NCBI GenBank assembly: GCA_030635145.1
Contig: DAOVZK010000004.1
Coordinates: 34,673-98,672, forward strand
Reading direction: 5' to 3'
DNA length: 64,000 nt
DNA from: Planctomycetota bacterium
Lineage (GTDB): Bacteria; Planctomycetota; Phycisphaerae; SM23-33
Below, piece after piece: positions 1 through 64,000 of the stretch; the first letter of the stretch is position 1; each line of letters begins with the position of its first letter. Both the position numbers and the translations under genes were made by a program. The notes below the pieces were generated by a model. It ran no database searches. It was not told the origin of the DNA and worked only from the letters and a program-made list of their open reading frames with translations.

Positions 1-98
1 AATTACTATTTTTGACAAGATAACAGGAAAGCTTGCATCAGACCATACACAGATAGAGCATGTTTTGCAATAGTGGTGATTTTGGGCGGGGCGCAAAA

Positions 99-569
99 TT
101 AGGCGCAGGCGACGTGTTTGAGATCGTTTAGCAAAAACGACTTGGGAATGATGGGCAACTCTATTTGCCGAATTTTACAGCTGTTGGTTGTCCAGCAAGT
201 TTCGTTTTTGATCAGAATTACTCGGGTGAGAACTTCGGGGTTGTTTTGCGACAGAAAATCGAGAATTTCCCAGCTCTTGTCTCCGGGGACGTCCATGAAG
301 ATTGTATCGAAGTCTTCGGCGCTGACGGATCTCAGGGTGGGGAGATTGTTTTTCGCCGGGTCGTCTAAAAAAAGGTTAAGGGCAGCCCGACTCGTAAGAG
401 CCATTGTTGCGGCTGCCCCGCAACCAGTCAAGATTTCAGAAACCAGAATCCCGATCGTCATCGAGTCGTCAATTACCAGCACATTCTGGTCTGTGAGGTT
501 TCTGTGATTTGCATTTTTTGTATTTTTTTCACTTTTTTTACTAAGAGTCATCATTTTTCCGTCTCGCAC
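99..569 (-). CDS. Response-regulator receiver (REC)-like domain protein
   Basis: ORF 156 aa; 'NVLVIDDSMTIGILVSEILTGCG' resembles the REC N-terminal acidic motif; single domain. Confidence 0.7.
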   Translation of the reverse strand: MRDGKMMTLSKKSEKNTKNANHRNLTDQNVLVIDDSMTIGILVSEILTGCGAAATMALTSRAALNLFLDDPAKNNLPTLRSVSAEDFDTIFMDVPGDKSWEILDFLSQNNPEVLTRVILIKNETCWTTNSCKIRQIELPIIPKSFLLNDLKHVACA

Positions 570-591
570 ATCAACAGGCGTTCTGTGTTTA

Positions 592-1143
592 TCACGCTGC
601 CTGTCTGACGGTTTTATTTTTTCGCAGCCGCTGCATCACCGATTTGTGACGCAAGCAGACAGCTGACTCGCTTATGTGGTACACCCCCGAGATTTCCTTG
701 TACGTCATACGCTCGGCGTAGATCATAAGCAGCAGTTCGCGGTCCTGTTTGTTGATCTGCCGCAGAATTTTGCTGCAAAACTCGCGGGTCTCCAGCATTT
801 TCAGCGCCTGATTCGAGGACGGGTCGGGTGTTTCGATGTCTACCCCTGCCATGTCGATGGTGCGGACGGTGCTGTCGGCACGGCGTAAGATGCCGTCTTT
901 TCGCATTTCGTCGATGGCGAGGAACATTGCCTTAGTTGAGGCGAAGCGGTCGAACGGCACACCGCGTGACGGGTCAAACACCCGCGCAGCAAGGGTCAGC
1001 CCCAAATACGCATAACTGTGAAGATCGTCGAGTCCCACCCAATTGTACCGGCGGAACAGTCTTCGCGAAATCTGATCAGCCATCGCGACATGCTCTCTGG
1101 CGAGCATGAGATATTCGTTCGGATTTTTATCTGGCGTTTGCAT
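592..1143 (-). CDS. Sigma-70 family RNA polymerase sigma factor
   Basis: 183 aa; region 2-like 'DDLHSYAYLGLTLAARVFDPSRGVPFDRFASTKAMFLAIDEMRKDG' and C-terminal region 4 HTH 'MTYKEISGVYHISESAVCLRHKSVMQRLR'. Confidence 0.8.
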   Translation of the reverse strand: MQTPDKNPNEYLMLAREHVAMADQISRRLFRRYNWVGLDDLHSYAYLGLTLAARVFDPSRGVPFDRFASTKAMFLAIDEMRKDGILRRADSTVRTIDMAGVDIETPDPSSNQALKMLETREFCSKILRQINKQDRELLLMIYAERMTYKEISGVYHISESAVCLRHKSVMQRLRKNKTVRQAA

Positions 1144-1491
1144 GGTAGAACCATCCTGATTTTAAATTTGGCGAGCGCTCTGCGGCTCGCTTCCTTGATG
1201 ATTGTCGAAGTGGGGAGCAACTACTTGAGGGGATTACGGCAAAAAAAAATAAAAAACTGCTCAATGCCGAGAATCTTGCATAAGTCTTTTTGTTGGAACT
1301 AATTAGAAGCAGTGCCTGTGACCCATTTGGGGCAAATAAGGCCCACCGGCTACAATTTTTTTCCGCCGCCTTGCTGCAATCCCCCCGGTTTTTGCCGAAT
1401 ATTCCCGAAGATCCACGAAATACAAATAAGCAACCCCGAGTTTTGGGGGTTGTTCTTTACACGGTGGGTATTGGGCGTTTAGGATACCGGC

Positions 1492-2457
1492 ATGGAAAAC
1501 ACATTGAAGAAAGAAACGCGAATGTCGCGCACCACGCAGCGGAAGTTTTTGGTACTGGTATTAGTTGGTATTTTGGGTGTTTGTGTGGGGGTCGCATGGT
1601 ACATGACCGTTCGCATAGACGCACCAACGCATCAGGGCACCGAAATAATGCAGGACATTCGGGTGCGTAAGCTGCTGTCGTTTTGGGGTGAGCAAAAGAC
1701 ATACCACCAGCACTACCTTGTCTATCAGCGTGTGGGTGGTAAGCTCGTATTAGTCGGTTGGAGATTCAAGTATCGTGGGCTGAACTCTGACCCCCGAAAA
1801 GGGTTTGTCGGTGGGGACATAAGCTGGAAGGGTGGAACAACGAGAAGTTCATGGACACTGACTAACGGATTGGACAAGGGGACGTATGAAAGCAATTTCA
1901 TGCGAGTGGTGGAAGGTAAGTATGTCCCGATAATGTTAGCATCGATTGAGCTTGACGGTGGCAACCTGCAGGTTCAGCAGAATCTTAAAGGACAGGAATT
2001 AAGCACGGTGAGCGAAATTCCCGACAACTACATACCCGAAGGTACGCTATCGCTGGTGTATCGCGAAGTGGCTAATCGGAAGACTCACGCGAAATTCAAA
2101 ATGATTTTCGACAATCTCGCTCCCGTCGGTGGTAAGCCCAGGTTTGGAGCAGTGGGTGTTCGCTACCTTCATCCCCCCAAGGACGACCCTGCCGGATCGG
2201 TTCTTGAGGTCAAGCATATCGTGCTGGGGTCGGTGGCAACGGATCAGGTGGTGCTGGACGCGGATGGTAACATTGTCGGGGAGAACGGTGAAGGTATGGT
2301 TGTCGCTCCGGTATCTGCGCAAGAATTCGCCATGGTATTTCCCATACATGCGAGATCTTTAAATGGATTAGCGATGACGTATCCAAATATCACAAACCCC
2401 GATACCGTCCCAAAGGTAACTGTCGATGGGCAGGGCGATACCCCGGGCGGCGAATAG
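1492..2457 (+). CDS. Hypothetical membrane-anchored/secreted protein
   Basis: 321 aa ORF with N-terminal hydrophobic segment 'FLVLVLVGILGVCVGVAWYM'; start may be at the internal Met (MSRTTQRK). Confidence 0.6.
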   Translation: MENTLKKETRMSRTTQRKFLVLVLVGILGVCVGVAWYMTVRIDAPTHQGTEIMQDIRVRKLLSFWGEQKTYHQHYLVYQRVGGKLVLVGWRFKYRGLNSDPRKGFVGGDISWKGGTTRSSWTLTNGLDKGTYESNFMRVVEGKYVPIMLASIELDGGNLQVQQNLKGQELSTVSEIPDNYIPEGTLSLVYREVANRKTHAKFKMIFDNLAPVGGKPRFGAVGVRYLHPPKDDPAGSVLEVKHIVLGSVATDQVVLDADGNIVGENGEGMVVAPVSAQEFAMVFPIHARSLNGLAMTYPNITNPDTVPKVTVDGQGDTPGGE

Positions 2458-2482
2458 TGTGCCCGACGCCGATTGCGTGTAC

Positions 2483-2950
2483 CTAGCCTCTGGTGCTTGA
2501 CGCTTTTTTCAAAAAATTTTCGAGCAGCTGTTCCTGGCGGGCGTGCATTTTTTTTGCTTTTGCGGGTGTCGTGTCGTCGTACCCGATAACATGCAACAGC
2601 CCATGCGTTACATACAGCAGCAGTTCTCGCTGCGCGGTATGAGCGTATTTTTTTGCTTCTCGGACGGCGACATCGCTGCAGACGATTAGCTCGGCGGTGA
2701 GATTTTCGCCCGGTTCGCCAAGGTCGAAGCTGATAACGTCGGTGGCCCCGCTGTGATTGAGAAATTTGCGGTTCATCCTGCTCATTTCGCGTGAAGCGAC
2801 GACGGCGATGTCCACTTCGTCGAATTCGACTTTTTCCGCGGCGGCGACAAAATCCACCAGCTGCGAAATTCGCTTTCGCGGTATTCGCATTGCCTTGCTG
2901 CGAGATACGATGGTCAGTAAAGTCTTGCGAGGGATTTTTTTATTGCTCAT
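2483..2950 (-). CDS. ybeY: Endoribonuclease YbeY
   Basis: 155 aa; 'THGLLHVIGYDD' UPF0054 zinc-binding motif and 'ATDVISFDLGE'. Confidence 0.9.
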   Translation of the reverse strand: MSNKKIPRKTLLTIVSRSKAMRIPRKRISQLVDFVAAAEKVEFDEVDIAVVASREMSRMNRKFLNHSGATDVISFDLGEPGENLTAELIVCSDVAVREAKKYAHTAQRELLLYVTHGLLHVIGYDDTTPAKAKKMHARQEQLLENFLKKASSTRG

Positions 2951-3086
2951 GGCGGCAGGATATCCGGTCGGCTGTGATCATTCAAGCAAACCCCGAAAAT
3001 TGCTCTGGGCTTTGGGCGATTTTTTGCTTCCCACTGCGACATTGGATAGTGCAAGCATCGCTGAAATCGTTTAGATTATTCGCATA

Positions 3087-4676
3087 ATGAAACAGTCATG
3101 CCAAAATTCCGAGAGCAACTCGCATCCCAGCTGGGCCTTGCCGTACGAAACACTCGTTCCCGCTGATCGCTCGAAACGCAGGTTGGCGAGGGGGTTGCGA
3201 ATAGCAGCGTACGTGCTATTTTTAGCGGCGATGATTATTCCGATCGTTCAGCTGGAATCGACGGTGCTTCGCAATCAGCGCAGGGCCCGCGGGTACGACA
3301 CGAGGTTGCAGGAAAATCGCCTGACGGAAAAGGACATTCGCAAGGGTCGCCCCAAGGCAACCAAGGGTGCGGTGAATCGGTGGCGGACAGCTGTCCATGA
3401 GTTTTGGGACGGGAAGAATATCTACCTGTCGTCGGAGCAGAAAACAGACCAACTTGCAGCTGCGACGGCGGCTGGGAAAAAAGCGGATGAAGTCGGAAAA
3501 GTCGCCCTGCATCCGAACATGCCGTTCGTGGTGATTTTGCTGACGCCGTTTTTGTACCTTCCGATGTGGGCGGGGGGGCTTGTGTTTACGATAGTAAAAG
3601 TACTGGTCGTTCTTGTCGCACTCCTCGCCGCCGTCCGAGTGGTCGACCATCGCGAGCTGCGAATGCCCGACTGGATTGTGGGCCTTGGTATTGTGTGGTG
3701 GCTGACGGGAATGACGGGTGACATCCAGCACGCCAATACCAACGGTTTTGTGCTGGGGGCGATTGTGTTTCATCTCTGGTTGTACCGCCGCGGAAAAGAC
3801 CTGACAGCTGGGGTGTTACTCGCCCTGGCGATCTGCATAAAAATGACGCCGGCACTGTTCGTGCTGTACTGGATTTACCAGCGTAACTGGAAACTTTTGC
3901 GCAGCTGCCTCGGAGCGGGGATTTTATTCGCGGTGATCATCCCAGCTGTGCTCGTCGGGCCCTCGCGTTATCGCGAACTGACGACAACATGGTATCAGAA
4001 CCTCATCAAACCCGGGCTGGTCAAAGGCGCGTGGTATCCCATCCACATAAACCAGAGTATCCCCGGTGTTGTCAGCAGATATTTGCTCGGCGGACAGCCG
4101 GGCGGTGATATTAACTGGAATCCGGATGACACCTCGTACGAAAACGTAAAAAATCACAAGTGGATCGCCGTGGCTTCGCTTGATCCGCAGGTAGTCAAGC
4201 GGATAATTCAGGGGCTGCAGGTTTGTGTCGTGGTTTTGATGGGCTGGGCGATAGGGTGGCGGAAACTTCCGCGGGATGATGGGCGACGGGGGCTGCACTA
4301 CGCGATGGTGCTGGCGGGAATTCTGTTGTTGAACCAACGCAGCTGGGGGCATCATGCAGCCATACTCTTGCCGGGTTTTCTCGCCGTGTGGTATGCGGTT
4401 GCGTTTGGAAATTTCACGCGGCGGCGCAGGCTCGTCACGCTTATAATGATTATACTTTGCGGAGCGATATCGTGGTTGTCCACGGGCGAGTTGACCGTGC
4501 TGTACGGAAAGTTGGCCGGGATGGAAAAACCGCAGGCTAAGGAATTTGCAGATTATATCGTAGCGTACGGCACCAAGTTTACGGTTTTTCTGCTGCTGTT
4601 TATCACAGCTGCGGTGCTTGCTTTGGGGATGAAAAAGTCCGATCCGCCTTACTCTTCCCAGCGGCAGAAACTTTGA
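3087..4676 (+). CDS. Polytopic glycosyltransferase, GT87/DUF2029-like
   Basis: 529 aa, multiple TM segments; 'NTNGFVLGAIVFHLWLYRRGKDLTAGVLLALAICIKMTPALFVLYWI' typical of GT87 mannosyltransferase-like proteins. Confidence 0.75.
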   Translation: MKQSCQNSESNSHPSWALPYETLVPADRSKRRLARGLRIAAYVLFLAAMIIPIVQLESTVLRNQRRARGYDTRLQENRLTEKDIRKGRPKATKGAVNRWRTAVHEFWDGKNIYLSSEQKTDQLAAATAAGKKADEVGKVALHPNMPFVVILLTPFLYLPMWAGGLVFTIVKVLVVLVALLAAVRVVDHRELRMPDWIVGLGIVWWLTGMTGDIQHANTNGFVLGAIVFHLWLYRRGKDLTAGVLLALAICIKMTPALFVLYWIYQRNWKLLRSCLGAGILFAVIIPAVLVGPSRYRELTTTWYQNLIKPGLVKGAWYPIHINQSIPGVVSRYLLGGQPGGDINWNPDDTSYENVKNHKWIAVASLDPQVVKRIIQGLQVCVVVLMGWAIGWRKLPRDDGRRGLHYAMVLAGILLLNQRSWGHHAAILLPGFLAVWYAVAFGNFTRRRRLVTLIMIILCGAISWLSTGELTVLYGKLAGMEKPQAKEFADYIVAYGTKFTVFLLLFITAAVLALGMKKSDPPYSSQRQKL

Positions 4677-4740
4677 TATTCCGCCCGATTTTGTGGCGTT
4701 TTTTCCACGCAGCTTGGCGGGGCTTGGGGTAAATCTGGGT

Positions 4741-4820
4741 AAAAAAAACGGTGCTGGAGGAGGGGAGTCCAGCACCGAAAACTCGGTTACCTTTTGGAGG
4801 ATTGCATAACCGAGGAGCCT
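4741..4820 (-). ncRNA. Candidate small RNA with sigma-70-like promoter, two hairpins and intrinsic terminator
   Basis: Minus strand: TTGACG (4855-4850), 17-nt spacer, TATCAT (4832-4827); then CTCGGTTA(17-nt loop)TAACCGAG, then CGGTGCTGGA-CTCCCCTCC-TCCAGCACCG followed by a run of eight T. No credible ORF. Confidence 0.5.
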
Positions 4821-5000
4821 AACTCTATGATAGCTATCAAGTTCGATTGCGTCAATAAAAAACCAAATTTTTTTTGCCCCGATTTGGAGTAATTTTTACC
4901 ACAGCCAGAATCAGGCTGAGTTGCTTAAGAATCGTCCTAGCAAGAGGTTAGGGCAGGATGTGTTAGGTTTTTTTGGGGAGGGCTGGGGGAAACTTATCGC

Positions 5001-5031
5001 AGCAAAAAGGCCATCACTGAGGATGGCCTTT
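5001..5031 (-). terminator. Intrinsic terminator downstream of rpmB
   Basis: Minus strand AAAGGCCATC/GATGGCCTTT 10-bp stem followed by T-run, about 30 nt after the rpmB stop. Confidence 0.75.
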
Positions 5032-5060
5032 AAGATATCTATTTTAAACCCGGCGAAGCC

Positions 5061-5321
5061 TTACGCTTCTGCTTCAGGGGTCCAGTTTCGTTTGACGGGT
5101 TTTTCGATCAGCCCATTGCGAATCGCCTTGGCTGAAACGTTAATACGCACAACTTTACCGTCTATGACAGCTCTTACACGCTGCATATTGGCCTTGAATT
5201 TGCGTTTGGTTCTACCGGTTGTCTTGACACCAACACCACCGAGACGCTTGGCCTTACCACGAGTTGTAATCGACCGGCCTGCTGATGTTTTCTTACCTGT
5301 TATTGGACATACACGCGACAT
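5061..5321 (-). CDS. rpmB: 50S ribosomal protein L28
   Basis: 86 aa; 'MSRVCPITGKKTSAGRSIT...RTKRKFKANMQRVRAVIDGKVVRINVSAKAIRNG'. Confidence 0.95.
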   Translation of the reverse strand: MSRVCPITGKKTSAGRSITTRGKAKRLGGVGVKTTGRTKRKFKANMQRVRAVIDGKVVRINVSAKAIRNGLIEKPVKRNWTPEAEA

Positions 5322-5420
5322 ATTTTAGCTCCTGTACTTTCACCCCGCAAACAAAGCGAGGGCGAAGTATTGTACACCTATCAAATTTAACTGCAAGTGC
5401 AATTTTACCTTTTTCGCTTA

Positions 5421-5582
5421 AAAATCCGAAAGACGAAACCCTAAATCCTAAACAATATCGAATCTTTAAAATCCAAAATATTCAAAACAGAATTTCCGGA
5501 TTTTCCAGCCGTTGCTGTTCTGAATTTTGGTAATTTGAATTTCTTATTTGTTTCGATTTTCGCTATTCGGATTTCGTGTTTC
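5421..5582. repeat. AT-rich imperfect palindromic element (copy 1 of 3 in the window)
   Basis: Shared text 'aaatcctaaacaatatcgaa.tt..aaaatccaaa' with 29853-30006; rc-symmetric end 'ttgaatttcttatttgtttcgat...cggatttcg'. Confidence 0.6.
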
Positions 5583-5587
5583 AGTAG

Positions 5588-7639
5588 TTAATCTTCCGCT
5601 TTTTCTTTTTTGTTGTTGGCGATGATCTGCTGCTGCACGTTTCCGGGAACTGCTTCGTAGTGCGACAGTTCCATTGTGTAGCTTCCCTGTCCGCCGGTAA
5701 CACTTCGCAGCTGGGAGTTATATTGCATAACTTCGGCCAGCGGTGCTTGTGCTTTTACGCAGACGATATTACCAGGCAGCGAGTCCTGCCCGAGAATTCT
5801 TCCGCGACGAGACGAAAGGTCGCTGGCGATGTCGCCGATGAAATTCGCCGGAACCGTAATTTCCATATCCACAAACGGTTCGAGCAGGGCGGGTTTTGCT
5901 TTTTGTACGGCATCGATAAACGCCCACTTACCGGCGGCACGGAAGGCAACTTCCTTCGAGTCGACCGGGTGATGCTTACCGTCGTAGACGCTGACGCGGA
6001 TGTCCTGCATCGGATAACCCGCGATGGCGCCGGTGCCGATTACATCAACAATGCCTTTTTCGATCGCCGGTAGGTACTGCCTCGGAATCGACTCGCCAAA
6101 TAAAGCGTTGACAAATTCAAAACCGGCACCTGATTCGAGGGGTTCAACCCGCAGATAAACCTCACCGAACTGGCCCGCACCACCGGTCTGCTTTTTGTGA
6201 CGGTGATGACCTTCGGCCTTGGCGGTGATTGTTTCCTTGTAGGGAATCTTCGGAGGCTTGGTGTCGACTTCAAGATTGAAGCGAATTTTCATTTTCGACA
6301 GAATCATTCGCAGGTGCAAATCGCCGATTCCGCTGATGACAGTTTCGTGAGTTTCAGCATCGCGAGAGGCCACGAATGTAGGGTCTTCGTCGGTGAGGCG
6401 GTGCAGGGCTTCGGAAATCTTCTGCTCGTCGCCACGCGATTTTGGAGTCGCCGCCAGCGAGAACATCGGGGTCGGAACGGGCGGCATTGCACGGTACATC
6501 TCACCAGCCGCATTGTGAAGCACGTCGCCGCAGGAAATATCTTCGACTTTCGCCAGTGCGATGATCTCGCCGGTGACGGCCAACTTTACTTCCTTGGTTT
6601 CTGCGCCTTGTACCTTGAATATGTGCCCGATCTTTGCGGATTTTTTGGTGTCACGCAGATGGTACGTGCTGTCTGATGCCACTTTACCCTGCAGCACGCG
6701 AATCCACGCCAACTTACCCACGAACGGGTCGGTGGTAATCTTAAACGCCTGGCCGATGAAGGGTTTTTCCATGTCGGTTTCGACGGGGACTTCTTCGGCG
6801 TCTTCGTCTTTACTGTTCATTATCGGCAAACCGGGAACGCTACCCGGGGCGGGGAACAGACGGCAGATCGAGTCCATAAATTCCGCTACGCCCACGCCCT
6901 TAGTTGCCGACGTGAAGTAGACCGGGATGATTGATCCTTCGATCATAGCCGATGCGAAGGCGGCACCGAGTTTTTCGGCGGGAATTTCCTCACCACCGAG
7001 GTACGCTTCCATCATTTCCTCGTCGGACTCGATAATGCTTTCGACCAGCTGCGTGTGTGCGTCGGCAACGTCGCCGAAATCAGACTCACCGCTGTCGCTG
7101 AGGAAGCAATTGATGACGCTCGAACCACTACCGGTCGGAAGGTTCATTGTCTTGCAGGCCGAGCCGAAAGTTTCGCTGAGATGGCCCATCAAGTCGGCGA
7201 GGTCGACATTGTCGGCACCGATTTTATTTACGACGAACACTATCGGCATTCCCAACTCCTGGGCCGCCTTGACCATTCGTCGCGTGTTGACTTCGATACC
7301 AGCCGCCGCCGACACAACCACAACCGCCGTGTCCGCACCAGCCATCGACGTCAACGCGCCACCGATAAAGTCCGGGTAACCAGGGGTATCGATGATGTTG
7401 ATCGTCTTGTCTGCGTTTTCGACAAACGCAAGGGCAGGGTCGATGGAGTGCTGACGCTGTTTTTCCAGATCGCTTGAATCGAGAATACTCGTTTTATCGT
7501 TAATCGAACCGAGGCGGGTCGTTACCTTGGTGGCGAAAAGCATTGCCTCGCCAAGAGTGGTCTTTCCGGCACCACCGTGCCCTAAAAGTACAATGTTGCG
7601 AATATCCGCTGGTTTCGATGCTGGCATTTCAGTCTCCAA
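5588..7639 (-). CDS. Elongation factor G-like GTPase (EF-G paralog type)
   Basis: 683 aa; G1 'GHGGAGKTT', 'DTPGYPDF', 'NKIG'; EF-G domains IV/V 'GEVYLRVEP..GAGFEF', 'RRGRILG'. Confidence 0.85.
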   Translation of the reverse strand: METEMPASKPADIRNIVLLGHGGAGKTTLGEAMLFATKVTTRLGSINDKTSILDSSDLEKQRQHSIDPALAFVENADKTINIIDTPGYPDFIGGALTSMAGADTAVVVVSAAAGIEVNTRRMVKAAQELGMPIVFVVNKIGADNVDLADLMGHLSETFGSACKTMNLPTGSGSSVINCFLSDSGESDFGDVADAHTQLVESIIESDEEMMEAYLGGEEIPAEKLGAAFASAMIEGSIIPVYFTSATKGVGVAEFMDSICRLFPAPGSVPGLPIMNSKDEDAEEVPVETDMEKPFIGQAFKITTDPFVGKLAWIRVLQGKVASDSTYHLRDTKKSAKIGHIFKVQGAETKEVKLAVTGEIIALAKVEDISCGDVLHNAAGEMYRAMPPVPTPMFSLAATPKSRGDEQKISEALHRLTDEDPTFVASRDAETHETVISGIGDLHLRMILSKMKIRFNLEVDTKPPKIPYKETITAKAEGHHRHKKQTGGAGQFGEVYLRVEPLESGAGFEFVNALFGESIPRQYLPAIEKGIVDVIGTGAIAGYPMQDIRVSVYDGKHHPVDSKEVAFRAAGKWAFIDAVQKAKPALLEPFVDMEITVPANFIGDIASDLSSRRGRILGQDSLPGNIVCVKAQAPLAEVMQYNSQLRSVTGGQGSYTMELSHYEAVPGNVQQQIIANNKKEKAED

Positions 7640-7873
7640 ATTAAACGATTGTGGGGCCTGTATATCGAGGTCCCTCTACTGTGAATCTTGTCTATGCATT
7701 CTCCAAAAATTTTCCACTATTGCATGCAACGTTGCGAAGTACAGCTTTTCCCTCGGCGTTGCGGAACGGGTAATCATACGGGTTTTGAACGCAGTATCAA
7801 GAGAAAATCCGGTTTGGTTTGCGACTTGTCCCATATGTGGTATACTCCCGGTGAGGCAGGATATTTGGTAAGC

Positions 7874-8109
7874 GTTCACCCCCTTTTTCCTGTTAATCAA
7901 AAATTTTTACCGAAGTTTATATTAAACAATCTTTTTTTGACAGGATTACAGGATTAACTATAAATTATTGAAAAAGAAAACCAGAATAACAGCCACCAAC
8001 TGCAAACAACCTTACGAAGAACACAAATTCCTATATAAATCAATCCTGATTAACAGGATTTTTTAACCTATATCCTATCCTGTTATCCTGTCAAAATTTT
8101 CACGTGAAC
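7874..8109. repeat. MITE-like element, family 'GACAGGATTACAGGATTAAC' (copy 1)
   Basis: Ends gttcac...gtgaac; high similarity over its length to 45638-45865. Confidence 0.65.
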
Positions 8110-8119
8110 TATTACGACA

Positions 8120-9373
8120 TTGGAAGCACCAAATCAACAACCCGACACGCAAATAAAAGTCCCGCTGGGGGCGAATGAGCCGATCCTTGCGCTGGGGGCA
8201 GAGCTAAAGTCCACCGTCTGCCTACTCGAAGGAAACACCGCAACGATTTCCCCGGATGTCGGGCATCTTGCTGAGCCGTCGCATTACCGGCGGTTCGTTG
8301 GCGAAGTTCAGCGGTTAACGGAGCTTGCCACCCGCGATATCGGCGTTGTTGCGTACGATTCTCACCCCGAATACGCGGCGAGTCGCTATGGGCTGGCGAA
8401 ATTTCCCGGCCGCCACCTGACTGCTGTCCAGCATCATCACGCCCATATCGCCGCCTGCATGGCCGAGAACGGTATCACCGGCAAAACCGTCGGCATTGCC
8501 TGCGACGGAACCGGATACGGAACCGACGGAACGATCTGGGGGTGCGAGGTGCTGCTCGCCGACGAAGCGTCGTTCCGGCGAGTGGGGCATTTGCGACAGT
8601 TTCGGCTTGTCGGTGGCGACTCAGCCGCCATCGAAACCTTCCGCCCAGCTTTGGGGCTGCTGACAGAAACGTTCGGTGCAGATTTCTTCGAATCTCCAAA
8701 CGCTGCGAGCATAACCAGCAGAATCGATCCCAAAACGCTGGAGATTACCAAAGCGCGATTGTTGGGTGGGGGCGGGCAGGGTGCCGGCGTTATCGCCGCC
8801 GGTGCTGCCGGTGCCGGTTCTGGTGTAAAGACGTCGAGCCTCGGGCGACTTTTCGACGCCGCCGCGTTTATTCTCGGAATCTGCGACCGAAACGACACCG
8901 AAGCCGCCGCACCAATCGCACTGCAATCCGCCGCCGAGCAATGCGAATCAGCCGACGCTTTTCCCTGGGAGCTTCACCAAACCGCGAACGGTACGACTGT
9001 GATGGATTTTGCACCGATGATCCGCGAAATGGCGACGAGTGCTGCTCGCGAAAACCCGCAAGTCTCGGCGATGCGGTTCCACAAAACAATCGCCGAAATG
9101 CTGACCGCCTGTGCGATCCAAACCTGCGCCGCCGCCGACGTCGGCCGCGTTGTGCTGTCCGGTGGATGCTTCGTGAACAAACTTTTGACGTCATTGCTCA
9201 CAGATTTATTGCGCCAAGCCGGGCAAAAAGTGTATGTTCACAATAAGCTCTCACCCGGTGACGCCTGCGTGTCGCTCGGCCAGAGCATCGTCGCCGCCGG
9301 ACGGCTGAGAAATTTGAACCACGGCCCGGTAGCACCGGTGGCGATAACCGGCAACGCCGGTGGTAATAAATAG
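8120..9373 (+). CDS. hypF: HypF C-terminal (Kae1-like carbamoyltransferase) domain protein, standalone
   Basis: 417 aa, TTG start; 'ALGAELKSTVCLL', 'VQHHHAHIAACMAENG', 'GIACDGTGYGTDGTIWGCEVL', 'VVLSGGCFVNKLL', 'SPGDACVSLGQ'. Acylphosphatase, Zn-finger and YrdC modules absent. Confidence 0.85.
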   Translation: MEAPNQQPDTQIKVPLGANEPILALGAELKSTVCLLEGNTATISPDVGHLAEPSHYRRFVGEVQRLTELATRDIGVVAYDSHPEYAASRYGLAKFPGRHLTAVQHHHAHIAACMAENGITGKTVGIACDGTGYGTDGTIWGCEVLLADEASFRRVGHLRQFRLVGGDSAAIETFRPALGLLTETFGADFFESPNAASITSRIDPKTLEITKARLLGGGGQGAGVIAAGAAGAGSGVKTSSLGRLFDAAAFILGICDRNDTEAAAPIALQSAAEQCESADAFPWELHQTANGTTVMDFAPMIREMATSAARENPQVSAMRFHKTIAEMLTACAIQTCAAADVGRVVLSGGCFVNKLLTSLLTDLLRQAGQKVYVHNKLSPGDACVSLGQSIVAAGRLRNLNHGPVAPVAITGNAGGNK

Positions 9374-9395
9374 ACGCAGATTAACACGGATTGTT

Positions 9396-9625
9396 CTCTG
9401 TCATCCTCGCGCATGCGGGGATCCAGCTCCTTTTCTTCCGCTGTCATTGCGAGGCGACCGAAGGGAGGCGCGGCAATCTATTGCCTCTGTCATCCTCCCG
9501 TACGGGGGGATCCAGTTCGTTTCTTGTTTGTCATCCTCGACCCCGATCGAGGATCCAGGGGATGTAGGACGACGCGAGGAATTTCCCTGGATTCCAGCTT
9601 TCGCTGGAATGACACAGGGGAGAAA
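9396..9625. repeat. Cluster of GTCATTGCGAGG / GTCATCCTCG..GGATCCAG palindromic repeats
   Basis: Several units: tgtcatcctcgcgcatgcggggatccag; gtcattgcgaggcgacc..gcggcaat; ctgtcatcctcccgtacggggggatccag; tgtcatcctcgaccccgatcgaggatccagg; ctggattccagctttcgctggaatgac. Confidence 0.75.
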
Positions 9626-9690
9626 CAAGACATGCTTCTGCGAGCAGAAACATGGCACCCGGCTACTTGCTCTCCGACTTGCCCTTCTCT

Positions 9691-9908
9691 GAGCATTAAG
9701 TGAAGGTCGCTGAGTACTGAGTGAAGGTCGCTGAGCACTGAGTGAAGGTCGCTGAGTACTGAGTGAAGGTCTCTGAGCACTAAGTGAAGCTCGCTGAGCA
9801 CTAAGTGAAGGTCGCTGAGCACTAAGTGAAGGTCGCTGAGCACTAAGTGAAGGTCGCTGAGCACTAAGTGAAGGTCGCTGAGCACTGAGTGAAGGTCTCT
9901 GAGCACTC
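9691..9908. repeat. 21-bp tandem repeat array, about 10.4 copies
   Basis: Consensus GAGCACTAAGTGAAGGTCGCT; ten full units at 9691-9900 plus partial GAGCACT; few substitutions, no spacers. Confidence 0.97.
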
Positions 9909-10063
9909 AAACAAAGCCAAAATCTTCTGATAAAAGAGCCCTAATGCCCCTAAAAAGCTGTATTTACGGCATTTTCTCCCGAAAATAGCCCGCGAGCCGC
10001 GGTGGGTCGTCGCACGGCGGTGCGACCGCAGCGATTATTGCCTCCGCGGTGGCATTATTAAAG

Positions 10064-10275
10064 AACCCCGAAGGGGTGCTCAGAGTTTAGCCGGGGTGCG
10101 TAAGCCCCCGGTAAAAAAGCCTCCCAAAATAAACCAGCCCCGAAGGGGCGGCAGGTCGTAGCACGACAGGCAAATAATTCTGTCGCCCCTTCGGGGCTTA
10201 TTTTCTAACAACATCGATCCGGGGGTTCCGCTTCGCTTCACCCCCGGCTAAATCCTTAACGCCCTTCCAGGGCTT
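10064..10275. repeat. Nested palindromic 'CCCCGAAGGGG / TTTAGCCGGGG' repeat cluster
   Basis: TTTAGCCGGGG...CCCCCGGCTAAA enclosing AGCCCCGAAGGGGCGGCA...TGTCGCCCCTTCGGGGCT. Confidence 0.75.
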
Positions 10276-10439
10276 GCGGTCATCCTTGCGTTTTTTACTA
10301 ACACCGCCTTAAGGCGGTGTCATTCCCTGCTGACTTGCTGCAATCATATTATCAGGCCTTGACAAAATATCAGTAAAACCATAGATTCACCGTTGTATCG
10401 GGTGATTATGTCAATGCCAAATAGCGGGAAGGTCGGGAA

Positions 10440-11114
10440 ATGAAAAAAGCTGACATGGAGGCGCATCAATCGCTATATGAGAACTTGATAAAAAAAGCAA
10501 TAGTGGCTGAATGCGAGGGTCTCTATACTCAAACAGTTGAGTTGGCACTTGCTTCCTGGGATTATGTTGACGGAATGATCCAGTATGAGCGTAAGTATAA
10601 AAACAATGATTTCAGTAGCATTCGGGGCATAGATTTGATTCTCAAGTATGCGCCCTTGCTTCTGGATTTCCCAAACCTAGATAAGTTGGAAGGCCTCCTC
10701 AAGGCTTGCCGTCGAATTGAGAAAAATACCTCCGAGTGTCTTGCTGATAAACTTTCTGAGGCCAGATCACTTCTGCGTACTTCTCACCGTTTGTGGAATC
10801 ACATCGAAAAGAATCCCGACACAAGACAGGACCAAATTAGAAAAAAACTGGGGGGACAACAAAAGCAATGGGATTCGATAGTGCAGAAATGGGAGCAAAT
10901 GGGGTTGCTCCAACGTATACCAAAAAATGGCTCTTACCTATTATCTCTTTCCACAAGGCTTGGCCAATTGATTGTTGGCAAATGTTCGTCCTGTGGCGAA
11001 ATTACAGAGGCTCCAAAAGCTATGTTGTTGGAAAAAATTACTTGCCCCCAATGCAATAACACCGCTTGGTTTGTTATCACTTCTACAAAAATTGATGCTA
11101 ATACAAAGGGATAA
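10440..11114 (+). CDS. Hypothetical protein with C-terminal zinc ribbon
   Basis: 224 aa; 'CSSCGEITEAPKAMLLEKITCPQCNN' CxxC...CxxC; wHTH-like segment before it; stop 3 nt before the next ATG. Confidence 0.65.
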   Translation: MKKADMEAHQSLYENLIKKAIVAECEGLYTQTVELALASWDYVDGMIQYERKYKNNDFSSIRGIDLILKYAPLLLDFPNLDKLEGLLKACRRIEKNTSECLADKLSEARSLLRTSHRLWNHIEKNPDTRQDQIRKKLGGQQKQWDSIVQKWEQMGLLQRIPKNGSYLLSLSTRLGQLIVGKCSSCGEITEAPKAMLLEKITCPQCNNTAWFVITSTKIDANTKG

Positions 11115-11117
11115 TTT

Positions 11118-12320
11118 ATGACTTATATATTAATGTTATTTATAGGATTGGTGGGGGGGGGACTCTGTGTATGGTTGTACATACAGGGAATACGTTTAAA
11201 GCTCAAAGAACAGAAACGGCAACAGGACAAACAAGTACAAAGAATTCAGGCTACCCTTCAAGGAATAAAAGCCAAGCAGCTGGAATTTGACCAGTTTGCA
11301 GCAAAAGTTGTCTCATACAATGAATTGGCAAGTGAGAACAAAATCCTTAAACGTGATTTGCAAAATGTTGATGTGAACCTGCGGAAACTTCAACTCGATA
11401 CTGAGTTGCAACGACAAACACAAGGGACACTAGATCAGCGGATCAAAGACTTGGGAAGTAGATATCTGAAGGAAAATGTCAAGTGGGTTGGCACCTCATT
11501 GACGCCAAATAATTTCGTCGCCTGCAAGCAACGTCTGCAGAAAGTCATCGAGCGGTGTCGTGCAATAGATTTTAGCGTTCCCACAGATGATGAGAGTGAT
11601 TTGTTGGCAAGCCTGAAAGAGGATTACGAAAAGATCGTTCGCGCTGCTTTTGAACGTGAAGAACAGATTCGCATAAAAGCTCAAATTCGTGAGGAGCGAC
11701 GACTCCAGACCGCCATTAAAAGCGAGCTTGAACAATTGGATCGTGAGCGTGAGGCGATTAAAGTGGCACTGGAAAAAGCTCTTGCTGAAGCCAAGGATCA
11801 GCACAGTGAAGAAGTTGAGCGATTGAGGGCCAGATTAGCAGAGGCAGAAGCAAAATCACAGCGGGCAATCTCTCGTGCCCAGATCACCAAGGCTGGTTAT
11901 GTGTATGTTATTACCAACATAGGGTCGTTTGGAGAAGATATATTCAAGGTAGGAATGACACGGAGGGATGATCCAACGATTCGAGTCAGAGAACTGGGTA
12001 GCGCATCTGTCCCGTTCCCGTTTGACGTGCATATGATGATTTCCTGTGATGATGCCCCTAAGCTTGAGAACATCATACATCGGGAACTGCATAGGCTGCG
12101 AATTAATAAAGCTAACCCTCGCAAAGAGTTCTTCAAGACTGATATTGAAACGATCCGTCAGATTGTGGAAAAAAACCACGGTGAAGTGGAGTACGTTGCG
12201 GATCCAGAGGCCCTTGAGTATCGCCAAAGCCTCGAAATGTCAGCCGAAGATCAAGAGTTTATCGAAAGCGTATATGATGCGATAGAAGACGAAAGCGAAA
12301 CCATAGTTGATGAGGGCTAA
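11118..12320 (+). CDS. DUF4041-like coiled-coil protein with C-terminal T5orf172/GIY-YIG-type domain
   Basis: 400 aa; N-terminal TM, coiled coil, C-terminal 'GYVYVITNIGSFGEDIFKVGMTRRDDPTIRVRELGSASVPFPFDVHMMISCDDAPKLENIIHRELHRLRI'. Confidence 0.8.
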   Translation: MTYILMLFIGLVGGGLCVWLYIQGIRLKLKEQKRQQDKQVQRIQATLQGIKAKQLEFDQFAAKVVSYNELASENKILKRDLQNVDVNLRKLQLDTELQRQTQGTLDQRIKDLGSRYLKENVKWVGTSLTPNNFVACKQRLQKVIERCRAIDFSVPTDDESDLLASLKEDYEKIVRAAFEREEQIRIKAQIREERRLQTAIKSELEQLDREREAIKVALEKALAEAKDQHSEEVERLRARLAEAEAKSQRAISRAQITKAGYVYVITNIGSFGEDIFKVGMTRRDDPTIRVRELGSASVPFPFDVHMMISCDDAPKLENIIHRELHRLRINKANPRKEFFKTDIETIRQIVEKNHGEVEYVADPEALEYRQSLEMSAEDQEFIESVYDAIEDESETIVDEG

Positions 12321-12536
12321 GTATCTAAACCGCAAGGCGGGTAGCGAGGATAAACCGTGGAACTTCTTTTCGCTTCGATAGATGGTGAGGAATGAGATTG
12401 CTCCTTGCGATCACACCCAGTATAATGGCAGAACCGTGGCCATCCCTACGGGCTGACCATGCCACCCAGAAAAAGGTTATGCCACCCGAACAATTGAAAA
12501 TCGTAAATTGAAAATAGGAAATAGGAAATTGAAAAT

Positions 12537-12845
12537 ATGTGCCTCGCTGTACCCGGAAAAATAATCGAAATTATTCACGCAAGTGACGCTAAGGAACCCA
12601 CAGACTCGGCTACCGGTGCTACTGGTGCCTCCGGTGCCACCGGCGGCGTCGGGCCGTTGGGGGTGGTGGATTTTCAGGGCAGCAGGGTAGAGGCATCGCT
12701 GGCGATGACCCCAGGTGTCGGCGTTGGAGACTGGGTGCTCGTCCACGCCGGGTTTGCCATCGCGCAGCTGGACGACGAAGAAGCACAAGCAACATTTGAA
12801 TCCATCGCAGAGGCGATGATTGAACCGGAAAATCCTAAAAGCTAA
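12537..12845 (+). CDS. hypC: Hydrogenase maturation factor HypC/HupF
   Basis: 102 aa; 'MCLAVPGKIIEI...GVVDFQGSRVEASLAMTPGVGVGDWVLVHAGFAIAQLDDEEA'; carries a Thr/Ala/Gly-rich insertion. Confidence 0.9.
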   Translation: MCLAVPGKIIEIIHASDAKEPTDSATGATGASGATGGVGPLGVVDFQGSRVEASLAMTPGVGVGDWVLVHAGFAIAQLDDEEAQATFESIAEAMIEPENPKS

Positions 12846-13029
12846 TCTCTAAATACTAAACAAACACGAAATCCAAATGTTGAAATACGAAAAAAGAAAA
12901 ACACACCTACGGCTGCAAAAAATTCCTGAAACCAAAAAATCTTGCATACTCTACTTGTAGTTTTGGATTTTGATTTTCCTATTTTGAATTTGTTTAGGGT
13001 TTAGAGGTTAGGATTTCGTATTTTAGAAC
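12845..13029. repeat. AT-rich imperfect palindromic element (copy 2)
   Basis: 'aatctctaaatactaaacaaacacgaaatccaaatg...attttgaatttgtttagggtttagaggttaggatttcg'. Confidence 0.6.
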
Positions 13030-13080
13030 TTGTGATCCTGTCAAAAAAAATTAGAAAAAGAGTGTTAATACTTATAAAAG

Positions 13081-15351
13081 ATGCAGAGTGATCTTCTTAC
13101 CAATCTAAACGAATCGCAGCGTGACGCGGTGCAGCATGTCGACGGGCCGCTGTTGGTGCTAGCCGGGGCGGGGTCGGGCAAAACGCGCGTAATTACGCGG
13201 CGGGTTGCGTATCTTGTGCAGCAGGGCATCCCCGCCCGCAACGTGCTTGCGATTACCTTCACCAACAAAGCTGCCGAGGAGATGCGCCAACGCGTCGCCG
13301 AGCTGAACACCCCTTACGGATCGACGGTCTGCACTTTTCACGCGTTGTGTGCACGGTTGTTGCGGGAGTTTTCGCAGGAGGCGGGGTTGGCACAGAACTA
13401 TTCGATTTACGACCGCAGCGATCAGCTGAAAGTCGCGAAAAAGGCGTTGGCGGAGCTGAATCTTCCCGGTGCGTATCTGACTCCCGGTAAGGCGCACGCG
13501 GCGATTTCCAACGCGAAGAATCAGCTGCAGACGGCGGGGCGATATGCCGAAGTTTCTGGCGATTTTTTCACGCGAAACATCGCCGAAGTCTACCGCCGCT
13601 ACGAACAGATCCTCGCCGCCAGCAACGCCGTCGATTTCGACGATCTGCTGATGCGGGTTGCGTTTTTGATTCGCGACTATCCCGACATCCGCAAATATCT
13701 CGCCGACCGCTATCGCTACGTGCTGATCGACGAGTATCAGGACACCAACCACGCGCAGTACATAATCGCCCACGCCATCGCGATGGATCACAAAAACATT
13801 TGTGCCACCGGCGACCCCGACCAGAGCATTTACGCGTGGCGTGGCGCGGACATCAACAACATCCTCGACTTCGAGAAGGACTATCCCAACGCGAAAGTCG
13901 TGCGGCTGGAAGAAAACTACCGCTCGGTTCAGCCGATATTAACGGCAGCCTCGAATCTCATATCCAACAACATTAACCGCAAAGATAAAAAGCTCATCGC
14001 CGTCCGCGAAGGCGGGTGCGACGTTAACGTAGTTACCGTTGACGACGAGCACGCCGAAGCCCGCGAGGTGGCACTGCGGATCGATAAGCATCGCCTTGAC
14101 GGCGGAAGCTACGGGGACGTGGCCGTGTTTTATCGCGTCAACGGGATGTCGCGATTGCTGGAAGAAGCGTTCATCCGCGTGGGAATTCCGTATCGCATTG
14201 CTCGCGGTGTGGAGTTTTACAACCGCAAGGAAATCAAGGATATGCTCGCGTATCTCAAGCTGCTGGTCAACCCCACCGACGACCTGAGCTGCCTGCGCGT
14301 TATCAATACTCCCACTCGCGGGATCGGGGCAACGACGGTCAAAAAACTGCTGGCCTACGGGGTTATGAACGGAATGAACTTGCTGGAAGCTGCGCGGAAT
14401 GTCGAGAGCGTTGGGCTGTCGGCGGGGCCTGTGAAAAAGGTGCGAGCTTTTGGCGAGATGATAACCGAGCTTGCGGGAAATCTCGAACGCGACGTGCGAT
14501 TTATTATGGAAGACGTTTTTCATCGCAGCGGGCTGGAAGAGTCGCTGTCGAAGTCGGACGAAGAGTCGCAGCAGGCGCGGTCGAACATTGAGGAGCTTAT
14601 TTCGACGGCGGCGGAGTTTGACGAAAAAACCAACGACACCGACGACGGGATAAACGAATATCTGCACGGAATTTCGCTGGTGAGCGACGTCGACCACATG
14701 GCCGACAACACCGGGGCGGTGACTATGATGACACTGCACGCCGCCAAGGGCCTCGAGTTTCCCGTGGTGTTTATCGTCGGGTGCGAACACGGAATGTTGC
14801 CGTTTTCGCGCGAGCCTGGCATGGGCGATTTGGACGAAGGCTGCGACAAACTCGAGGAAGAACGCCGCTTGATGTTTGTCGGCATGACGCGTACGGAGGA
14901 TCAGTTGACGTTGAGTAACGTGCGTGTGCGAATGGTTCGCGGGCAGCGGTTACCGCAGAGCAGTTCGGCGTTTTTGCACGAAATCGGCGAGGACAATATC
15001 CAGCGTGACGACCGCACGACACGACAAGTTCCGGAAAGGCGTAAGCGGCGTGGCGGATTTTTCAGCGATACCGTCGACCGTGACGAAATCGAAGACCGCA
15101 GCGACGAATTTTTCGAAGCCGCCGGTGGGCTATCACCAAGCGACGATCACGAAGACGCACCACCGCCCTCCGAGTATGAGCATCTTAAGGTCGGGTGCAT
15201 GATTTCGCACGGGAAATACGGTGTCGGGAAGGTAGTGAAACTTTCGCGCGCCTGGCCCGACACGCGGGCGACGATTCTGTTTCACAGCTGCGGGCAAAAA
15301 ACGATTGTGCTGGCGTATACGAATGTTGAAATCGTCGATCCGCCGTTCTAG
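13081..15351 (+). CDS. UvrD/PcrA/Rep-family ATP-dependent DNA helicase
   Basis: 756 aa; 'LAGAGSGKTRVITRRVAYL', 'DEYQDTNHAQY', 'GDPDQSIYAWRGAD', 'LHAAKGLEFPVVFIVGCEHGMLP'. Confidence 0.93.
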   Translation: MQSDLLTNLNESQRDAVQHVDGPLLVLAGAGSGKTRVITRRVAYLVQQGIPARNVLAITFTNKAAEEMRQRVAELNTPYGSTVCTFHALCARLLREFSQEAGLAQNYSIYDRSDQLKVAKKALAELNLPGAYLTPGKAHAAISNAKNQLQTAGRYAEVSGDFFTRNIAEVYRRYEQILAASNAVDFDDLLMRVAFLIRDYPDIRKYLADRYRYVLIDEYQDTNHAQYIIAHAIAMDHKNICATGDPDQSIYAWRGADINNILDFEKDYPNAKVVRLEENYRSVQPILTAASNLISNNINRKDKKLIAVREGGCDVNVVTVDDEHAEAREVALRIDKHRLDGGSYGDVAVFYRVNGMSRLLEEAFIRVGIPYRIARGVEFYNRKEIKDMLAYLKLLVNPTDDLSCLRVINTPTRGIGATTVKKLLAYGVMNGMNLLEAARNVESVGLSAGPVKKVRAFGEMITELAGNLERDVRFIMEDVFHRSGLEESLSKSDEESQQARSNIEELISTAAEFDEKTNDTDDGINEYLHGISLVSDVDHMADNTGAVTMMTLHAAKGLEFPVVFIVGCEHGMLPFSREPGMGDLDEGCDKLEEERRLMFVGMTRTEDQLTLSNVRVRMVRGQRLPQSSSAFLHEIGEDNIQRDDRTTRQVPERRKRRGGFFSDTVDRDEIEDRSDEFFEAAGGLSPSDDHEDAPPPSEYEHLKVGCMISHGKYGVGKVVKLSRAWPDTRATILFHSCGQKTIVLAYTNVEIVDPPF

Positions 15352-15368
15352 GCGTCGTGTTTACGCGA

Positions 15369-16307
15369 TTACCCTTCGCCGCCGATTTTCCAATTTCCTT
15401 CGTTGTAGACGTTCATACGATTTCCACGTAGGAATCCGACGATGGTGATGTTGTGCTGTTTGCCCAGGTCGATCGCCAGTGACGTGACAGCCGACCGCGA
15501 AACCAACATCCCCAATCCCACCGCCGCCGCACGTTTTACGATTCCGCCCGTTAAGCGTCCCATCATGATCAGAAATTTGTCGCTAAGGGTTACGCCTTCG
15601 AGAAACGCCTTGCCGATGAGTTTGTCGAACGCGTTGTAGCGGGCGACGTCCTCGATAAACAGCATGGATTTTTGCCCGTCGGAAAGGGCGGTGGCGTGGA
15701 CGCAGCCGGTTTGTCCCCAGAGGTGGCAGCTGTTTTGCAAATCGTCGGCCAACTGAAAAAGATAGCTCGCCGGTACCGCGCCGCTAGAAAGTTTGGCCGG
15801 TTGCTTACGGTTACCCGAGCTGAAATTCCCACGGATCAGAATTTTTTCCGCCGCCGGTGGTGTTTGAATCGAAATGATATCCTGCGGGCTTTGCAGTTGC
15901 AGATTGCTGTCGGTCAGCAGCGTACCGATTCCCAGTGCGTCGAGATTTTGCGGCAGGGCACAGACCGTTCGGGTAAAGGCACCATCGTTGACATTCAGTT
16001 CTAGCGAAACTTCGGTGACAATGGTGTCGTTTAGTTTCGCGGGTTCGGCGGGGCCGGTGGATTGAAACTGCTGCATCGGATACTGCGACGTGGTGTTGTT
16101 TTTTTGATTGTTTGGGTTCATATTTTTCTCCGGTGGAATGTTCTCATCTTTCGGCCGATTATTCAACTGTTTTGGTGCAACGATTGCTTGATTATGCGTG
16201 GGAGGTTGGTAGGATTGCGGAGTATCTCTCGCGGACGCTTGGGAAATGGCGTCGGCGCGGCCGGCGGGGCTTGTGGATTTGCCGACGCCTGCGACCATAA
16301 CCGTCAA
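15369..16307 (-). CDS. fdhD: Formate dehydrogenase accessory sulfurtransferase FdhD
   Basis: 'CHLWGQTGCVHATALSDGQKSMLFIEDVARYNAFDKLIG' FdhD core; N-terminal ~65-100 aa are low complexity, so the start may be internal (MNPNNQK). Confidence 0.85.
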   Translation of the reverse strand: MTVMVAGVGKSTSPAGRADAISQASARDTPQSYQPPTHNQAIVAPKQLNNRPKDENIPPEKNMNPNNQKNNTTSQYPMQQFQSTGPAEPAKLNDTIVTEVSLELNVNDGAFTRTVCALPQNLDALGIGTLLTDSNLQLQSPQDIISIQTPPAAEKILIRGNFSSGNRKQPAKLSSGAVPASYLFQLADDLQNSCHLWGQTGCVHATALSDGQKSMLFIEDVARYNAFDKLIGKAFLEGVTLSDKFLIMMGRLTGGIVKRAAAVGLGMLVSRSAVTSLAIDLGKQHNITIVGFLRGNRMNVYNEGNWKIGGEG

Positions 16308-16498
16308 AATCTCCGAAAAAGGTTTTGCGAAGATTTAACGTGATATAGCCCCCGTGATTTGAGCTTTTTTGGGTATTTTGAGTAATATTCCCGCAATATT
16401 CGAGCAATAATGGGGCATTTTTGCGTGCAGCGTCGGCTGGTTGCCCCCGGAATCGTTTTGGGATTGACCATTAGGGGAGTTTATGGTAACATTGCTCC

Positions 16499-16684
16499 CG
16501 CAAAGGATGGGTATGGTACGCCGGAGGGTGTGCTTGCTTGTCTGGAGAGGATTTCGCCCTTTGCCCTCGAAAAGAATCGCTTGCGATTCTGCTGTTTCGT
16601 GGAGGAATTTTGGAGGCGAATGAAAAACCGACCAGCCTCAGGGAGTATAGACTCGCGAGAGTTTGTATTGGCTGGTCTTTTTTT
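16499..16684 (+). ncRNA. Candidate structured RNA (~186 nt) with intrinsic terminator
   Basis: TTGACC (16464-16469), 17-nt spacer, TAACAT (16487-16492); apical AGAATCGC-TT-GCGATTCT hairpin; terminator GACCAGCC...GGCTGGTC + TTTTTTT; both neighbouring CDSs are on the minus strand. Confidence 0.35.
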
Positions 16685-16836
16685 ATGGGGAAGTTTTCGG
16701 GCGGTCACCAGTTACCAGTTTCCAGCGATAAAAAAACACCACAAAAGATCGCATAGATCGCAAAGGATGTCTTCCTTCGTATTCTCTGCGCTGCTTCGCG
16801 GTGTTTTTTATTTCTTACTGATAGCTTCTTGAAAAC

Positions 16837-17916
16837 CTATCGCTTTACGCGGGCGTTGCCGGCCCAGATGCTCCAGACCTGATCTTCGTCGGCGGGTTGG
16901 CCGTAATCGGTCAGCATCGTCGTGGCAAGTGCGCCGGTGGCCCAGCCGAACTGAGCCCACTTTTCCGAATCCCAGCCTTTGAGAATCGCGTACAGCATTC
17001 CGCCGACAAATCCGTCACCCCCACCAATGCGGTCGAGCACGGTAATTTGGCGCGGTTCGACGACCTGCCATTCGTCACCGACAGCCATGATCGCGCCCCA
17101 CATGTGCGAGTTTGCACTTTGGACTTCTCGCAGGGTGGTGGCGAAGACGTCGGCGTTGGGGAACTTCTGCTTGGCGCGGTTGATCATTTCTTTGAACCCG
17201 TCGATTTTCGCGGCGAGTCCTTCACCACCGGCCTCTGGGCCTTGCAGCCCAAGACACAGCTGAAAGTCTTCTTCGTTTCCGATGAGAATGTCGCTTGCGT
17301 TTGCGATTTCGAGGAAGATGTCGCTGAGTTCCTTCTCGCGATTGATCCAGAACGATGCGCGGTGATTCAGGTCGAACGAAATTCGCGTGCCGTGTTTTTT
17401 CGCGGCGCGGGCGATTTCGAGACAGAACTGTCCGGTTTCCGGCGACAAAGCAGCGATCAGCCCTGAAAGGTGCACGACCTGCACGCCTTCGGTATCGAAA
17501 ATGCGTTCGAGGTCGAAGTCTTTTGCGTTGAGGGTTCGCCCGACTTCACCGGCGCGGTCGTTGCAAACCCGTGGGCCGCGAGAACCGTATCCGCTGTCGG
17601 CGAGGTTGAATTGGTGGCGATAACCCCAGGGGTTTCCCTGCTGCACTTCGGGGCCTTCGTAGTCCATACCGCGCGAGTTGAGATCGTTTTTGATGAACCT
17701 GGCGATGGGGGAGTCTTTGACGAAAGTCGTCAGTACCTTTACCGGTAGCCCAAGATAGCTCGAGACGCTGGCGACGTTAGACTCGGCACTGGTGGCCTGG
17801 AGCTTAAACATGTCGCCGCAATGCATCGGCTGACCGTTGGCGGGGGTAAGGCGAACGCCCATACTGGTGGGGATCAATAGCGAGTATTTATAATCTTTCT
17901 TAAGTTCAATGTTCAT
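16837..17916 (-). CDS. kdgK: PfkB-family sugar kinase (2-dehydro-3-deoxygluconokinase-like)
   Basis: 359 aa; 'DRIGGGDGFVGGMLYAIL' PfkB signature, 'ISFDLNHRASFW', 'GNEEDF'. Confidence 0.75.
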   Translation of the reverse strand: MNIELKKDYKYSLLIPTSMGVRLTPANGQPMHCGDMFKLQATSAESNVASVSSYLGLPVKVLTTFVKDSPIARFIKNDLNSRGMDYEGPEVQQGNPWGYRHQFNLADSGYGSRGPRVCNDRAGEVGRTLNAKDFDLERIFDTEGVQVVHLSGLIAALSPETGQFCLEIARAAKKHGTRISFDLNHRASFWINREKELSDIFLEIANASDILIGNEEDFQLCLGLQGPEAGGEGLAAKIDGFKEMINRAKQKFPNADVFATTLREVQSANSHMWGAIMAVGDEWQVVEPRQITVLDRIGGGDGFVGGMLYAILKGWDSEKWAQFGWATGALATTMLTDYGQPADEDQVWSIWAGNARVKR

Positions 17917-17973
17917 AATAAAACCTTTTGATTTTCAAATTCCAATTTTCGCAATCCAAAATCCGAAACCGCA

Positions 17974-18795
17974 TCAGACGCCTGAAAAAGCGTTGAATCC
18001 ACCGTCGACCGGAACCACAACGCCGGTGACGAATTTTGACGCATCCGAAATCAGCCATACCAGCGTCCCGATGAGTTCGTCGGGTGATCCGTAGCGGCCC
18101 ATGGGTGTGTTGTCCATAATCTGCTTGCCGCGCGGGGTGGGGCTGCCGTCTTCGTTGGTCAGCAAAAAGCGGTTTTGCTCTGTGAGGAAGAACCCCGGTG
18201 CGATGGCGTTGACGCGGATGTCGGATCCGTGGTTCTGGTTCATGTACACGCACAGCCATTCGGTGAAATTGCTGATGGCGGCTTTGGCGGCGCCGTAACC
18301 CACGACGCGTGTCAGTGGGCGGAACGCAGCCATCGACGAGATGTTGATAATGACACCGTCACCGCGGTCGGCGATGTGTTTGCCGAATATCTGGCAGGGG
18401 AGCATGGTTCCGAGGCAGTTTAAGTCGAAGACCCAGCGGATGGCTTCGGGGTCGAGCTCGAAGAATGTCGATTCCGGGGGCACGCAGGTGGCTTCTTTCT
18501 TATTGCCGCCAGCTGCGTTTACCAGCACGTCGATGCGGCCGAGTTTTTCGATAGTCGCATCGAACGCCGCCTGGATGCTGTCTTTTTCCAGCACGTTTAC
18601 TTTGACGGGCACGGCTGTGCCACCGGCGGCGGAGATTTCTTTGCACAGCGATTCGGCGCCTTGGATGTTGAAGTCGAGAACGGCAATTTTAGCACCGCGG
18701 GTTGCAAGTGCCTTGCTCATGTCTCCACCGAGAACACCAGCCCCGCCGGTTATCGCTACACATTTGTCTTTGACATCGAAAAGTACATCAGTCAT
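17974..18795 (-). CDS. SDR-family oxidoreductase (mannonate/fructuronate oxidoreductase-like)
   Basis: 'KCVAITGGAGVLGGDMSKALATRGAKIAVLD' Rossmann motif, 'VVGYGAAKAAISNFT' YxxxK, 'VTGVVVPVDGGFNAFSGV'; start chosen at MTDVLFDVKDK. Confidence 0.8.
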   Translation of the reverse strand: MTDVLFDVKDKCVAITGGAGVLGGDMSKALATRGAKIAVLDFNIQGAESLCKEISAAGGTAVPVKVNVLEKDSIQAAFDATIEKLGRIDVLVNAAGGNKKEATCVPPESTFFELDPEAIRWVFDLNCLGTMLPCQIFGKHIADRGDGVIINISSMAAFRPLTRVVGYGAAKAAISNFTEWLCVYMNQNHGSDIRVNAIAPGFFLTEQNRFLLTNEDGSPTPRGKQIMDNTPMGRYGSPDELIGTLVWLISDASKFVTGVVVPVDGGFNAFSGV

Positions 18796-19480
18796 TTTTA
18801 ATTCCTTCTTTGGGTTTTCTGGGGTCAAGCGGAACGAGTGGTTCTTCACGCTTGGATTTACGATCTCCACCAGTTAGCTGGAGGATAAACTGCATAAGTT
18901 CACGTCGCGTGACGTATTTTGGGAACGAAATATTTTGCTGCTTGGCAATCTTGCGATAGGTGTCGGCGGCCCGGTCAAATTCCTGCTCAGGCATGAAATC
19001 CCAGATAACCGTCGTCATCCAGTCCGGGTCGTTGGTGTTGGGGGTATCGACCGGCATTAGGGTGTACCATTGCGGAAGTATCTTTTTCGTGTGGTCGACG
19101 AATTCATCCCGCTGGGGTTGTGGTATTTCATCGAGATTACGCAGCTGGTGCGCTTCGGGCCAGATGGTTTTGCGGTATTCGGCGAGTTTTCGCGGATCGG
19201 TAATCGGCTCGGTCGGTTGTGCCGGTGCAGAAACTGTGTCTGGCGTCGTCAGGTCGGGACGCTGGCGAGACGGTACGGTTTTATCCGGGACAGCCTCGGC
19301 GGTGGGCTGCTCTTTTTCATCCGCGGGATGATGCCACCAACCCCAGTCAGGATACTCGGGCCATTTTTTCTGGAAGTTTTCGGTTCCGCAGCCGCCCAAA
19401 ATCATCGTGGCAGCTAAGATCAGCAGCAGTGTTGTGAATTTTCCAGCTCTCATCAATATGCTCCTGTTGTTATCGACCAT
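18788..19480 (-). CDS. Hypothetical lipoprotein
   Basis: 230 aa; signal sequence with lipobox 'MILGGCG'; Pro-rich linker. Confidence 0.6.
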   Translation of the reverse strand: MVDNNRSILMRAGKFTTLLLILAATMILGGCGTENFQKKWPEYPDWGWWHHPADEKEQPTAEAVPDKTVPSRQRPDLTTPDTVSAPAQPTEPITDPRKLAEYRKTIWPEAHQLRNLDEIPQPQRDEFVDHTKKILPQWYTLMPVDTPNTNDPDWMTTVIWDFMPEQEFDRAADTYRKIAKQQNISFPKYVTRRELMQFILQLTGGDRKSKREEPLVPLDPRKPKEGIKND

Positions 19481-19612
19481 TACTGCTTTTTACCGAGGGA
19501 TTAACACGTCAAGGATTATAACCGCGTAGGGGTAGCAATACCACATCTCGCCATTATTAAATCTGATGGTTCGTCACCACAAAAATGATAGAGGAACCTT
19601 ATCTTGTAATTT

Positions 19613-19803
19613 AATATCCAATATCCAACACGGAATGTCCAGTTTTCAAGGACAGAGCATCGTTGCTGCTCTTTTTTTCTTTTTCGCCCTGAGGGCTAAA
19701 CAATCCTTCGCAGATAAAAGATTAATCAACAAATTCAGAGGAGAATATTCTTAATTTCTCTTTCCTTCATCAGTTGGATATTCCGTGTTGGATATTGGAT
19801 ATT
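19613..19803. repeat. MITE-like element with 24-bp perfect TIRs (copy 1)
   Basis: AATATCCAATATCCAACACGGAAT (19613-19636) / ATTCCGTGTTGGATATTGGATATT (19780-19803). Confidence 0.85.
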
Positions 19804-19900
19804 CATTTTTACCTACAGATTCCGGTGAAGAACCTTTTTAATTTGGTTCATTCGGGATTTCCATGGATGAATCTCATAATCCAATATCCAGGGAAATAAT

Positions 19901-21367
19901 TTACGCCGTGTACGTGCTCGCCGTGATGTTTCCACCCGTGCCCGTCCAGTTCGTGTGGAAGAATTCGCCACGCGGTTTGTCCAGACGTTCGTAGGTGTGT
20001 GCACCGAAGTAGTCACGCTGTGCCTGCAGCAAGTTTGCCGGTAGGCGTTCGCTACGATAACCGTCATAGTATGCCAACGCACTGCTGAAGGCAGGGGTTG
20101 GGATGCCGACGGTAATGGCACGCTTGACGGTTTCGCGCCATGCGGGTTGGCAGTCTTCGATAACGGCGCGGAAGTAGTCGTCCAGCAGCAGATTTTCCAG
20201 CTGCGGGTTTTTGTCGAATGCGTCGCGGATTTTTCCGAGGAACTGCGAGCGAATAATGCATCCGCCACGCCACATCAGTGCGATTCCGCCGTAGTTGAGG
20301 TTCCATTTGTATTCCTTGGCAGCTTCTCGCATGAGCTGATAACCCTGTGCGTAGGAAACAACCTTCGATGCGTAGAGTGCTTTGCGGATATCGGCGACGA
20401 CTTGTTTTTTGTCCCAGTCGCTGGTGTTGGCTTCGGGGCCGTTGAGAACCTTCGATGCTTTGACACGTTCGTCTTTCATCGCGCTTAAGCAGCGTGCGAA
20501 GACGGCCTCGCCGATAAGCGTCAACGGTTGGCCGAGATCCAATGCGGTAATGCCCGTCCATTTACCGGTGCCTTTTTGCCCAGCTGTGTCGAGAATCACA
20601 TCAACCATCGCCTTGCCCGTTTCGTCGTCGTCCTTGGCGAGGATGTCGCGGGTAATTTCGATGAGATAGCTGTCAAGTTCGCCTTCGTTCCATTCGGCGA
20701 ACACTTCGCTCATTTCCTGCGGGGTCATTCCGAGTCCGCTCATCATCTGGTAGGCTTCGCAGATCAGCTGCATGTCGCCGTACTCGATGCCGTTGTGAAT
20801 CATCTTAACGAAGTGACCCGCACCGCCTTCTCCGACCCAGTCGCAGCAAGGTTCGCCCGTATCAGACTTCGCCGAGACGCTCTGGAAAATTTCCTTCACG
20901 TGCTCCCATGCCGCCGGTGAACCACCGGGCATGATGCTTGGCCCGCGACGTGCGCCTTCCTCGCCACCAGAAACGCCCGTTCCGATGAACAGCATGCCTT
21001 TGTCTTCGACGTATTTGCAGCGGCGGATGGTATCGTTGAAGTTGCTGTTGCCACCGTCGATGATAATGTCGCCTTCTTCGAGGTGGGGCAGTACGGCGTC
21101 GATGAACTTGTCGACTGCGTCACCGGCCTTTACCAGCAACATTACGCGGCGAGGCCGTTTCAGCGAGGCGACGAATTCTTCAATGCTGTGAGTACCGATG
21201 ACGTTGGTGCCCTTAGCTTCGTTTTCCATAAATGCGTCGACTTTTGCGACGGTACGGTTGAACACGGCGATCGTAAAATCATGATCGTTCATGTTCAGCA
21301 CGAGGTTTTGACCCATGACGGCGAGTCCGATAAGACCTAGGTCTGCTTTTGCTTCTGACATTTTCAA
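19901..21367 (-). CDS. gnd: 6-phosphogluconate dehydrogenase (decarboxylating)
   Basis: 488 aa; '[23 protein letters not shown]', '[21 protein letters not shown]', '[18 protein letters not shown]', 'QKGTGKWT', '[10 protein letters not shown]'. Confidence 0.96.
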
Positions 21368-21881
21368 GTATCTCCTTCGATTTTTCTGATCAGTGTGATC
21401 GTCTAATTGTCTAATTGTCTAATTGTTCAAACCCCGCGAAGATATTTCCGGAGTGGTATTCTCTCTACAATACACCGCAGGAAACGGGTAGTTTATGGGC
21501 GGTTGCGCTCTTTATCAAGCTGAATTTGCGTATGACCACAAATGGGCCGATAGATTGCATGCGGGTTCAATTATTCAGGACGATTGTTCAACGAGCATTG
21601 GGCAAAATGTAGCGTTGATTTATCTGCGCCTTGTACGGCGTACACCCTAATTTATTGATTAAATGCGGCCGATAACCCACGAACCATCCTCGACGAATCC
21701 GGTCTCTGTTTCCACTCGGAGCGGTGAAATGACCTGAGATATTGTTTTTTGGGGATGTTCTGTACTTACCGGGGATGAACTTTGGGCAAAAAAGTTAATG
21801 TTTAACAGCTATGTAGTGTCGATAAAGATCAGGTGAGTGTGCGGGTCTGCGCCCGGATACTACGGTTGCATTGTAAACGAG

Positions 21882-22733
21882 ATGAGAAAAATGAATCTAA
21901 AACAACAAAAATGGTTTTGGATCAGTGTACTTCTGGTCGCTGCGATTATGTCGTCGTCGGGTTGTTATAACCCCGAGGCGGTGAGGGAGTTCCTGCAGGA
22001 ACCTCGCATTCCTGTTGCTACTATGAACTATCGCGTTTTTCCTCCGGACGTTCTGCTGATAAGTTCCGAGAATATGGTCGAGTTGAAACCCGAGCTTGGG
22101 CGAAGGGGGCTTACAGTTCCGGTTCGCCCGGACGGTAAGGTTAACCTTCCGCTGCTGGGCGAGGTGTTTGTGGCTGGTATGACCATCAAGGAAATCGAGC
22201 GTGCCTTGCTGCGTGCTGCGGCGAAGTATTATTCCGAGGCGACGTTGGCGGTTGACATTATCGGGTACAACTCGCAGAGCTATTACGTTTTCGGGCAGGT
22301 GCAGTCGCCTGGTCGACTTCGATGGACCGGCCGCGATACGCTGCTCGACGCGCTGTCTAAGACGATATACCTCGACACGGCCTGGCCGGAACGAATCATA
22401 ATCGTTCGTGGTGATTCACCGCAGGACGGTGGGTATTATCCCGGTAAAAATACAATGAAGTACACGATGACCGGCAAGCGATACGAGCGGCAGGGTCGCC
22501 CGCGTAAGAAGATGGTCATCAACGTTTACGCGATGGTCAGAGAGGGCGACTTGTCGAACAATATTCTGCTCATGCCGAACGATATTGTTTACGTGCAACG
22601 TAATCCATTCGCGACTGTGGCGTTCTGGATGTCGCAGCTCAAGGCGCCTGTCAGCGAAGCCAGAGGTGCTATAACCGACTGGCGAGCAATTGTGGACAAA
22701 AATACCGACGATAGTGTGTGGGTAAGTAACTAA
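21882..22733 (+). CDS. Polysaccharide export outer-membrane lipoprotein (Wza/OPX, Poly_export + SLBB-like)
   Basis: Lipobox 'MSSSGC'; 'VRPDGKVNLPLLGEVFVAGMTIKEIERAL', 'YYVFGQVQSPGRLRWTGRDTLLDAL', 'NDIVYVQRNPF'. Longer ORF starts at 21837. Confidence 0.88.
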   Translation: MRKMNLKQQKWFWISVLLVAAIMSSSGCYNPEAVREFLQEPRIPVATMNYRVFPPDVLLISSENMVELKPELGRRGLTVPVRPDGKVNLPLLGEVFVAGMTIKEIERALLRAAAKYYSEATLAVDIIGYNSQSYYVFGQVQSPGRLRWTGRDTLLDALSKTIYLDTAWPERIIIVRGDSPQDGGYYPGKNTMKYTMTGKRYERQGRPRKKMVINVYAMVREGDLSNNILLMPNDIVYVQRNPFATVAFWMSQLKAPVSEARGAITDWRAIVDKNTDDSVWVSN

Positions 22734-22764
22734 TAACCAGACCGAGTCTATCGACCTTTAAAAT

Positions 22765-24396
22765 ATGCCTGAAACTGCAAAAAAAATTACACCACGCGAC
22801 ATAATGCGAATAATCTACGGAAGGCGGTACGTGTTCCTGATTTCGTCGGCGTTGTTTGCGATTTTGGTGTTTCAGGGTGCCCAGAAGGGGATATCGAAAA
22901 AATATACGGGCATGGCGAAGTTAGAGCGGCGGAGTGATATTACGGTTGATAACGAATCGTCGCGCGGGGCAGAGTCTTTTGCGACGCTCAAGCGTACGCT
23001 GGTTCAGGAACTCATCGGCCCGGGGGCACTTTCCGATCTTATCGATCATCTCAAACTCACAGCTGGTCTGCCTCGGGAAAATGGAATTCTTACTTCCAAG
23101 GGCCAACGCGAAAAGCACCGGATTATCGAAAAGATCCGTGCCGGGTTAAGCGTAAAATTTGCGGTTCAATCTGAAACCGTGGACATAGTCGTTATTACAT
23201 ATACCGGCACTAATCAGCAGCAGGTTCCGGATGTGCCGAATTTTCTCGTCAAGCGATACATTGATTCTTCGCAGGAGGCGGTGAAAAAGCGATTAAAGGC
23301 CAGTCAGGATTATCTCACAAAGCGTCTTGGCGACACAAGCAAGGAACTCGCGAGGCTTGAGTCTCTTAAGACTGAATTTGAAGCCGAGAACGTCGGGATG
23401 ACGGGCGATTCGCCAGCGTACCTTGCCGAGCAAAAACAAAAAGCCATGATGTTCCTTGAGATCGAAGAAGCCAAGCTCACCGACGCCCAAAAGAAACTCG
23501 CCCAACTCGAAGCCATCCAAGAAGGTGGTGATTCCACAGAGAAAATCTACGGGCCTAACCCGGCGGTCCAAAGACTCAGCACAGATTTGCGAGTTTATCA
23601 GGATGAGCTGGAAAGGTCGATTTCGTTGAGGCATATGACCGAAAAGCATCCCACGGTTATCGCTTTGCGTGCCAGCATTGCGATGGTTAAGAGACAGCTG
23701 CAAAAAACCAAACCGCAGATTCTCTTGCAGACGGTTTACAGCACGGCTGAGGGGTTAGAGTCGCTGCTAAGCCAACTCGCCGCCGCCCAGGCAGACGTCG
23801 AAGCACTTGCCAAACGCGTCGAGTACCGAAAAATAACCGTAAACGAGCTCAAACGCCTGCTGGGTCAATATCCAGGGGTTCACAAGCGATATGTGGTTAT
23901 CGAAACAGAGTACAAGGAAATCAAAGACCTCACCGACACCTACCGCCGCAAGCTTCGCGACGTGACCGACAAAATGCACGCCGAGGCAGAAGACCGCCGA
24001 ACACTACTTACCCAGGTAAGAATGGCTGAGATGCAGTACATTCCCTCGTCGCCGAAACTGAAAATGCTTTTCGCATTTGCGATTATCGGCGGATTGGGCG
24101 TTGGCGGCGGATTGGCGTTTTTGTTGAGCATAATGGATCCGAAAATCAGCGACATCGACCCGCTGTCACAGGAATTTGACATGCCTGTTTTTGGAACGAT
24201 AAGCGAACTTACAACTGTCGGGGTGCGAGCCAAACGCAAACTGCGTAAGATTATTCTGATTCCTACAATTTCCGTGGTGCTGTTTGTCGTGCTGGTAATT
24301 TCCGCGATTACCACATACTGGTGGTTGCTCATCCCCGACGAATACGCCATGTGGCAGGATGCACCTATAGGATATTTGTTTGAAAAATTGCTTTGA
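22765..24396 (+). CDS. Chain-length determinant (Wzz/GumC-like) protein
   Basis: 543 aa; N- and C-terminal TMs flanking a long coiled coil; 'SSPKLKMLFAFAIIGGLGVGGGLAFLLSIMDPKI'. Confidence 0.85.
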   Translation: MPETAKKITPRDIMRIIYGRRYVFLISSALFAILVFQGAQKGISKKYTGMAKLERRSDITVDNESSRGAESFATLKRTLVQELIGPGALSDLIDHLKLTAGLPRENGILTSKGQREKHRIIEKIRAGLSVKFAVQSETVDIVVITYTGTNQQQVPDVPNFLVKRYIDSSQEAVKKRLKASQDYLTKRLGDTSKELARLESLKTEFEAENVGMTGDSPAYLAEQKQKAMMFLEIEEAKLTDAQKKLAQLEAIQEGGDSTEKIYGPNPAVQRLSTDLRVYQDELERSISLRHMTEKHPTVIALRASIAMVKRQLQKTKPQILLQTVYSTAEGLESLLSQLAAAQADVEALAKRVEYRKITVNELKRLLGQYPGVHKRYVVIETEYKEIKDLTDTYRRKLRDVTDKMHAEAEDRRTLLTQVRMAEMQYIPSSPKLKMLFAFAIIGGLGVGGGLAFLLSIMDPKISDIDPLSQEFDMPVFGTISELTTVGVRAKRKLRKIILIPTISVVLFVVLVISAITTYWWLLIPDEYAMWQDAPIGYLFEKLL

Positions 24397-24521
24397 TTAG
24401 GATACGACTCCGAATTTTGAACGGAATGATAACTGGATGTTTTAAATGGAGCGATAATTTGAAGTAGCGGAAACGTTATTTAAACGAAACGACAACCTAA
24501 AGAAACAGAAACGTTATTTAA

Positions 24522-26168
24522 ATGTACTTGGAATTTTACAAACTGAATGAACTACCTTTTTCGCTGACGAGCGAAGAGAAGTTTTTCTACGAAAGCCCCG
24601 TCCACGCCGAGGGTCTTGCGAATATCATCTACGCCGTGCGAAATTCCAAAGGGTTTGTTGTGCTTGCGGGCGATCCGGGAACGGGTAAGACGTTTCTGCT
24701 GAACATGATGGCTAATCGTTTGGGTACTCATTCTATTGTCATTCCGATTTCCAGCTCACTGCGAAACGGATTGCAGCTGTTCAGGGATATCAGCACGCAA
24801 CTTGGGATGCGGTTGGATAAAGATACCGACGAGGACACGCTGCGGTACGAAGTTGAGCGGCAGATCGTGAGGATGGCGAATCGCGGGCGACTTTTGGTGA
24901 TAACAATCGACGAGGCACAGGAGCTGACGGAAGGTATACTGCAGGAGTTGCGTTCGCTGAGCGTGCTGGAGCAGTCCGGTAAGCATGCCGTTCAGATAGT
25001 GCTTGCCGGTGAACCGCAGCTGCTGGAAAAACTCAAGAGCGATCCCAAATGGGAGGGCATCCAGCAGAAGGTGGCTCTGTGCTACCAGCTGGGACATCTC
25101 TCGCAGGAAGACACGTCGGAGTATATCGATTTTCGACTGAACGTAGCTAGCGGCGAGGAAACGCAAGTTGATTTTGCACCCGACGCCCGCGAAGAAATCT
25201 TCAAATCCAGCGACGGTATCCCGCGAGTTGTTAACGTGCTTTGCGACAACGCGCTGCTGACGGGTTTTACGGAATCGACGCATACGATTGACGCGGGAAT
25301 CGTAAAAACCGTCGTCGAAGATATGGCATTTTGGGGTACGCCGTTTGCCGGTGGGGGCGATGGTGAGGGCGACGCAGTCCAGCCGGGCGTCAAATCAGCC
25401 AAGCCGCGAATGACTCCGCACGAAATTCTCGCCGCTGCCCAGGAAATGCCCGTTTCGCAAAGCGCCACACCTGAGGTTTCCGTCACAGCTATCGACTCCA
25501 GGATAAAAGGTTCGGAACTGCTCGTCACGCAGCAGGATCGCGGTGGATACATTGCAGAAGAGTATCGTGCCTTGCGAACGAATCTGTTGGCAGTGGCTGA
25601 TGACGAAAAATTCTGCTACGTCATAACCTCCCCGGAACAGGGCGACGGAAAAACGCTGACGTCGATAAACCTTGCGATGGTGATGCTCGAACGTTTGGAC
25701 TATCGTACGATTCTGGTCGATTGCGATTTGCGGCGGAACAACATGGCGTCGTATTTTGACGCCCCGGATTCGCCTGGTCTCGCGGAAGTTTTGCGCGGCT
25801 CGGCCAGCCTCAAAGAAGTAATCCAATCGACGCCGTATCCGAATTTGTTTTTCGTCCCAGCCGGTAAGGCAGCCCCCGCAGAAATCGGCGAACTCGTCGG
25901 TGGACCTGAAATGGTGGACGTAATCGCCGAACTTCGCCGCAGCAACGACTACATCCTTATAGATACCCCGCCGATAAATCGATTCCCCGACGCCGGAATG
26001 ATCGGTCTGGCAGCTGGGGATGCACTAATCGTCGTACAGAAGGGAAAAACCCACACAGAGGCGGCCCGCAAGGCAGTACGGCTGCTGCACGCGGCGAACG
26101 TGCACGTCGGCGGGTTCATCTTCACCAGTTGGAAACACACACTACCGCAAATGACCTATAATGTATGA
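24522..26168 (+). CDS. Fusion of ExeA/GspA-like AAA ATPase and CpsD/CapB-type BY-kinase-like ATPase
   Basis: N-half 'MYLEFYKLNELPFSLTSEEKFFYES...GDPGTGKTFLLNMM...ITIDEAQEL'; C-half 'EEYRALRTNLL...TSPEQGDGKTLTSINLAMVML...TILVDCDLRRNN...YILIDTPP'. Confidence 0.88.
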   Translation: MYLEFYKLNELPFSLTSEEKFFYESPVHAEGLANIIYAVRNSKGFVVLAGDPGTGKTFLLNMMANRLGTHSIVIPISSSLRNGLQLFRDISTQLGMRLDKDTDEDTLRYEVERQIVRMANRGRLLVITIDEAQELTEGILQELRSLSVLEQSGKHAVQIVLAGEPQLLEKLKSDPKWEGIQQKVALCYQLGHLSQEDTSEYIDFRLNVASGEETQVDFAPDAREEIFKSSDGIPRVVNVLCDNALLTGFTESTHTIDAGIVKTVVEDMAFWGTPFAGGGDGEGDAVQPGVKSAKPRMTPHEILAAAQEMPVSQSATPEVSVTAIDSRIKGSELLVTQQDRGGYIAEEYRALRTNLLAVADDEKFCYVITSPEQGDGKTLTSINLAMVMLERLDYRTILVDCDLRRNNMASYFDAPDSPGLAEVLRGSASLKEVIQSTPYPNLFFVPAGKAAPAEIGELVGGPEMVDVIAELRRSNDYILIDTPPINRFPDAGMIGLAAGDALIVVQKGKTHTEAARKAVRLLHAANVHVGGFIFTSWKHTLPQMTYNV

Positions 26169-27217
26169 GCCAGCAACCCCAACAATCCCCGCTCGACATT
26201 CGCCCCTGCAACATCGCTGATTGCGCAGAGTGGGATTCTTACGTCCGCTCGAAACCCGAGGCCACTGTCTTTCACACCGCCGCCTGGAACGAGAGCGTCC
26301 GCAAAGCATACGGGCACGAACCGCGGAATTTGGGGGCATGGGCGAATGGCAAGTTAGTCGGGGTCTTACCGCTGTTTGAAGTCAAAAGCGTTTTCGTCGG
26401 AAAGGTGCTGGTGTCGATTCCGTACGCGACTTACGGTGGGGTGGTGGCCGACACTTCCGAAATCGCACAAGCGATTCTGACAGAAGCTCAAAACATCGCC
26501 AGGCAGCATGACATCGAATATCTCGAATTGCGAAACCGCGAACCGAGTGGTTTTGATTTGCCGGTAAATGATCGCTACGACACCTTCCGCCAGCAACTAC
26601 CCGAAAATCCGCAGGATATTTTGCCGTCGCTGCCGAAAAAGGCCCGCGCCGCCGCCCGCCACGGACTCGAAGAGTTCACCGTCGATATCGACAGCAAATG
26701 GCTGGATACGATTTACGATTTGTATTCGATTACGCTGCGGCGGTTGGGGTCGCCGAACTACAGCAGGAAATTTTTCCGCCAGCTGCAAACCCAATTCGGC
26801 GACGATTGCGTCTGTCTCGTTGTCTTAAAAGATGGCAAACCCGTGGCTGGTGTCGTCAGTTACGTTTTTCGCGATGAGCTGGTGGCGTATTTTTCCGGTT
26901 CGATCCCCGGAGCCTCCCGCACCAACGCCAGCAACGTGATGTACCTCAAACTCATGGAGCATACGGTTGAGCGTGGGTTGCGATGGTTCGATTTTAATCG
27001 CACACGCCGCGACAACAACGGCCCGCATGCATTTAAGCGGCACCTCGGATTTACGCCCACACCGCTGTGCTACCAGACGTGGCTGAACAAAACTCAGGAG
27101 CTGCCTAACCTTTCGCCGAGCAACCGCAAATTCGCGGCGGCTGGTAAGGTGTGGCGGAAAATGCCGCTGTGGTTTACGAAAGCGGCGGGCGGAAAAATTA
27201 CAAAGTGGATTCCCTGA
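26165..27217 (+). CDS. FemAB/GNAT-type protein, PEP-CTERM/XrtA-system-associated type
   Basis: 350 aa; overlaps the previous stop; 'IRPCNIADCAEWDSYVRSKPEATVFHTAAWNESVRKAYGHEP', 'YFSGSIPGASRTNASNVMYLKLMEHTVERGLRWFDFNRTR'. Confidence 0.8.
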   Translation: MSQQPQQSPLDIRPCNIADCAEWDSYVRSKPEATVFHTAAWNESVRKAYGHEPRNLGAWANGKLVGVLPLFEVKSVFVGKVLVSIPYATYGGVVADTSEIAQAILTEAQNIARQHDIEYLELRNREPSGFDLPVNDRYDTFRQQLPENPQDILPSLPKKARAAARHGLEEFTVDIDSKWLDTIYDLYSITLRRLGSPNYSRKFFRQLQTQFGDDCVCLVVLKDGKPVAGVVSYVFRDELVAYFSGSIPGASRTNASNVMYLKLMEHTVERGLRWFDFNRTRRDNNGPHAFKRHLGFTPTPLCYQTWLNKTQELPNLSPSNRKFAAAGKVWRKMPLWFTKAAGGKITKWIP

Positions 27218-27265
27218 ACGAAGTTTTTAGGCAAGTAGGCTTTGTAATATTTAAAATTAAAACTG

Positions 27266-27462
27266 AATATCCAATATCCAACACGGAATTTCCAACCGAT
27301 GAAGGAGGGAGCTTCTTTTCTGTCATCCTCGCGAAAGCGGGGATCCAGGAAATGTAGAAACGATGTGGGAAAGCTCTGGATCCTCGATCGGGGTCGAGGA
27401 TGACGAAGAGGCTCTTGCCTTGGACATTGGAATTAAAAATTCCGTGTTGGATATTGGATATT
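27266..27462. repeat. MITE-like element with ~25-bp TIRs (copy 2, opposite orientation to 19613-19803)
   Basis: AATATCCAATATCCAACACGGAATT (27266-27290) / AATTCCGTGTTGGATATTGGATATT (27438-27462); contains a nested palindrome at 27321-27404. Confidence 0.85.
27321..27404. repeat. GTCATCCTCG...CGAGGATGAC palindromic element nested in the MITE
   Basis: tgtcatcctcgcgaaagcggggatccagg ... ctggatcctcgatcggggtcgaggatgac. Confidence 0.75.
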
Positions 27463-27483
27463 GAAATTTTTATATAATGATAC

Positions 27484-28731
27484 GTGCGGTTCTTAGTCAA
27501 CTTTTTGGAAGTGAGCCAAGCAAATTTGAAAAAGTTACTATACATTTCGCATCGGTTGCCGTTTCCCCCCGACAAGGGCGAGCGGGTGCGTGCGTTTCAA
27601 GAGATTCGTGCTTTGAGCGAGCGGTTCGACGTTACCGTCGCTGCCCTGTGTCATAATGAATCTGACCGCCGGGCGGCTGGGGAATTGTCAAAGTGTTGCA
27701 GCAAGCTCATTACTGCTTCGATAAAGGGCAAACCGAGCTTGCTTCGGGCAGGTGCAGCAATGATGCTTGGCAAAAGTCTCAGCGAAGTTTTTTTCCACAG
27801 CAGTGAACTTATGCGAAAAATTCGCGCCGCCTCGAAAGATACCCCGTTTGATATTGTGGTGGGATATTCGTCTGTGATGCTGCCGTACGTGCTGCAGGCC
27901 GACGCCCTCGCGAGAGTGATGGACATTGTTGATGTAGACAGCGACAAGTGGGAGCAATACGCCGCAAAGGCGCGGTTCCCGATGAGCTGGTTGTATCGGC
28001 GCGAGGCGAAAAAAGTGCGCCGCCTGGAGCAAACGGCACTGAAAAAATGCAGCGCCGCCGTCGTTGTAACCCAGCGCGAAAAAAATATGCTGGGCGATTC
28101 GCAAAGCGCTGTGCATGTGATATTCAACGGGGTTGATTGCGATTATTTTTCACCGGATAGCGTTTCGCCTGCGGATATAGGCCCGCACGGATTAGTGTTT
28201 ACCGGCACGATGGACTACAAGCCAAACGTCGACGCGGTCTGCTGGTTCGCCGCCGAAATTTTCCCCACGATTAAAGCGAAGATTCCCGATGCGACGTTTA
28301 CGATTGTCGGGCGGAACCCCAAACCCGCCGTGCAGCGATTGACGGAGGTCGAGGGCGTAACCGTTACCGGCACTGTTGCAGATGTCCGCGGATACCTCTC
28401 CGCCGATGGGGCCATCGCCGTGTGCCCCATGCGTCTTGGATGCGGGGTGCAGAACAAGGTACTCGAAGCGATGGCGATGCAGCGGGCGGTGGTTACGAGT
28501 CGCGAATCGGTCGGCGGATTAGACGCCGTCGATGGTACGCATCTGGTGGTTGCCGATACCCCCGAAGACTGGACGCGAGAAATTCTGCGACTGTTTGCTG
28601 ATGCAGCAGCTCGCGAGAAAATCGCCCGCGCCGCGCGCGAATTCGTCGCGCAAAATTACACGTGGGCAGGGCGGTTGGGGCCGTTGGTGAATTTATGCGA
28701 TGAGCTTTCGCAGCAGGGGGGCGAGCGATGA
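27484..28731 (+). CDS. Glycosyltransferase, TIGR03087-like (PEP-CTERM/XrtA system-associated sugar transferase)
   Basis: 415 aa; 'LLYISHRLPFPPDKGERVRAFQEIRALSERFDVTVAALCHNESD', 'GLVFTGTMDYKPNVDAVCWFAAEIFP'; true start probably internal. Confidence 0.82.
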   Translation: MRFLVNFLEVSQANLKKLLYISHRLPFPPDKGERVRAFQEIRALSERFDVTVAALCHNESDRRAAGELSKCCSKLITASIKGKPSLLRAGAAMMLGKSLSEVFFHSSELMRKIRAASKDTPFDIVVGYSSVMLPYVLQADALARVMDIVDVDSDKWEQYAAKARFPMSWLYRREAKKVRRLEQTALKKCSAAVVVTQREKNMLGDSQSAVHVIFNGVDCDYFSPDSVSPADIGPHGLVFTGTMDYKPNVDAVCWFAAEIFPTIKAKIPDATFTIVGRNPKPAVQRLTEVEGVTVTGTVADVRGYLSADGAIAVCPMRLGCGVQNKVLEAMAMQRAVVTSRESVGGLDAVDGTHLVVADTPEDWTREILRLFADAAAREKIARAAREFVAQNYTWAGRLGPLVNLCDELSQQGGER

Positions 28732-29870
28732 TCGAAGGTAAAACCATCCTGTGTTTCGCCAGCGGGTATGACGCACCACCGACCAGCAAGCATCACGTAA
28801 TGCACCTGCTGGCCGAACGCAACACCGTGCTATGGATAAATTATCACGCATCGCGAAAACCATCGGCCAGCGCGTCGGATATGGGATATGTCGCACAAAA
28901 ATTGCGGGAGGTTTTTCGCGGCGTGCAAAATCCGCGAAAGAATCTTTACGTTCTCACTCCGCTAGTGCTTCCGCTGCCAGGTGCCGGATTCGCCAAGCGA
29001 ATCAATCGTATGCTGCTGAAACGTCAGATTCGCAAAGTGCTGCGAAAAATTTCTGGCGGGGCATTGCAGATATGGTCGTTCGCACCGGATGTGGGATATC
29101 TTATAGATGCGTTTGCCCCCGAGAAGGTCGTTTACTATTGCGTGGACGATTTTGCGAACTTCACCGGTTACGATGCCCAGCAGGTTTTGCGCGATGAGCG
29201 AGAGCTTGCGGAAAAGTCGGACTTGGTTGTGACGACATCGCAGCAATTGCAGGACAGCAAGGCGGGGCTGAACCCGAACACCATTTGCGTTCCGCACGGT
29301 GTGGATTACGACCATTTCGCAATGGCTTGCACGGAAACTGTTCAAATTCCCGACGATTTGAAAGAAATTGCTAACCCCCGTGTCGGATTTTTCGGGCTGA
29401 TCCGCGATTGGGTCGATCTCGATTTGCTCGCAGAAGTGGCACGCAAACGAAGCGACTGGAACATCGTGCTGCTGGGCGATTCGGACATCGATCTCGCACC
29501 GTATCGCGAAATTCCCAACATGCATTTTCTCGGGAACCGACCCTACGCGGAACTGCCGAATTATTGTGCGGGATTCGATGTTGGAGTGATTCCGTTTGTG
29601 CTAAACGAGTTGACGGCGGCGGTGAATCCGATCAAGTTGCGGGAGTATCTCGCAGCTGGGCTTGAAGTTGTTTCGACGCCGCTACCGGAAGTGCAGAAAT
29701 ATTCTCCGCCCGTACGAATCGCCGCGACCGCGGATGAATTCGTAAAAATGATAGCCGCCGCGCTCGCCGCCGACCCGCAAATCGCAAAGCAATACGCCGA
29801 CAATATGAAAAATGAAAAATGGGAATCGAAACTCGAAAAAATTTCACATAGTCTAAATCCGAAACATTAA
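28728..29870 (+). CDS. Glycosyltransferase (GT4-like)
   Basis: 380 aa; overlaps previous stop; 'VPHGVDYDHF', 'FFGLIRDWVDLDLLAEVARKRSDWNIVLLG', 'NPIKLREYLAAGLEVVSTPLPE'. Confidence 0.8.
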   Translation: MIEGKTILCFASGYDAPPTSKHHVMHLLAERNTVLWINYHASRKPSASASDMGYVAQKLREVFRGVQNPRKNLYVLTPLVLPLPGAGFAKRINRMLLKRQIRKVLRKISGGALQIWSFAPDVGYLIDAFAPEKVVYYCVDDFANFTGYDAQQVLRDERELAEKSDLVVTTSQQLQDSKAGLNPNTICVPHGVDYDHFAMACTETVQIPDDLKEIANPRVGFFGLIRDWVDLDLLAEVARKRSDWNIVLLGDSDIDLAPYREIPNMHFLGNRPYAELPNYCAGFDVGVIPFVLNELTAAVNPIKLREYLAAGLEVVSTPLPEVQKYSPPVRIAATADEFVKMIAAALAADPQIAKQYADNMKNEKWESKLEKISHSLNPKH

Positions 29871-30006
29871 ATCCGAAATCCTAAACAATATCGAATTTTC
29901 AAAATCCAAATTTTCAAAACAAAAATGTCAGAATCATCAATTGTAATCATTTCAGATTTTGACTATTTGAATTTCGCATTTGTTTAGAAATTAGCATTTC
30001 GAGTTT
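29853..30006. repeat. AT-rich imperfect palindromic element (copy 3)
   Basis: 'aaatccgaaatcctaaacaatatcgaattttcaaaatccaaattttcaaaac...tatttgaatttcgcatttgtttagaaattagcatttcg'. Confidence 0.6.
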
Positions 30007-30070
30007 GTTTTTATGTCTCGTGGCAAAAAAAACGGGAATTTTTGCAGCTTAATTACCGAATAGTATAGTA

Positions 30071-30979
30071 ATGGACAAGATGACTAAAATTGCGGCCGGT
30101 AGTCCCGGGGCGGAGATACCGTGTGTTGGCAGCCCCGAGGAAGTTCCCACGCTTGTTATCAAGCCCAAGCGTGGTTGGCTTGGCGTGGACTTTGGCGAGC
30201 TGATGCATTACCGCGAGCTGCTGTACTTTTTGGTATGGCGTGACCTTAAGGCCCGCTACAAACAAACGGTTATCGGTGCGGGGTGGGCGATTTTGCAGCC
30301 CGTTATTTCGATGATTGTATTTTCGGCTATTTTCGGACGGCTGACCGGCATCAAGACCGAAGGCGTGCCGTATCCGGTTTGGGTTTATGCGGCGTTGCTG
30401 CCGTGGACGCTGTTTTCCAACTCCGTCAGCCAATCGTCCATCAGTCTCGTGTCGCAAACAAGCCTGTTTACGAAAATTTACTTCCCGCGTTTACTAATCC
30501 CGTCCTCTAGTGTGGGCGTGGCGGTGTTGGACTTCTGCATGGCATTTGTCGTGTACTTCGGCATTCTGAGCTACTACGTTTTCGGTAAAGGGTTATATTC
30601 CCTGCTGCCGGGGTTATCGATTCTTCTGCTGCCTGTGCTGATTTTTCTAATCGTAATCGCCGCCCTCGGTGTCGGATTTATCATGTCGTCACTCACGCTG
30701 AAATATCGCGACTTTCGATCGGTCATTCCGTTTATGATGCAAACTTGGATGTTTATTAGCCCCGTCGTTTGGCCGTCATATCTTCTGGGCTTCACCAACA
30801 AGTGCCTCATGTCGATCAACCCGATGTTTGGGCTGATCATGAGCTTTCAGGATGTTATGCTCGGACGGCCGATAGAGTGGCTGATGCTTGGCATCTCAGC
30901 GACGGTTTCGGTTTCGGTGTTTATTTTCGGACTTTACTACTTCGGTCGCATGGAGCGGCGTTTTGCGGATATAGCTTAG
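30071..30979 (+). CDS. ABC-2 type polysaccharide export permease (Wzm-like)
   Basis: 302 aa; 'RDLKARYKQTVIGAGWAILQPVISMIVFSAIFGRLTGI', 'RLLIPSSSVGVAVLDF'. Confidence 0.88.
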   Translation: MDKMTKIAAGSPGAEIPCVGSPEEVPTLVIKPKRGWLGVDFGELMHYRELLYFLVWRDLKARYKQTVIGAGWAILQPVISMIVFSAIFGRLTGIKTEGVPYPVWVYAALLPWTLFSNSVSQSSISLVSQTSLFTKIYFPRLLIPSSSVGVAVLDFCMAFVVYFGILSYYVFGKGLYSLLPGLSILLLPVLIFLIVIAALGVGFIMSSLTLKYRDFRSVIPFMMQTWMFISPVVWPSYLLGFTNKCLMSINPMFGLIMSFQDVMLGRPIEWLMLGISATVSVSVFIFGLYYFGRMERRFADIA

Positions 30980-30993
30980 TTTTTTTGATTAAT

Positions 30994-31132
30994 TGTCATT
31001 GCGAGGAGCGTAGCGACGCGGCAACCCCTAGCAGGGGCGGCAATCGGCAATGCCAGAGTTAAGGGCGGTGTGACCGTAGCGATTATTATTGCCTCTGCTG
31101 CTAGCGGCGAGATTGCTTTGCTCGCAATGACA
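30994..31132. repeat. 139-bp MITE-like element with perfect 12-bp TIRs
   Basis: TGTCATTGCGAG (30994-31005) / CTCGCAATGACA (31121-31132). Confidence 0.85.
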
Positions 31133-31163
31133 TAAAAACATGTTTTCAACAAAAAAATAAAAA

Positions 31164-32432
31164 ATGACAGAACCAGCAATACAAGTTAAGAATCTCGGAA
31201 AGCGATACAAGATCGGTGTTCGCAACAAACCGGCGAATAATTTTCGCGAGGCCATGACGAATGCGATTATGGCACCGTGGCACAGACTTCACGCGCTCGG
31301 CGATAAGGTTACCTCGCAGGAGGAAATCTTCTGGGCCTTGGACGATGTGTCGTTTGAGATTGAACCGGGCGAAGTTGTTGGTGTTATGGGGCAGAACGGT
31401 GCGGGAAAAAGCACGCTGCTGAAGATTCTGTCGCGAATTACCGAACCGACAACTGGCGAGATAAAAATCAACGGGCGCGTCGGAAGCCTGCTGGAAGTCG
31501 GCACCGGATTCCATCCCGATCTTACCGGCCGCGAGAACGTGTTCCTCAACGGCGCGATCCTCGGAATGAAACGCGCCGAAATCATCGCGAAGTTCGACGA
31601 AATCGTTGCCTTCGCCGAGATCGACCGCTTTTTGGATACGCCCGTAAAACGATATTCCAGCGGGATGCGCGTGCGACTTGGTTTTGCCGTCGCCGCCCAC
31701 CTGAACCCCGAAATTCTCATCGTCGACGAAGTTCTAGCCGTCGGTGATGTGGCGTTCCAGAAAAAATGTCTTGGGAAAATGAACGACGTCGCCGGTGGCG
31801 GACGAACGGTGCTGTTCGTGTCGCACAATATGTCGGCGGTGCGGCATTTGTGTACTCGCGGAATCTATCTCAACGCCGGAAAAGTAGCCTTCACAGGCGA
31901 AGTCAGCGACTGCATAGATCTGTACCTCAAGCACGGTGACTCCGGCGTCGGAGACATCATCCGGCATGGCGTCTACAAGAGCAAACGCATTCAGGTAGAT
32001 AAAATTCTGGTCAATGGCAATCACGAAGACCGCGTTTTCTTTACGCAAGGTTCGAAGAAGGTCGAAGTAGAAATCTCCGGGGATGTTCTGGAGTCTGGGC
32101 AGGTCGCAATCGAGGTTCTTATTTCCGACGACGCCGGGCAGCCGGTTGGTTCGTTTTTACCGGCACATTATTCCGGCGGTGCACCGAAACTTGCCGCCGG
32201 GCCGTTCCACATAAGCTCCCAGATCGAACTTCCCGACCTGATGCGCGGTGAATATCTCCTGAGCGTATTTCTTACCGAGCCAGGGAGAGCACATTTGTGG
32301 GAGTGTGAGCGTTGTGCGTGCCTGTTTTTCGAAGGCCGCCCCTGGGCGATCGAAGGCGGAACGCACTCTCGCGACCAGGCCCCGCACCACGGTTCGGTTG
32401 TACTCAACGGAAACGTCAACTATGGATCGTGA
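31164..32432 (+). CDS. ABC transporter ATP-binding protein (Wzt-like) with C-terminal Wzt carbohydrate-binding-type domain
   Basis: 422 aa; 'GVMGQNGAGKSTLLKILSRI', 'YSSGMRVRLGFAVAAHLNPEILIVDEVLAVGD'; ~150 aa C-terminal extension. Confidence 0.88.
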   Translation: MTEPAIQVKNLGKRYKIGVRNKPANNFREAMTNAIMAPWHRLHALGDKVTSQEEIFWALDDVSFEIEPGEVVGVMGQNGAGKSTLLKILSRITEPTTGEIKINGRVGSLLEVGTGFHPDLTGRENVFLNGAILGMKRAEIIAKFDEIVAFAEIDRFLDTPVKRYSSGMRVRLGFAVAAHLNPEILIVDEVLAVGDVAFQKKCLGKMNDVAGGGRTVLFVSHNMSAVRHLCTRGIYLNAGKVAFTGEVSDCIDLYLKHGDSGVGDIIRHGVYKSKRIQVDKILVNGNHEDRVFFTQGSKKVEVEISGDVLESGQVAIEVLISDDAGQPVGSFLPAHYSGGAPKLAAGPFHISSQIELPDLMRGEYLLSVFLTEPGRAHLWECERCACLFFEGRPWAIEGGTHSRDQAPHHGSVVLNGNVNYGS

Positions 32433-33390
32433 CGATTCATCACCCTCCGACGAAATTCGCATCAGCGTAGTCATTCCCGCTTATAACGCCGCACGATTCA
32501 TCACCGCCGCCGTCGACTCTATGCTCAACCAGACTCACCCCCCCGACGAAATCGTGGTCGTCGATGATGGCAGCATCGATAAGACTCCCGAAATTCTCGC
32601 GGGTTATGGCGACCGCATTCGTGTTGTGCGTCAGGACAACGCCGGTGAAGGCCCCGCCCGCAACACCGGCACCAAGGCAGCGAAATACGACTGGGTATAC
32701 TACATAGACTCCGACGACGTCGCTATACCGACGGCGCTTGCGGATCTGACGGCGGGGCTGCGAGCGAATCCTGACGCCGATATCGTCTACGGGGCATACA
32801 TGCGATTTTATCCCGACGGTGAGGAGAAGGTTTTCAAAATGCCGCATCCACCCGTCGGGCGAAACCTGATCGCCGAAACGTTTTCCGATAGCTTTTTCAT
32901 GGTCGGTTGCGCGTTGTTGCGTCGCAAGGCTGTCATCAAGGCGGGGATGTTCAACAATTATCTGTGCGCATCGGATTTTTACTGCTGGGGCAGAATGGCA
33001 CCGGACTGCTGCTTCGCGTACGTCGATGCCGTTATTATGAAGTATCGCATGCACGACGAGCAGATATCCAAACGCACGATCAAAATGGCGTACTATCACT
33101 ATAAGGCTCAACGCAGCCTGCTGAAACTTTACCGGCGCCGCAAAATTCACCTCCCACGCGAGGTTAAACGCTCGGAAATGGACGACCGCATTCGTTATCT
33201 TGCGATGCGAATGTACTGGCGGCGAGATGGGTATGCGACGTGCCTCGTTTTCTTGTGGGCGCTTTTGCTGTATCCGCTCGACCTGAAATTGTGGGGATAT
33301 TTTTTCGTCAGCCTCATCCCCACACCACTGCTGAAATGTATCGATAGGTTCCGCGAAAAACGCGCTAAAAAATGCGAGAAGAACGGATAA
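32422..33390 (+). CDS. Glycosyltransferase family 2
   Basis: 'IRISVVIPAYNAARFITAAVDSMLNQTHPPDEIVVVDDGSIDKT', 'DWVYYIDSDD'; start at internal Met overlapping the Wzt stop. Confidence 0.88.
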   Translation: MDRDDSSPSDEIRISVVIPAYNAARFITAAVDSMLNQTHPPDEIVVVDDGSIDKTPEILAGYGDRIRVVRQDNAGEGPARNTGTKAAKYDWVYYIDSDDVAIPTALADLTAGLRANPDADIVYGAYMRFYPDGEEKVFKMPHPPVGRNLIAETFSDSFFMVGCALLRRKAVIKAGMFNNYLCASDFYCWGRMAPDCCFAYVDAVIMKYRMHDEQISKRTIKMAYYHYKAQRSLLKLYRRRKIHLPREVKRSEMDDRIRYLAMRMYWRRDGYATCLVFLWALLLYPLDLKLWGYFFVSLIPTPLLKCIDRFREKRAKKCEKNG

Positions 33391-33395
33391 ACGAA

Positions 33396-34583
33396 ATGAA
33401 AGTTGAGCTTCAAGTTTCTGGTGATCTCACTGCTGACGTCGTTCGCGGCGGAGAGAATCACGCACTTGAGCTTGCCAAGGCTCTTGCCGATCGCGGGTAC
33501 GAAATTTCCCTGCTTTCTCGCAGCCGATGCGACGAAGTTACGCATACCGAAGTCTGCGGTTTTCCCACGACGATCTTGCCGCGAATAAAACCGCGAAAAT
33601 TCTTCTGGCGGCTGGGGATGTACCCACAGCTGGGCCGGTTGGCGCAGCAAATCAAAGATTACGGGGCCGACAGCGATATCGTTATCAATTTTTCACCGTG
33701 GCTGACGTTGGCGTCGCGAATGGGGCGCCCGAACGTACCGAACTTTTACGTCGTTGCCGATTTGCTCGTGGCGGCGAAACGGTTTCAGGAAGGCAAGACG
33801 TTCGCATTTAGCGGCGGAAACTGGTTGAAGTTTGGATTAGACGCCTGGCTGGAGAAAAAAGCGTATCTCAATGCCTGCGATATGGCCTTTCCGCAGACGC
33901 ACTGGATGCTCGAGGGATTAGTTACCAGCGGAATCCCACGCGAAAAGCTGCAACAGGGATATGTCGGTGCTTGTCCGACGACCTGCAAAGGCGACCGCAC
34001 CCGCGAGACCGTTCGTGACGAACTGAACATTCCGCCCGCCGCCGCCGTTGTGCTGTATATGGGTGCGATGACGCGGCGGAAAAATCCGGTGTTGCTTGCA
34101 CGTGCGATGAAAAATGCGCCCGAGAATCTTTACGCGATTTTTGCAGGGGCAGGGGACTGCGAGAGCGAAGTTCGCGCCGCCTGCACCGAAGCGGGCGTTG
34201 ATAACCGTGTGCGATTTACCGGCTGGACGCAAACACCTGCGGATTACTATCGGGCTGCGGATATTTTGTGCCACACCGCATTGTACGAGACGGCGGGGAT
34301 GATCTTTACCGAGGCGATGATGCATTCGCTCGCAGTCGTGGCTCCGCAACTTGATCCGCCGAACGTTTACGGTATCGGGTGCGAGGCGATTATAGACGGG
34401 CAAAGCGGATTGCTGTACGATGCGCTAGACCCGCAGGACCTCGCCGCGAAACTTTCGCAACTTGCTACGGATGCTGCGTTGCTGGACTCGATGAAACGCG
34501 AAATTCCCAAACGCCTCGATGTTTTCAGCTGGACGCGCTACTGCGATATCATCGAAACCGAAATCAAACGCTTCGCGAAGTAA
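33396..34583 (+). CDS. Glycosyltransferase (GT4 family)
   Basis: 'VLYMGAMTRRKNPVLLARAMKNAPENLYAIFAGAGDCES', 'AGMIFTEAMMHSLAVVAPQ'; ORF also opens upstream at 33372. Confidence 0.82.
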   Translation: MKVELQVSGDLTADVVRGGENHALELAKALADRGYEISLLSRSRCDEVTHTEVCGFPTTILPRIKPRKFFWRLGMYPQLGRLAQQIKDYGADSDIVINFSPWLTLASRMGRPNVPNFYVVADLLVAAKRFQEGKTFAFSGGNWLKFGLDAWLEKKAYLNACDMAFPQTHWMLEGLVTSGIPREKLQQGYVGACPTTCKGDRTRETVRDELNIPPAAAVVLYMGAMTRRKNPVLLARAMKNAPENLYAIFAGAGDCESEVRAACTEAGVDNRVRFTGWTQTPADYYRAADILCHTALYETAGMIFTEAMMHSLAVVAPQLDPPNVYGIGCEAIIDGQSGLLYDALDPQDLAAKLSQLATDAALLDSMKREIPKRLDVFSWTRYCDIIETEIKRFAK

Positions 34584-34589
34584 CAGCCT

Positions 34590-35882
34590 CTAGTCGCATC
34601 GTTGCCATTCGGGTGGGTCGTTCAGACGGTACAGCATTTCCCCGGCCTTGGGCACATAGAGCTTACCTTCGTCTTCCTTGCCTTCCCATTCGGCGATGTC
34701 GATATCGGCGGGGTCGCGGTAGCCCATGTTGATCCGTTCGCAAAGCTCCTTCGGAATTCCCGTCGCCAGCGTAACCTTCACTCGCGACTGCTCCACCCCG
34801 TCTACAAAAGTGCCGATTCCGCGAACATGCGTGCTGTGGGCGAGAATGCCCCACGGATAGTCTTTGAATTTGTCCCATTGCTCGACGAAATACGGCAGCG
34901 AATGGTAGCCGATCTGCTCGATGACCGCACCGTGCGCGACGGCAAGTTCGTTGATGTGCGGGGCGTAGATAATCAGCTCACCGCCGTCGGCGACGGCGCA
35001 TTCCATTTTGTACATGCATTTTCCGCCCGTCCACATTTCGTCGTACATCAGCGGAGCGCGGGATAGAATCGAATCGTACGCGCGGTCGCAGTAGGTGATG
35101 TGCGTTTTGTCCGAAAGATCAGCCGCCGCTGACCAGCTTGCGCGAACCTCATCGAAATATAACCCCGCCAAGTCGCTACCTTTTACGACCATGCTCAAGG
35201 CGTACTTGTCCATGTCGATCATGTCCATAGCCTCGTGCAAAAGTGCGCGGACGGGGGTATCCTTCACGCCGATCATTTTTGGAATCGTGATTAGTGCGCC
35301 CAGCCAGTGGAAAAAGTTCAGCAGCTCCTCGCCGCAAATGCCGGGGAAGAAATATTTCGCACCCCCGGAAAATCCCACGACTTCGTGCGGGAATACCGGC
35401 CCGGCGATCATAACGATGTCGTAGTCGAAGATCATCCTGTTTACGGTGACGTCTATGTCGCGGGAGAAGCGGGCGTTTTCAGGCGCGAGATATTTTTTGA
35501 TTTCCGCCGCCGAGAACGTGCCGATTTTCTTCAACGCGTCGGGGTTCTTCCATTCGTGATTAAAAATTTTGCTGCCGGGCAGCACCTCGCTACGCTGCCC
35601 AGGCTCGATGCCGAGAAGTTTGTCGAGTGAGTCTTCGCTCAGGGCGGGGTGCGTGCCGAGGGCTACGAGAAAATCCAACGCCTTTGCCCTTGGTGCGATA
35701 TTTTTGTGGAGTTCGCGAGCGACTTTCGGCAGGGGGCAGGTGCGGGTATGATCGGGAATGATCACCAGCACGCGTTTGCCCTCGGGAGCTATGCGTTCCG
35801 CGGCGGCTGCGATTATTTCTTCTATTTGCCCATCCGACAGCACAGCATCTTTTTGTCCAAACCCGATTACACTCATCGCCAT
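34590..35882 (-). CDS. LarA-like (nickel-dependent lactate racemase superfamily, DUF2088) protein
   Basis: 'VLVIIPDHTRTCPL', 'LVALGTHPALSEDSLDKLLG', 'NHEWKNPDALKKIG', 'FPHEVVGFSGGAKYFFPGI'. Confidence 0.8.
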   Translation of the reverse strand: MAMSVIGFGQKDAVLSDGQIEEIIAAAAERIAPEGKRVLVIIPDHTRTCPLPKVARELHKNIAPRAKALDFLVALGTHPALSEDSLDKLLGIEPGQRSEVLPGSKIFNHEWKNPDALKKIGTFSAAEIKKYLAPENARFSRDIDVTVNRMIFDYDIVMIAGPVFPHEVVGFSGGAKYFFPGICGEELLNFFHWLGALITIPKMIGVKDTPVRALLHEAMDMIDMDKYALSMVVKGSDLAGLYFDEVRASWSAAADLSDKTHITYCDRAYDSILSRAPLMYDEMWTGGKCMYKMECAVADGGELIIYAPHINELAVAHGAVIEQIGYHSLPYFVEQWDKFKDYPWGILAHSTHVRGIGTFVDGVEQSRVKVTLATGIPKELCERINMGYRDPADIDIAEWEGKEDEGKLYVPKAGEMLYRLNDPPEWQRCD

Positions 35883-36166
35883 TCTCGCTTTCGTCAATAA
35901 ACAATAATTGTCCAATAATTGTCGCACGCTTTTCCCGCATGCCGCTACATCGTTTCTTATACCCCCGCGAGAAACTCCGATCAATTGTTTTCCGGTTTTG
36001 CACCTTGAATATGCGTCCAAAGACATTGACGCTACCTGTGAGGGGCGCGATTTCTCGAAGAGTGCCGCCCCCTTCGGTGCATAAAAAGTGGGTTATGCAA
36101 ACTATTGTAAGCAAAAAAAATCAAAGTCTTTGCATTCTGCCTACTGCAATATACAATTGGAGTACT

Positions 36167-37489
36167 ATGATGCGGATAATACTTATTTCAATGGGCTTTC
36201 TTTTGATGATGACTGGTTTTGTGTCGGCTGAAAGTGAAAGCAAAACGGTCAAGCTTTCTTTCACCAAAAGCAAAAGCGTGCTCCGGCTAAGTTGGCCCAT
36301 GAAACTCGGGAGCGGCGGATACCTCTTCAATAGTTCCACAAAGATATACGGGCACGATTTTTCTCTCAAGACCCAGAAAAAAGGCAGAAGCCTCGCCGTA
36401 AACCTCACCTCGAACGATGGTTCATTTAAGCTGAAGCCCAAGATATATGCACGTAAGCCGATTGCCTTTAACATCCCCGCCAAGCTTGGCGAAAAAAATG
36501 TAATGCTGCCGTTGATGATGTCAAACATTTTCACATCCGGCAAGGGCAAGAGCGAGGTTTATGCTCGCTACTATCCCGGGTGGGCGATGGCAGGGAAGGT
36601 CGGCAAGACGAAAATTTACCTTATCGATGCGAATGTCGACACGAAGTTCGACACAAACGGCCGCGACTATATCGCCATCGGTTCATCGTACGCGATAAAA
36701 CTTTGCAAGCAGACCGTAATCAACGGTAAGCTTTATGAGGTATCGATCACCAGCGACGGAAGCGAGCTTACGCTTGAAGATCTCAAATCCGAGAAGCTTT
36801 GCAAAGTCGCCCTCAAAGCCCCCAAAGGCCTCGCCCGCTGGGGAGTGCTTTCTCTCAGCAACAACGAGGGAACATACAACATCGCCGCCAAAAATTGCAA
36901 CGTGCTACCGGCTGGTACCTATAAAATCAGCTATGGGATATACGGCAAGGGTACGAATTACCTGTATCTCAGAAGGACCCAAAATTTCGATCCGCAGCTG
37001 GAAATTCGCGCGGGTAATATCAACACGATAAATATCGGTGCGCCTTTTGTTCTGAAGTTTAAGGCGACACTTACCGGCAAAACGGTAAAGGTCGATGCCA
37101 ACATATCGGTCGCCGGGTGTTACGGTGAATCTTATCGGTACAGGTCATCTGTTAGAGGCAGAGGTGTGCCGCCGTCGGTGGCGATTTACGCGGGCAAAAA
37201 ACGAGTTAGTACCGGCAAAATGGGGTTTGGCTGAGGCGGGAGCCTTTGCGGATACTCAAGGCGAGCATCCAAAGTTACGAAAAAAAACGGTTCGGTTGTT
37301 GTAGTCAGAACTTATGCGGGTATCGGCCGCGTTAAGGGCAAGGTTGTTTTTAGCGATGAGTCGAGTTCCGTATCCAAAGAAACGGAAATTGTAGAATACA
37401 AGCCCGTAAAAGAAAAACCGAAAGATAACCAGACCGGCGAAGCAGAAGATAAGTCAACCGATAAAGAAAAATCGGACGATAAAGAGTAA
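36167..37489 (+). CDS. Predicted secreted selenoprotein (paralog A), Sec at in-frame TGA 37232-37234
   Basis: Signal peptide 'MMRIILISMGFLLMMTGFVSA'; frame continues 84 codons past TGA to TAA 37487-37489: '..GKMGFG-U-GGSLCGYSRRASKVTKKNGSVVVVRTYAGIGRVKGKVVF..'; hairpin 37244-37274 just after TGA; terminator hairpin directly after TAA; paralog at 40804-42102 has TGA in the same motif. Confidence 0.8.
37244..37274 (+). promoter_or_regulatory. SECIS-like hairpin of paralog A
   Basis: CUUU(gc)GGAU(a)CUC-AAGGC-GAG(c)AUCC-AAAG; loop at nt 24-28 after the TGA. Confidence 0.5.
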
Positions 37490-37505
37490 ATGCAGATTAC
37501 AATAC

Positions 37506-37538
37506 ATACCGGGCGTTTTAGCGAGCGTCCGGTATTTC
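37506..37538 (+). terminator. Intrinsic terminator-like hairpin after paralog A
   Basis: ATACCGG...CCGGTAT followed by TTTCTC, 16 nt after the predicted TAA. Confidence 0.5.
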
Positions 37539-37603
37539 TCTGCGCGAAATCCCATCTAAAGTCATTGACTAAAACATAATTGCAGACGAAAATAAGATTA
37601 TCC

Positions 37604-37696
37604 GGAGGTGCCCGGTATCCTGGTGGTGCCCTTGGTCTTCAAAACCAATGAGGGGCTCAAAAAGTCCTTGGTGGGTTCGATTCCCATTCACCTCCG
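37604..37696 (+). tRNA. selC: tRNA-Sec (anticodon TCA)
   Basis: GGAGGTG...CACCTCC acceptor pairing; anticodon arm TTGGT-CTTCAAA-ACCAA; long variable arm AGGGGC..GTCCTT; T arm GTGGG-TTCGATT-CCCAT; discriminator G, no encoded CCA. Confidence 0.92.
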
Positions 37697-37713
37697 TTTT
37701 AAGAAGGACGCTG

Positions 37714-37998
37714 ATGACGCAATGCGAGAACAATATCACCCCCACGCGGGCTGACGAGCGACGCAGTTTATTGCTGCCGCTTGCACTGCTGGTTGCCGGC
37801 GCGATATTGTTTGCCGTCGGCTTTTTCGCAGTCCCGTGGCGTAAGGGCAAACCTGACACCGAGTACGAGTTCAATCGCGCGGTAGTTACAAACAAGCTCC
37901 CCGACCTCAATGGTGGCAGCTCCAAGATGGGGCAGGACGGTAAAACCGCCAAACCATCAAAGGGCGATAAAAAAAACGACGACTTCTGCCCTACGTGA
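37714..37998 (+). CDS. Small single-TM hypothetical protein
   Basis: ATG 17 nt after selC; 'SLLLPLALLVAGAILFAVGFFAVPW'. Confidence 0.55.
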   Translation: MTQCENNITPTRADERRSLLLPLALLVAGAILFAVGFFAVPWRKGKPDTEYEFNRAVVTNKLPDLNGGSSKMGQDGKTAKPSKGDKKNDDFCPT

Positions 37999-38038
37999 AT
38001 TTAGTAAATTTCGGTTACGCGTGCCGTGACCACCAGTA

Positions 38039-38196
38039 CTCTGTCCCATGAATAATGTTGTGTAGATGCGCCGTGCCGATGAGGTAGATGCAAAGAAGAA
38101 AAAAGGTTGCATATTAGTGGATATTCCGCCTTTTTTCTGATGCAGCATATGCCTTGTCGCCACAAGCAGGTACCAATCAAAATTCATGGGACAGAG
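38039..38196. repeat. 158-bp MITE-like element with perfect 15-bp TIRs
   Basis: CTCTGTCCCATGAAT (38039-38053) / ATTCATGGGACAGAG (38182-38196). Confidence 0.8.
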
Positions 38197-38255
38197 CCTA
38201 GACCCCCAGCTCTAGGTTGCAACTGATGTGGAGCAAAATTTAACGACGAAAGAAT

Positions 38256-39059
38256 ATGGCGAAAAAACTCAGCTATTTCCGACTCCGGCGAATCGTACAG
38301 TTTCTGGTTCTACCGGTCTGGATGCTGCCGATAGCTGCACTTCGCGGAATACCGGGGTGCGTTTTTCACTGCTACGCCTGCCCGCTGAGTTCCTTTGCCT
38401 GCCCCATCGGGCTTATTGCCACATCAATGGCGATGGGATTGGTGCCGTTGATGGTGCTGGGCGTAATCTTTGTCGCCGCTGCCGCCGTCGGTAGTGCGAT
38501 TTGTGGATGGTTGTGCCCGTTCGGGTTACTGCAGGATTTGTTCCATAAAATTCCGACGCCGAAATTCAAACTCCCCGCATGGACAGGAATCGGTAGATAC
38601 ATCACGCTCATCGCGTTGGTGATCGTAGGGCCGCTGCTTTGGGGCAAGTCGGTCGACAACTACGCTTTCATCTGCAACCTATGCCCGGCCGGTGCAATCG
38701 AAGCCGGCCTGCCTCGTATAATCGCCGGACAAGTCTCCGTCGAAAGGCTGCTGAGCGTCAAATATATTGCCGCCGCGGTAATCGTGGGGCTGATGCTTTT
38801 CACGTATCGCCCGTGGTGTCGAATGCTCTGCCCGCTGGGCGGATTTTTCGCGCTATTCAATCGCGTGAGCGTTTTGTTCCTTCGCCTTAAAACCGACAAA
38901 TGCAGCAACTGCAAAACCTGCATCGTTGACTGCCCCTGCGATATCGACGTCAAAAAGGCCATCAACACATCAAGCTGCATACGCTGCATGAAATGCACTC
39001 AATGCAAAGTAGTTTCCCCGACAACCATATTCGAAAAATTCGGTAACGGCGGGGAGTAA
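38256..39059 (+). CDS. NapH/MauN-like 4Fe-4S polyferredoxin membrane protein
   Basis: 267 aa; 'CYACPLSSFACPIG', 'CGWLCPFGLLQD', 'CRMLCPLGGFFALF', 'CSNCKTCIVDCPCDI', 'CIRCMKCTQC'. Confidence 0.88.
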   Translation: MAKKLSYFRLRRIVQFLVLPVWMLPIAALRGIPGCVFHCYACPLSSFACPIGLIATSMAMGLVPLMVLGVIFVAAAAVGSAICGWLCPFGLLQDLFHKIPTPKFKLPAWTGIGRYITLIALVIVGPLLWGKSVDNYAFICNLCPAGAIEAGLPRIIAGQVSVERLLSVKYIAAAVIVGLMLFTYRPWCRMLCPLGGFFALFNRVSVLFLRLKTDKCSNCKTCIVDCPCDIDVKKAINTSSCIRCMKCTQCKVVSPTTIFEKFGNGGE

Positions 39060-39087
39060 CCCGTCGGCCGAATCTTGGCGGGAATTC

Positions 39088-39342
39088 TCAACAGCAGCAA
39101 CCGTTGCTGTCGCCACCGACTTTTTTCATTTGTGCCACGTAGAACATCCGCACAACCGCGCCACCGACACCCACCCCCAGCCAAGCCGCCTCGTCAAGTT
39201 GCTCTTGCGTAATACCCATCTCACGCGATTTTTTGTAATGAACCTCAAAACACTCTTCACATCGCCCGAGAATTATCAATGCAAACGTCATCAGTTGCTT
39301 GGTTTTCGCATCAATTTGCCCATCCGCGGAGACGGCCTGCAT
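39088..39342 (-). CDS. AhpD-like/carboxymuconolactone decarboxylase-family protein
   Basis: 'DAKTKQLMTFALIILGRCEECFEVHYKKSREMGITQEQLDEAAWLGVGVGGAVVRMFY'; CxxC; ends GCCC. Same frame as selD, separated from it by one TAA. Confidence 0.8.
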   Translation of the reverse strand: MQAVSADGQIDAKTKQLMTFALIILGRCEECFEVHYKKSREMGITQEQLDEAAWLGVGVGGAVVRMFYVAQMKKVGGDSNGCCC

Positions 39343-39357
39343 GAATGCACCAAATTT

Positions 39358-40773
39358 TTACGCCGAATCTTTTGCCGAATCATCTACAGGCGAATTACCG
39401 CAAACGTCACTGCAGCACTCATCTTGCGATTCCGCCGGTTTTTCGCAGCACGCGTTTTGTGATGGGTGTTGGGGTTCTTTCTCCGCGGAACAGCAGCAGG
39501 GCTTGGAGGTTGCTTCCTGCTGAGGCGAAATTTGATTATTGCAAACAACCTCGATGAAACCGTCAGAGTCCTGCGTAATTTCACCGATCACCCAGGCATT
39601 GGTTCCGCTGTTTTTCAGGTCGGTTAAGGCGTCGGTAAGTTTGTCTTTCGGTATCCCCAGCAGCAGTCCGCCCGACGTCTGCGCGTCGAAGCCCAGATAA
39701 TACGCACCATCTGACACGCCGTCTTCTCGCGAGATATCATCCGCGACGAACTCCATATTACGCTCAATCGCACCGGGGATAACATCATCCCCAAGCAATT
39801 CAATCGCACCGCTAAACGCCGGTAATGCACTCGCGAAAATCTTCGCCGTCACCCCACTGGCTCTAACCATCGCGATGAGATGCCCGAACAATCCGAACCC
39901 CGTAACATCGGTGCAGGCTGATGCGTATTTGCTACCGACGACGGCGGCGGTGTTGTTAAGAGTCGTCATTGACTCGCAGCTTTCGGCAAGTCCGCACTGG
40001 TCAGCTCTGCCGATCTGGGATGCGAACGCCAACACGCCGCTGCCAAGTTTTTTCGTCAGTACCAGCACATCCCCAGTCTTAACCGAATCATGTTTGAGAT
40101 ATTTTTTCTCATCGACCAGCCCCGTTATGGCGAACCCGAGTTTGATTTCTTCGTCTTTAATGCTGTGCCCGCCGATTAACGCAACCCCCGCGGCGTTGAA
40201 AATTTCCTGCGCACCAGCCATCAACTCATACATCAATTCCCCGTCGAGCGTTTCGACCGGGAACCCCAGAATGCTAAGGGCGGTTTTTGGTACACCTCCC
40301 ATGGCGTAGATATCGCTGAGGCAGTTGGCGGCACAGATTTTACCCATCTGCCTTGCATCGTCCACACATGGTGTCATAACGTCGACGGTTTGCACAATGC
40401 ATAGTCCGTCGGTCAGCCGATAAACACCCGCATCGTCGGCGGCGGGTAGTCCGCAGATAACGTTCGGGTCATTGCTAACGGTCAGCCGTTTGAGGACGGC
40501 TTCGAGATCGGCGGGTGGAATTTTGCTCGCGCACCCGGCGTTATGAACCAGTTGCGTCAGGCGAATGTCTTTGATGTTTTTCGGTTCGGGGCGTTCACCG
40601 GCACACGGGCAAATCCCCTGATCTTTGAAAACATCGCACGGGCAGGGACGTTTGGGATCACATATGCAGTGCCCAAGTTTTCTCGACCGCTGCATAATTC
40701 GCCGGCGCTTAACCAGATCGACTTTCGACATCTTTTTCAAAATTTCCAATCCCTCTAGCACGGCCCCCTTCAT
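39358..40773 (-). CDS. selD: Selenide, water dikinase with Cys-rich N- and C-terminal extensions
   Basis: 'IRLTQLVHNAGCASKIPP' (catalytic Cys form), 'DDAGVYRL', 'FGLFGHLIAM', 'DAQTSGGLLLGIP'; N-terminal 'GHCICDPKRPCPCDVFKDQGICPCAGER'; C-terminal 'KPCCCSAEKE..ACCEKP..DECCSDVC'. TTG-started ORF extends to 40800. Confidence 0.92.
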   Translation of the reverse strand: MKGAVLEGLEILKKMSKVDLVKRRRIMQRSRKLGHCICDPKRPCPCDVFKDQGICPCAGERPEPKNIKDIRLTQLVHNAGCASKIPPADLEAVLKRLTVSNDPNVICGLPAADDAGVYRLTDGLCIVQTVDVMTPCVDDARQMGKICAANCLSDIYAMGGVPKTALSILGFPVETLDGELMYELMAGAQEIFNAAGVALIGGHSIKDEEIKLGFAITGLVDEKKYLKHDSVKTGDVLVLTKKLGSGVLAFASQIGRADQCGLAESCESMTTLNNTAAVVGSKYASACTDVTGFGLFGHLIAMVRASGVTAKIFASALPAFSGAIELLGDDVIPGAIERNMEFVADDISREDGVSDGAYYLGFDAQTSGGLLLGIPKDKLTDALTDLKNSGTNAWVIGEITQDSDGFIEVVCNNQISPQQEATSKPCCCSAEKEPQHPSQNACCEKPAESQDECCSDVCGNSPVDDSAKDSA

Positions 40774-40803
40774 CCCGGGGGGACGTGTTGAGGGTTGCAA
40801 ATG

Positions 40804-42102
40804 CTACTTCGTCCTGATTTTCGTATCCTTGAGTTTAATTCCAAACGGCCCGGCGGCGACCTTCGGTTTGATCGTAAACACTCCGCTTAAATTCTTTGGC
40901 ACACTCCACGTGTGCGAGCATGTACCACCTCAACCATACTCAAACTTACCCGTGTGGACAAGTTTGCCTTGCTCGTCGAAAACTTCCACTTGAGGTTTGC
41001 TGCTGTACATCGAATTAACCATCGCCGACATCCCCGACACATCGGTTAGCTTGAAATTCATCGTAATCCGCCGGCCGCGAGCTTTGATTTTTATTTGCCC
41101 GGTTAGCGGAGCTCCGATAGCCAGCTCAAAAGTCTTACCAGCTGCTGCATTGAATTTCTTCGCCGTTTTCTGCCGCAAGTTCTGCTGATCAATGCTCAAT
41201 ACATCGCCCTTGGTTGGTTGGATCTGCGTAAACTGCATCACAGTGTATTTACCGGCGGGAATTTCCATTGGTTTGCTGGAACCATCAAGCATCAGTATGT
41301 AGTCTTTACCGATTAGACCGATCGACCAGTTATCATGATCGATTTTGAGCGTGGCTGTCTTGGCGGTTGAGGGGGTCGCGACAATTTCCGACTTGTCGGG
41401 CGACAACGCCACGTCGTACCAAACACCATCAAGAAGTACCGGTGCACCGTAGAGGGATTTTTTCAATTGATTCGGCTGCTTGAAGTTTCCCTTTCCCGTA
41501 TCAATCAGCAACGTATCTCCGATTGTAACTCCGCTATTTTTCTGATATCGCGACTTGCTACCGCAGTTCAGGTTGTTGTTACCATCGACAATACGCACCG
41601 GATAGGTTTTGTCGCCAAATTTGCAGGTACCTTCCAATGCGGTTCCAAGGTATGCAATGATGTATTTATGATCACTGCTTGTATAGATGTGTCCCGAAAG
41701 CATTACCGGTATGGATTTACCGTTACGTTCTACTTGTAATGTTGCAGGTCCAAAGTTCAAGCGGGAAGGATTACCCTTCTCCCTTTTTTTCAGGGGGACT
41801 ACTTGCTTGTCGTTAAATTTGCCCTTGCCGCTGAAGTCAAAACGGACTACGTCGAAGCCTTCGGTGTCGGGTGATTGCGAGTCGATTGCCACGCGGATAT
41901 TCTTCCCCCGCAGCTTTGTGACGAGAGCTTTTTTGCTGACGGTACCGTCGCCTTCTTTTGGCTTGGTGAATTGGTGGGCAAACAACGATTGTTGCATTAT
42001 CGCCTGGCCCTGAGTTGCGGGGACTGGTTTGAGATCCCCTTGGGCGATAGTTGCAGTCAAAACAACCAGCAGTAAAATGAACAGACCTATTGACGTTTTC
42101 AT
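40804..42102 (-). CDS. Predicted secreted selenoprotein (paralog B), Sec at in-frame TGA 40932-40930
   Basis: Signal peptide 'MKTSIGLFILLLVVLTATIAQG'; frame continues 41 codons past TGA to TAG (40806-40804): '..HTGKFEYG-U-GGTCSHTWSVPKNLSGVFTIKPKVAAGPFGIKLKDTKIRTK'; hairpin directly after TGA; TAG lies just before the selD start. Confidence 0.85.
40899..40915 (-). promoter_or_regulatory. SECIS-like hairpin of paralog B
   Basis: GCACAC-GUGGA-GUGUGC, perfect 6-bp stem; loop at nt 21-25 after the TGA. Confidence 0.6.
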
Positions 42103-42209
42103 TTCGGCCCCTTTCTCGAGGTTGTATCTCGAAAAATGTTTAACGTATTATACAGGCAACAGATATGCAGCGTCAAAGGGGTTTTTGCGGAAAACACTGC
42201 GCCGATGGG

Positions 42210-44156
42210 TTATTCGTTTTCGAGAATTTCGCGGGCCAGTCGGCCGGGCCGGCGGCGGTTGGCGTTGCGGACGGTCCAATGCGTAACGTCGAAATAATCC
42301 AGCAGCGGCACGGCGTATTTTCTGCTGACACCGATGGCGTCGCGAAACTCAACTGTCTCGAAGAATTTCTGCCCGCGGAACAAATCGAGCACAACTTCGC
42401 GCGCCTTATCCACACCGCATTTGTGCATGTAGACGTTATCAGCTAACCGCACCGCCAAGCTGCGAGAACAAATCAGCTCCAGAACCTCGTCAATTTTTTG
42501 CTGCGGAGACTGCAGCTGCTCGGCAAGCTGATCGGGACGCGGTGGAGCACACAGAGATTTTTTTAATACGCTCAATACTTGTTCGTAAAGTTCTGCAATA
42601 TCGCTCGGCAGCGAGAGATTAAATTCGCAGTGCGAAATTTTCCCCGCCTCTTCGCTGATTTTTCCATCGGCGAGAAGTTTTTCGCAGCACTTGGCGAAAA
42701 TCGCTTTGGGCAAGGCCGTCTGTGTAAGCAGGGCAGCTGTGTCGAGCCCCGGTAACTGCGGGTTGGCTGCGTGGAATTGTTCCAGTGCGTGCGTAATAGT
42801 TTCACATGCCTGCGAAAAATAATCCGCACCGGCAATTGAATCCCCAAGAACGATGGCGTCGCCATGCTGCGTAAGGTTTGCGATAATTCCCGCGATTTCA
42901 TTGTCGGTAAGTTGCAGCATATCCGCCAGGCCGTCGGTGGTAACCATGCGATCCGAATATTTTAAATAGCGTTTTGCAAAGTTTGTAGCATATTCTGGGT
43001 GTTCGATGGCGTCGCTGAGTTGTTCAAGTTTTTCGATTACTTCAGGCCGGTTGCGGCGTAATTTGCGGTTGCTGCGATCCAGAAACACACCGCCACCCAA
43101 CGTCGTAAAAATTCCGCCCATCTGCCCGCGAACAACGAATCGGTCACCCGGAATTACGGGCAGCTTGACAGCGGATCGAAACTGAACATATCCACGCCAG
43201 TTCGATTCCATAACACCGGATGACAAGGGAACGATTTTGACCGGCACGTCTATGGTGCCGACATGCAGGCGGACTTCGGCATGGTCTTTGATAGGTTTTG
43301 CGATGCTCCCCAGCACGCGAAACGACGCTTCGAACATCTCGGGTGTCGCTATTTTTCGTTCGCTGAGCAAGCTTCCGCGGGTGCAGTCTTCGGGGGGCGT
43401 GTTGGCGAGATTAATCGCCGTACATTCGCCCGCCCGGGCTGTGTCGCAGAGCTGCCCGTAAACCTCAAGCCCGCGGACTCGCACTTTTTTTCCCGATGGC
43501 CAGGCGCAGAGGGCATCGCCAACGCTCACGCTACCGCTGCACGGAATTCCCGACGCGACGGTTCCGAACCCCTTGACGTGAAAACTTCGCTCGACCCACT
43601 GGCGGTAAAGTCCACCGGTGCTTCGCTCAGCGGTGGCGTCGACTTCGCGGTTCAGCTCGGTCAGAAAATTGTCGTACCCCTCGCCGGTAATATTGGAAAC
43701 TTCGCAAACCGCCTTGCCCTCGAGAAACGTACCCTTAACGAACGACCGTATCTGCCCACCCAGTTCCATCCGCCGTTTTTCACTCACGAGGTCAACCTTA
43801 GTCATCACCACCAAACCAAACGTCACTCCCATCAGCGTAAGAATATCCAGATGCTCGCGGGTTTGCGGCATGATGCCATCGTCGGCGGCGATAACGAGCA
43901 TCAGCACATCCACACCGTGCGCACCGGCAACCATGTTTCGGATGAACCCCACATGCCCGGGAACGTCCACAATGCCCACAATACGATCATCCGCCATTTT
44001 GCACGGGGCAAAACCCAGCTCGATAGTCAGCCCGCGCGTTTGCTCTTCAGCGAGCGTATCGGTGTTGCACCCAGTGAGCATTTTCACCAGCGCCGTCTTG
44101 CCATGATCCACATGCCCAGCCGTCCCAAGCATCACGTTTTTACAACGTTGCGTCAT
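42210..44156 (-). CDS. selB: Selenocysteine-specific translation elongation factor
   Basis: 648 aa; 'GTAGHVDHGKTALVKMLTGCNTDTLAEEQTRGLTIELGFAP', 'DVPGHVGFIRNM', C-terminal winged-helix repeats 'AREVVLDLFRGQKFFETVEFRDAIGVSRKYAVPLLDYFD'. Confidence 0.96.
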   Translation of the reverse strand: MTQRCKNVMLGTAGHVDHGKTALVKMLTGCNTDTLAEEQTRGLTIELGFAPCKMADDRIVGIVDVPGHVGFIRNMVAGAHGVDVLMLVIAADDGIMPQTREHLDILTLMGVTFGLVVMTKVDLVSEKRRMELGGQIRSFVKGTFLEGKAVCEVSNITGEGYDNFLTELNREVDATAERSTGGLYRQWVERSFHVKGFGTVASGIPCSGSVSVGDALCAWPSGKKVRVRGLEVYGQLCDTARAGECTAINLANTPPEDCTRGSLLSERKIATPEMFEASFRVLGSIAKPIKDHAEVRLHVGTIDVPVKIVPLSSGVMESNWRGYVQFRSAVKLPVIPGDRFVVRGQMGGIFTTLGGGVFLDRSNRKLRRNRPEVIEKLEQLSDAIEHPEYATNFAKRYLKYSDRMVTTDGLADMLQLTDNEIAGIIANLTQHGDAIVLGDSIAGADYFSQACETITHALEQFHAANPQLPGLDTAALLTQTALPKAIFAKCCEKLLADGKISEEAGKISHCEFNLSLPSDIAELYEQVLSVLKKSLCAPPRPDQLAEQLQSPQQKIDEVLELICSRSLAVRLADNVYMHKCGVDKAREVVLDLFRGQKFFETVEFRDAIGVSRKYAVPLLDYFDVTHWTVRNANRRRPGRLAREILENE

Positions 44157-45571
44157 TGGGCTGCACCGATCATCGCAAAGGTTTTTGCAATGGCATCTAT
44201 GTCGCCCGGAAGCAAGGTTCGCACATCGAGAATGACTTTCTCCTCGCTTATACGGCTGAAAATCGGCACCTCGCCCGTTCGCAACTCAGCCCCCAGCGAA
44301 TCTGCCGACATCCCATCAACGCTAACCCCCACGCCGAATCCGGGAAGCTTTTCCATCGGTAACGATCCGCTCCCGAGGAAACCTGCTGAGTCGATGACGG
44401 CGGCGGCGACTTTCCCCGAGGCCTTGCTGATAGCATCACACAACTGCTGCGCCGTTTGCTTAAGTTCGTCGGGCTTCAGCGAGAGCATCATGTAAAGCGG
44501 ATGTTCGCGGTTGAGCTTTTCACGATCACGAAAAAGCATCAATGTTCGCTCAAGCACCATAAGCGAGCTTTTGTCGGCCCGAAACGCACGATACAACGGG
44601 TGCTTACGACATTTGTTGATAAACTTTTCCTTACCGACGAGAATTCCGCCTTGGGCGGCACCGATGAGTTTGTCGGCGCTGAAAAGTACGATATCGGCCC
44701 CGGTTTGCACGGAGTGCTGCACGGTCGGTTCGTGCGGAAGCCCGTAATCGGCAAGGTCGACAAGTGCCCCGGCCCCAAGGTCGTCGATCATCGGTAAGTC
44801 ATGCTCGTGGGCAAGGGCGGTGAGTTCTTCGACGCCTACGCTGCTGGTAAATCCGACGATTCGATAGTTGCTGGGATGTGCGCGGAAGACGGCGGCGGTG
44901 TTTTCGGTGAGGGCTTTTTCGTAGTCGCGCAGATGCGTGCGGTTTGTCGATCCGACTTCGACGAGTTTGCAGCGTGAAAGCTCCATGACCTCCGGTAAGC
45001 GAAAGCTCCCGCCGATTTCGATCAGCTGCCCGCGCGAAACGATGACTTCTTTGTTGCTCGCCATCGCTGCCAACACCAACGTGGTTGCGGCGGCGTTGTT
45101 GTTGACCACGATCCCGGCCTCGGCGCCGGTTAGTTCGCAAAGCATGTTGTTAACTTTGGTGTCACGCTCGCATCGCTTGCCGGTTTTTTCGTCTATCGCA
45201 AGCGTTACGTAACCCTTAAGGTCGTTGATGATGTCGTCGACTACGCAGGTCGGCCAGACGGCACGGCCTAATCCGGTGTGCAGAATGATGCCGGTGGCAT
45301 TTACGGCCCGTCGCAGATGCGGCCGCGTTCGCTCGCACAGATTTTGCTGCACGATACCCAAAATGAACTCGCTGCTGATGTGCTGCACTCCGCAGCGGCC
45401 GGTGCTGTCGTTGAGAATCTGCTGGCGCAGAGAATCGATAGCATCTCGCACGCAATTTACCACGAGCGTTCGCGGATGATCTTGCAGCCAAGCCGCCACG
45501 ATATCAATTTTAATGAGATCATCTATCGACGGAAGTTTTCGCAAAAGTTCTTGTTTGATCGCCGCTGCCAT
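44153..45571 (-). CDS. selA: L-seryl-tRNA(Sec) selenium transferase
   Basis: 'RRAVNATGIILHTGLGRAV', 'VNNNAAATTLVLAAMA', 'GGSFRLPEVMELS', 'FSADKLIGAAQGGILVGK'; 4-nt overlap with selB. Confidence 0.96.
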   Translation of the reverse strand: MAAAIKQELLRKLPSIDDLIKIDIVAAWLQDHPRTLVVNCVRDAIDSLRQQILNDSTGRCGVQHISSEFILGIVQQNLCERTRPHLRRAVNATGIILHTGLGRAVWPTCVVDDIINDLKGYVTLAIDEKTGKRCERDTKVNNMLCELTGAEAGIVVNNNAAATTLVLAAMASNKEVIVSRGQLIEIGGSFRLPEVMELSRCKLVEVGSTNRTHLRDYEKALTENTAAVFRAHPSNYRIVGFTSSVGVEELTALAHEHDLPMIDDLGAGALVDLADYGLPHEPTVQHSVQTGADIVLFSADKLIGAAQGGILVGKEKFINKCRKHPLYRAFRADKSSLMVLERTLMLFRDREKLNREHPLYMMLSLKPDELKQTAQQLCDAISKASGKVAAAVIDSAGFLGSGSLPMEKLPGFGVGVSVDGMSADSLGAELRTGEVPIFSRISEEKVILDVRTLLPGDIDAIAKTFAMIGAAQ

Positions 45572-45637
45572 ATCAGCCTCCCACAAGTAGCATTAATTTT
45601 TTCGACAAGATTACAGGATAGTTATTTGTTTGTAAAC

Positions 45638-45865
45638 GTTCACGCTCTTGTTCCTGTTAATCCAATTTTTTATTAAATTTTTTTGACAGGATCACAGGAT
45701 TAACTACAAATTATTGAAAAAAGAAAACAAAAACTATTAACAGTAAACCCCGTCGCAATGGGACAGGGCTGAATTTAATCAGATGTACAACATTTTCAAT
45801 TATGATTAACAGGATTTTTAAATCTATATCCTATCCTGTTATCCTGTCAAAATTTTCGCGTGAAC
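45638..45865. repeat. MITE-like element, family 'GACAGGATTACAGGATTAAC' (copy 2)
   Basis: GTTCACGC...GCGTGAAC ends; shares 'cctgttaatc', 'tttttttgacaggat.acaggattaacta.aaattattgaaaaa', 'cctatcctgttatcctgtcaaaatttt' with 7874-8109. Confidence 0.7.
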
Positions 45866-45903
45866 GGGTATATTTATTTTGGATTTCGGAATTCTTCTAA
45901 TTG

Positions 45904-46665
45904 CTAGCGGTCGGTTTCTGTAAATACCCGTCGCACTTTCAAAAGCACATTTACGAAATCATCGCCTAGCCGATTTCGCGGGCGGGGTAGATCGACCTGG
46001 AATTCCGCAACCATTCGGCCTGCCGCCATGACGACGATGCGGTCGGCAAGGAAAACTGCTTCTTCGAGAGAGTGCGTGACGAACAGCACCGTTTGGTGAT
46101 CCTCAAACCAAACGTCCAGTAGCTCACCCTGCAACCGGTGCCGCGTCGGTTCGTCTAAATTCGCAAACGGTTCGTCCATCAGCCAAATTCGCGAACCGGC
46201 ACACAACGTACGTCCAAGCGCCACACGCTGCCGCATTCCGCCCGAAAGCTCATGCGGAAAACTCTTGGCGACCTTCTGTGGCAGCCCCACCCGCGAAAGT
46301 GCCTCCCTGGCAGCAGCGATTCGCTTGTGCCGTTTGGCACCTTGAATTTCCGGGCCAAGAGCGATATTGTCCAAAACCTTTCGCCACGGTAAGAGGTTTC
46401 CCTCTTGCGTCACCAGGCCAATATCTGCTGCCCCATTTACGCGACTCGAGTCTACGACCACCTCGCCCGTCGTTGGTTTTTCAAGCCCCGCCGCCAACCG
46501 CAGCAACGTGGTTTTACCGCAACCCGACGCACCCAGCACGCATGTGAGCTGACCTTCGTGGGCTAGTAGATTGAAGTCGCGCACGGCCCACACATCACCT
46601 CGACCGGGGGTTGAGAAACACTTCCCGGCGTTGCTGAATCGAATTAGTTCACGTTTGTCGTTCAT
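45904..46665 (-). CDS. ABC transporter ATP-binding protein, NitT/TauT type
   Basis: 'VLGASGCGKTTLLRLAAGLEKPTTGEV', 'LSGGMRQRVALGRTL', 'LMDEPFANLDEPTRHRLQ'; internal start MNDKRELIRF. Confidence 0.85.
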   Translation of the reverse strand: MNDKRELIRFSNAGKCFSTPGRGDVWAVRDFNLLAHEGQLTCVLGASGCGKTTLLRLAAGLEKPTTGEVVVDSSRVNGAADIGLVTQEGNLLPWRKVLDNIALGPEIQGAKRHKRIAAAREALSRVGLPQKVAKSFPHELSGGMRQRVALGRTLCAGSRIWLMDEPFANLDEPTRHRLQGELLDVWFEDHQTVLFVTHSLEEAVFLADRIVVMAAGRMVAEFQVDLPRPRNRLGDDFVNVLLKVRRVFTETDR

Positions 46666-46666
46666 A

Positions 46667-47557
46667 CTATCGTTCCTGTACCATCCATCGGGTACTGCGA
46701 AGCGAGGCCAGACGTAACACCGCATCGAAACACAAGCCAATCAGGCCGATAACGATGATACTTGCGAAGGCGTATTCGTAGGAGGCTGTCTCGTGGGCGA
46801 CGGCGATCATGTATCCAAGCCCGCCGCGCGTGCCGGGGAAAATTTCGGCTGCGATAATCACTCGCCAAGCAATTCCACCGGCAAGGCGCAGCCCCGTAAA
46901 AATCGCCGGACTCGCACTCGGGAGCACGATCTTTGTCAGCACGGCAAACTTTCCGGCACCTAAAACCGTCGCGGCCTCGATGTGACTTTGGCGAACATGC
47001 TGTGCCCCGGAAGCGGTGTTGAGCACAATCGGAAAAAATGCGCCCATCCAGATGACGGCGATTATGGCGAATCGCAGCTGGTCGAGCACCCCGTGCTGCC
47101 ATGCGTTTTGGCCGTAAACGGCAGTCGCCGGACTCGACAAACCGAAAACGATAATCGTAATCGGAATCCACGCAATCGGACTTATCGCCATCGCCACAGC
47201 AGTAACCGGAGCGAGAATTTCCCTGCCGGTTCGGCTGCGCCCTATAAGCAGCCCGACAGGGATGCCTGTAATTACAGCCAGCAGAAACCCGCACAACATG
47301 CGAAGCACGCTAACGGCAGCGCCGTCGGCGAGGGATGTCGAGTCCAGGCAGAGCGGCTCGCGAAACGGATGAATCAGAATCTGCACCACCGACCAGACGG
47401 ACGGGACGACAACGCTGCCGGGGGCGGTGAAATACCACAGCAAAATCACGCCCATCGGAATCATCGCACCGAGGAGCATTTTTCGGATTGCTGTTCGGGG
47501 GGTTATCATTTTTTGAGAGCACCGCTCGATTGCAACTCCTCGTAGGCCTGTTTGCAC
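46667..47557 (-). CDS. ABC transporter permease, NitT/TauT type
   Basis: 'LLAVITGIPVGLLIGRSR', 'EAATVLGAGKFAVLTKIVLPSASPAIFTGLRLAGGIAWRVIIAAE'. Confidence 0.85.
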   Translation of the reverse strand: MQTGLRGVAIERCSQKMITPRTAIRKMLLGAMIPMGVILLWYFTAPGSVVVPSVWSVVQILIHPFREPLCLDSTSLADGAAVSVLRMLCGFLLAVITGIPVGLLIGRSRTGREILAPVTAVAMAISPIAWIPITIIVFGLSSPATAVYGQNAWQHGVLDQLRFAIIAVIWMGAFFPIVLNTASGAQHVRQSHIEAATVLGAGKFAVLTKIVLPSASPAIFTGLRLAGGIAWRVIIAAEIFPGTRGGLGYMIAVAHETASYEYAFASIIVIGLIGLCFDAVLRLASLRSTRWMVQER

Positions 47558-48663
47558 AGCTCAAGGCTGCAGATGTCCTTGATGAAGTTGTCAGGAGAGA
47601 TGGTTGCGTATTTACCTTTAAACGTTCCGGTGTCCTGCATCAGGGTGACCCATGTTTTCATTCCCGATATCCAGCTGTCAGTCGGTTCGGCGAGGTATGA
47701 AATGGTCGGAACCGACATCACCTCGACTTCGCGTGGATTTTTCGTCCACCGGGAGGCGCAGTCGATAGCGGTGCCCTGATTATCCTGGATAAGCTTCGTG
47801 GCGAGTATGATGCACTTGAGTAAAGCTTTGACGGCGTCGGGATGGTCTTCGAGAGTTTTGACGGTGGCGCTGACGCAGCAGCATGGGTGGTCGACCCACT
47901 TGCCGTTCGGGGGCAGATCGCGCAGTTCGGCGACTACCTTACCGAGCTTCTTATGTACAGCTACTGCGACAGGGGGCTGATGCATTACGAAACCGTCGAT
48001 GGCTTGACTTTCGAGAAGTGGTAGGGGGCTTTTTTCGCTCATCATGTTGATGAGGACCACGCGTGCGTTTTTGTCGGCGGGGTTTTGGGAAAATGGTATG
48101 CCCGCGGATTTCAGGGCACCGACAAAAACGAGTTTGGCGACGGCGGTGGGGGCTTTGTATCCGATTTTCAGTGGCCTTTTGCCGTTTTTGGCGGCTGCGA
48201 CGAAGGAGTCCCAGTCGTTGATTTCGCTGCCGGTTCGCATAACAAGCATATCACCGTCGGTTTGCAGCGGACAGATGATCTTAAAGGGCTGACCTTTGTC
48301 GGCGAACTTGGCGACGGCTGCGACACCGCCCAAACCAATGTCGAGTTCGCCACGGGTCATGGCGGCGGGCATTCTGCTGCCACCACCAACTTTCACAAAT
48401 CGCAGCAATGCAAGCTTCTTACCATTTTCGATAAGTTCGTAAACTTCCCGCGGTTTGACTTCCTTAAGATAGGGCAGCGATGCTTTTTTGAAGCGCTCGC
48501 CCTCCAGGGCAGCTACGAAAAGGGCTAATTGATGGTCGTGCCCCACATGGCCGACCGTAAGCATAACGGGTGCGCTATCGGAGGGATCCTGAGGCTGCGA
48601 CGATTTGTTACATCCTAAAACCGCGATCACAATAAACGAGAACAACAGCATCTTGCTTTTCAT
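47506..48663 (-). CDS. ABC transporter substrate-binding lipoprotein, NitT/TauT type
   Basis: Signal/lipobox 'VIAVLGC'; 'LDIGLGGVAAVAKFADKGQPFKIICPLQTDG', 'VMHQPPVAVAVHKKLGKV'. Confidence 0.8.
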   Translation of the reverse strand: MKSKMLLFSFIVIAVLGCNKSSQPQDPSDSAPVMLTVGHVGHDHQLALFVAALEGERFKKASLPYLKEVKPREVYELIENGKKLALLRFVKVGGGSRMPAAMTRGELDIGLGGVAAVAKFADKGQPFKIICPLQTDGDMLVMRTGSEINDWDSFVAAAKNGKRPLKIGYKAPTAVAKLVFVGALKSAGIPFSQNPADKNARVVLINMMSEKSPLPLLESQAIDGFVMHQPPVAVAVHKKLGKVVAELRDLPPNGKWVDHPCCCVSATVKTLEDHPDAVKALLKCIILATKLIQDNQGTAIDCASRWTKNPREVEVMSVPTISYLAEPTDSWISGMKTWVTLMQDTGTFKGKYATISPDNFIKDICSLELCKQAYEELQSSGALKK

Positions 48664-48694
48664 TTTCTTGCCCCTTTCTGGTGCATATGTTGTA

Positions 48695-48725
48695 AGAAAA
48701 CCACGCCCAGAGGACGTGGTTTTCT
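48695..48725 (-). terminator. Intrinsic terminator/hairpin after symporter operon
   Basis: AGAAAACCACG (48695-48705) / CGTGGTTTTCT (48715-48725), 11-bp perfect stem. Confidence 0.55.
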
Positions 48726-48816
48726 ATGGTTTAATAAAAAGCCAGCAGCGAAACATAAGAAAACCGCATGACATCTCATTCGTAAAATGCTCTGATGTTC
48801 AGTCAGCTACTATTAA

Positions 48817-50499
48817 TTAATAGCCATGCACTTCTTTCGCAAGAAACTTTTTAATATGCTCAGGTGTCTTATTCTTGGTGATAAGAGACACGATGATATT
48901 TGCCGCGACAGCCAAAGGTGCGCCTATCCATGCAAAATACCAGGGGTTCACATACATATTCATGAATTCTTTTGCAGGAAGTACAACACCATATTTACCG
49001 CACACAAAGTAAAGCAGTGCGAGAATCGCAACGCCTGAACCGACAATAACGCCTGCCCATGCTCCGGTGCGATTTGAACCGCTCCACCAGATGCCCAGCA
49101 GGAACAGCGGGAATATTGTACATCCGGCCAGTGAGAATGCCAACGCAACCAACTGTGCGATCAAAGCAAGATTTAGCAACGCCACAATAGCAACGCCAGC
49201 TGCCATCAGGATTGTACCCGTTCGTGCCATAAGCATCTGTTTTTGCTGGGAAGCTTCAGGGTTGATTACTTTGAAATACAAGTCGTGGGCAAATGCAGAT
49301 GCTCCCGCGACAAGCAAACCCGATACTGTTGAAAACGCTGCGGACACAGCACCTGCCGCCAGAAGACCGACGATTATCGGCCAGACGTCTCCTAGCTGGG
49401 CCGCGTAAACAACGATAGCGTCCTTCGCAAGTTTTCCGCCTTCAGGATTCGAAGACAGGATCTTTGCGTATGAGGCGTATACCGGAGCACTCCAGTAAAG
49501 CAGGCAGATAAAGAACAAACCCCATACGACGGACCAGCGAGCATCTTTTGCACGCGGAACAACATAGAATCGCTGAATAACGTGGGGCAGACCTGCGGTA
49601 CCAATCATCAGCGAGAAGCAGAGAGCCAACCACTGGAAAGCACTCATGCCCGTTGCAGGATCCCACGGCATGGCATATTCCGGGGATGGTAGTATGGCAA
49701 AGTCCTGGCCCATACGGTTCACCAGACCTTTCACCGGCTCGAGACCGTTTACGATGTCTGATACAACTCCACCATTACTTATCTGCGGAATAAAAGCGCA
49801 GTATCCGAATTTCTGGGCAAGAATGAATAAGGGGATCATGAATGAAATTATAATAATTACATACTGAATCTGCATGTTCTTGGTAACACCAAGCATGCCG
49901 GAAATCAGCGTATAGGTAAGTACTACTGATGCCCCGATAATTACTGCCCACATGTAATCAATTCCAAGGATCCATTTGAACATCAGGCCGATACCGGCAA
50001 ACTGACCCACGCAATAACAAAACGAAATGCAGATCGCCAAAGTCGCACCGACGGTGCGAAGACCTTTTGAATAATAACGGTCGCCGATAAAATCGCTGGC
50101 AGTGTATTTACCATAACGCCTTACCTGACTGGCCATGAGAATGAGCAAAAGTACATATCCGCCCGTCCATCCCACAACGTATGACAACCCGTGATAACCG
50201 GAACCATACAGAATAGCAGCCATACCCAGAAAAGAAGCCGCACTCATCCAGTTCGAAGCGATAGCCATCCCCGCCCCCACCGGTGAAATCTTTCTACCTG
50301 CAGCCCAGTAACTAGACGTGTCTTTTGCCCGGTTGAATATACCGACAAGAATAAAAATAGCCAATATTCCGATAAGCAGAATAGCTGGAAATAGTTTGAA
50401 TTTTCCTTCAAGTTCTGTTGCAGAACCTGCGGCAAATACGTTGCTGCTTAAGCCCAGCAAGATTACCGCAAGAACACTTATTTTAATTAACTTAGACAT
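48817..50499 (-). CDS. Sodium:solute symporter (ActP-like, acetate/monocarboxylate)
   Basis: 560 aa; 'YWAAGRKISPVGAGMAIASNWMSAASFLGMAA', 'GTAGLPHVIQRFYVVPRAKDARWSV'. Confidence 0.88.
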   Translation of the reverse strand: MSKLIKISVLAVILLGLSSNVFAAGSATELEGKFKLFPAILLIGILAIFILVGIFNRAKDTSSYWAAGRKISPVGAGMAIASNWMSAASFLGMAAILYGSGYHGLSYVVGWTGGYVLLLILMASQVRRYGKYTASDFIGDRYYSKGLRTVGATLAICISFCYCVGQFAGIGLMFKWILGIDYMWAVIIGASVVLTYTLISGMLGVTKNMQIQYVIIIISFMIPLFILAQKFGYCAFIPQISNGGVVSDIVNGLEPVKGLVNRMGQDFAILPSPEYAMPWDPATGMSAFQWLALCFSLMIGTAGLPHVIQRFYVVPRAKDARWSVVWGLFFICLLYWSAPVYASYAKILSSNPEGGKLAKDAIVVYAAQLGDVWPIIVGLLAAGAVSAAFSTVSGLLVAGASAFAHDLYFKVINPEASQQKQMLMARTGTILMAAGVAIVALLNLALIAQLVALAFSLAGCTIFPLFLLGIWWSGSNRTGAWAGVIVGSGVAILALLYFVCGKYGVVLPAKEFMNMYVNPWYFAWIGAPLAVAANIIVSLITKNKTPEHIKKFLAKEVHGY

Positions 50500-50517
50500 T
50501 AAACTCTCCTTATAGAA

Positions 50518-51264
50518 TTATTTTTCAGTAAAACCGTATTTAGCGTTAATTTTGTCGATCAGTATTGCATAGGTAAGACATAGCAAGACAAAGAGGATCA
50601 ACAAAAACTGAGCTGTGTACCAGTAATGGAATGGAAATCCCAAAAACTTTGCTTCAGTCAAAGGTCCACGGTTATGAACTAAAAAAAGTTCCATAATTCC
50701 AGGCAAAGCAACTTTACTTTTATCGCTTAAAACCGCTGGGTTTTCTGATTTAAGAGAAGTCGGCAGCAGATCAATCATCAGCTTATCAAAGCCCGTATCA
50801 GCTAAACCGATGGAGGCGGCGACAATTTTGGTGTCTGCTTTACCCCCATTGTAATTTGCAAGTACCGCTTTTTTATCGGCTGGTAGTAGAGAGTTTACTG
50901 AGTAGCAGAGTGCTTCTTTCAAAATAACTTTGTCTTTATCGCTAACAGCGATATTTTTACCAAGCACAGACAAAACCGATCTGCTGAACTGTTTCTGTGC
51001 ATCAGCATCTGCGTTTCCGCTTACGACGCTTGGCCACACCTTTTGGAATGTTTTATAAGCCGGTTCCGGTGTTGCTTTGCATGTATATAAAAGCAAGAAC
51101 TGGAACCCGAATACCGCGACAAGCCAAATGACTAGCATGACAGAGATCAATTTCATGTCGGCTCGTGCGTGCGGCGACTTGGGCCTAAAAAAGTTAACAT
51201 CGTACTTGCTGGGGCCAGAAGATTGAGGGTCTTGCTGATCTTTTCCCTGTGCATCAGTCATCAC
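50518..51264 (-). CDS. DUF4212-like symporter small subunit with extra central domain
   Basis: 248 aa; TM1 'LISVMLVIWLVAVFGFQFLLLY', ~130 aa insertion, then 'FLGFPFHYWYTAQFLLILFVLLCLTYAILIDKINAKYGFTEK'. Confidence 0.75.
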   Translation of the reverse strand: MMTDAQGKDQQDPQSSGPSKYDVNFFRPKSPHARADMKLISVMLVIWLVAVFGFQFLLLYTCKATPEPAYKTFQKVWPSVVSGNADADAQKQFSRSVLSVLGKNIAVSDKDKVILKEALCYSVNSLLPADKKAVLANYNGGKADTKIVAASIGLADTGFDKLMIDLLPTSLKSENPAVLSDKSKVALPGIMELFLVHNRGPLTEAKFLGFPFHYWYTAQFLLILFVLLCLTYAILIDKINAKYGFTEK

Positions 51265-51298
51265 GTGACTCCTTCAGCGGTTAAATTTTCGATATAAA

Positions 51299-51325
51299 AA
51301 TCCGGATTGTCCGTCAATCCGGATT
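51299..51325 (-). terminator. Intrinsic terminator-like hairpin
   Basis: Minus strand AATCCGGATTG-acgga-CAATCCGGATT followed by TTT; lies after the 51605-54526 gene. Confidence 0.55.
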
Positions 51326-51604
51326 AAGAGACAAATTTGCTACAAACAGAAACAGCCGCATCCTCTATGGAATAAGGTAGAAAGTATATGAAATACGCAT
51401 TAATTTGACAAACACTTTATCTCAGGTATATCAGGTATTTTTTATGTTAGAGCATTGAAAAGTTGAGAGTTCGTGTTTTTGCGATGCGGATTTGTTCGTG
51501 GCAAGGAAGAAATATGAGGCATATTACCTATATTCTGAAATGTTTCTGACGCCGCCACGGGCAAAGCAAGCCAGTAAAAAGCGAACTGTCAAGTTTGATA
51601 TGCT

Positions 51605-54526
51605 CTAACCTGTCCCAGTGAAATCAAAGCTGATTCGTTTCTGGATATTGGTGATTTGTGCAAAGGTTTGTTTGAGCATAGTTTCTTCAATATGCGTCAA
51701 TTCTTTCGGATTTATGTTGTTGTTCGGCTGGGAGTTCTGACCAAGCATCTGGGTCTGATGTTTAAATCGCATTTGCATCAGATAGTTATAGGAAACAACC
51801 GTCTCGTCGTAATCAGCCTTTTTGACTATATTTTTCTCGTATAGTTTGTCAAGGCGGTCCAGTGTGTTTGTTTCGTACACTCCGTTGTTGAGCGCATAAA
51901 GCCTCGCGAAGTTTACTATCGGAAGCATTGATTCTTTGATATCAAACGTGTTGGGCTTGTCACCCGATGACTCGAGAACAATCTTGCCGAACATTCCGAT
52001 AGGCGGTTTGTAATTCAGAGCATCCAGTGCGAAATGCTGGAAGAACGGCGCATTGTTGTTCAGTAAGTTGAAGATATGCTCACGCAATTCAACTGCCAAG
52101 CCTTCTTCACCAAAGACCGAGCGAAAATCAAAAAAGATATTGAACTCTCTAAAATCCTGCGGTGCAGCTTCTGCTATCCACTCCTTGAACTGTTCCTTCC
52201 AGCCGGCTAACGGCATGCACCACTTTGGATTATTCGCCATCACTTCGCCGTTGCAGTACTTGTAGCCGGTTTCATTCAGCCAGTCGCAGACTTTTCCACC
52301 CAGCTTCAGGAAATATTCCTGCACGCTGCTGTTTTGCTCCGCCGAAACATCTTCATAGATAATTGCATTATCCTGATCGGTAAACAGTGTCTGCTCTTGT
52401 CTTCCCTCGCTGCCCAAAGCCATAAAGGAGAACCGAACCGGAGGTTCCCCCAGCTCATCGAGAGCAAACTGAATGTATTTTTCAACAATCGAATCCGAAA
52501 CCGCAGTAATTATATGCATAATGCTCTTGGATTTTGCCCCGCTTTCAACCAGGCTTTTGACCAATTGCGGCTGCCTCTTATGTGTCTCTACTATCTTATC
52601 AACAGAGCTGGCTGAATGGATTTCATGAAACATGAATGTTGAAGAATAGCGATGCAGCAAAAGAATATCACTGTTGCGGACAATACTGCGAACCCGGCCG
52701 GTATTGTTTTTAACAGCGAGGTGTTGTACGCCATGCTCCTGCATCATTAAAATGGCTTCAAAGACCAAAGTGCTGTCAGAAATTGTGAGCAAAGGTGAAC
52801 TCATGATCGTGCAGGCCGGACTATTAACATCGATAGCTTTGCCTACCGCACGCTCACGAAGATCATGATCTGTCACAATACCAACAACATCTCCTGCTTC
52901 AGCAGTTAATAGTAATGCACTGTAGTCCCGCTTTGCCATCATTTCAGCAGCATTAGAAATTGACTGATTCATATCACAAAATATCGGCTCAGAAAGAAAA
53001 TGACTTATCGGCTCATTCAGATAAAGCAACGAAGACTGTAATTCGGCGATCAGGCTTTCTTGCTCTTTCTGGATGTTTTTTTGTTCGGTAATATCTTCCA
53101 CAATACCGTCATAATACCGAAGAATCCCATTTTTGTCTTTGAACTGCACTACGGACAGTAGCACTGCCGGCATAGAACCGTCTGTCTTTTGCAGCTGGAC
53201 GACTTTGTTTTCTATCTTACCTTTATCAGTCAGTTCATTGATGAAATTCTTGCGGTCCGCGTTATCATGAAAAAGATCCAGCAAGTTCACTTGGCTTAAA
53301 TCTTCAGTTGCTTCAATACCCAGAATCGACAATGCCGCCGGATTAGCTTGTATCAATCGACTATGCCTGCCTGTTGTTGCGCGGAAAACGCCGATGTTGA
53401 TAGCATTTGTTAATTGTGCATATTGTTGTCGCTGCTGGCCAAGTTCGTCTTCGACCTGTTTGTGCTGGCTGATATCCTTGGCAACAATGATGCTGCCGTC
53501 TTTGCCTGCAACCGATATGTTTGACATCGCCATAACCACATCAAACACTGTACCGTCTTTATGTTTGAGTCTGGCCTCGAACTGGGCGGGGACTGGCTGG
53601 CCGTTAACGAAGTTTTTTAAATATTCCCCCTTCGTCTCATCTTCTTCCAAATGCTCAGGCAGAATATCATGGATATCCAGATCGGCAAACTCATCTTTTG
53701 TGTAACCCAGCATATCCTGCATAGTCTGATTGGAAAAGACACACTTACCGCCCAAAGTCATGATTGTACCTTCAGTCGACGCTTCAACCAAAGTACGATA
53801 CTTTTCACGTGACTGATGCAAGTCAGCTTCGGCATGTAAACGCTGTCGCTCTATTCGGAAGCTCTGTTGCGTAATAAAAACAAGCAACATAAAAATAACT
53901 CCCGCAATCACAAGCGATATTACAACCAGCTTTCGGGTCAGCCGTGCAATCTCGAGCTTAACATCTTCTATGTAGATCCCCGTGCCGATAATCCAGCCCC
54001 AAGGTTCAAATCCCTTTACATAAGAGAGCTTTGGCACATCTTTGTCGGGGTCATCCTTCCACTGCCACGTATAGTCCACGTATCCTTGATTATTCTGCTT
54101 TACGGTATCTACAAAAGCGACAAAGAGCTTTTTTCCCTGCCTGTCCTTATAATCAGAAAGGTTCTTGCCTTCCAATTCCGGCCGATAGGGATGCATTATC
54201 ATTTTCGGTTCAAGGTCATTGATCCAGAAGTAATCTTTGCGTTCGGGGCCGTACCGCAAATGTCGGATTTCTGCAATAGCCTGTTTCTTCGCTTGGGCGC
54301 GCGTCATCGTTCCTTTTTGTTCTTCTTGGGCATACCTGTCCAGAATGCTCCAGGCAGAATCTGTCAGCTTGCGAATCATCTCCCGCTTGTGATCCAGACT
54401 ATTCTTCTCAAACGTCGGAACAAGAACAGCAAAGAATGTAAAAATAAATAAACCGATAGCAAGAATCGTCGGAAAAATGATCTTCATGAAAAAAACATAA
54501 CCTGCTTTTTTTTTGCTTTTCATCAT
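51605..54526 (-). CDS. Multidomain sensor: Cache-PAS-PAS-CBS-CBS-DUF294 nucleotidyltransferase-like
   Basis: 973 aa; N-TM and Cache-like 'RKDYFWINDLEPKMIMHPYRPELEGKNLSDYKD', PAS 'VFSNQTMQDMLGYTKDEFADLD', CBS 'ALLLTAEAGDVVGIVTDHDLRERAV', DUF294 'MALGSEGRQEQTLFTDQDNAIIYED'. Confidence 0.85.
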   Translation of the reverse strand: MMKSKKKAGYVFFMKIIFPTILAIGLFIFTFFAVLVPTFEKNSLDHKREMIRKLTDSAWSILDRYAQEEQKGTMTRAQAKKQAIAEIRHLRYGPERKDYFWINDLEPKMIMHPYRPELEGKNLSDYKDRQGKKLFVAFVDTVKQNNQGYVDYTWQWKDDPDKDVPKLSYVKGFEPWGWIIGTGIYIEDVKLEIARLTRKLVVISLVIAGVIFMLLVFITQQSFRIERQRLHAEADLHQSREKYRTLVEASTEGTIMTLGGKCVFSNQTMQDMLGYTKDEFADLDIHDILPEHLEEDETKGEYLKNFVNGQPVPAQFEARLKHKDGTVFDVVMAMSNISVAGKDGSIIVAKDISQHKQVEDELGQQRQQYAQLTNAINIGVFRATTGRHSRLIQANPAALSILGIEATEDLSQVNLLDLFHDNADRKNFINELTDKGKIENKVVQLQKTDGSMPAVLLSVVQFKDKNGILRYYDGIVEDITEQKNIQKEQESLIAELQSSLLYLNEPISHFLSEPIFCDMNQSISNAAEMMAKRDYSALLLTAEAGDVVGIVTDHDLRERAVGKAIDVNSPACTIMSSPLLTISDSTLVFEAILMMQEHGVQHLAVKNNTGRVRSIVRNSDILLLHRYSSTFMFHEIHSASSVDKIVETHKRQPQLVKSLVESGAKSKSIMHIITAVSDSIVEKYIQFALDELGEPPVRFSFMALGSEGRQEQTLFTDQDNAIIYEDVSAEQNSSVQEYFLKLGGKVCDWLNETGYKYCNGEVMANNPKWCMPLAGWKEQFKEWIAEAAPQDFREFNIFFDFRSVFGEEGLAVELREHIFNLLNNNAPFFQHFALDALNYKPPIGMFGKIVLESSGDKPNTFDIKESMLPIVNFARLYALNNGVYETNTLDRLDKLYEKNIVKKADYDETVVSYNYLMQMRFKHQTQMLGQNSQPNNNINPKELTHIEETMLKQTFAQITNIQKRISFDFTGTG

Positions 54527-54626
54527 TTGATATATTTCCTTTGCGTCTGCCTGTTTATTTTAATTAACGTCCTTCGGACGAATTTTGTCAACTCCACTTC
54601 AAAACGGTGTCAACAAAGACAAATTC

Positions 54627-55361
54627 CTATACAGTTAAATCATCCAAACCGACCAACTTCAAAAACGGCAATAGATGTTCTTGGTTTATCGTAAGCCCCG
54701 GATCCATAAGCCTTGGGGGAATCTCTCCGTGAAAATCACTGCCCGAACAAACCAGCAAGTCATTCTGTTTTGCACTTTTGAGCAATAGATGTGTTTCTTG
54801 CTGGGAATAAGGCTTATAGTTCGCTTCGATTCCTGCCAATCCGTACTCTTTCAATTCTATTAATAGATCGTCAAACTGCTGCTGGGTTCTGTATAAATAT
54901 AGAGGATGCGCCAGAAAAACGTGTCCGCCCGCATCATGAATTAGCGATATGGCGTCTTCAAATGGTATTAAACATGCAGCTTGAGATAATTCATGTCCGC
55001 CTAAACGGCATAATATGGATTTAAATTTATCAAGCTTTGCGTAAAACCCCGGATGCAAATGTTTATAGTTTCGTTCAAGTTCATGATGGAGTTGTTTATG
55101 GTTACTGTCAAAACCATACCCCAGCAAATGATAAATATGCCCTTGTTTATTAGCCGACATTTCAACACCGTTAATACATGAAATTCCTCGTCGTCTGGTG
55201 GCACTTTCAAATCGTCCAAGCCCGTCGATGTTATCATGGTCTGTCAGGGCCGCGTATTTTACCCCAGCATAAGCCAATTGATCCGCCAATATCTCAGGCG
55301 AAAACATTCCATCACTGAAATTTGAATGCAGATGAAAATCTATTTTAACAGCATTGCTCAA
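54627..55361 (-). CDS. PHP-domain phosphoesterase (TrpH/YciV-like)
   Basis: 244 aa; 'IDFHLHSNFSDGMFSPEILADQLAYAGVKYAALTDHDNIDGL', 'GSDFHGE'. Confidence 0.85.
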   Translation of the reverse strand: MSNAVKIDFHLHSNFSDGMFSPEILADQLAYAGVKYAALTDHDNIDGLGRFESATRRRGISCINGVEMSANKQGHIYHLLGYGFDSNHKQLHHELERNYKHLHPGFYAKLDKFKSILCRLGGHELSQAACLIPFEDAISLIHDAGGHVFLAHPLYLYRTQQQFDDLLIELKEYGLAGIEANYKPYSQQETHLLLKSAKQNDLLVCSGSDFHGEIPPRLMDPGLTINQEHLLPFLKLVGLDDLTV

Positions 55362-55629
55362 CGGTGACCTCTAATGAAATATTTAACTTAACTTTCGCCA
55401 TTCTACCATTCTCGCAATTCCAAATGCAAAAAGAAAAAAGAATTGTTGCCCTATGCCAAAATTGAGGTGCTAAACGAATGGGGGATACTTGATCATGACC
55501 CCTTCCCCGTGAATTAGAGCAGTTAACGATTAAGATGCGACGTGGGTTGGCGAGGACAAGGTTGCCAAGGACGCTGAAGCAGACATAGTAAGCTATGTCG
55601 ATCAAGCGGACGCAGACAACGCTGCCGTG

Positions 55630-58600
55630 CTACGATCCGAGGCGTTTGTAATATTCTTGCAGGGCCTCGCGATACTCGGCGGGAAATTTACCCTTCATTG
55701 CGTCGCTGATGTCGTCGCGGATTTGTTTAGCCCCGCCCGCCGACGTGTCGCCGGTGACTTCCAGCTTTTTACCAAACGATTTCCTGGCATCCTGCAAATT
55801 CGATATAACACCGCGCCGCCGTCGCAACGCGTTTTGATATTCCCCACGCTCCAGATCGTTCCTTACGCGGTTCATCAGCAGGATGGCTCGCGAGAGTTTG
55901 AACTTCGCGTAATTTCCCGTCTTGAATCGCACCTGCAGCCGCTCTGCCCGATTTACGATGTTCGCCTGTTTACCCGCCAACGCCTTTAGTTTTTGCTGAT
56001 CCTTCAGCCCCGCCGGCACAGAACCCTCAAGCCCCTCGGCCCCGGATCCGCTGAGTTTTCCACCGCCCGTCGCTCCGCCCGGGGGGTCTGTTGAAACGTC
56101 GTTGATTTGCCCCTTCTGGAAAGGGTCGCTGCTTAATCGCGTCGGAGTTCGCCGCCCGCCTTTCCCGACAGCTTTGTCTTCGACGTGCTCGCCCGACGCC
56201 TTGCCGGTTCTGCCTTCACCGCTACGCCCGCCGATTTCGCTCGTATTGGGCAGCTGATTACCAGTTACACCCTGTGCGTTCATATTCGAGATCGGCCCAT
56301 CGACCGCATCCCAGCCGATGCCTTTGTTACCACTCATCGCCGCCTTTGACGTCGTGTCGTCCATCTCCTCGAAAAGGTCTTCCTCTTCCTCGAGCAAATC
56401 ACCGACGAGGTCTTCTAACTCGGTGGGAAGTTCTGCGTTTTCGAAATTTTCCTGCAGCTCAGGCGATTCCATCTCCCACTTTTTGCGATCCGGTTCGTCG
56501 GGCAGCCACTTTTCGATATTGGCTGTCAACGTCTTAGCGTTTTCGACGCCGTTATTCTCGCAGGCGGTTGCAATTTCGACGCTTTGTTTCGCCAACGCAT
56601 CCTTCGCCATCGTCACATCCGTCTTGATCGACAGCAGTTCCTTAAGCAACGACGGATTTGCGAAATCCTGCTCGGCGAGCTTGGCGAAGTCGGCGAATTT
56701 TTCGTTGAGGAATTTCTCCCACTTATCCTCGAGGCTCGCAAGTTCGTGGAGCAATTTTTTATCGGCGTCAGTAAAATCGTCGAGCGATTTTTTGTTCAGC
56801 CGCTTCGCCGCCTCGATAATCCTCTGATGCTCGTCGATGAATTTCGCGAGATCATTTTTCAACGCCTCGCGTTTCGCTTGCATTGCATCTGGTGACAGGT
56901 CGGCGGCATCCTGAGAATTCAACGCGTCGGGTTTTTTCGCAACAAGCGTCGGCATGATGGCGAGCATATCCTGCAGGGCATTTATTATGCTGTTTTGCGT
57001 TGCCCCCAGCGCATCGCATGGTTTTAAAAAAAGTTGCGAAAGATCGGTTACCCCCGCGAGAGCGGCGGCTTGCTGGACAGCGGTGGGGGCTTCGTTTTCG
57101 GCGAGCAGTGCGATGGCGTGTTTAATGTCGAGCAGATTGCCATCGAACGGAAATTCGCTCTTCAGTGAGCGGAGTTTTGCGAGAATCGACTTTTGCCCCG
57201 CTTCGATTTCCGACGCCGTGGTGAGCATATCTTTCAGCGTTTTACTGCGTGATGCGATTGCCGTATTCACGCGATGTTGTGACTGAATTTTCAGCAACCG
57301 CAGCAATTCGTACTGCAACTGGTTGTATCGATTTTGACGCGATTTTGCGATATCCGCTTTGCTGCGAATGGTGATGGTGTACTTTTTCGTCATCGCCGTT
57401 TGCGGGTCGCCGAATTTTTCGCCCGATCTATTATCCGTAACCGTCGCAAAATAGACTACGGTATCGCCCACCTTACGCCCGGTGGGTTTCCACGTGTACA
57501 ACGTTGAAATTTTCTTCTTCCCGACGGTGGAGGGATTAAAATTTTCGACCGGTTTTGCTTTTTGCCCCGGTGAAGCGATCCAAAGTTCCAGACGCGAAAT
57601 TCCGTAGTCGTCGGTCGCACGAATTTTCATCGGCAAAACGTCGGTGGGTGAAATTTCGACATTTCGTTTCGGGGCGGTGAACTGAATTTTCGGTGCTGCG
57701 TCGGGAATTGCGGAAATGGGATAAAATCCATCCCCCTGCGCGCCGTTTTCGGGAAGTTGCAGCAACAATCGCCCCGACTTGCTGAAAAACTTGAACCGCA
57801 TTCCACCGTTGGCCTCGACGGGGAAATTGGAGATGAATTCTTCGCCATTAGCGTCAGCGGCGAGTGCTGCTTGGGTTCCGTCGGAAAATTCCACAATGCC
57901 TTTTGCAACCGGCGTCTCGAATGCAAGATTAATTTTCACTTGCGAACCGGCCGGTGCTTTTATCTCCGCCGATACCGGATCGAGTTCTGCGGTTTTAGGC
58001 TGCAGGCCGGTGTAATTGGGATAGGTGTACTCCGCGGTAAAAGTTTTGAGCGTCGGGTGAATTATAGCGACGGTGTACCACGGTTTGTCGGTCGGCCAGC
58101 GGGAATTTTTATTATTGGTCTTGTCATGAATTCTGACAAAATATTGAAGTGGCTCTCGCACGTTTTTGATGTGGTAAATGAAACGCAATGTATCGGGCGA
58201 CTTGTGCGAATCGGCGAACATGGCCCGCGGATGTTTTTGGCCTTCAATGACGACTTCGGGAATCAGCAAGTTTTTCGAAAGCCCGTCGTCGGAAATTGTC
58301 ACCGCGATGTCGAGCGACTCTTCGGGAAAAACCGATGCGTCACCGGGCGAAAGTTCGATAAGTTTGATGTCGTTGACTGCGGTTACATACGATGTTGGCG
58401 ACAGTGCGGCCTGGAGGCCTCTGCTGAAAATCGCAGGCTGAACGGCGGCGAAAACCAGCAGGGCGATAATTGCCGCTCCCGCCACAATTAAACGGCGGAC
58501 GAGTTTCTTTTTGGCAGGGCGGATGCTTTGGGAAAGATCGACGCGGGTGGCGTGGCGGTTAGATTCGTTGATGGCGAATTGCACCAGGTCGCCGCTGACT

Positions 58601-58968
58601 TGCGATTGATCTTCGGATAGCAGCACGGAGTTGATCAGGTCGTTGCCGATTTCCGGGCAGGAGCTTTCGATGAATCGCGCCGTCTGTGCTGGATTCTGTC
58701 GGCCGAGAATTGCACGCAATATAACCCAACCCGCGCCGCCAGTAAGAAGCAACATTATAAATCCGAAGAGGCACCACCGCAACGCCGATGGGGGCTGATC
58801 GCTCCAATATCCAAACAGCGACACGAGCAGCAATCCGCCCGCGAGAATTCCAAGGCTTCCGACAACCACCGATAGTACCGCCGTTGTCCAGCGGCGGCGC
58901 TGAATTTCCCGAATCTGCGTTAGCAGGGCGTCGGTTCCGCGGTACTGATGTTTTTTGCTGTTACCCAT
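55630..58968 (-). CDS. Large membrane protein, DUF4175-like
   Basis: 1112 aa; two N-terminal TMs, a third TM after 'RPAKKKLVRRLIV', Ig-like and coiled-coil segments, Gly-rich C-terminal region. Confidence 0.65.
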   Translation of the reverse strand: MGNSKKHQYRGTDALLTQIREIQRRRWTTAVLSVVVGSLGILAGGLLLVSLFGYWSDQPPSALRWCLFGFIMLLLTGGAGWVILRAILGRQNPAQTARFIESSCPEIGNDLINSVLLSEDQSQVSGDLVQFAINESNRHATRVDLSQSIRPAKKKLVRRLIVAGAAIIALLVFAAVQPAIFSRGLQAALSPTSYVTAVNDIKLIELSPGDASVFPEESLDIAVTISDDGLSKNLLIPEVVIEGQKHPRAMFADSHKSPDTLRFIYHIKNVREPLQYFVRIHDKTNNKNSRWPTDKPWYTVAIIHPTLKTFTAEYTYPNYTGLQPKTAELDPVSAEIKAPAGSQVKINLAFETPVAKGIVEFSDGTQAALAADANGEEFISNFPVEANGGMRFKFFSKSGRLLLQLPENGAQGDGFYPISAIPDAAPKIQFTAPKRNVEISPTDVLPMKIRATDDYGISRLELWIASPGQKAKPVENFNPSTVGKKKISTLYTWKPTGRKVGDTVVYFATVTDNRSGEKFGDPQTAMTKKYTITIRSKADIAKSRQNRYNQLQYELLRLLKIQSQHRVNTAIASRSKTLKDMLTTASEIEAGQKSILAKLRSLKSEFPFDGNLLDIKHAIALLAENEAPTAVQQAAALAGVTDLSQLFLKPCDALGATQNSIINALQDMLAIMPTLVAKKPDALNSQDAADLSPDAMQAKREALKNDLAKFIDEHQRIIEAAKRLNKKSLDDFTDADKKLLHELASLEDKWEKFLNEKFADFAKLAEQDFANPSLLKELLSIKTDVTMAKDALAKQSVEIATACENNGVENAKTLTANIEKWLPDEPDRKKWEMESPELQENFENAELPTELEDLVGDLLEEEEDLFEEMDDTTSKAAMSGNKGIGWDAVDGPISNMNAQGVTGNQLPNTSEIGGRSGEGRTGKASGEHVEDKAVGKGGRRTPTRLSSDPFQKGQINDVSTDPPGGATGGGKLSGSGAEGLEGSVPAGLKDQQKLKALAGKQANIVNRAERLQVRFKTGNYAKFKLSRAILLMNRVRNDLERGEYQNALRRRRGVISNLQDARKSFGKKLEVTGDTSAGGAKQIRDDISDAMKGKFPAEYREALQEYYKRLGS

Positions 58969-59019
58969 CGGTGTTGATTATAACAACGCGGCGGGGTCTT
59001 GCATATTGCAGGAAACCGT

Positions 59020-59070
59020 ATTGCGCAAAAAAACCGCCTGCGTTCCATTTGGATTCGCAAGCGGTTTTAG
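59020..59070 (-). terminator. Intrinsic terminator after 59172-60557
   Basis: Minus strand AAAACCGCTTGCG...CGCAGGCGGTTTTTTT. Confidence 0.65.
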
Positions 59071-59074
59071 TTTG

Positions 59075-59140
59075 TAGGCCGGGTCTTGACCCGGCGGCTT
59101 TTTGATAGCACTTCACCTTGCCGGGTCGAGACCCGGCCTA
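59075..59140. repeat. Inverted pair of palindromic units TAGGCCGGGTCT[T/C]GACCCGGC
   Basis: 59075-59095 and 59120-59140; 20/21 identity as inverted copies. Confidence 0.8.
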
Positions 59141-59171
59141 CTAATGCTGAAAAAACGTCCGCAACTGATCT

Positions 59172-60509
59172 TTACTTTTTAACGCCGAAAGCTTCATTGT
59201 ACCACATCTGCATTTCGTCGTCGCTGATGGCGGTGGTTCGGCCGGCTTCGTATTCTTCGTCCACGCGGTCGCGGATCGCCAGCAATCGGGCGTCGTCCTT
59301 GGGAACGTCGACCTGGAAGTTCGCTTCCAGCCAGTGTTTGATACCGGCGGCACCGGACTTGTCGGTAATCGCCACAACGATCGGGCGGCCGAGAATTTTT
59401 TGCGTATCGAACGCGGAATAAATTTCCTCGCTCTTGAGCAAACCGTCGGCATGAATCCCAGCCCGCGTCGTGTTGAAGTCTCGCCCGATGAACGGATAGT
59501 TCGTCGGCAGATCGAAACCGACTTCGTCGCTGAAATAGCGAGCGATTTCGGTGATGACTTTGTATTTCGGCTGCTTTTTCGAGGATTTGAGATCCGCAAG
59601 CTGTCCAGCCTCGATCACCATCGCCTCGAGCGGTGAGTTACCCGTTCGCTCGCCGATACCCATAAGGCTCGAGTTGCAGGCCGAGCATCCGTACAGCCAC
59701 GCCGTCGTCGGATTTGCGATAACCTTGTGGAAATCGTTATGCCCGTGGAATTCCAGCAGCTCGCTGGGTACGCCCGCGTCGTGAATCATTCCGTGCACGA
59801 GCTTCGGAATCGATCGCGGTAAGGTTGCACGCGACCACGGAACACCGTAGCCCATCGTGTCGCAGAGCCGGATTTTGATATCGATGCCGCTTTCCTGTCG
59901 CAGCTTCATCAGCTCGATGGCGAACGGCACGACAAAACCGTAGAAGTCTGCACGCGTGACGTCTTCAAAGTGGCATCGCGGGATGATGTTTTCGTCGAGG
60001 GCGGCGCGAACAACGTCTAAGTACTGACCGAGCGCCTGGCGGCGATCTTTGTGCAGTTTCAGGAAAATGTGATAGTCGCTGCAGCTCGTTAAGATTCCGG
60101 TCTCGGGAAGTTTCATTTCCTTGACGAGCTTGAAGTCGCTTTTGACGGCGCGGATCCAGCTGGTGATTTCGGGGAACCTGGCACCGACTTCGCGGCACTT
60201 GTCGACGGCTTCGCGGTCCTTTTTCGAGTAGAGGAAAAACTCGCTCTGCCGGATCAGCCCCGTGGAATTGTCCAGCTTGCTCATGAGCTTGTAGATGTCC
60301 ACAATCTGCTGGACGGTATACGGCGGGCGAGCCTGCTGCCCGTCGCGGAACGTGGTGTCGGTGATCCAGAAATCCTTCGCTGGTTCAAGCGGAACATCGG
60401 CGTCCTCGAAAGTTATTTTCGGCAGCTCGACGTAGGGGAACATGTCCCGGTAGAGCTGGGGTTCGTCGATATTTTGTAGTTCGTAAGTTTTGGCCTGATC
60501 GGTCATTCT
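59172..60509 (-). CDS. HMGL-like acyltransferase (2-isopropylmalate/homocitrate/Re-citrate synthase family)
   Basis: 'WITDTTFRDGQQARPPYTVQQIVDIYKLMSKL', 'PRCHFEDVTRADFYGFVVPFAIEL', 'LEFHGHNDFHKVIANPTTAWLYG', 'GIGERTGNSPLEAMV'; start chosen at MTDQAKTYEL. Confidence 0.8.
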   Translation of the reverse strand, partial: RMTDQAKTYELQNIDEPQLYRDMFPYVELPKITFEDADVPLEPAKDFWITDTTFRDGQQARPPYTVQQIVDIYKLMSKLDNSTGLIRQSEFFLYSKKDREAVDKCREVGARFPEITSWIRAVKSDFKLVKEMKLPETGILTSCSDYHIFLKLHKDRRQALGQYLDVVRAALDENIIPRCHFEDVTRADFYGFVVPFAIELMKLRQESGIDIKIRLCDTMGYGVPWSRATLPRSIPKLVHGMIHDAGVPSELLEFHGHNDFHKVIANPTTAWLYGCSACNSSLMGIGERTGNSPLEAMVIEAGQLADLKSSKKQPKYKVITEIARYFSDEVGFDLPTNYPFIGRDFNTTRAGIHADGLLKSEEIYSAFDTQKILGRPIVVAITDKSGAAGIKHWLEANFQVDVPKDDARLLAIRDRVDEEYEAGRTTAISDDEMQMWYNEAFGVKK

Positions 60510-60712
60510 GATTTCATCCTTCTCTGTATCAGTTACGTTATATCTTAAGTTAAGCATCCCTTATGGACTCTTAGAGCCATTCCATTATAGGGAAATTCTC
60601 CGCAGTTGCAACCTGCTGGGGAATATCTTATGTGTCTGGCGGTGAAAATGACAGAATTCAAGATTGAGGCAATTGTCTCAAAGTATTGAAAACAAAAGAG
60701 ATATGGCGGTTT

Positions 60713-61354
60713 TTAGAATTTTACTTCGCCGCGTGCAAACATTTGGATTGCCTCGGGAAACGCCTCGCATTCCTGCTGAAACACCCGCGACGCCAAGTCG
60801 TCCGGGGTGTCTTCGGGGAGCACGGGGACGCTACGTTGCAGCACGATTGGGCCTTTGTCGTACTCGTTTGTGACAAAATGTACAGTACATCCGGATTCTG
60901 TCTCCCCAGCTGCGATGACCGCCTCGTGCACGTAATGCCCGAACATTCCCTGTCCGCCGAATTTCGGCAGCAGGGCAGGGTGGATGTTCATAACGCGGGA
61001 TTCGTATTTCGGGGGGATTATCCACATGCTCAGGAAGCCCGCCATTATCACAAGGTCGACGTCGGCGGCGTCCAGCAGTGCGGCGATTTTCTGCGAATAT
61101 TCTTCCAGACGTTCCTCTCCGTACTGCTTGTACTCCACGAGATGCACATCGAGCCCGGTGGCTTTGGAAACTTGGATACCCTTGCATTGGCGCGATGCGA
61201 CAACGACGGCGACCTCGGCGTCGAGCGTACCGGCCTTGATTCTGTCGGTAATGTTCACCAGCGTCCGCCCCCCGCCCGACAGCAGTACACCGAGTCGCAA
61301 TTTTTTTCCAGTATTGTTCATTTTATCGCAGTAGGGTCGGCCATTGCCGACCAT
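60713..61354 (-). CDS. purN: Phosphoribosylglycinamide formyltransferase
   Basis: 213 aa; 'LRLGVLLSGGGRTLVNI', 'VDLVIMAGFLSM', 'VMNIHPALLPKFGGQGMFGHYVHEAVIAAGETESGCTVHFVTNEYDKGPIVLQRSVPV'. Confidence 0.92.
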   Translation of the reverse strand: MVGNGRPYCDKMNNTGKKLRLGVLLSGGGRTLVNITDRIKAGTLDAEVAVVVASRQCKGIQVSKATGLDVHLVEYKQYGEERLEEYSQKIAALLDAADVDLVIMAGFLSMWIIPPKYESRVMNIHPALLPKFGGQGMFGHYVHEAVIAAGETESGCTVHFVTNEYDKGPIVLQRSVPVLPEDTPDDLASRVFQQECEAFPEAIQMFARGEVKF

Positions 61355-61399
61355 TTTTAGTATACGGTCAATTTGTTGGTCGGCAATGGCCGACCCTAC
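61331..61399. repeat. Inverted pair of 23-bp palindromic units GTAGGGTCGGCCATTGCCGACCA
   Basis: 61331-61353 and exact inverse 61377-61399. Confidence 0.85.
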
Positions 61400-61402
61400 A
61401 AC

Positions 61403-64000
61403 TTACGCCTGTTGTTTAAGGGCGGCGGCGTCGCGGGCGGAAAGGTCGGGGTAGTCGCTGTCGGCTCCGACATCGGGGCGTCGCTTCCAGCTGCGTTCGC
61501 ATCGCGGGTATTTTTCGCGCGTGTCGAGAACTTCAATGCCTACCATGTGGCCTTCGGGTGCCTCGCCGTCTTGCAATCTGGCGAACCCGACACCCAGCAT
61601 GTCTTCCAGCTCAGGTAGATAGTCGTTGAGAAAGTTCGTGAGATTCGTTTTCTCGCTCGGGGCTGTCAACACAAGTTCCGTATCGAGCGGATTTTTCACG
61701 CCACCAGCGCGAATCGCTTCGAGCTTGATCAACGCCTCACCGCGGATATCCAATAACCGTTCCCACATCCATGCGGGACCCGGTTTGATGATCTCATCCG
61801 ACGGAATGATATCGTCCGTTGCCGTCGGTGTCAGATCCTCGATCATGCGAATAACCTGCTCGTCGACCTCCGGTAACAGCGTAAGGTGCACCGACTCCGG
61901 AGCGTCGCTGTCCTTGTGCGGAATATGCTCCCACGCCTCTTCGCAAGTATGCGGAAGCACGGGCGCGAGCAATTTCACAAGCGTCAGCAGCAGTTCGCGA
62001 ATGACGCCCTGCGTTGCCCGCCGCCGCGGAGAATTCGGTGCCTCACAATACAGCCGATCCTTGACGGCCGAAAGATACACGTTGCTGGCCTGCACGGTAC
62101 AGAACTCGTAAATCAGCCGCATCGCACGGTGGAATTCATATTTATCGTAGGCTTCCCGAACGTCGCGAACGAGATATTGCAGCTGCATCTTCATCCACAG
62201 GTCGATGGAGTGCTGCGCCGGCTCGGCGGCGTCGGTTTTCGGGTTGTAGTCGTCGATCGAGCCCATGCAGAAGCGGATCGTGTTGCGAATTTTTCGATAC
62301 GCATCCTCGGCCTGCGAGATAAGCGCCTCGCTGCAGCGGATGTCGTCCTGATAGTTTTGCGACGCGACCCACAGACGCAGGATATCGGCACCGCGTTTTT
62401 TCAGTTGGTCGCCGGGTTCGATGGTGTTGCCGAGCGACTTGCTCATTTTGTGGCCGTCTTCCGTTACGACAAATCCGTGTGTCAGGACAGTTTTGTACGG
62501 CGCGACACCGGCTGCTCCTAGGGCGGGCAGCAGCGACAGCTGGAACCATCCGCGGTGCTGGTCGGAACCTTCGAGATACATGTCGACGGGGATTTCGTCG
62601 ATTAATCCGCGTGAGATCGCCACGGCAAACCAGCTCGAACCGCTTTCGAACCAGACGTCGAAAATATCGAAGCCTTTGCGAAGTTTGTCGATGGAAAAAT
62701 CATCGGGATTCGAAACTTCCGGGTCGGCTGCCGGGTCGTAGTTCGCCAGCAACTTCTCGATGGGGTCGTTGTACCACGAGTCGGAGCCAAATTTTGCAAA
62801 AGTCTCACCAACTGCCCGTACGCTGGCGGCGGTGCAGAGCGGTTCGTCTTTTTCGTTGTAGAACGCCGGTATTGGCAAGCCCCACGCACGTTGTCGCGAC
62901 AGGCACCAGTCGGGGCGCGTTTCGAGCATCCCGGCGATTCGATTTCTGCCCCAGCTGGGAATAAAATCCACTCCGCCGTTGGACTGATCTTTCGCACAGA
63001 CATCCATCGCCATTTCGCGAAGGGTCTTACCGCTTTTTCGCAGCGGCCGATCGACACCGATAAACCATTGCTCGGTGGCACGAAAAATCGTCGGCGTCTT
63101 GCTCCGCCAATCGTGCGGATAACTGTGCGTTATCATTTCCGATGCCAGCAGTTCGCCACGCTCGCGCAGCAGCTCGATGACTTTCGGGTTGGCTTCCCAC
63201 ACGCTGAGACCCTGCATGAACTTCGGGGCAGTGTCGTCGTAGGTTCCGTCAGGTTTGACGGGACAGTAAATTTCGAGATCGTGTTTCAGGCCCGTGAAGT
63301 AGTCGTCCGTTCCGTGCCCCGGTGCCGTGTGCACCAGTCCCGTGCCGTCTTCCAGCGTGACATAGTCTGCACCGACGACGGGGCATTGCATTTGCGGGGT
63401 CAGCGGGTGGTTGTATTTGATTTCGGAATCGATGAGGGCCTGGCCCTTAAATTCGGCGACGATTTCGTGCGATTTGACGAACCCGGTTTTTTCACCATGG
63501 TTCTTTTCGACGGCCGCCAGCACAGCATCGCATCGCTCTTTCGCGACGATCCACCGCTGCGGACCGTCTGTAGTTTCAGCAGCGATTGTGACGTAGTCCA
63601 TTTGCGGATGCACAGCTACGGCGCGGTTGGCGAGCAAAGTCCAGGGCGTGGTCGTCCAGACGATCAGCATCAGCTTGGTTTTGGTTTCGAGGACGTTTTT
63701 GACACCGTCGCAATTACCGGCGGTAACCTCGAAGCCGACGAAAACGCTGGGGTCTTGCCGGTCGTGATGTTCAAGTTCGGCATCGGCCAGTGCTGTGCGG
63801 TTGTCGATCGACCAGTGTACGGGTTTGAGCTGCTTAAAGACGACGCCCTGTTCGATTAGTCGTGCGAAAACCTCAAGAGCAGACGCCTCGTATTGAGGAT
63901 CCATCGTGATGTACGGGTTCGGAAAATCGCCCATCACGCCCAGCCGCTGGAATTGCTGCTTATGTAGATTGACGAATTTGTCGGCGTACTCGTGCGAGAT
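61403..64000 (-). CDS. ileS: Isoleucyl-tRNA synthetase (N-terminal part beyond window edge)
   Basis: 'PVHWSIDNRTALADAELEH', 'TTPWTLLANRAVAV', 'DVWFESGSSWFAV', 'DEDGHKMSKSLGNT'-type KMSKS ('VTEDGHKMSKSLGNTIEP'); frame stays open to 64000 ('SHEYADKFVNLHKQQFQRLGVMGDFP'). Confidence 0.94.
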   Translation of the reverse strand: MSHEYADKFVNLHKQQFQRLGVMGDFPNPYITMDPQYEASALEVFARLIEQGVVFKQLKPVHWSIDNRTALADAELEHHDRQDPSVFVGFEVTAGNCDGVKNVLETKTKLMLIVWTTTPWTLLANRAVAVHPQMDYVTIAAETTDGPQRWIVAKERCDAVLAAVEKNHGEKTGFVKSHEIVAEFKGQALIDSEIKYNHPLTPQMQCPVVGADYVTLEDGTGLVHTAPGHGTDDYFTGLKHDLEIYCPVKPDGTYDDTAPKFMQGLSVWEANPKVIELLRERGELLASEMITHSYPHDWRSKTPTIFRATEQWFIGVDRPLRKSGKTLREMAMDVCAKDQSNGGVDFIPSWGRNRIAGMLETRPDWCLSRQRAWGLPIPAFYNEKDEPLCTAASVRAVGETFAKFGSDSWYNDPIEKLLANYDPAADPEVSNPDDFSIDKLRKGFDIFDVWFESGSSWFAVAISRGLIDEIPVDMYLEGSDQHRGWFQLSLLPALGAAGVAPYKTVLTHGFVVTEDGHKMSKSLGNTIEPGDQLKKRGADILRLWVASQNYQDDIRCSEALISQAEDAYRKIRNTIRFCMGSIDDYNPKTDAAEPAQHSIDLWMKMQLQYLVRDVREAYDKYEFHRAMRLIYEFCTVQASNVYLSAVKDRLYCEAPNSPRRRATQGVIRELLLTLVKLLAPVLPHTCEEAWEHIPHKDSDAPESVHLTLLPEVDEQVIRMIEDLTPTATDDIIPSDEIIKPGPAWMWERLLDIRGEALIKLEAIRAGGVKNPLDTELVLTAPSEKTNLTNFLNDYLPELEDMLGVGFARLQDGEAPEGHMVGIEVLDTREKYPRCERSWKRRPDVGADSDYPDLSARDAAALKQQA

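Follow-up and report, generated by a model that had tools for sequence, protein, structure and literature searches.

A Conserved Two-Hairpin RNA with C-Rich Loops in One Order of Phycisphaerae: A Candidate Hfq-Independent Regulator of Translation

Introduction

The window, the whole 64,000-nucleotide stretch of planctomycete DNA analyzed here, carries a short minus-strand unit beside rpmB that is almost certainly a real gene, apparently for a small RNA (sRNA) of a new family belonging to a known functional kind. The best explanation of its occurrence is a stand-alone gene that is vertically conserved in one order of Phycisphaerae (Planctomycetota). The sRNA probably acts in trans and independently of Hfq, blocking the initiation of translation by pairing with purine-rich ribosome-binding sites. 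Comparative evidence shows the conservation of the putative gene, its predicted structure, its promoter, and its loop; transcription, mRNA pairing, the direction of the effect, and the regulon are what we infer.

The sRNA Unit of the Window

Sequence reading and folding of minus-strand positions 4855–4741 give a −35/−10 pair followed by a two-hairpin unit of ~80 nt that ends in a U8 terminator. The first-pass annotation had described TTGACG-17-TATCAT and such a unit with a 10-bp terminator stem on this strand, and all of these elements are present. The features are:

4850..4855, minus strand: −35 element TTGACG; a TTGAC-type element with a 16–18 nt spacer precedes most family copies
4827..4832, minus strand: −10 element TATCAT, at a 17-nt spacer from TTGACG
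4741..4821, minus strand: predicted sRNA transcript unit, a covariance-model match of 99.9 bits
4810..4820, minus strand: 5′ segment AGGCUCCUCGG, almost unchanged among copies and unpaired in its 5′ portion as far as GGCUC
4782..4814, minus strand: hairpin 1, stem CUCGGUUAU/GUAACCGAG of 9 pairs, with AAUCCUCCAAAAG inside the loop
4749..4777, minus strand: terminator hairpin, stem CGGUGCUGGA/UCCAGCACCG of 10 pairs, with the 9-nt loop CUCCCCUCC
4741..4748, minus strand: U8 tract of the intrinsic terminator, read from the sequence
~5007..5036, minus strand: terminator-like hairpin of rpmB, GGCCATCctcagtGATGGCC then T5, read from the sequence
5061..5321, minus strand: rpmB, upstream of the sRNA on the same strand

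Judged from the position of the −10 element, the sRNA of the window probably starts at ~4821–4819. Its fold energy is −29.0 kcal/mol, compared with −16.0 ± 2.6 for dinucleotide shuffles (z = −5.0), none of which folds as well (0/200). TTGACG-17-TATCAT matches the consensus at 10/12 positions, a quality expected 0.9 times per 1.2 kb by chance, and this promoter match taken alone is weak evidence. The unit is considered more than chance because it is conserved across genomes.

The separation of the unit from rpmB, which had also been claimed, stands, since rpmB has its own terminator-like hairpin at ~5036–5007. An independent promoter and an intrinsic terminator, as in trans-acting sRNAs with C-rich loops, are both found. 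The GT87 gene is convergent to the sRNA unit, and no relatives of its protein were found in the related genome contigs searched. Two genes from the sRNA lies ybeY (endoribonuclease YbeY, Pfam PF02130; window 2483–2950), probably by coincidence. Elsewhere, window positions 37604–37695 hold a selenocysteine tRNA (Rfam tRNA-Sec, 69.3 bits), which means that the organism may make selenoproteins.

Conservation of Structure, Promoter, and Loops

Two covariance models were used: R1, built on the transcript of four copies without the promoter and run against the family, the class, and the phylum, and the refined R2, built on 37 copies. In the alignment of the 37 copies, which is fitted to the model and so favors the percentage paired, 99.1% of cells are standard pairs, and 15 of the 18 pairs show changes on both sides. 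Helix 1 is paired in 98.6% of cells with both-side changes in 6/8 pairs, and helix 2, the terminator, in 99.4% with both-side changes in 9/10. Controls gave no shuffle as good (0/500), and sliding controls were 30–49% paired. Both-side changes across 15 pairs are hard to obtain from model fitting, and they appear at 6 pairs already when four copies are aligned independently with MAFFT. Folded individually, every copy forms two hairpins, nearly all with the same 7-nt unpaired 5′ tail.

The promoter, which is absent from the model, is conserved as well. A sigma-70-like promoter matching at least 10/12 positions precedes 27/37 copies, where shuffles would give 0.6, and one matching at least 9/12 precedes 33/37, where they would give 5.0; these counts use a looser rule over 75 nt, under which the shuffles were also scored. 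A stricter −10 rule applied to 60 nt leaves 19/37 copies at 9/12 or more, against 2.0 expected. A few copies, L042, L082, L083, and L084, have no good promoter. The −10 element and the start of the conserved GAGGCUCC are mostly 14–46 nt apart in nadD-linked copies, which makes a short 5′ leader likely in these, and 5–7 nt apart in the window copy.

The constant parts of the family are the terminator loop CUCCCCUCC and the 5′ GGCUCCUCGG, the latter nearly invariant. The terminator loop keeps CCUCC in 33/37 copies while the letters of its stem vary. Loop 1, usually CUCCCUCC, has CCUCC in 24/37 copies; this loop is missing or unrelated mainly in relocated paralogues. The earlier statement that both loops carry CCUCC is true of the window copy but holds only in part for the family, where it applies to the terminator loop more widely than to loop 1. 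CUCGG, the 5′ arm of stem 1, hardly varies even though it is paired. A count of the 14-mer GGCTCCCCTCCYCY over 35 genomes gives 24 occurrences (21 in family RNAs, 2 in a sister RNA at G014:C98, and 1 elsewhere, at G033:C114) and none of its reversed control. Counting CCUCC in both loops, the conserved single-stranded sequence complementary to Shine-Dalgarno (SD) regions that marks C-rich sRNAs is found.

Two further features of the sequence were considered. In 25 copies, a 5′ GAGG could pair with the CCUC of loop 1, and this candidate pseudoknot would hide the anti-SD sequence; two GAGG copies are without the loop-1 motif. A peptide-coding reading of the sRNA was rejected, with closed ORFs of five or more codons inside just 3/37 transcripts.

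Distribution and Gene Neighborhood

Of 38 genomes from the order, R2 has matches in 31 at E ≤ 0.01 and in 30 at E ≤ 2e−13. The first-pass annotation had named beforehand a lack of conservation of promoter and loops in relatives as an observation that would count against it; 30 genomes keep the promoter, the two hairpins, and the terminator loop, which lends good support to its reading of a C-rich sRNA. Strong R1 matches are confined to the family of the window and a second family of the same order (3/3 genomes), with none in the phylum sample or among ~260 further genomes of the class. The best R1 scores outside the order are 27.8 bits (class sample) and 29.9 bits (phylum sample), compared with 36–100 bits for accepted members. 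Pattern matches in Actinobacteria, Spirochaetaceae, Deltaproteobacteria, and Ruminococcus score at most 17 bits in the model and were taken as chance. A viral origin was rejected, the exact pattern being in no viral contig.

Each genome has only 1–3 clear copies. The usual home of the sRNA is between nadD and the convergent coaD: nadD is upstream on the same strand in 24/37 copies, a convergent coaD is within 300 nt in 19/37, and one or both are present in 27/37. The window copy, a paralogue that has moved away from this home, lies downstream of rpmB, as does one G023 copy; BLAST against 60 related genomes recovered four copies, all in other genera and none adjoining rpmB. The genome of the window has a second copy at G000:C70:117721–117797. 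The nadD gene of this genome sits ~170 nt short of where its contig stops, and the assembly may therefore lack a third copy. An S41 peptidase, named from the peptidase sequence, neighbors copies in both G023 and G017. The latter are a tandem pair (L044:4001–4252, G017:C56), two copies ~170 nt apart, each with a promoter-like element, near a tRNA gene. That promoter and structure are kept while the locus shifts among nadD/coaD, rpmB, the S41 peptidase, and others argues for action in trans.

Comparison with Known RNA Families

At gathering threshold, the sRNA has no match in Rfam. The closest families are CcsR1 and ar14, both alphaproteobacterial "cuckoo" RNAs, which score far below threshold and count as analogues rather than relatives, the likeness reflecting a shared design of hairpins with C-rich loops. 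CcsR1 (RF02791), of the stress-induced CCUCCUCCC or "cuckoo" RNAs of Rhodobacter, is of like size (83-position model) and bears CCUCC. Two family copies align over the full CcsR1 model at 28.2 bits (E 0.0074) and 27.7 bits, far below the gathering threshold of 65.3, and there is no order-wide match to CcsR1-type or cuckoo families. CcsR1–4 have the loop CCUCCUCCC and are processed from the ccaF1 transcript (PMC10253847), whereas the Phycisphaerae sRNA has the loop CUCCCCUCC and its own promoter. Cuckoo loci are co-transcribed with the DUF1127 gene ccaF1; the neighbors found here are nadD/coaD, rpmB, and others.

The alphaproteobacterial ar14/NfeR1 (RF02344) likewise has unpaired anti-SD motifs, variable stems, a sigma-70 promoter with conserved residues, and several copies per genome (PMC7143759, PMC10746234). 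It has three hairpins, each with CCUCCUCCC, whereas the Phycisphaerae sRNA has two, with the loop CUCCCCUCC, in another phylum, and so lies outside that family. The best of 19 homologous loci scores 29 bits with the ar14 model and the window copy 19.1, against a gathering threshold of 58.8. RsaE/RoxS, FsrA, and CsfG of Firmicutes also use single-stranded C-rich stretches to pair with ribosome-binding sites, but their architecture differs. RsaE/RoxS had been proposed as the model for the window unit, a comparison that gives way to the cuckoo RNAs CcsR1 and ar14: the RsaE model has no match at E ≤ 5 in the window region or at E ≤ 2 in the 19 loci. RoxS is linked to NAD/NADH balance (PMC8216469), and the usual neighbor of the Phycisphaerae sRNA, nadD, serves NAD synthesis, perhaps by coincidence.

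Proposed Mechanism and Alternatives

Transcription of the sRNA would be driven by its own sigma-70-type promoter and ended by its own terminator. The RNA is predicted to display the unpaired 5′ tail GGCUC, loop 1 (in most copies CUCCCUCC), and the 9-nt terminator loop. The C-rich loops, and perhaps also the 5′ CUCCUC, may then pair with the G-rich SD regions of a set of mRNAs, where the paired sRNA would, with no need of Hfq, compete against the ribosome and so reduce translation. The 16S 3′ end GGATCACCTCCTTT is present in the genome of the window. Hfq was not detected in any of the 38 genomes of the order, and positive controls gave matches. A precedent is ar14/NfeR1, which has been shown experimentally to silence ntrB through CCUCCUCCC anti-SD loops (PMC10746234).

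A limited set of target searches turned up no conserved target. Among exact 9-mer complements GGAGGGGAG before ATG in the family genomes, no target gene recurs across genomes, and GGAGGGGAG in this position is just mildly commoner than its reversed control. With gene starts crudely called, complementarity to the translation starts of window genes is not clearly above controls in a duplex-energy test, and SD usage among these genes looked weak. The starts of nadD, coaD, and rpmB, examined as targets, are not conserved partners of the sRNA. Within the rpmB start region (window 5321–5346, minus strand), the ribosome-binding site AGGAGCUAA could form a duplex of −11.9 kcal/mol with UAGGCUCCU, the 5′ end of the neighboring sRNA; this pairing is absent at rpmB in the other rpmB-linked genome.

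The absence of a conserved target from these searches agrees with an alternative in which a protein recognizes the C-rich loop and the 5′ GGCUCCUCGG and is sequestered or guided, with mRNA pairing secondary. Such binding could also account for the conservation of the loop, and the near-invariance of CUCGG within a stem suggests recognition beyond structure; CcsR RNAs work with a small protein, CcaF1 (PMC10253847). However, the loop is the exact complement of an extended SD sequence, the common signature of pairing sRNAs, and lacks the GGA motif for CsrA, and the only protein genes constantly adjacent are nadD and coaD, which encode metabolic enzymes. We regard protein binding as the main role as improbable.

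The frequent position just behind nadD, in the same orientation, would also fit a 3′-UTR-derived sRNA, or simply the 3′ end of nadD mRNA, its hairpins serving mainly termination and mRNA stability, as would the few copies with no good promoter. The excess of promoters of at least 9/12, found before 33/37 copies, speaks against this origin, as do paralogues away from nadD, among them the window copy, which is preceded by a gene with a terminator of its own; we give it little credence. It is very unlikely that the RNA is a sponge or decoy that relieves another regulator by pairing with mRNA leaders or G-rich small RNAs, although RosA, the G-rich partner of C-rich sRNAs in B. subtilis (PMC8216469), makes pairing between small RNAs plausible. 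A repeat element devoid of RNA function, a bidirectional terminator, or hairpins arisen by chance can practically be dismissed: the window promoter is of a quality met by chance about once per 1.2 kb, but covariation, promoter conservation, and order-wide retention contradict these readings, there are only 1–3 clear copies per genome, and the opposite strand has no T-run after the hairpin.

Sister RNAs and Significance

The order may hold a wider class of C-rich sRNAs. The sister RNA L047:2988–3070 (G014:C98:138495–138577, plus strand) has a promoter-like TTGACG and carries the module CAGGCUCCCCUCCCCUG twice, the second as the terminator, with a fold z of −5.8. Other RNAs with two hairpins, CUCC/CCUCC loops, and terminators, which possibly belong to this class, are L046:3001–3068 (G006:C40), L048:2998–3083 (G016:C51), L053:3001–3079 (G014:C78), and L055:3001–3077 (G027:C4).

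The small RNAs of Planctomycetota have hardly been charted, and a literature search found nothing on anti-SD sRNAs in this phylum. An order-wide sRNA in genomes where Hfq was not detected offers a concrete, testable gene together with a ready covariance model. A bolder proposal, which we advance tentatively and think rather unlikely to hold in full, is that the sRNA is a global Hfq-independent regulator of translation throughout the order; it would have arisen independently of the cuckoo RNAs with the same design, its ancestral nadD–coaD home would reflect a tie to NAD/CoA status, and it would be part of a larger set of two-hairpin C-rich RNAs. If pairing with ribosome-binding sites is the true mechanism, sRNAs with anti-SD loops would have evolved convergently in another phylum.
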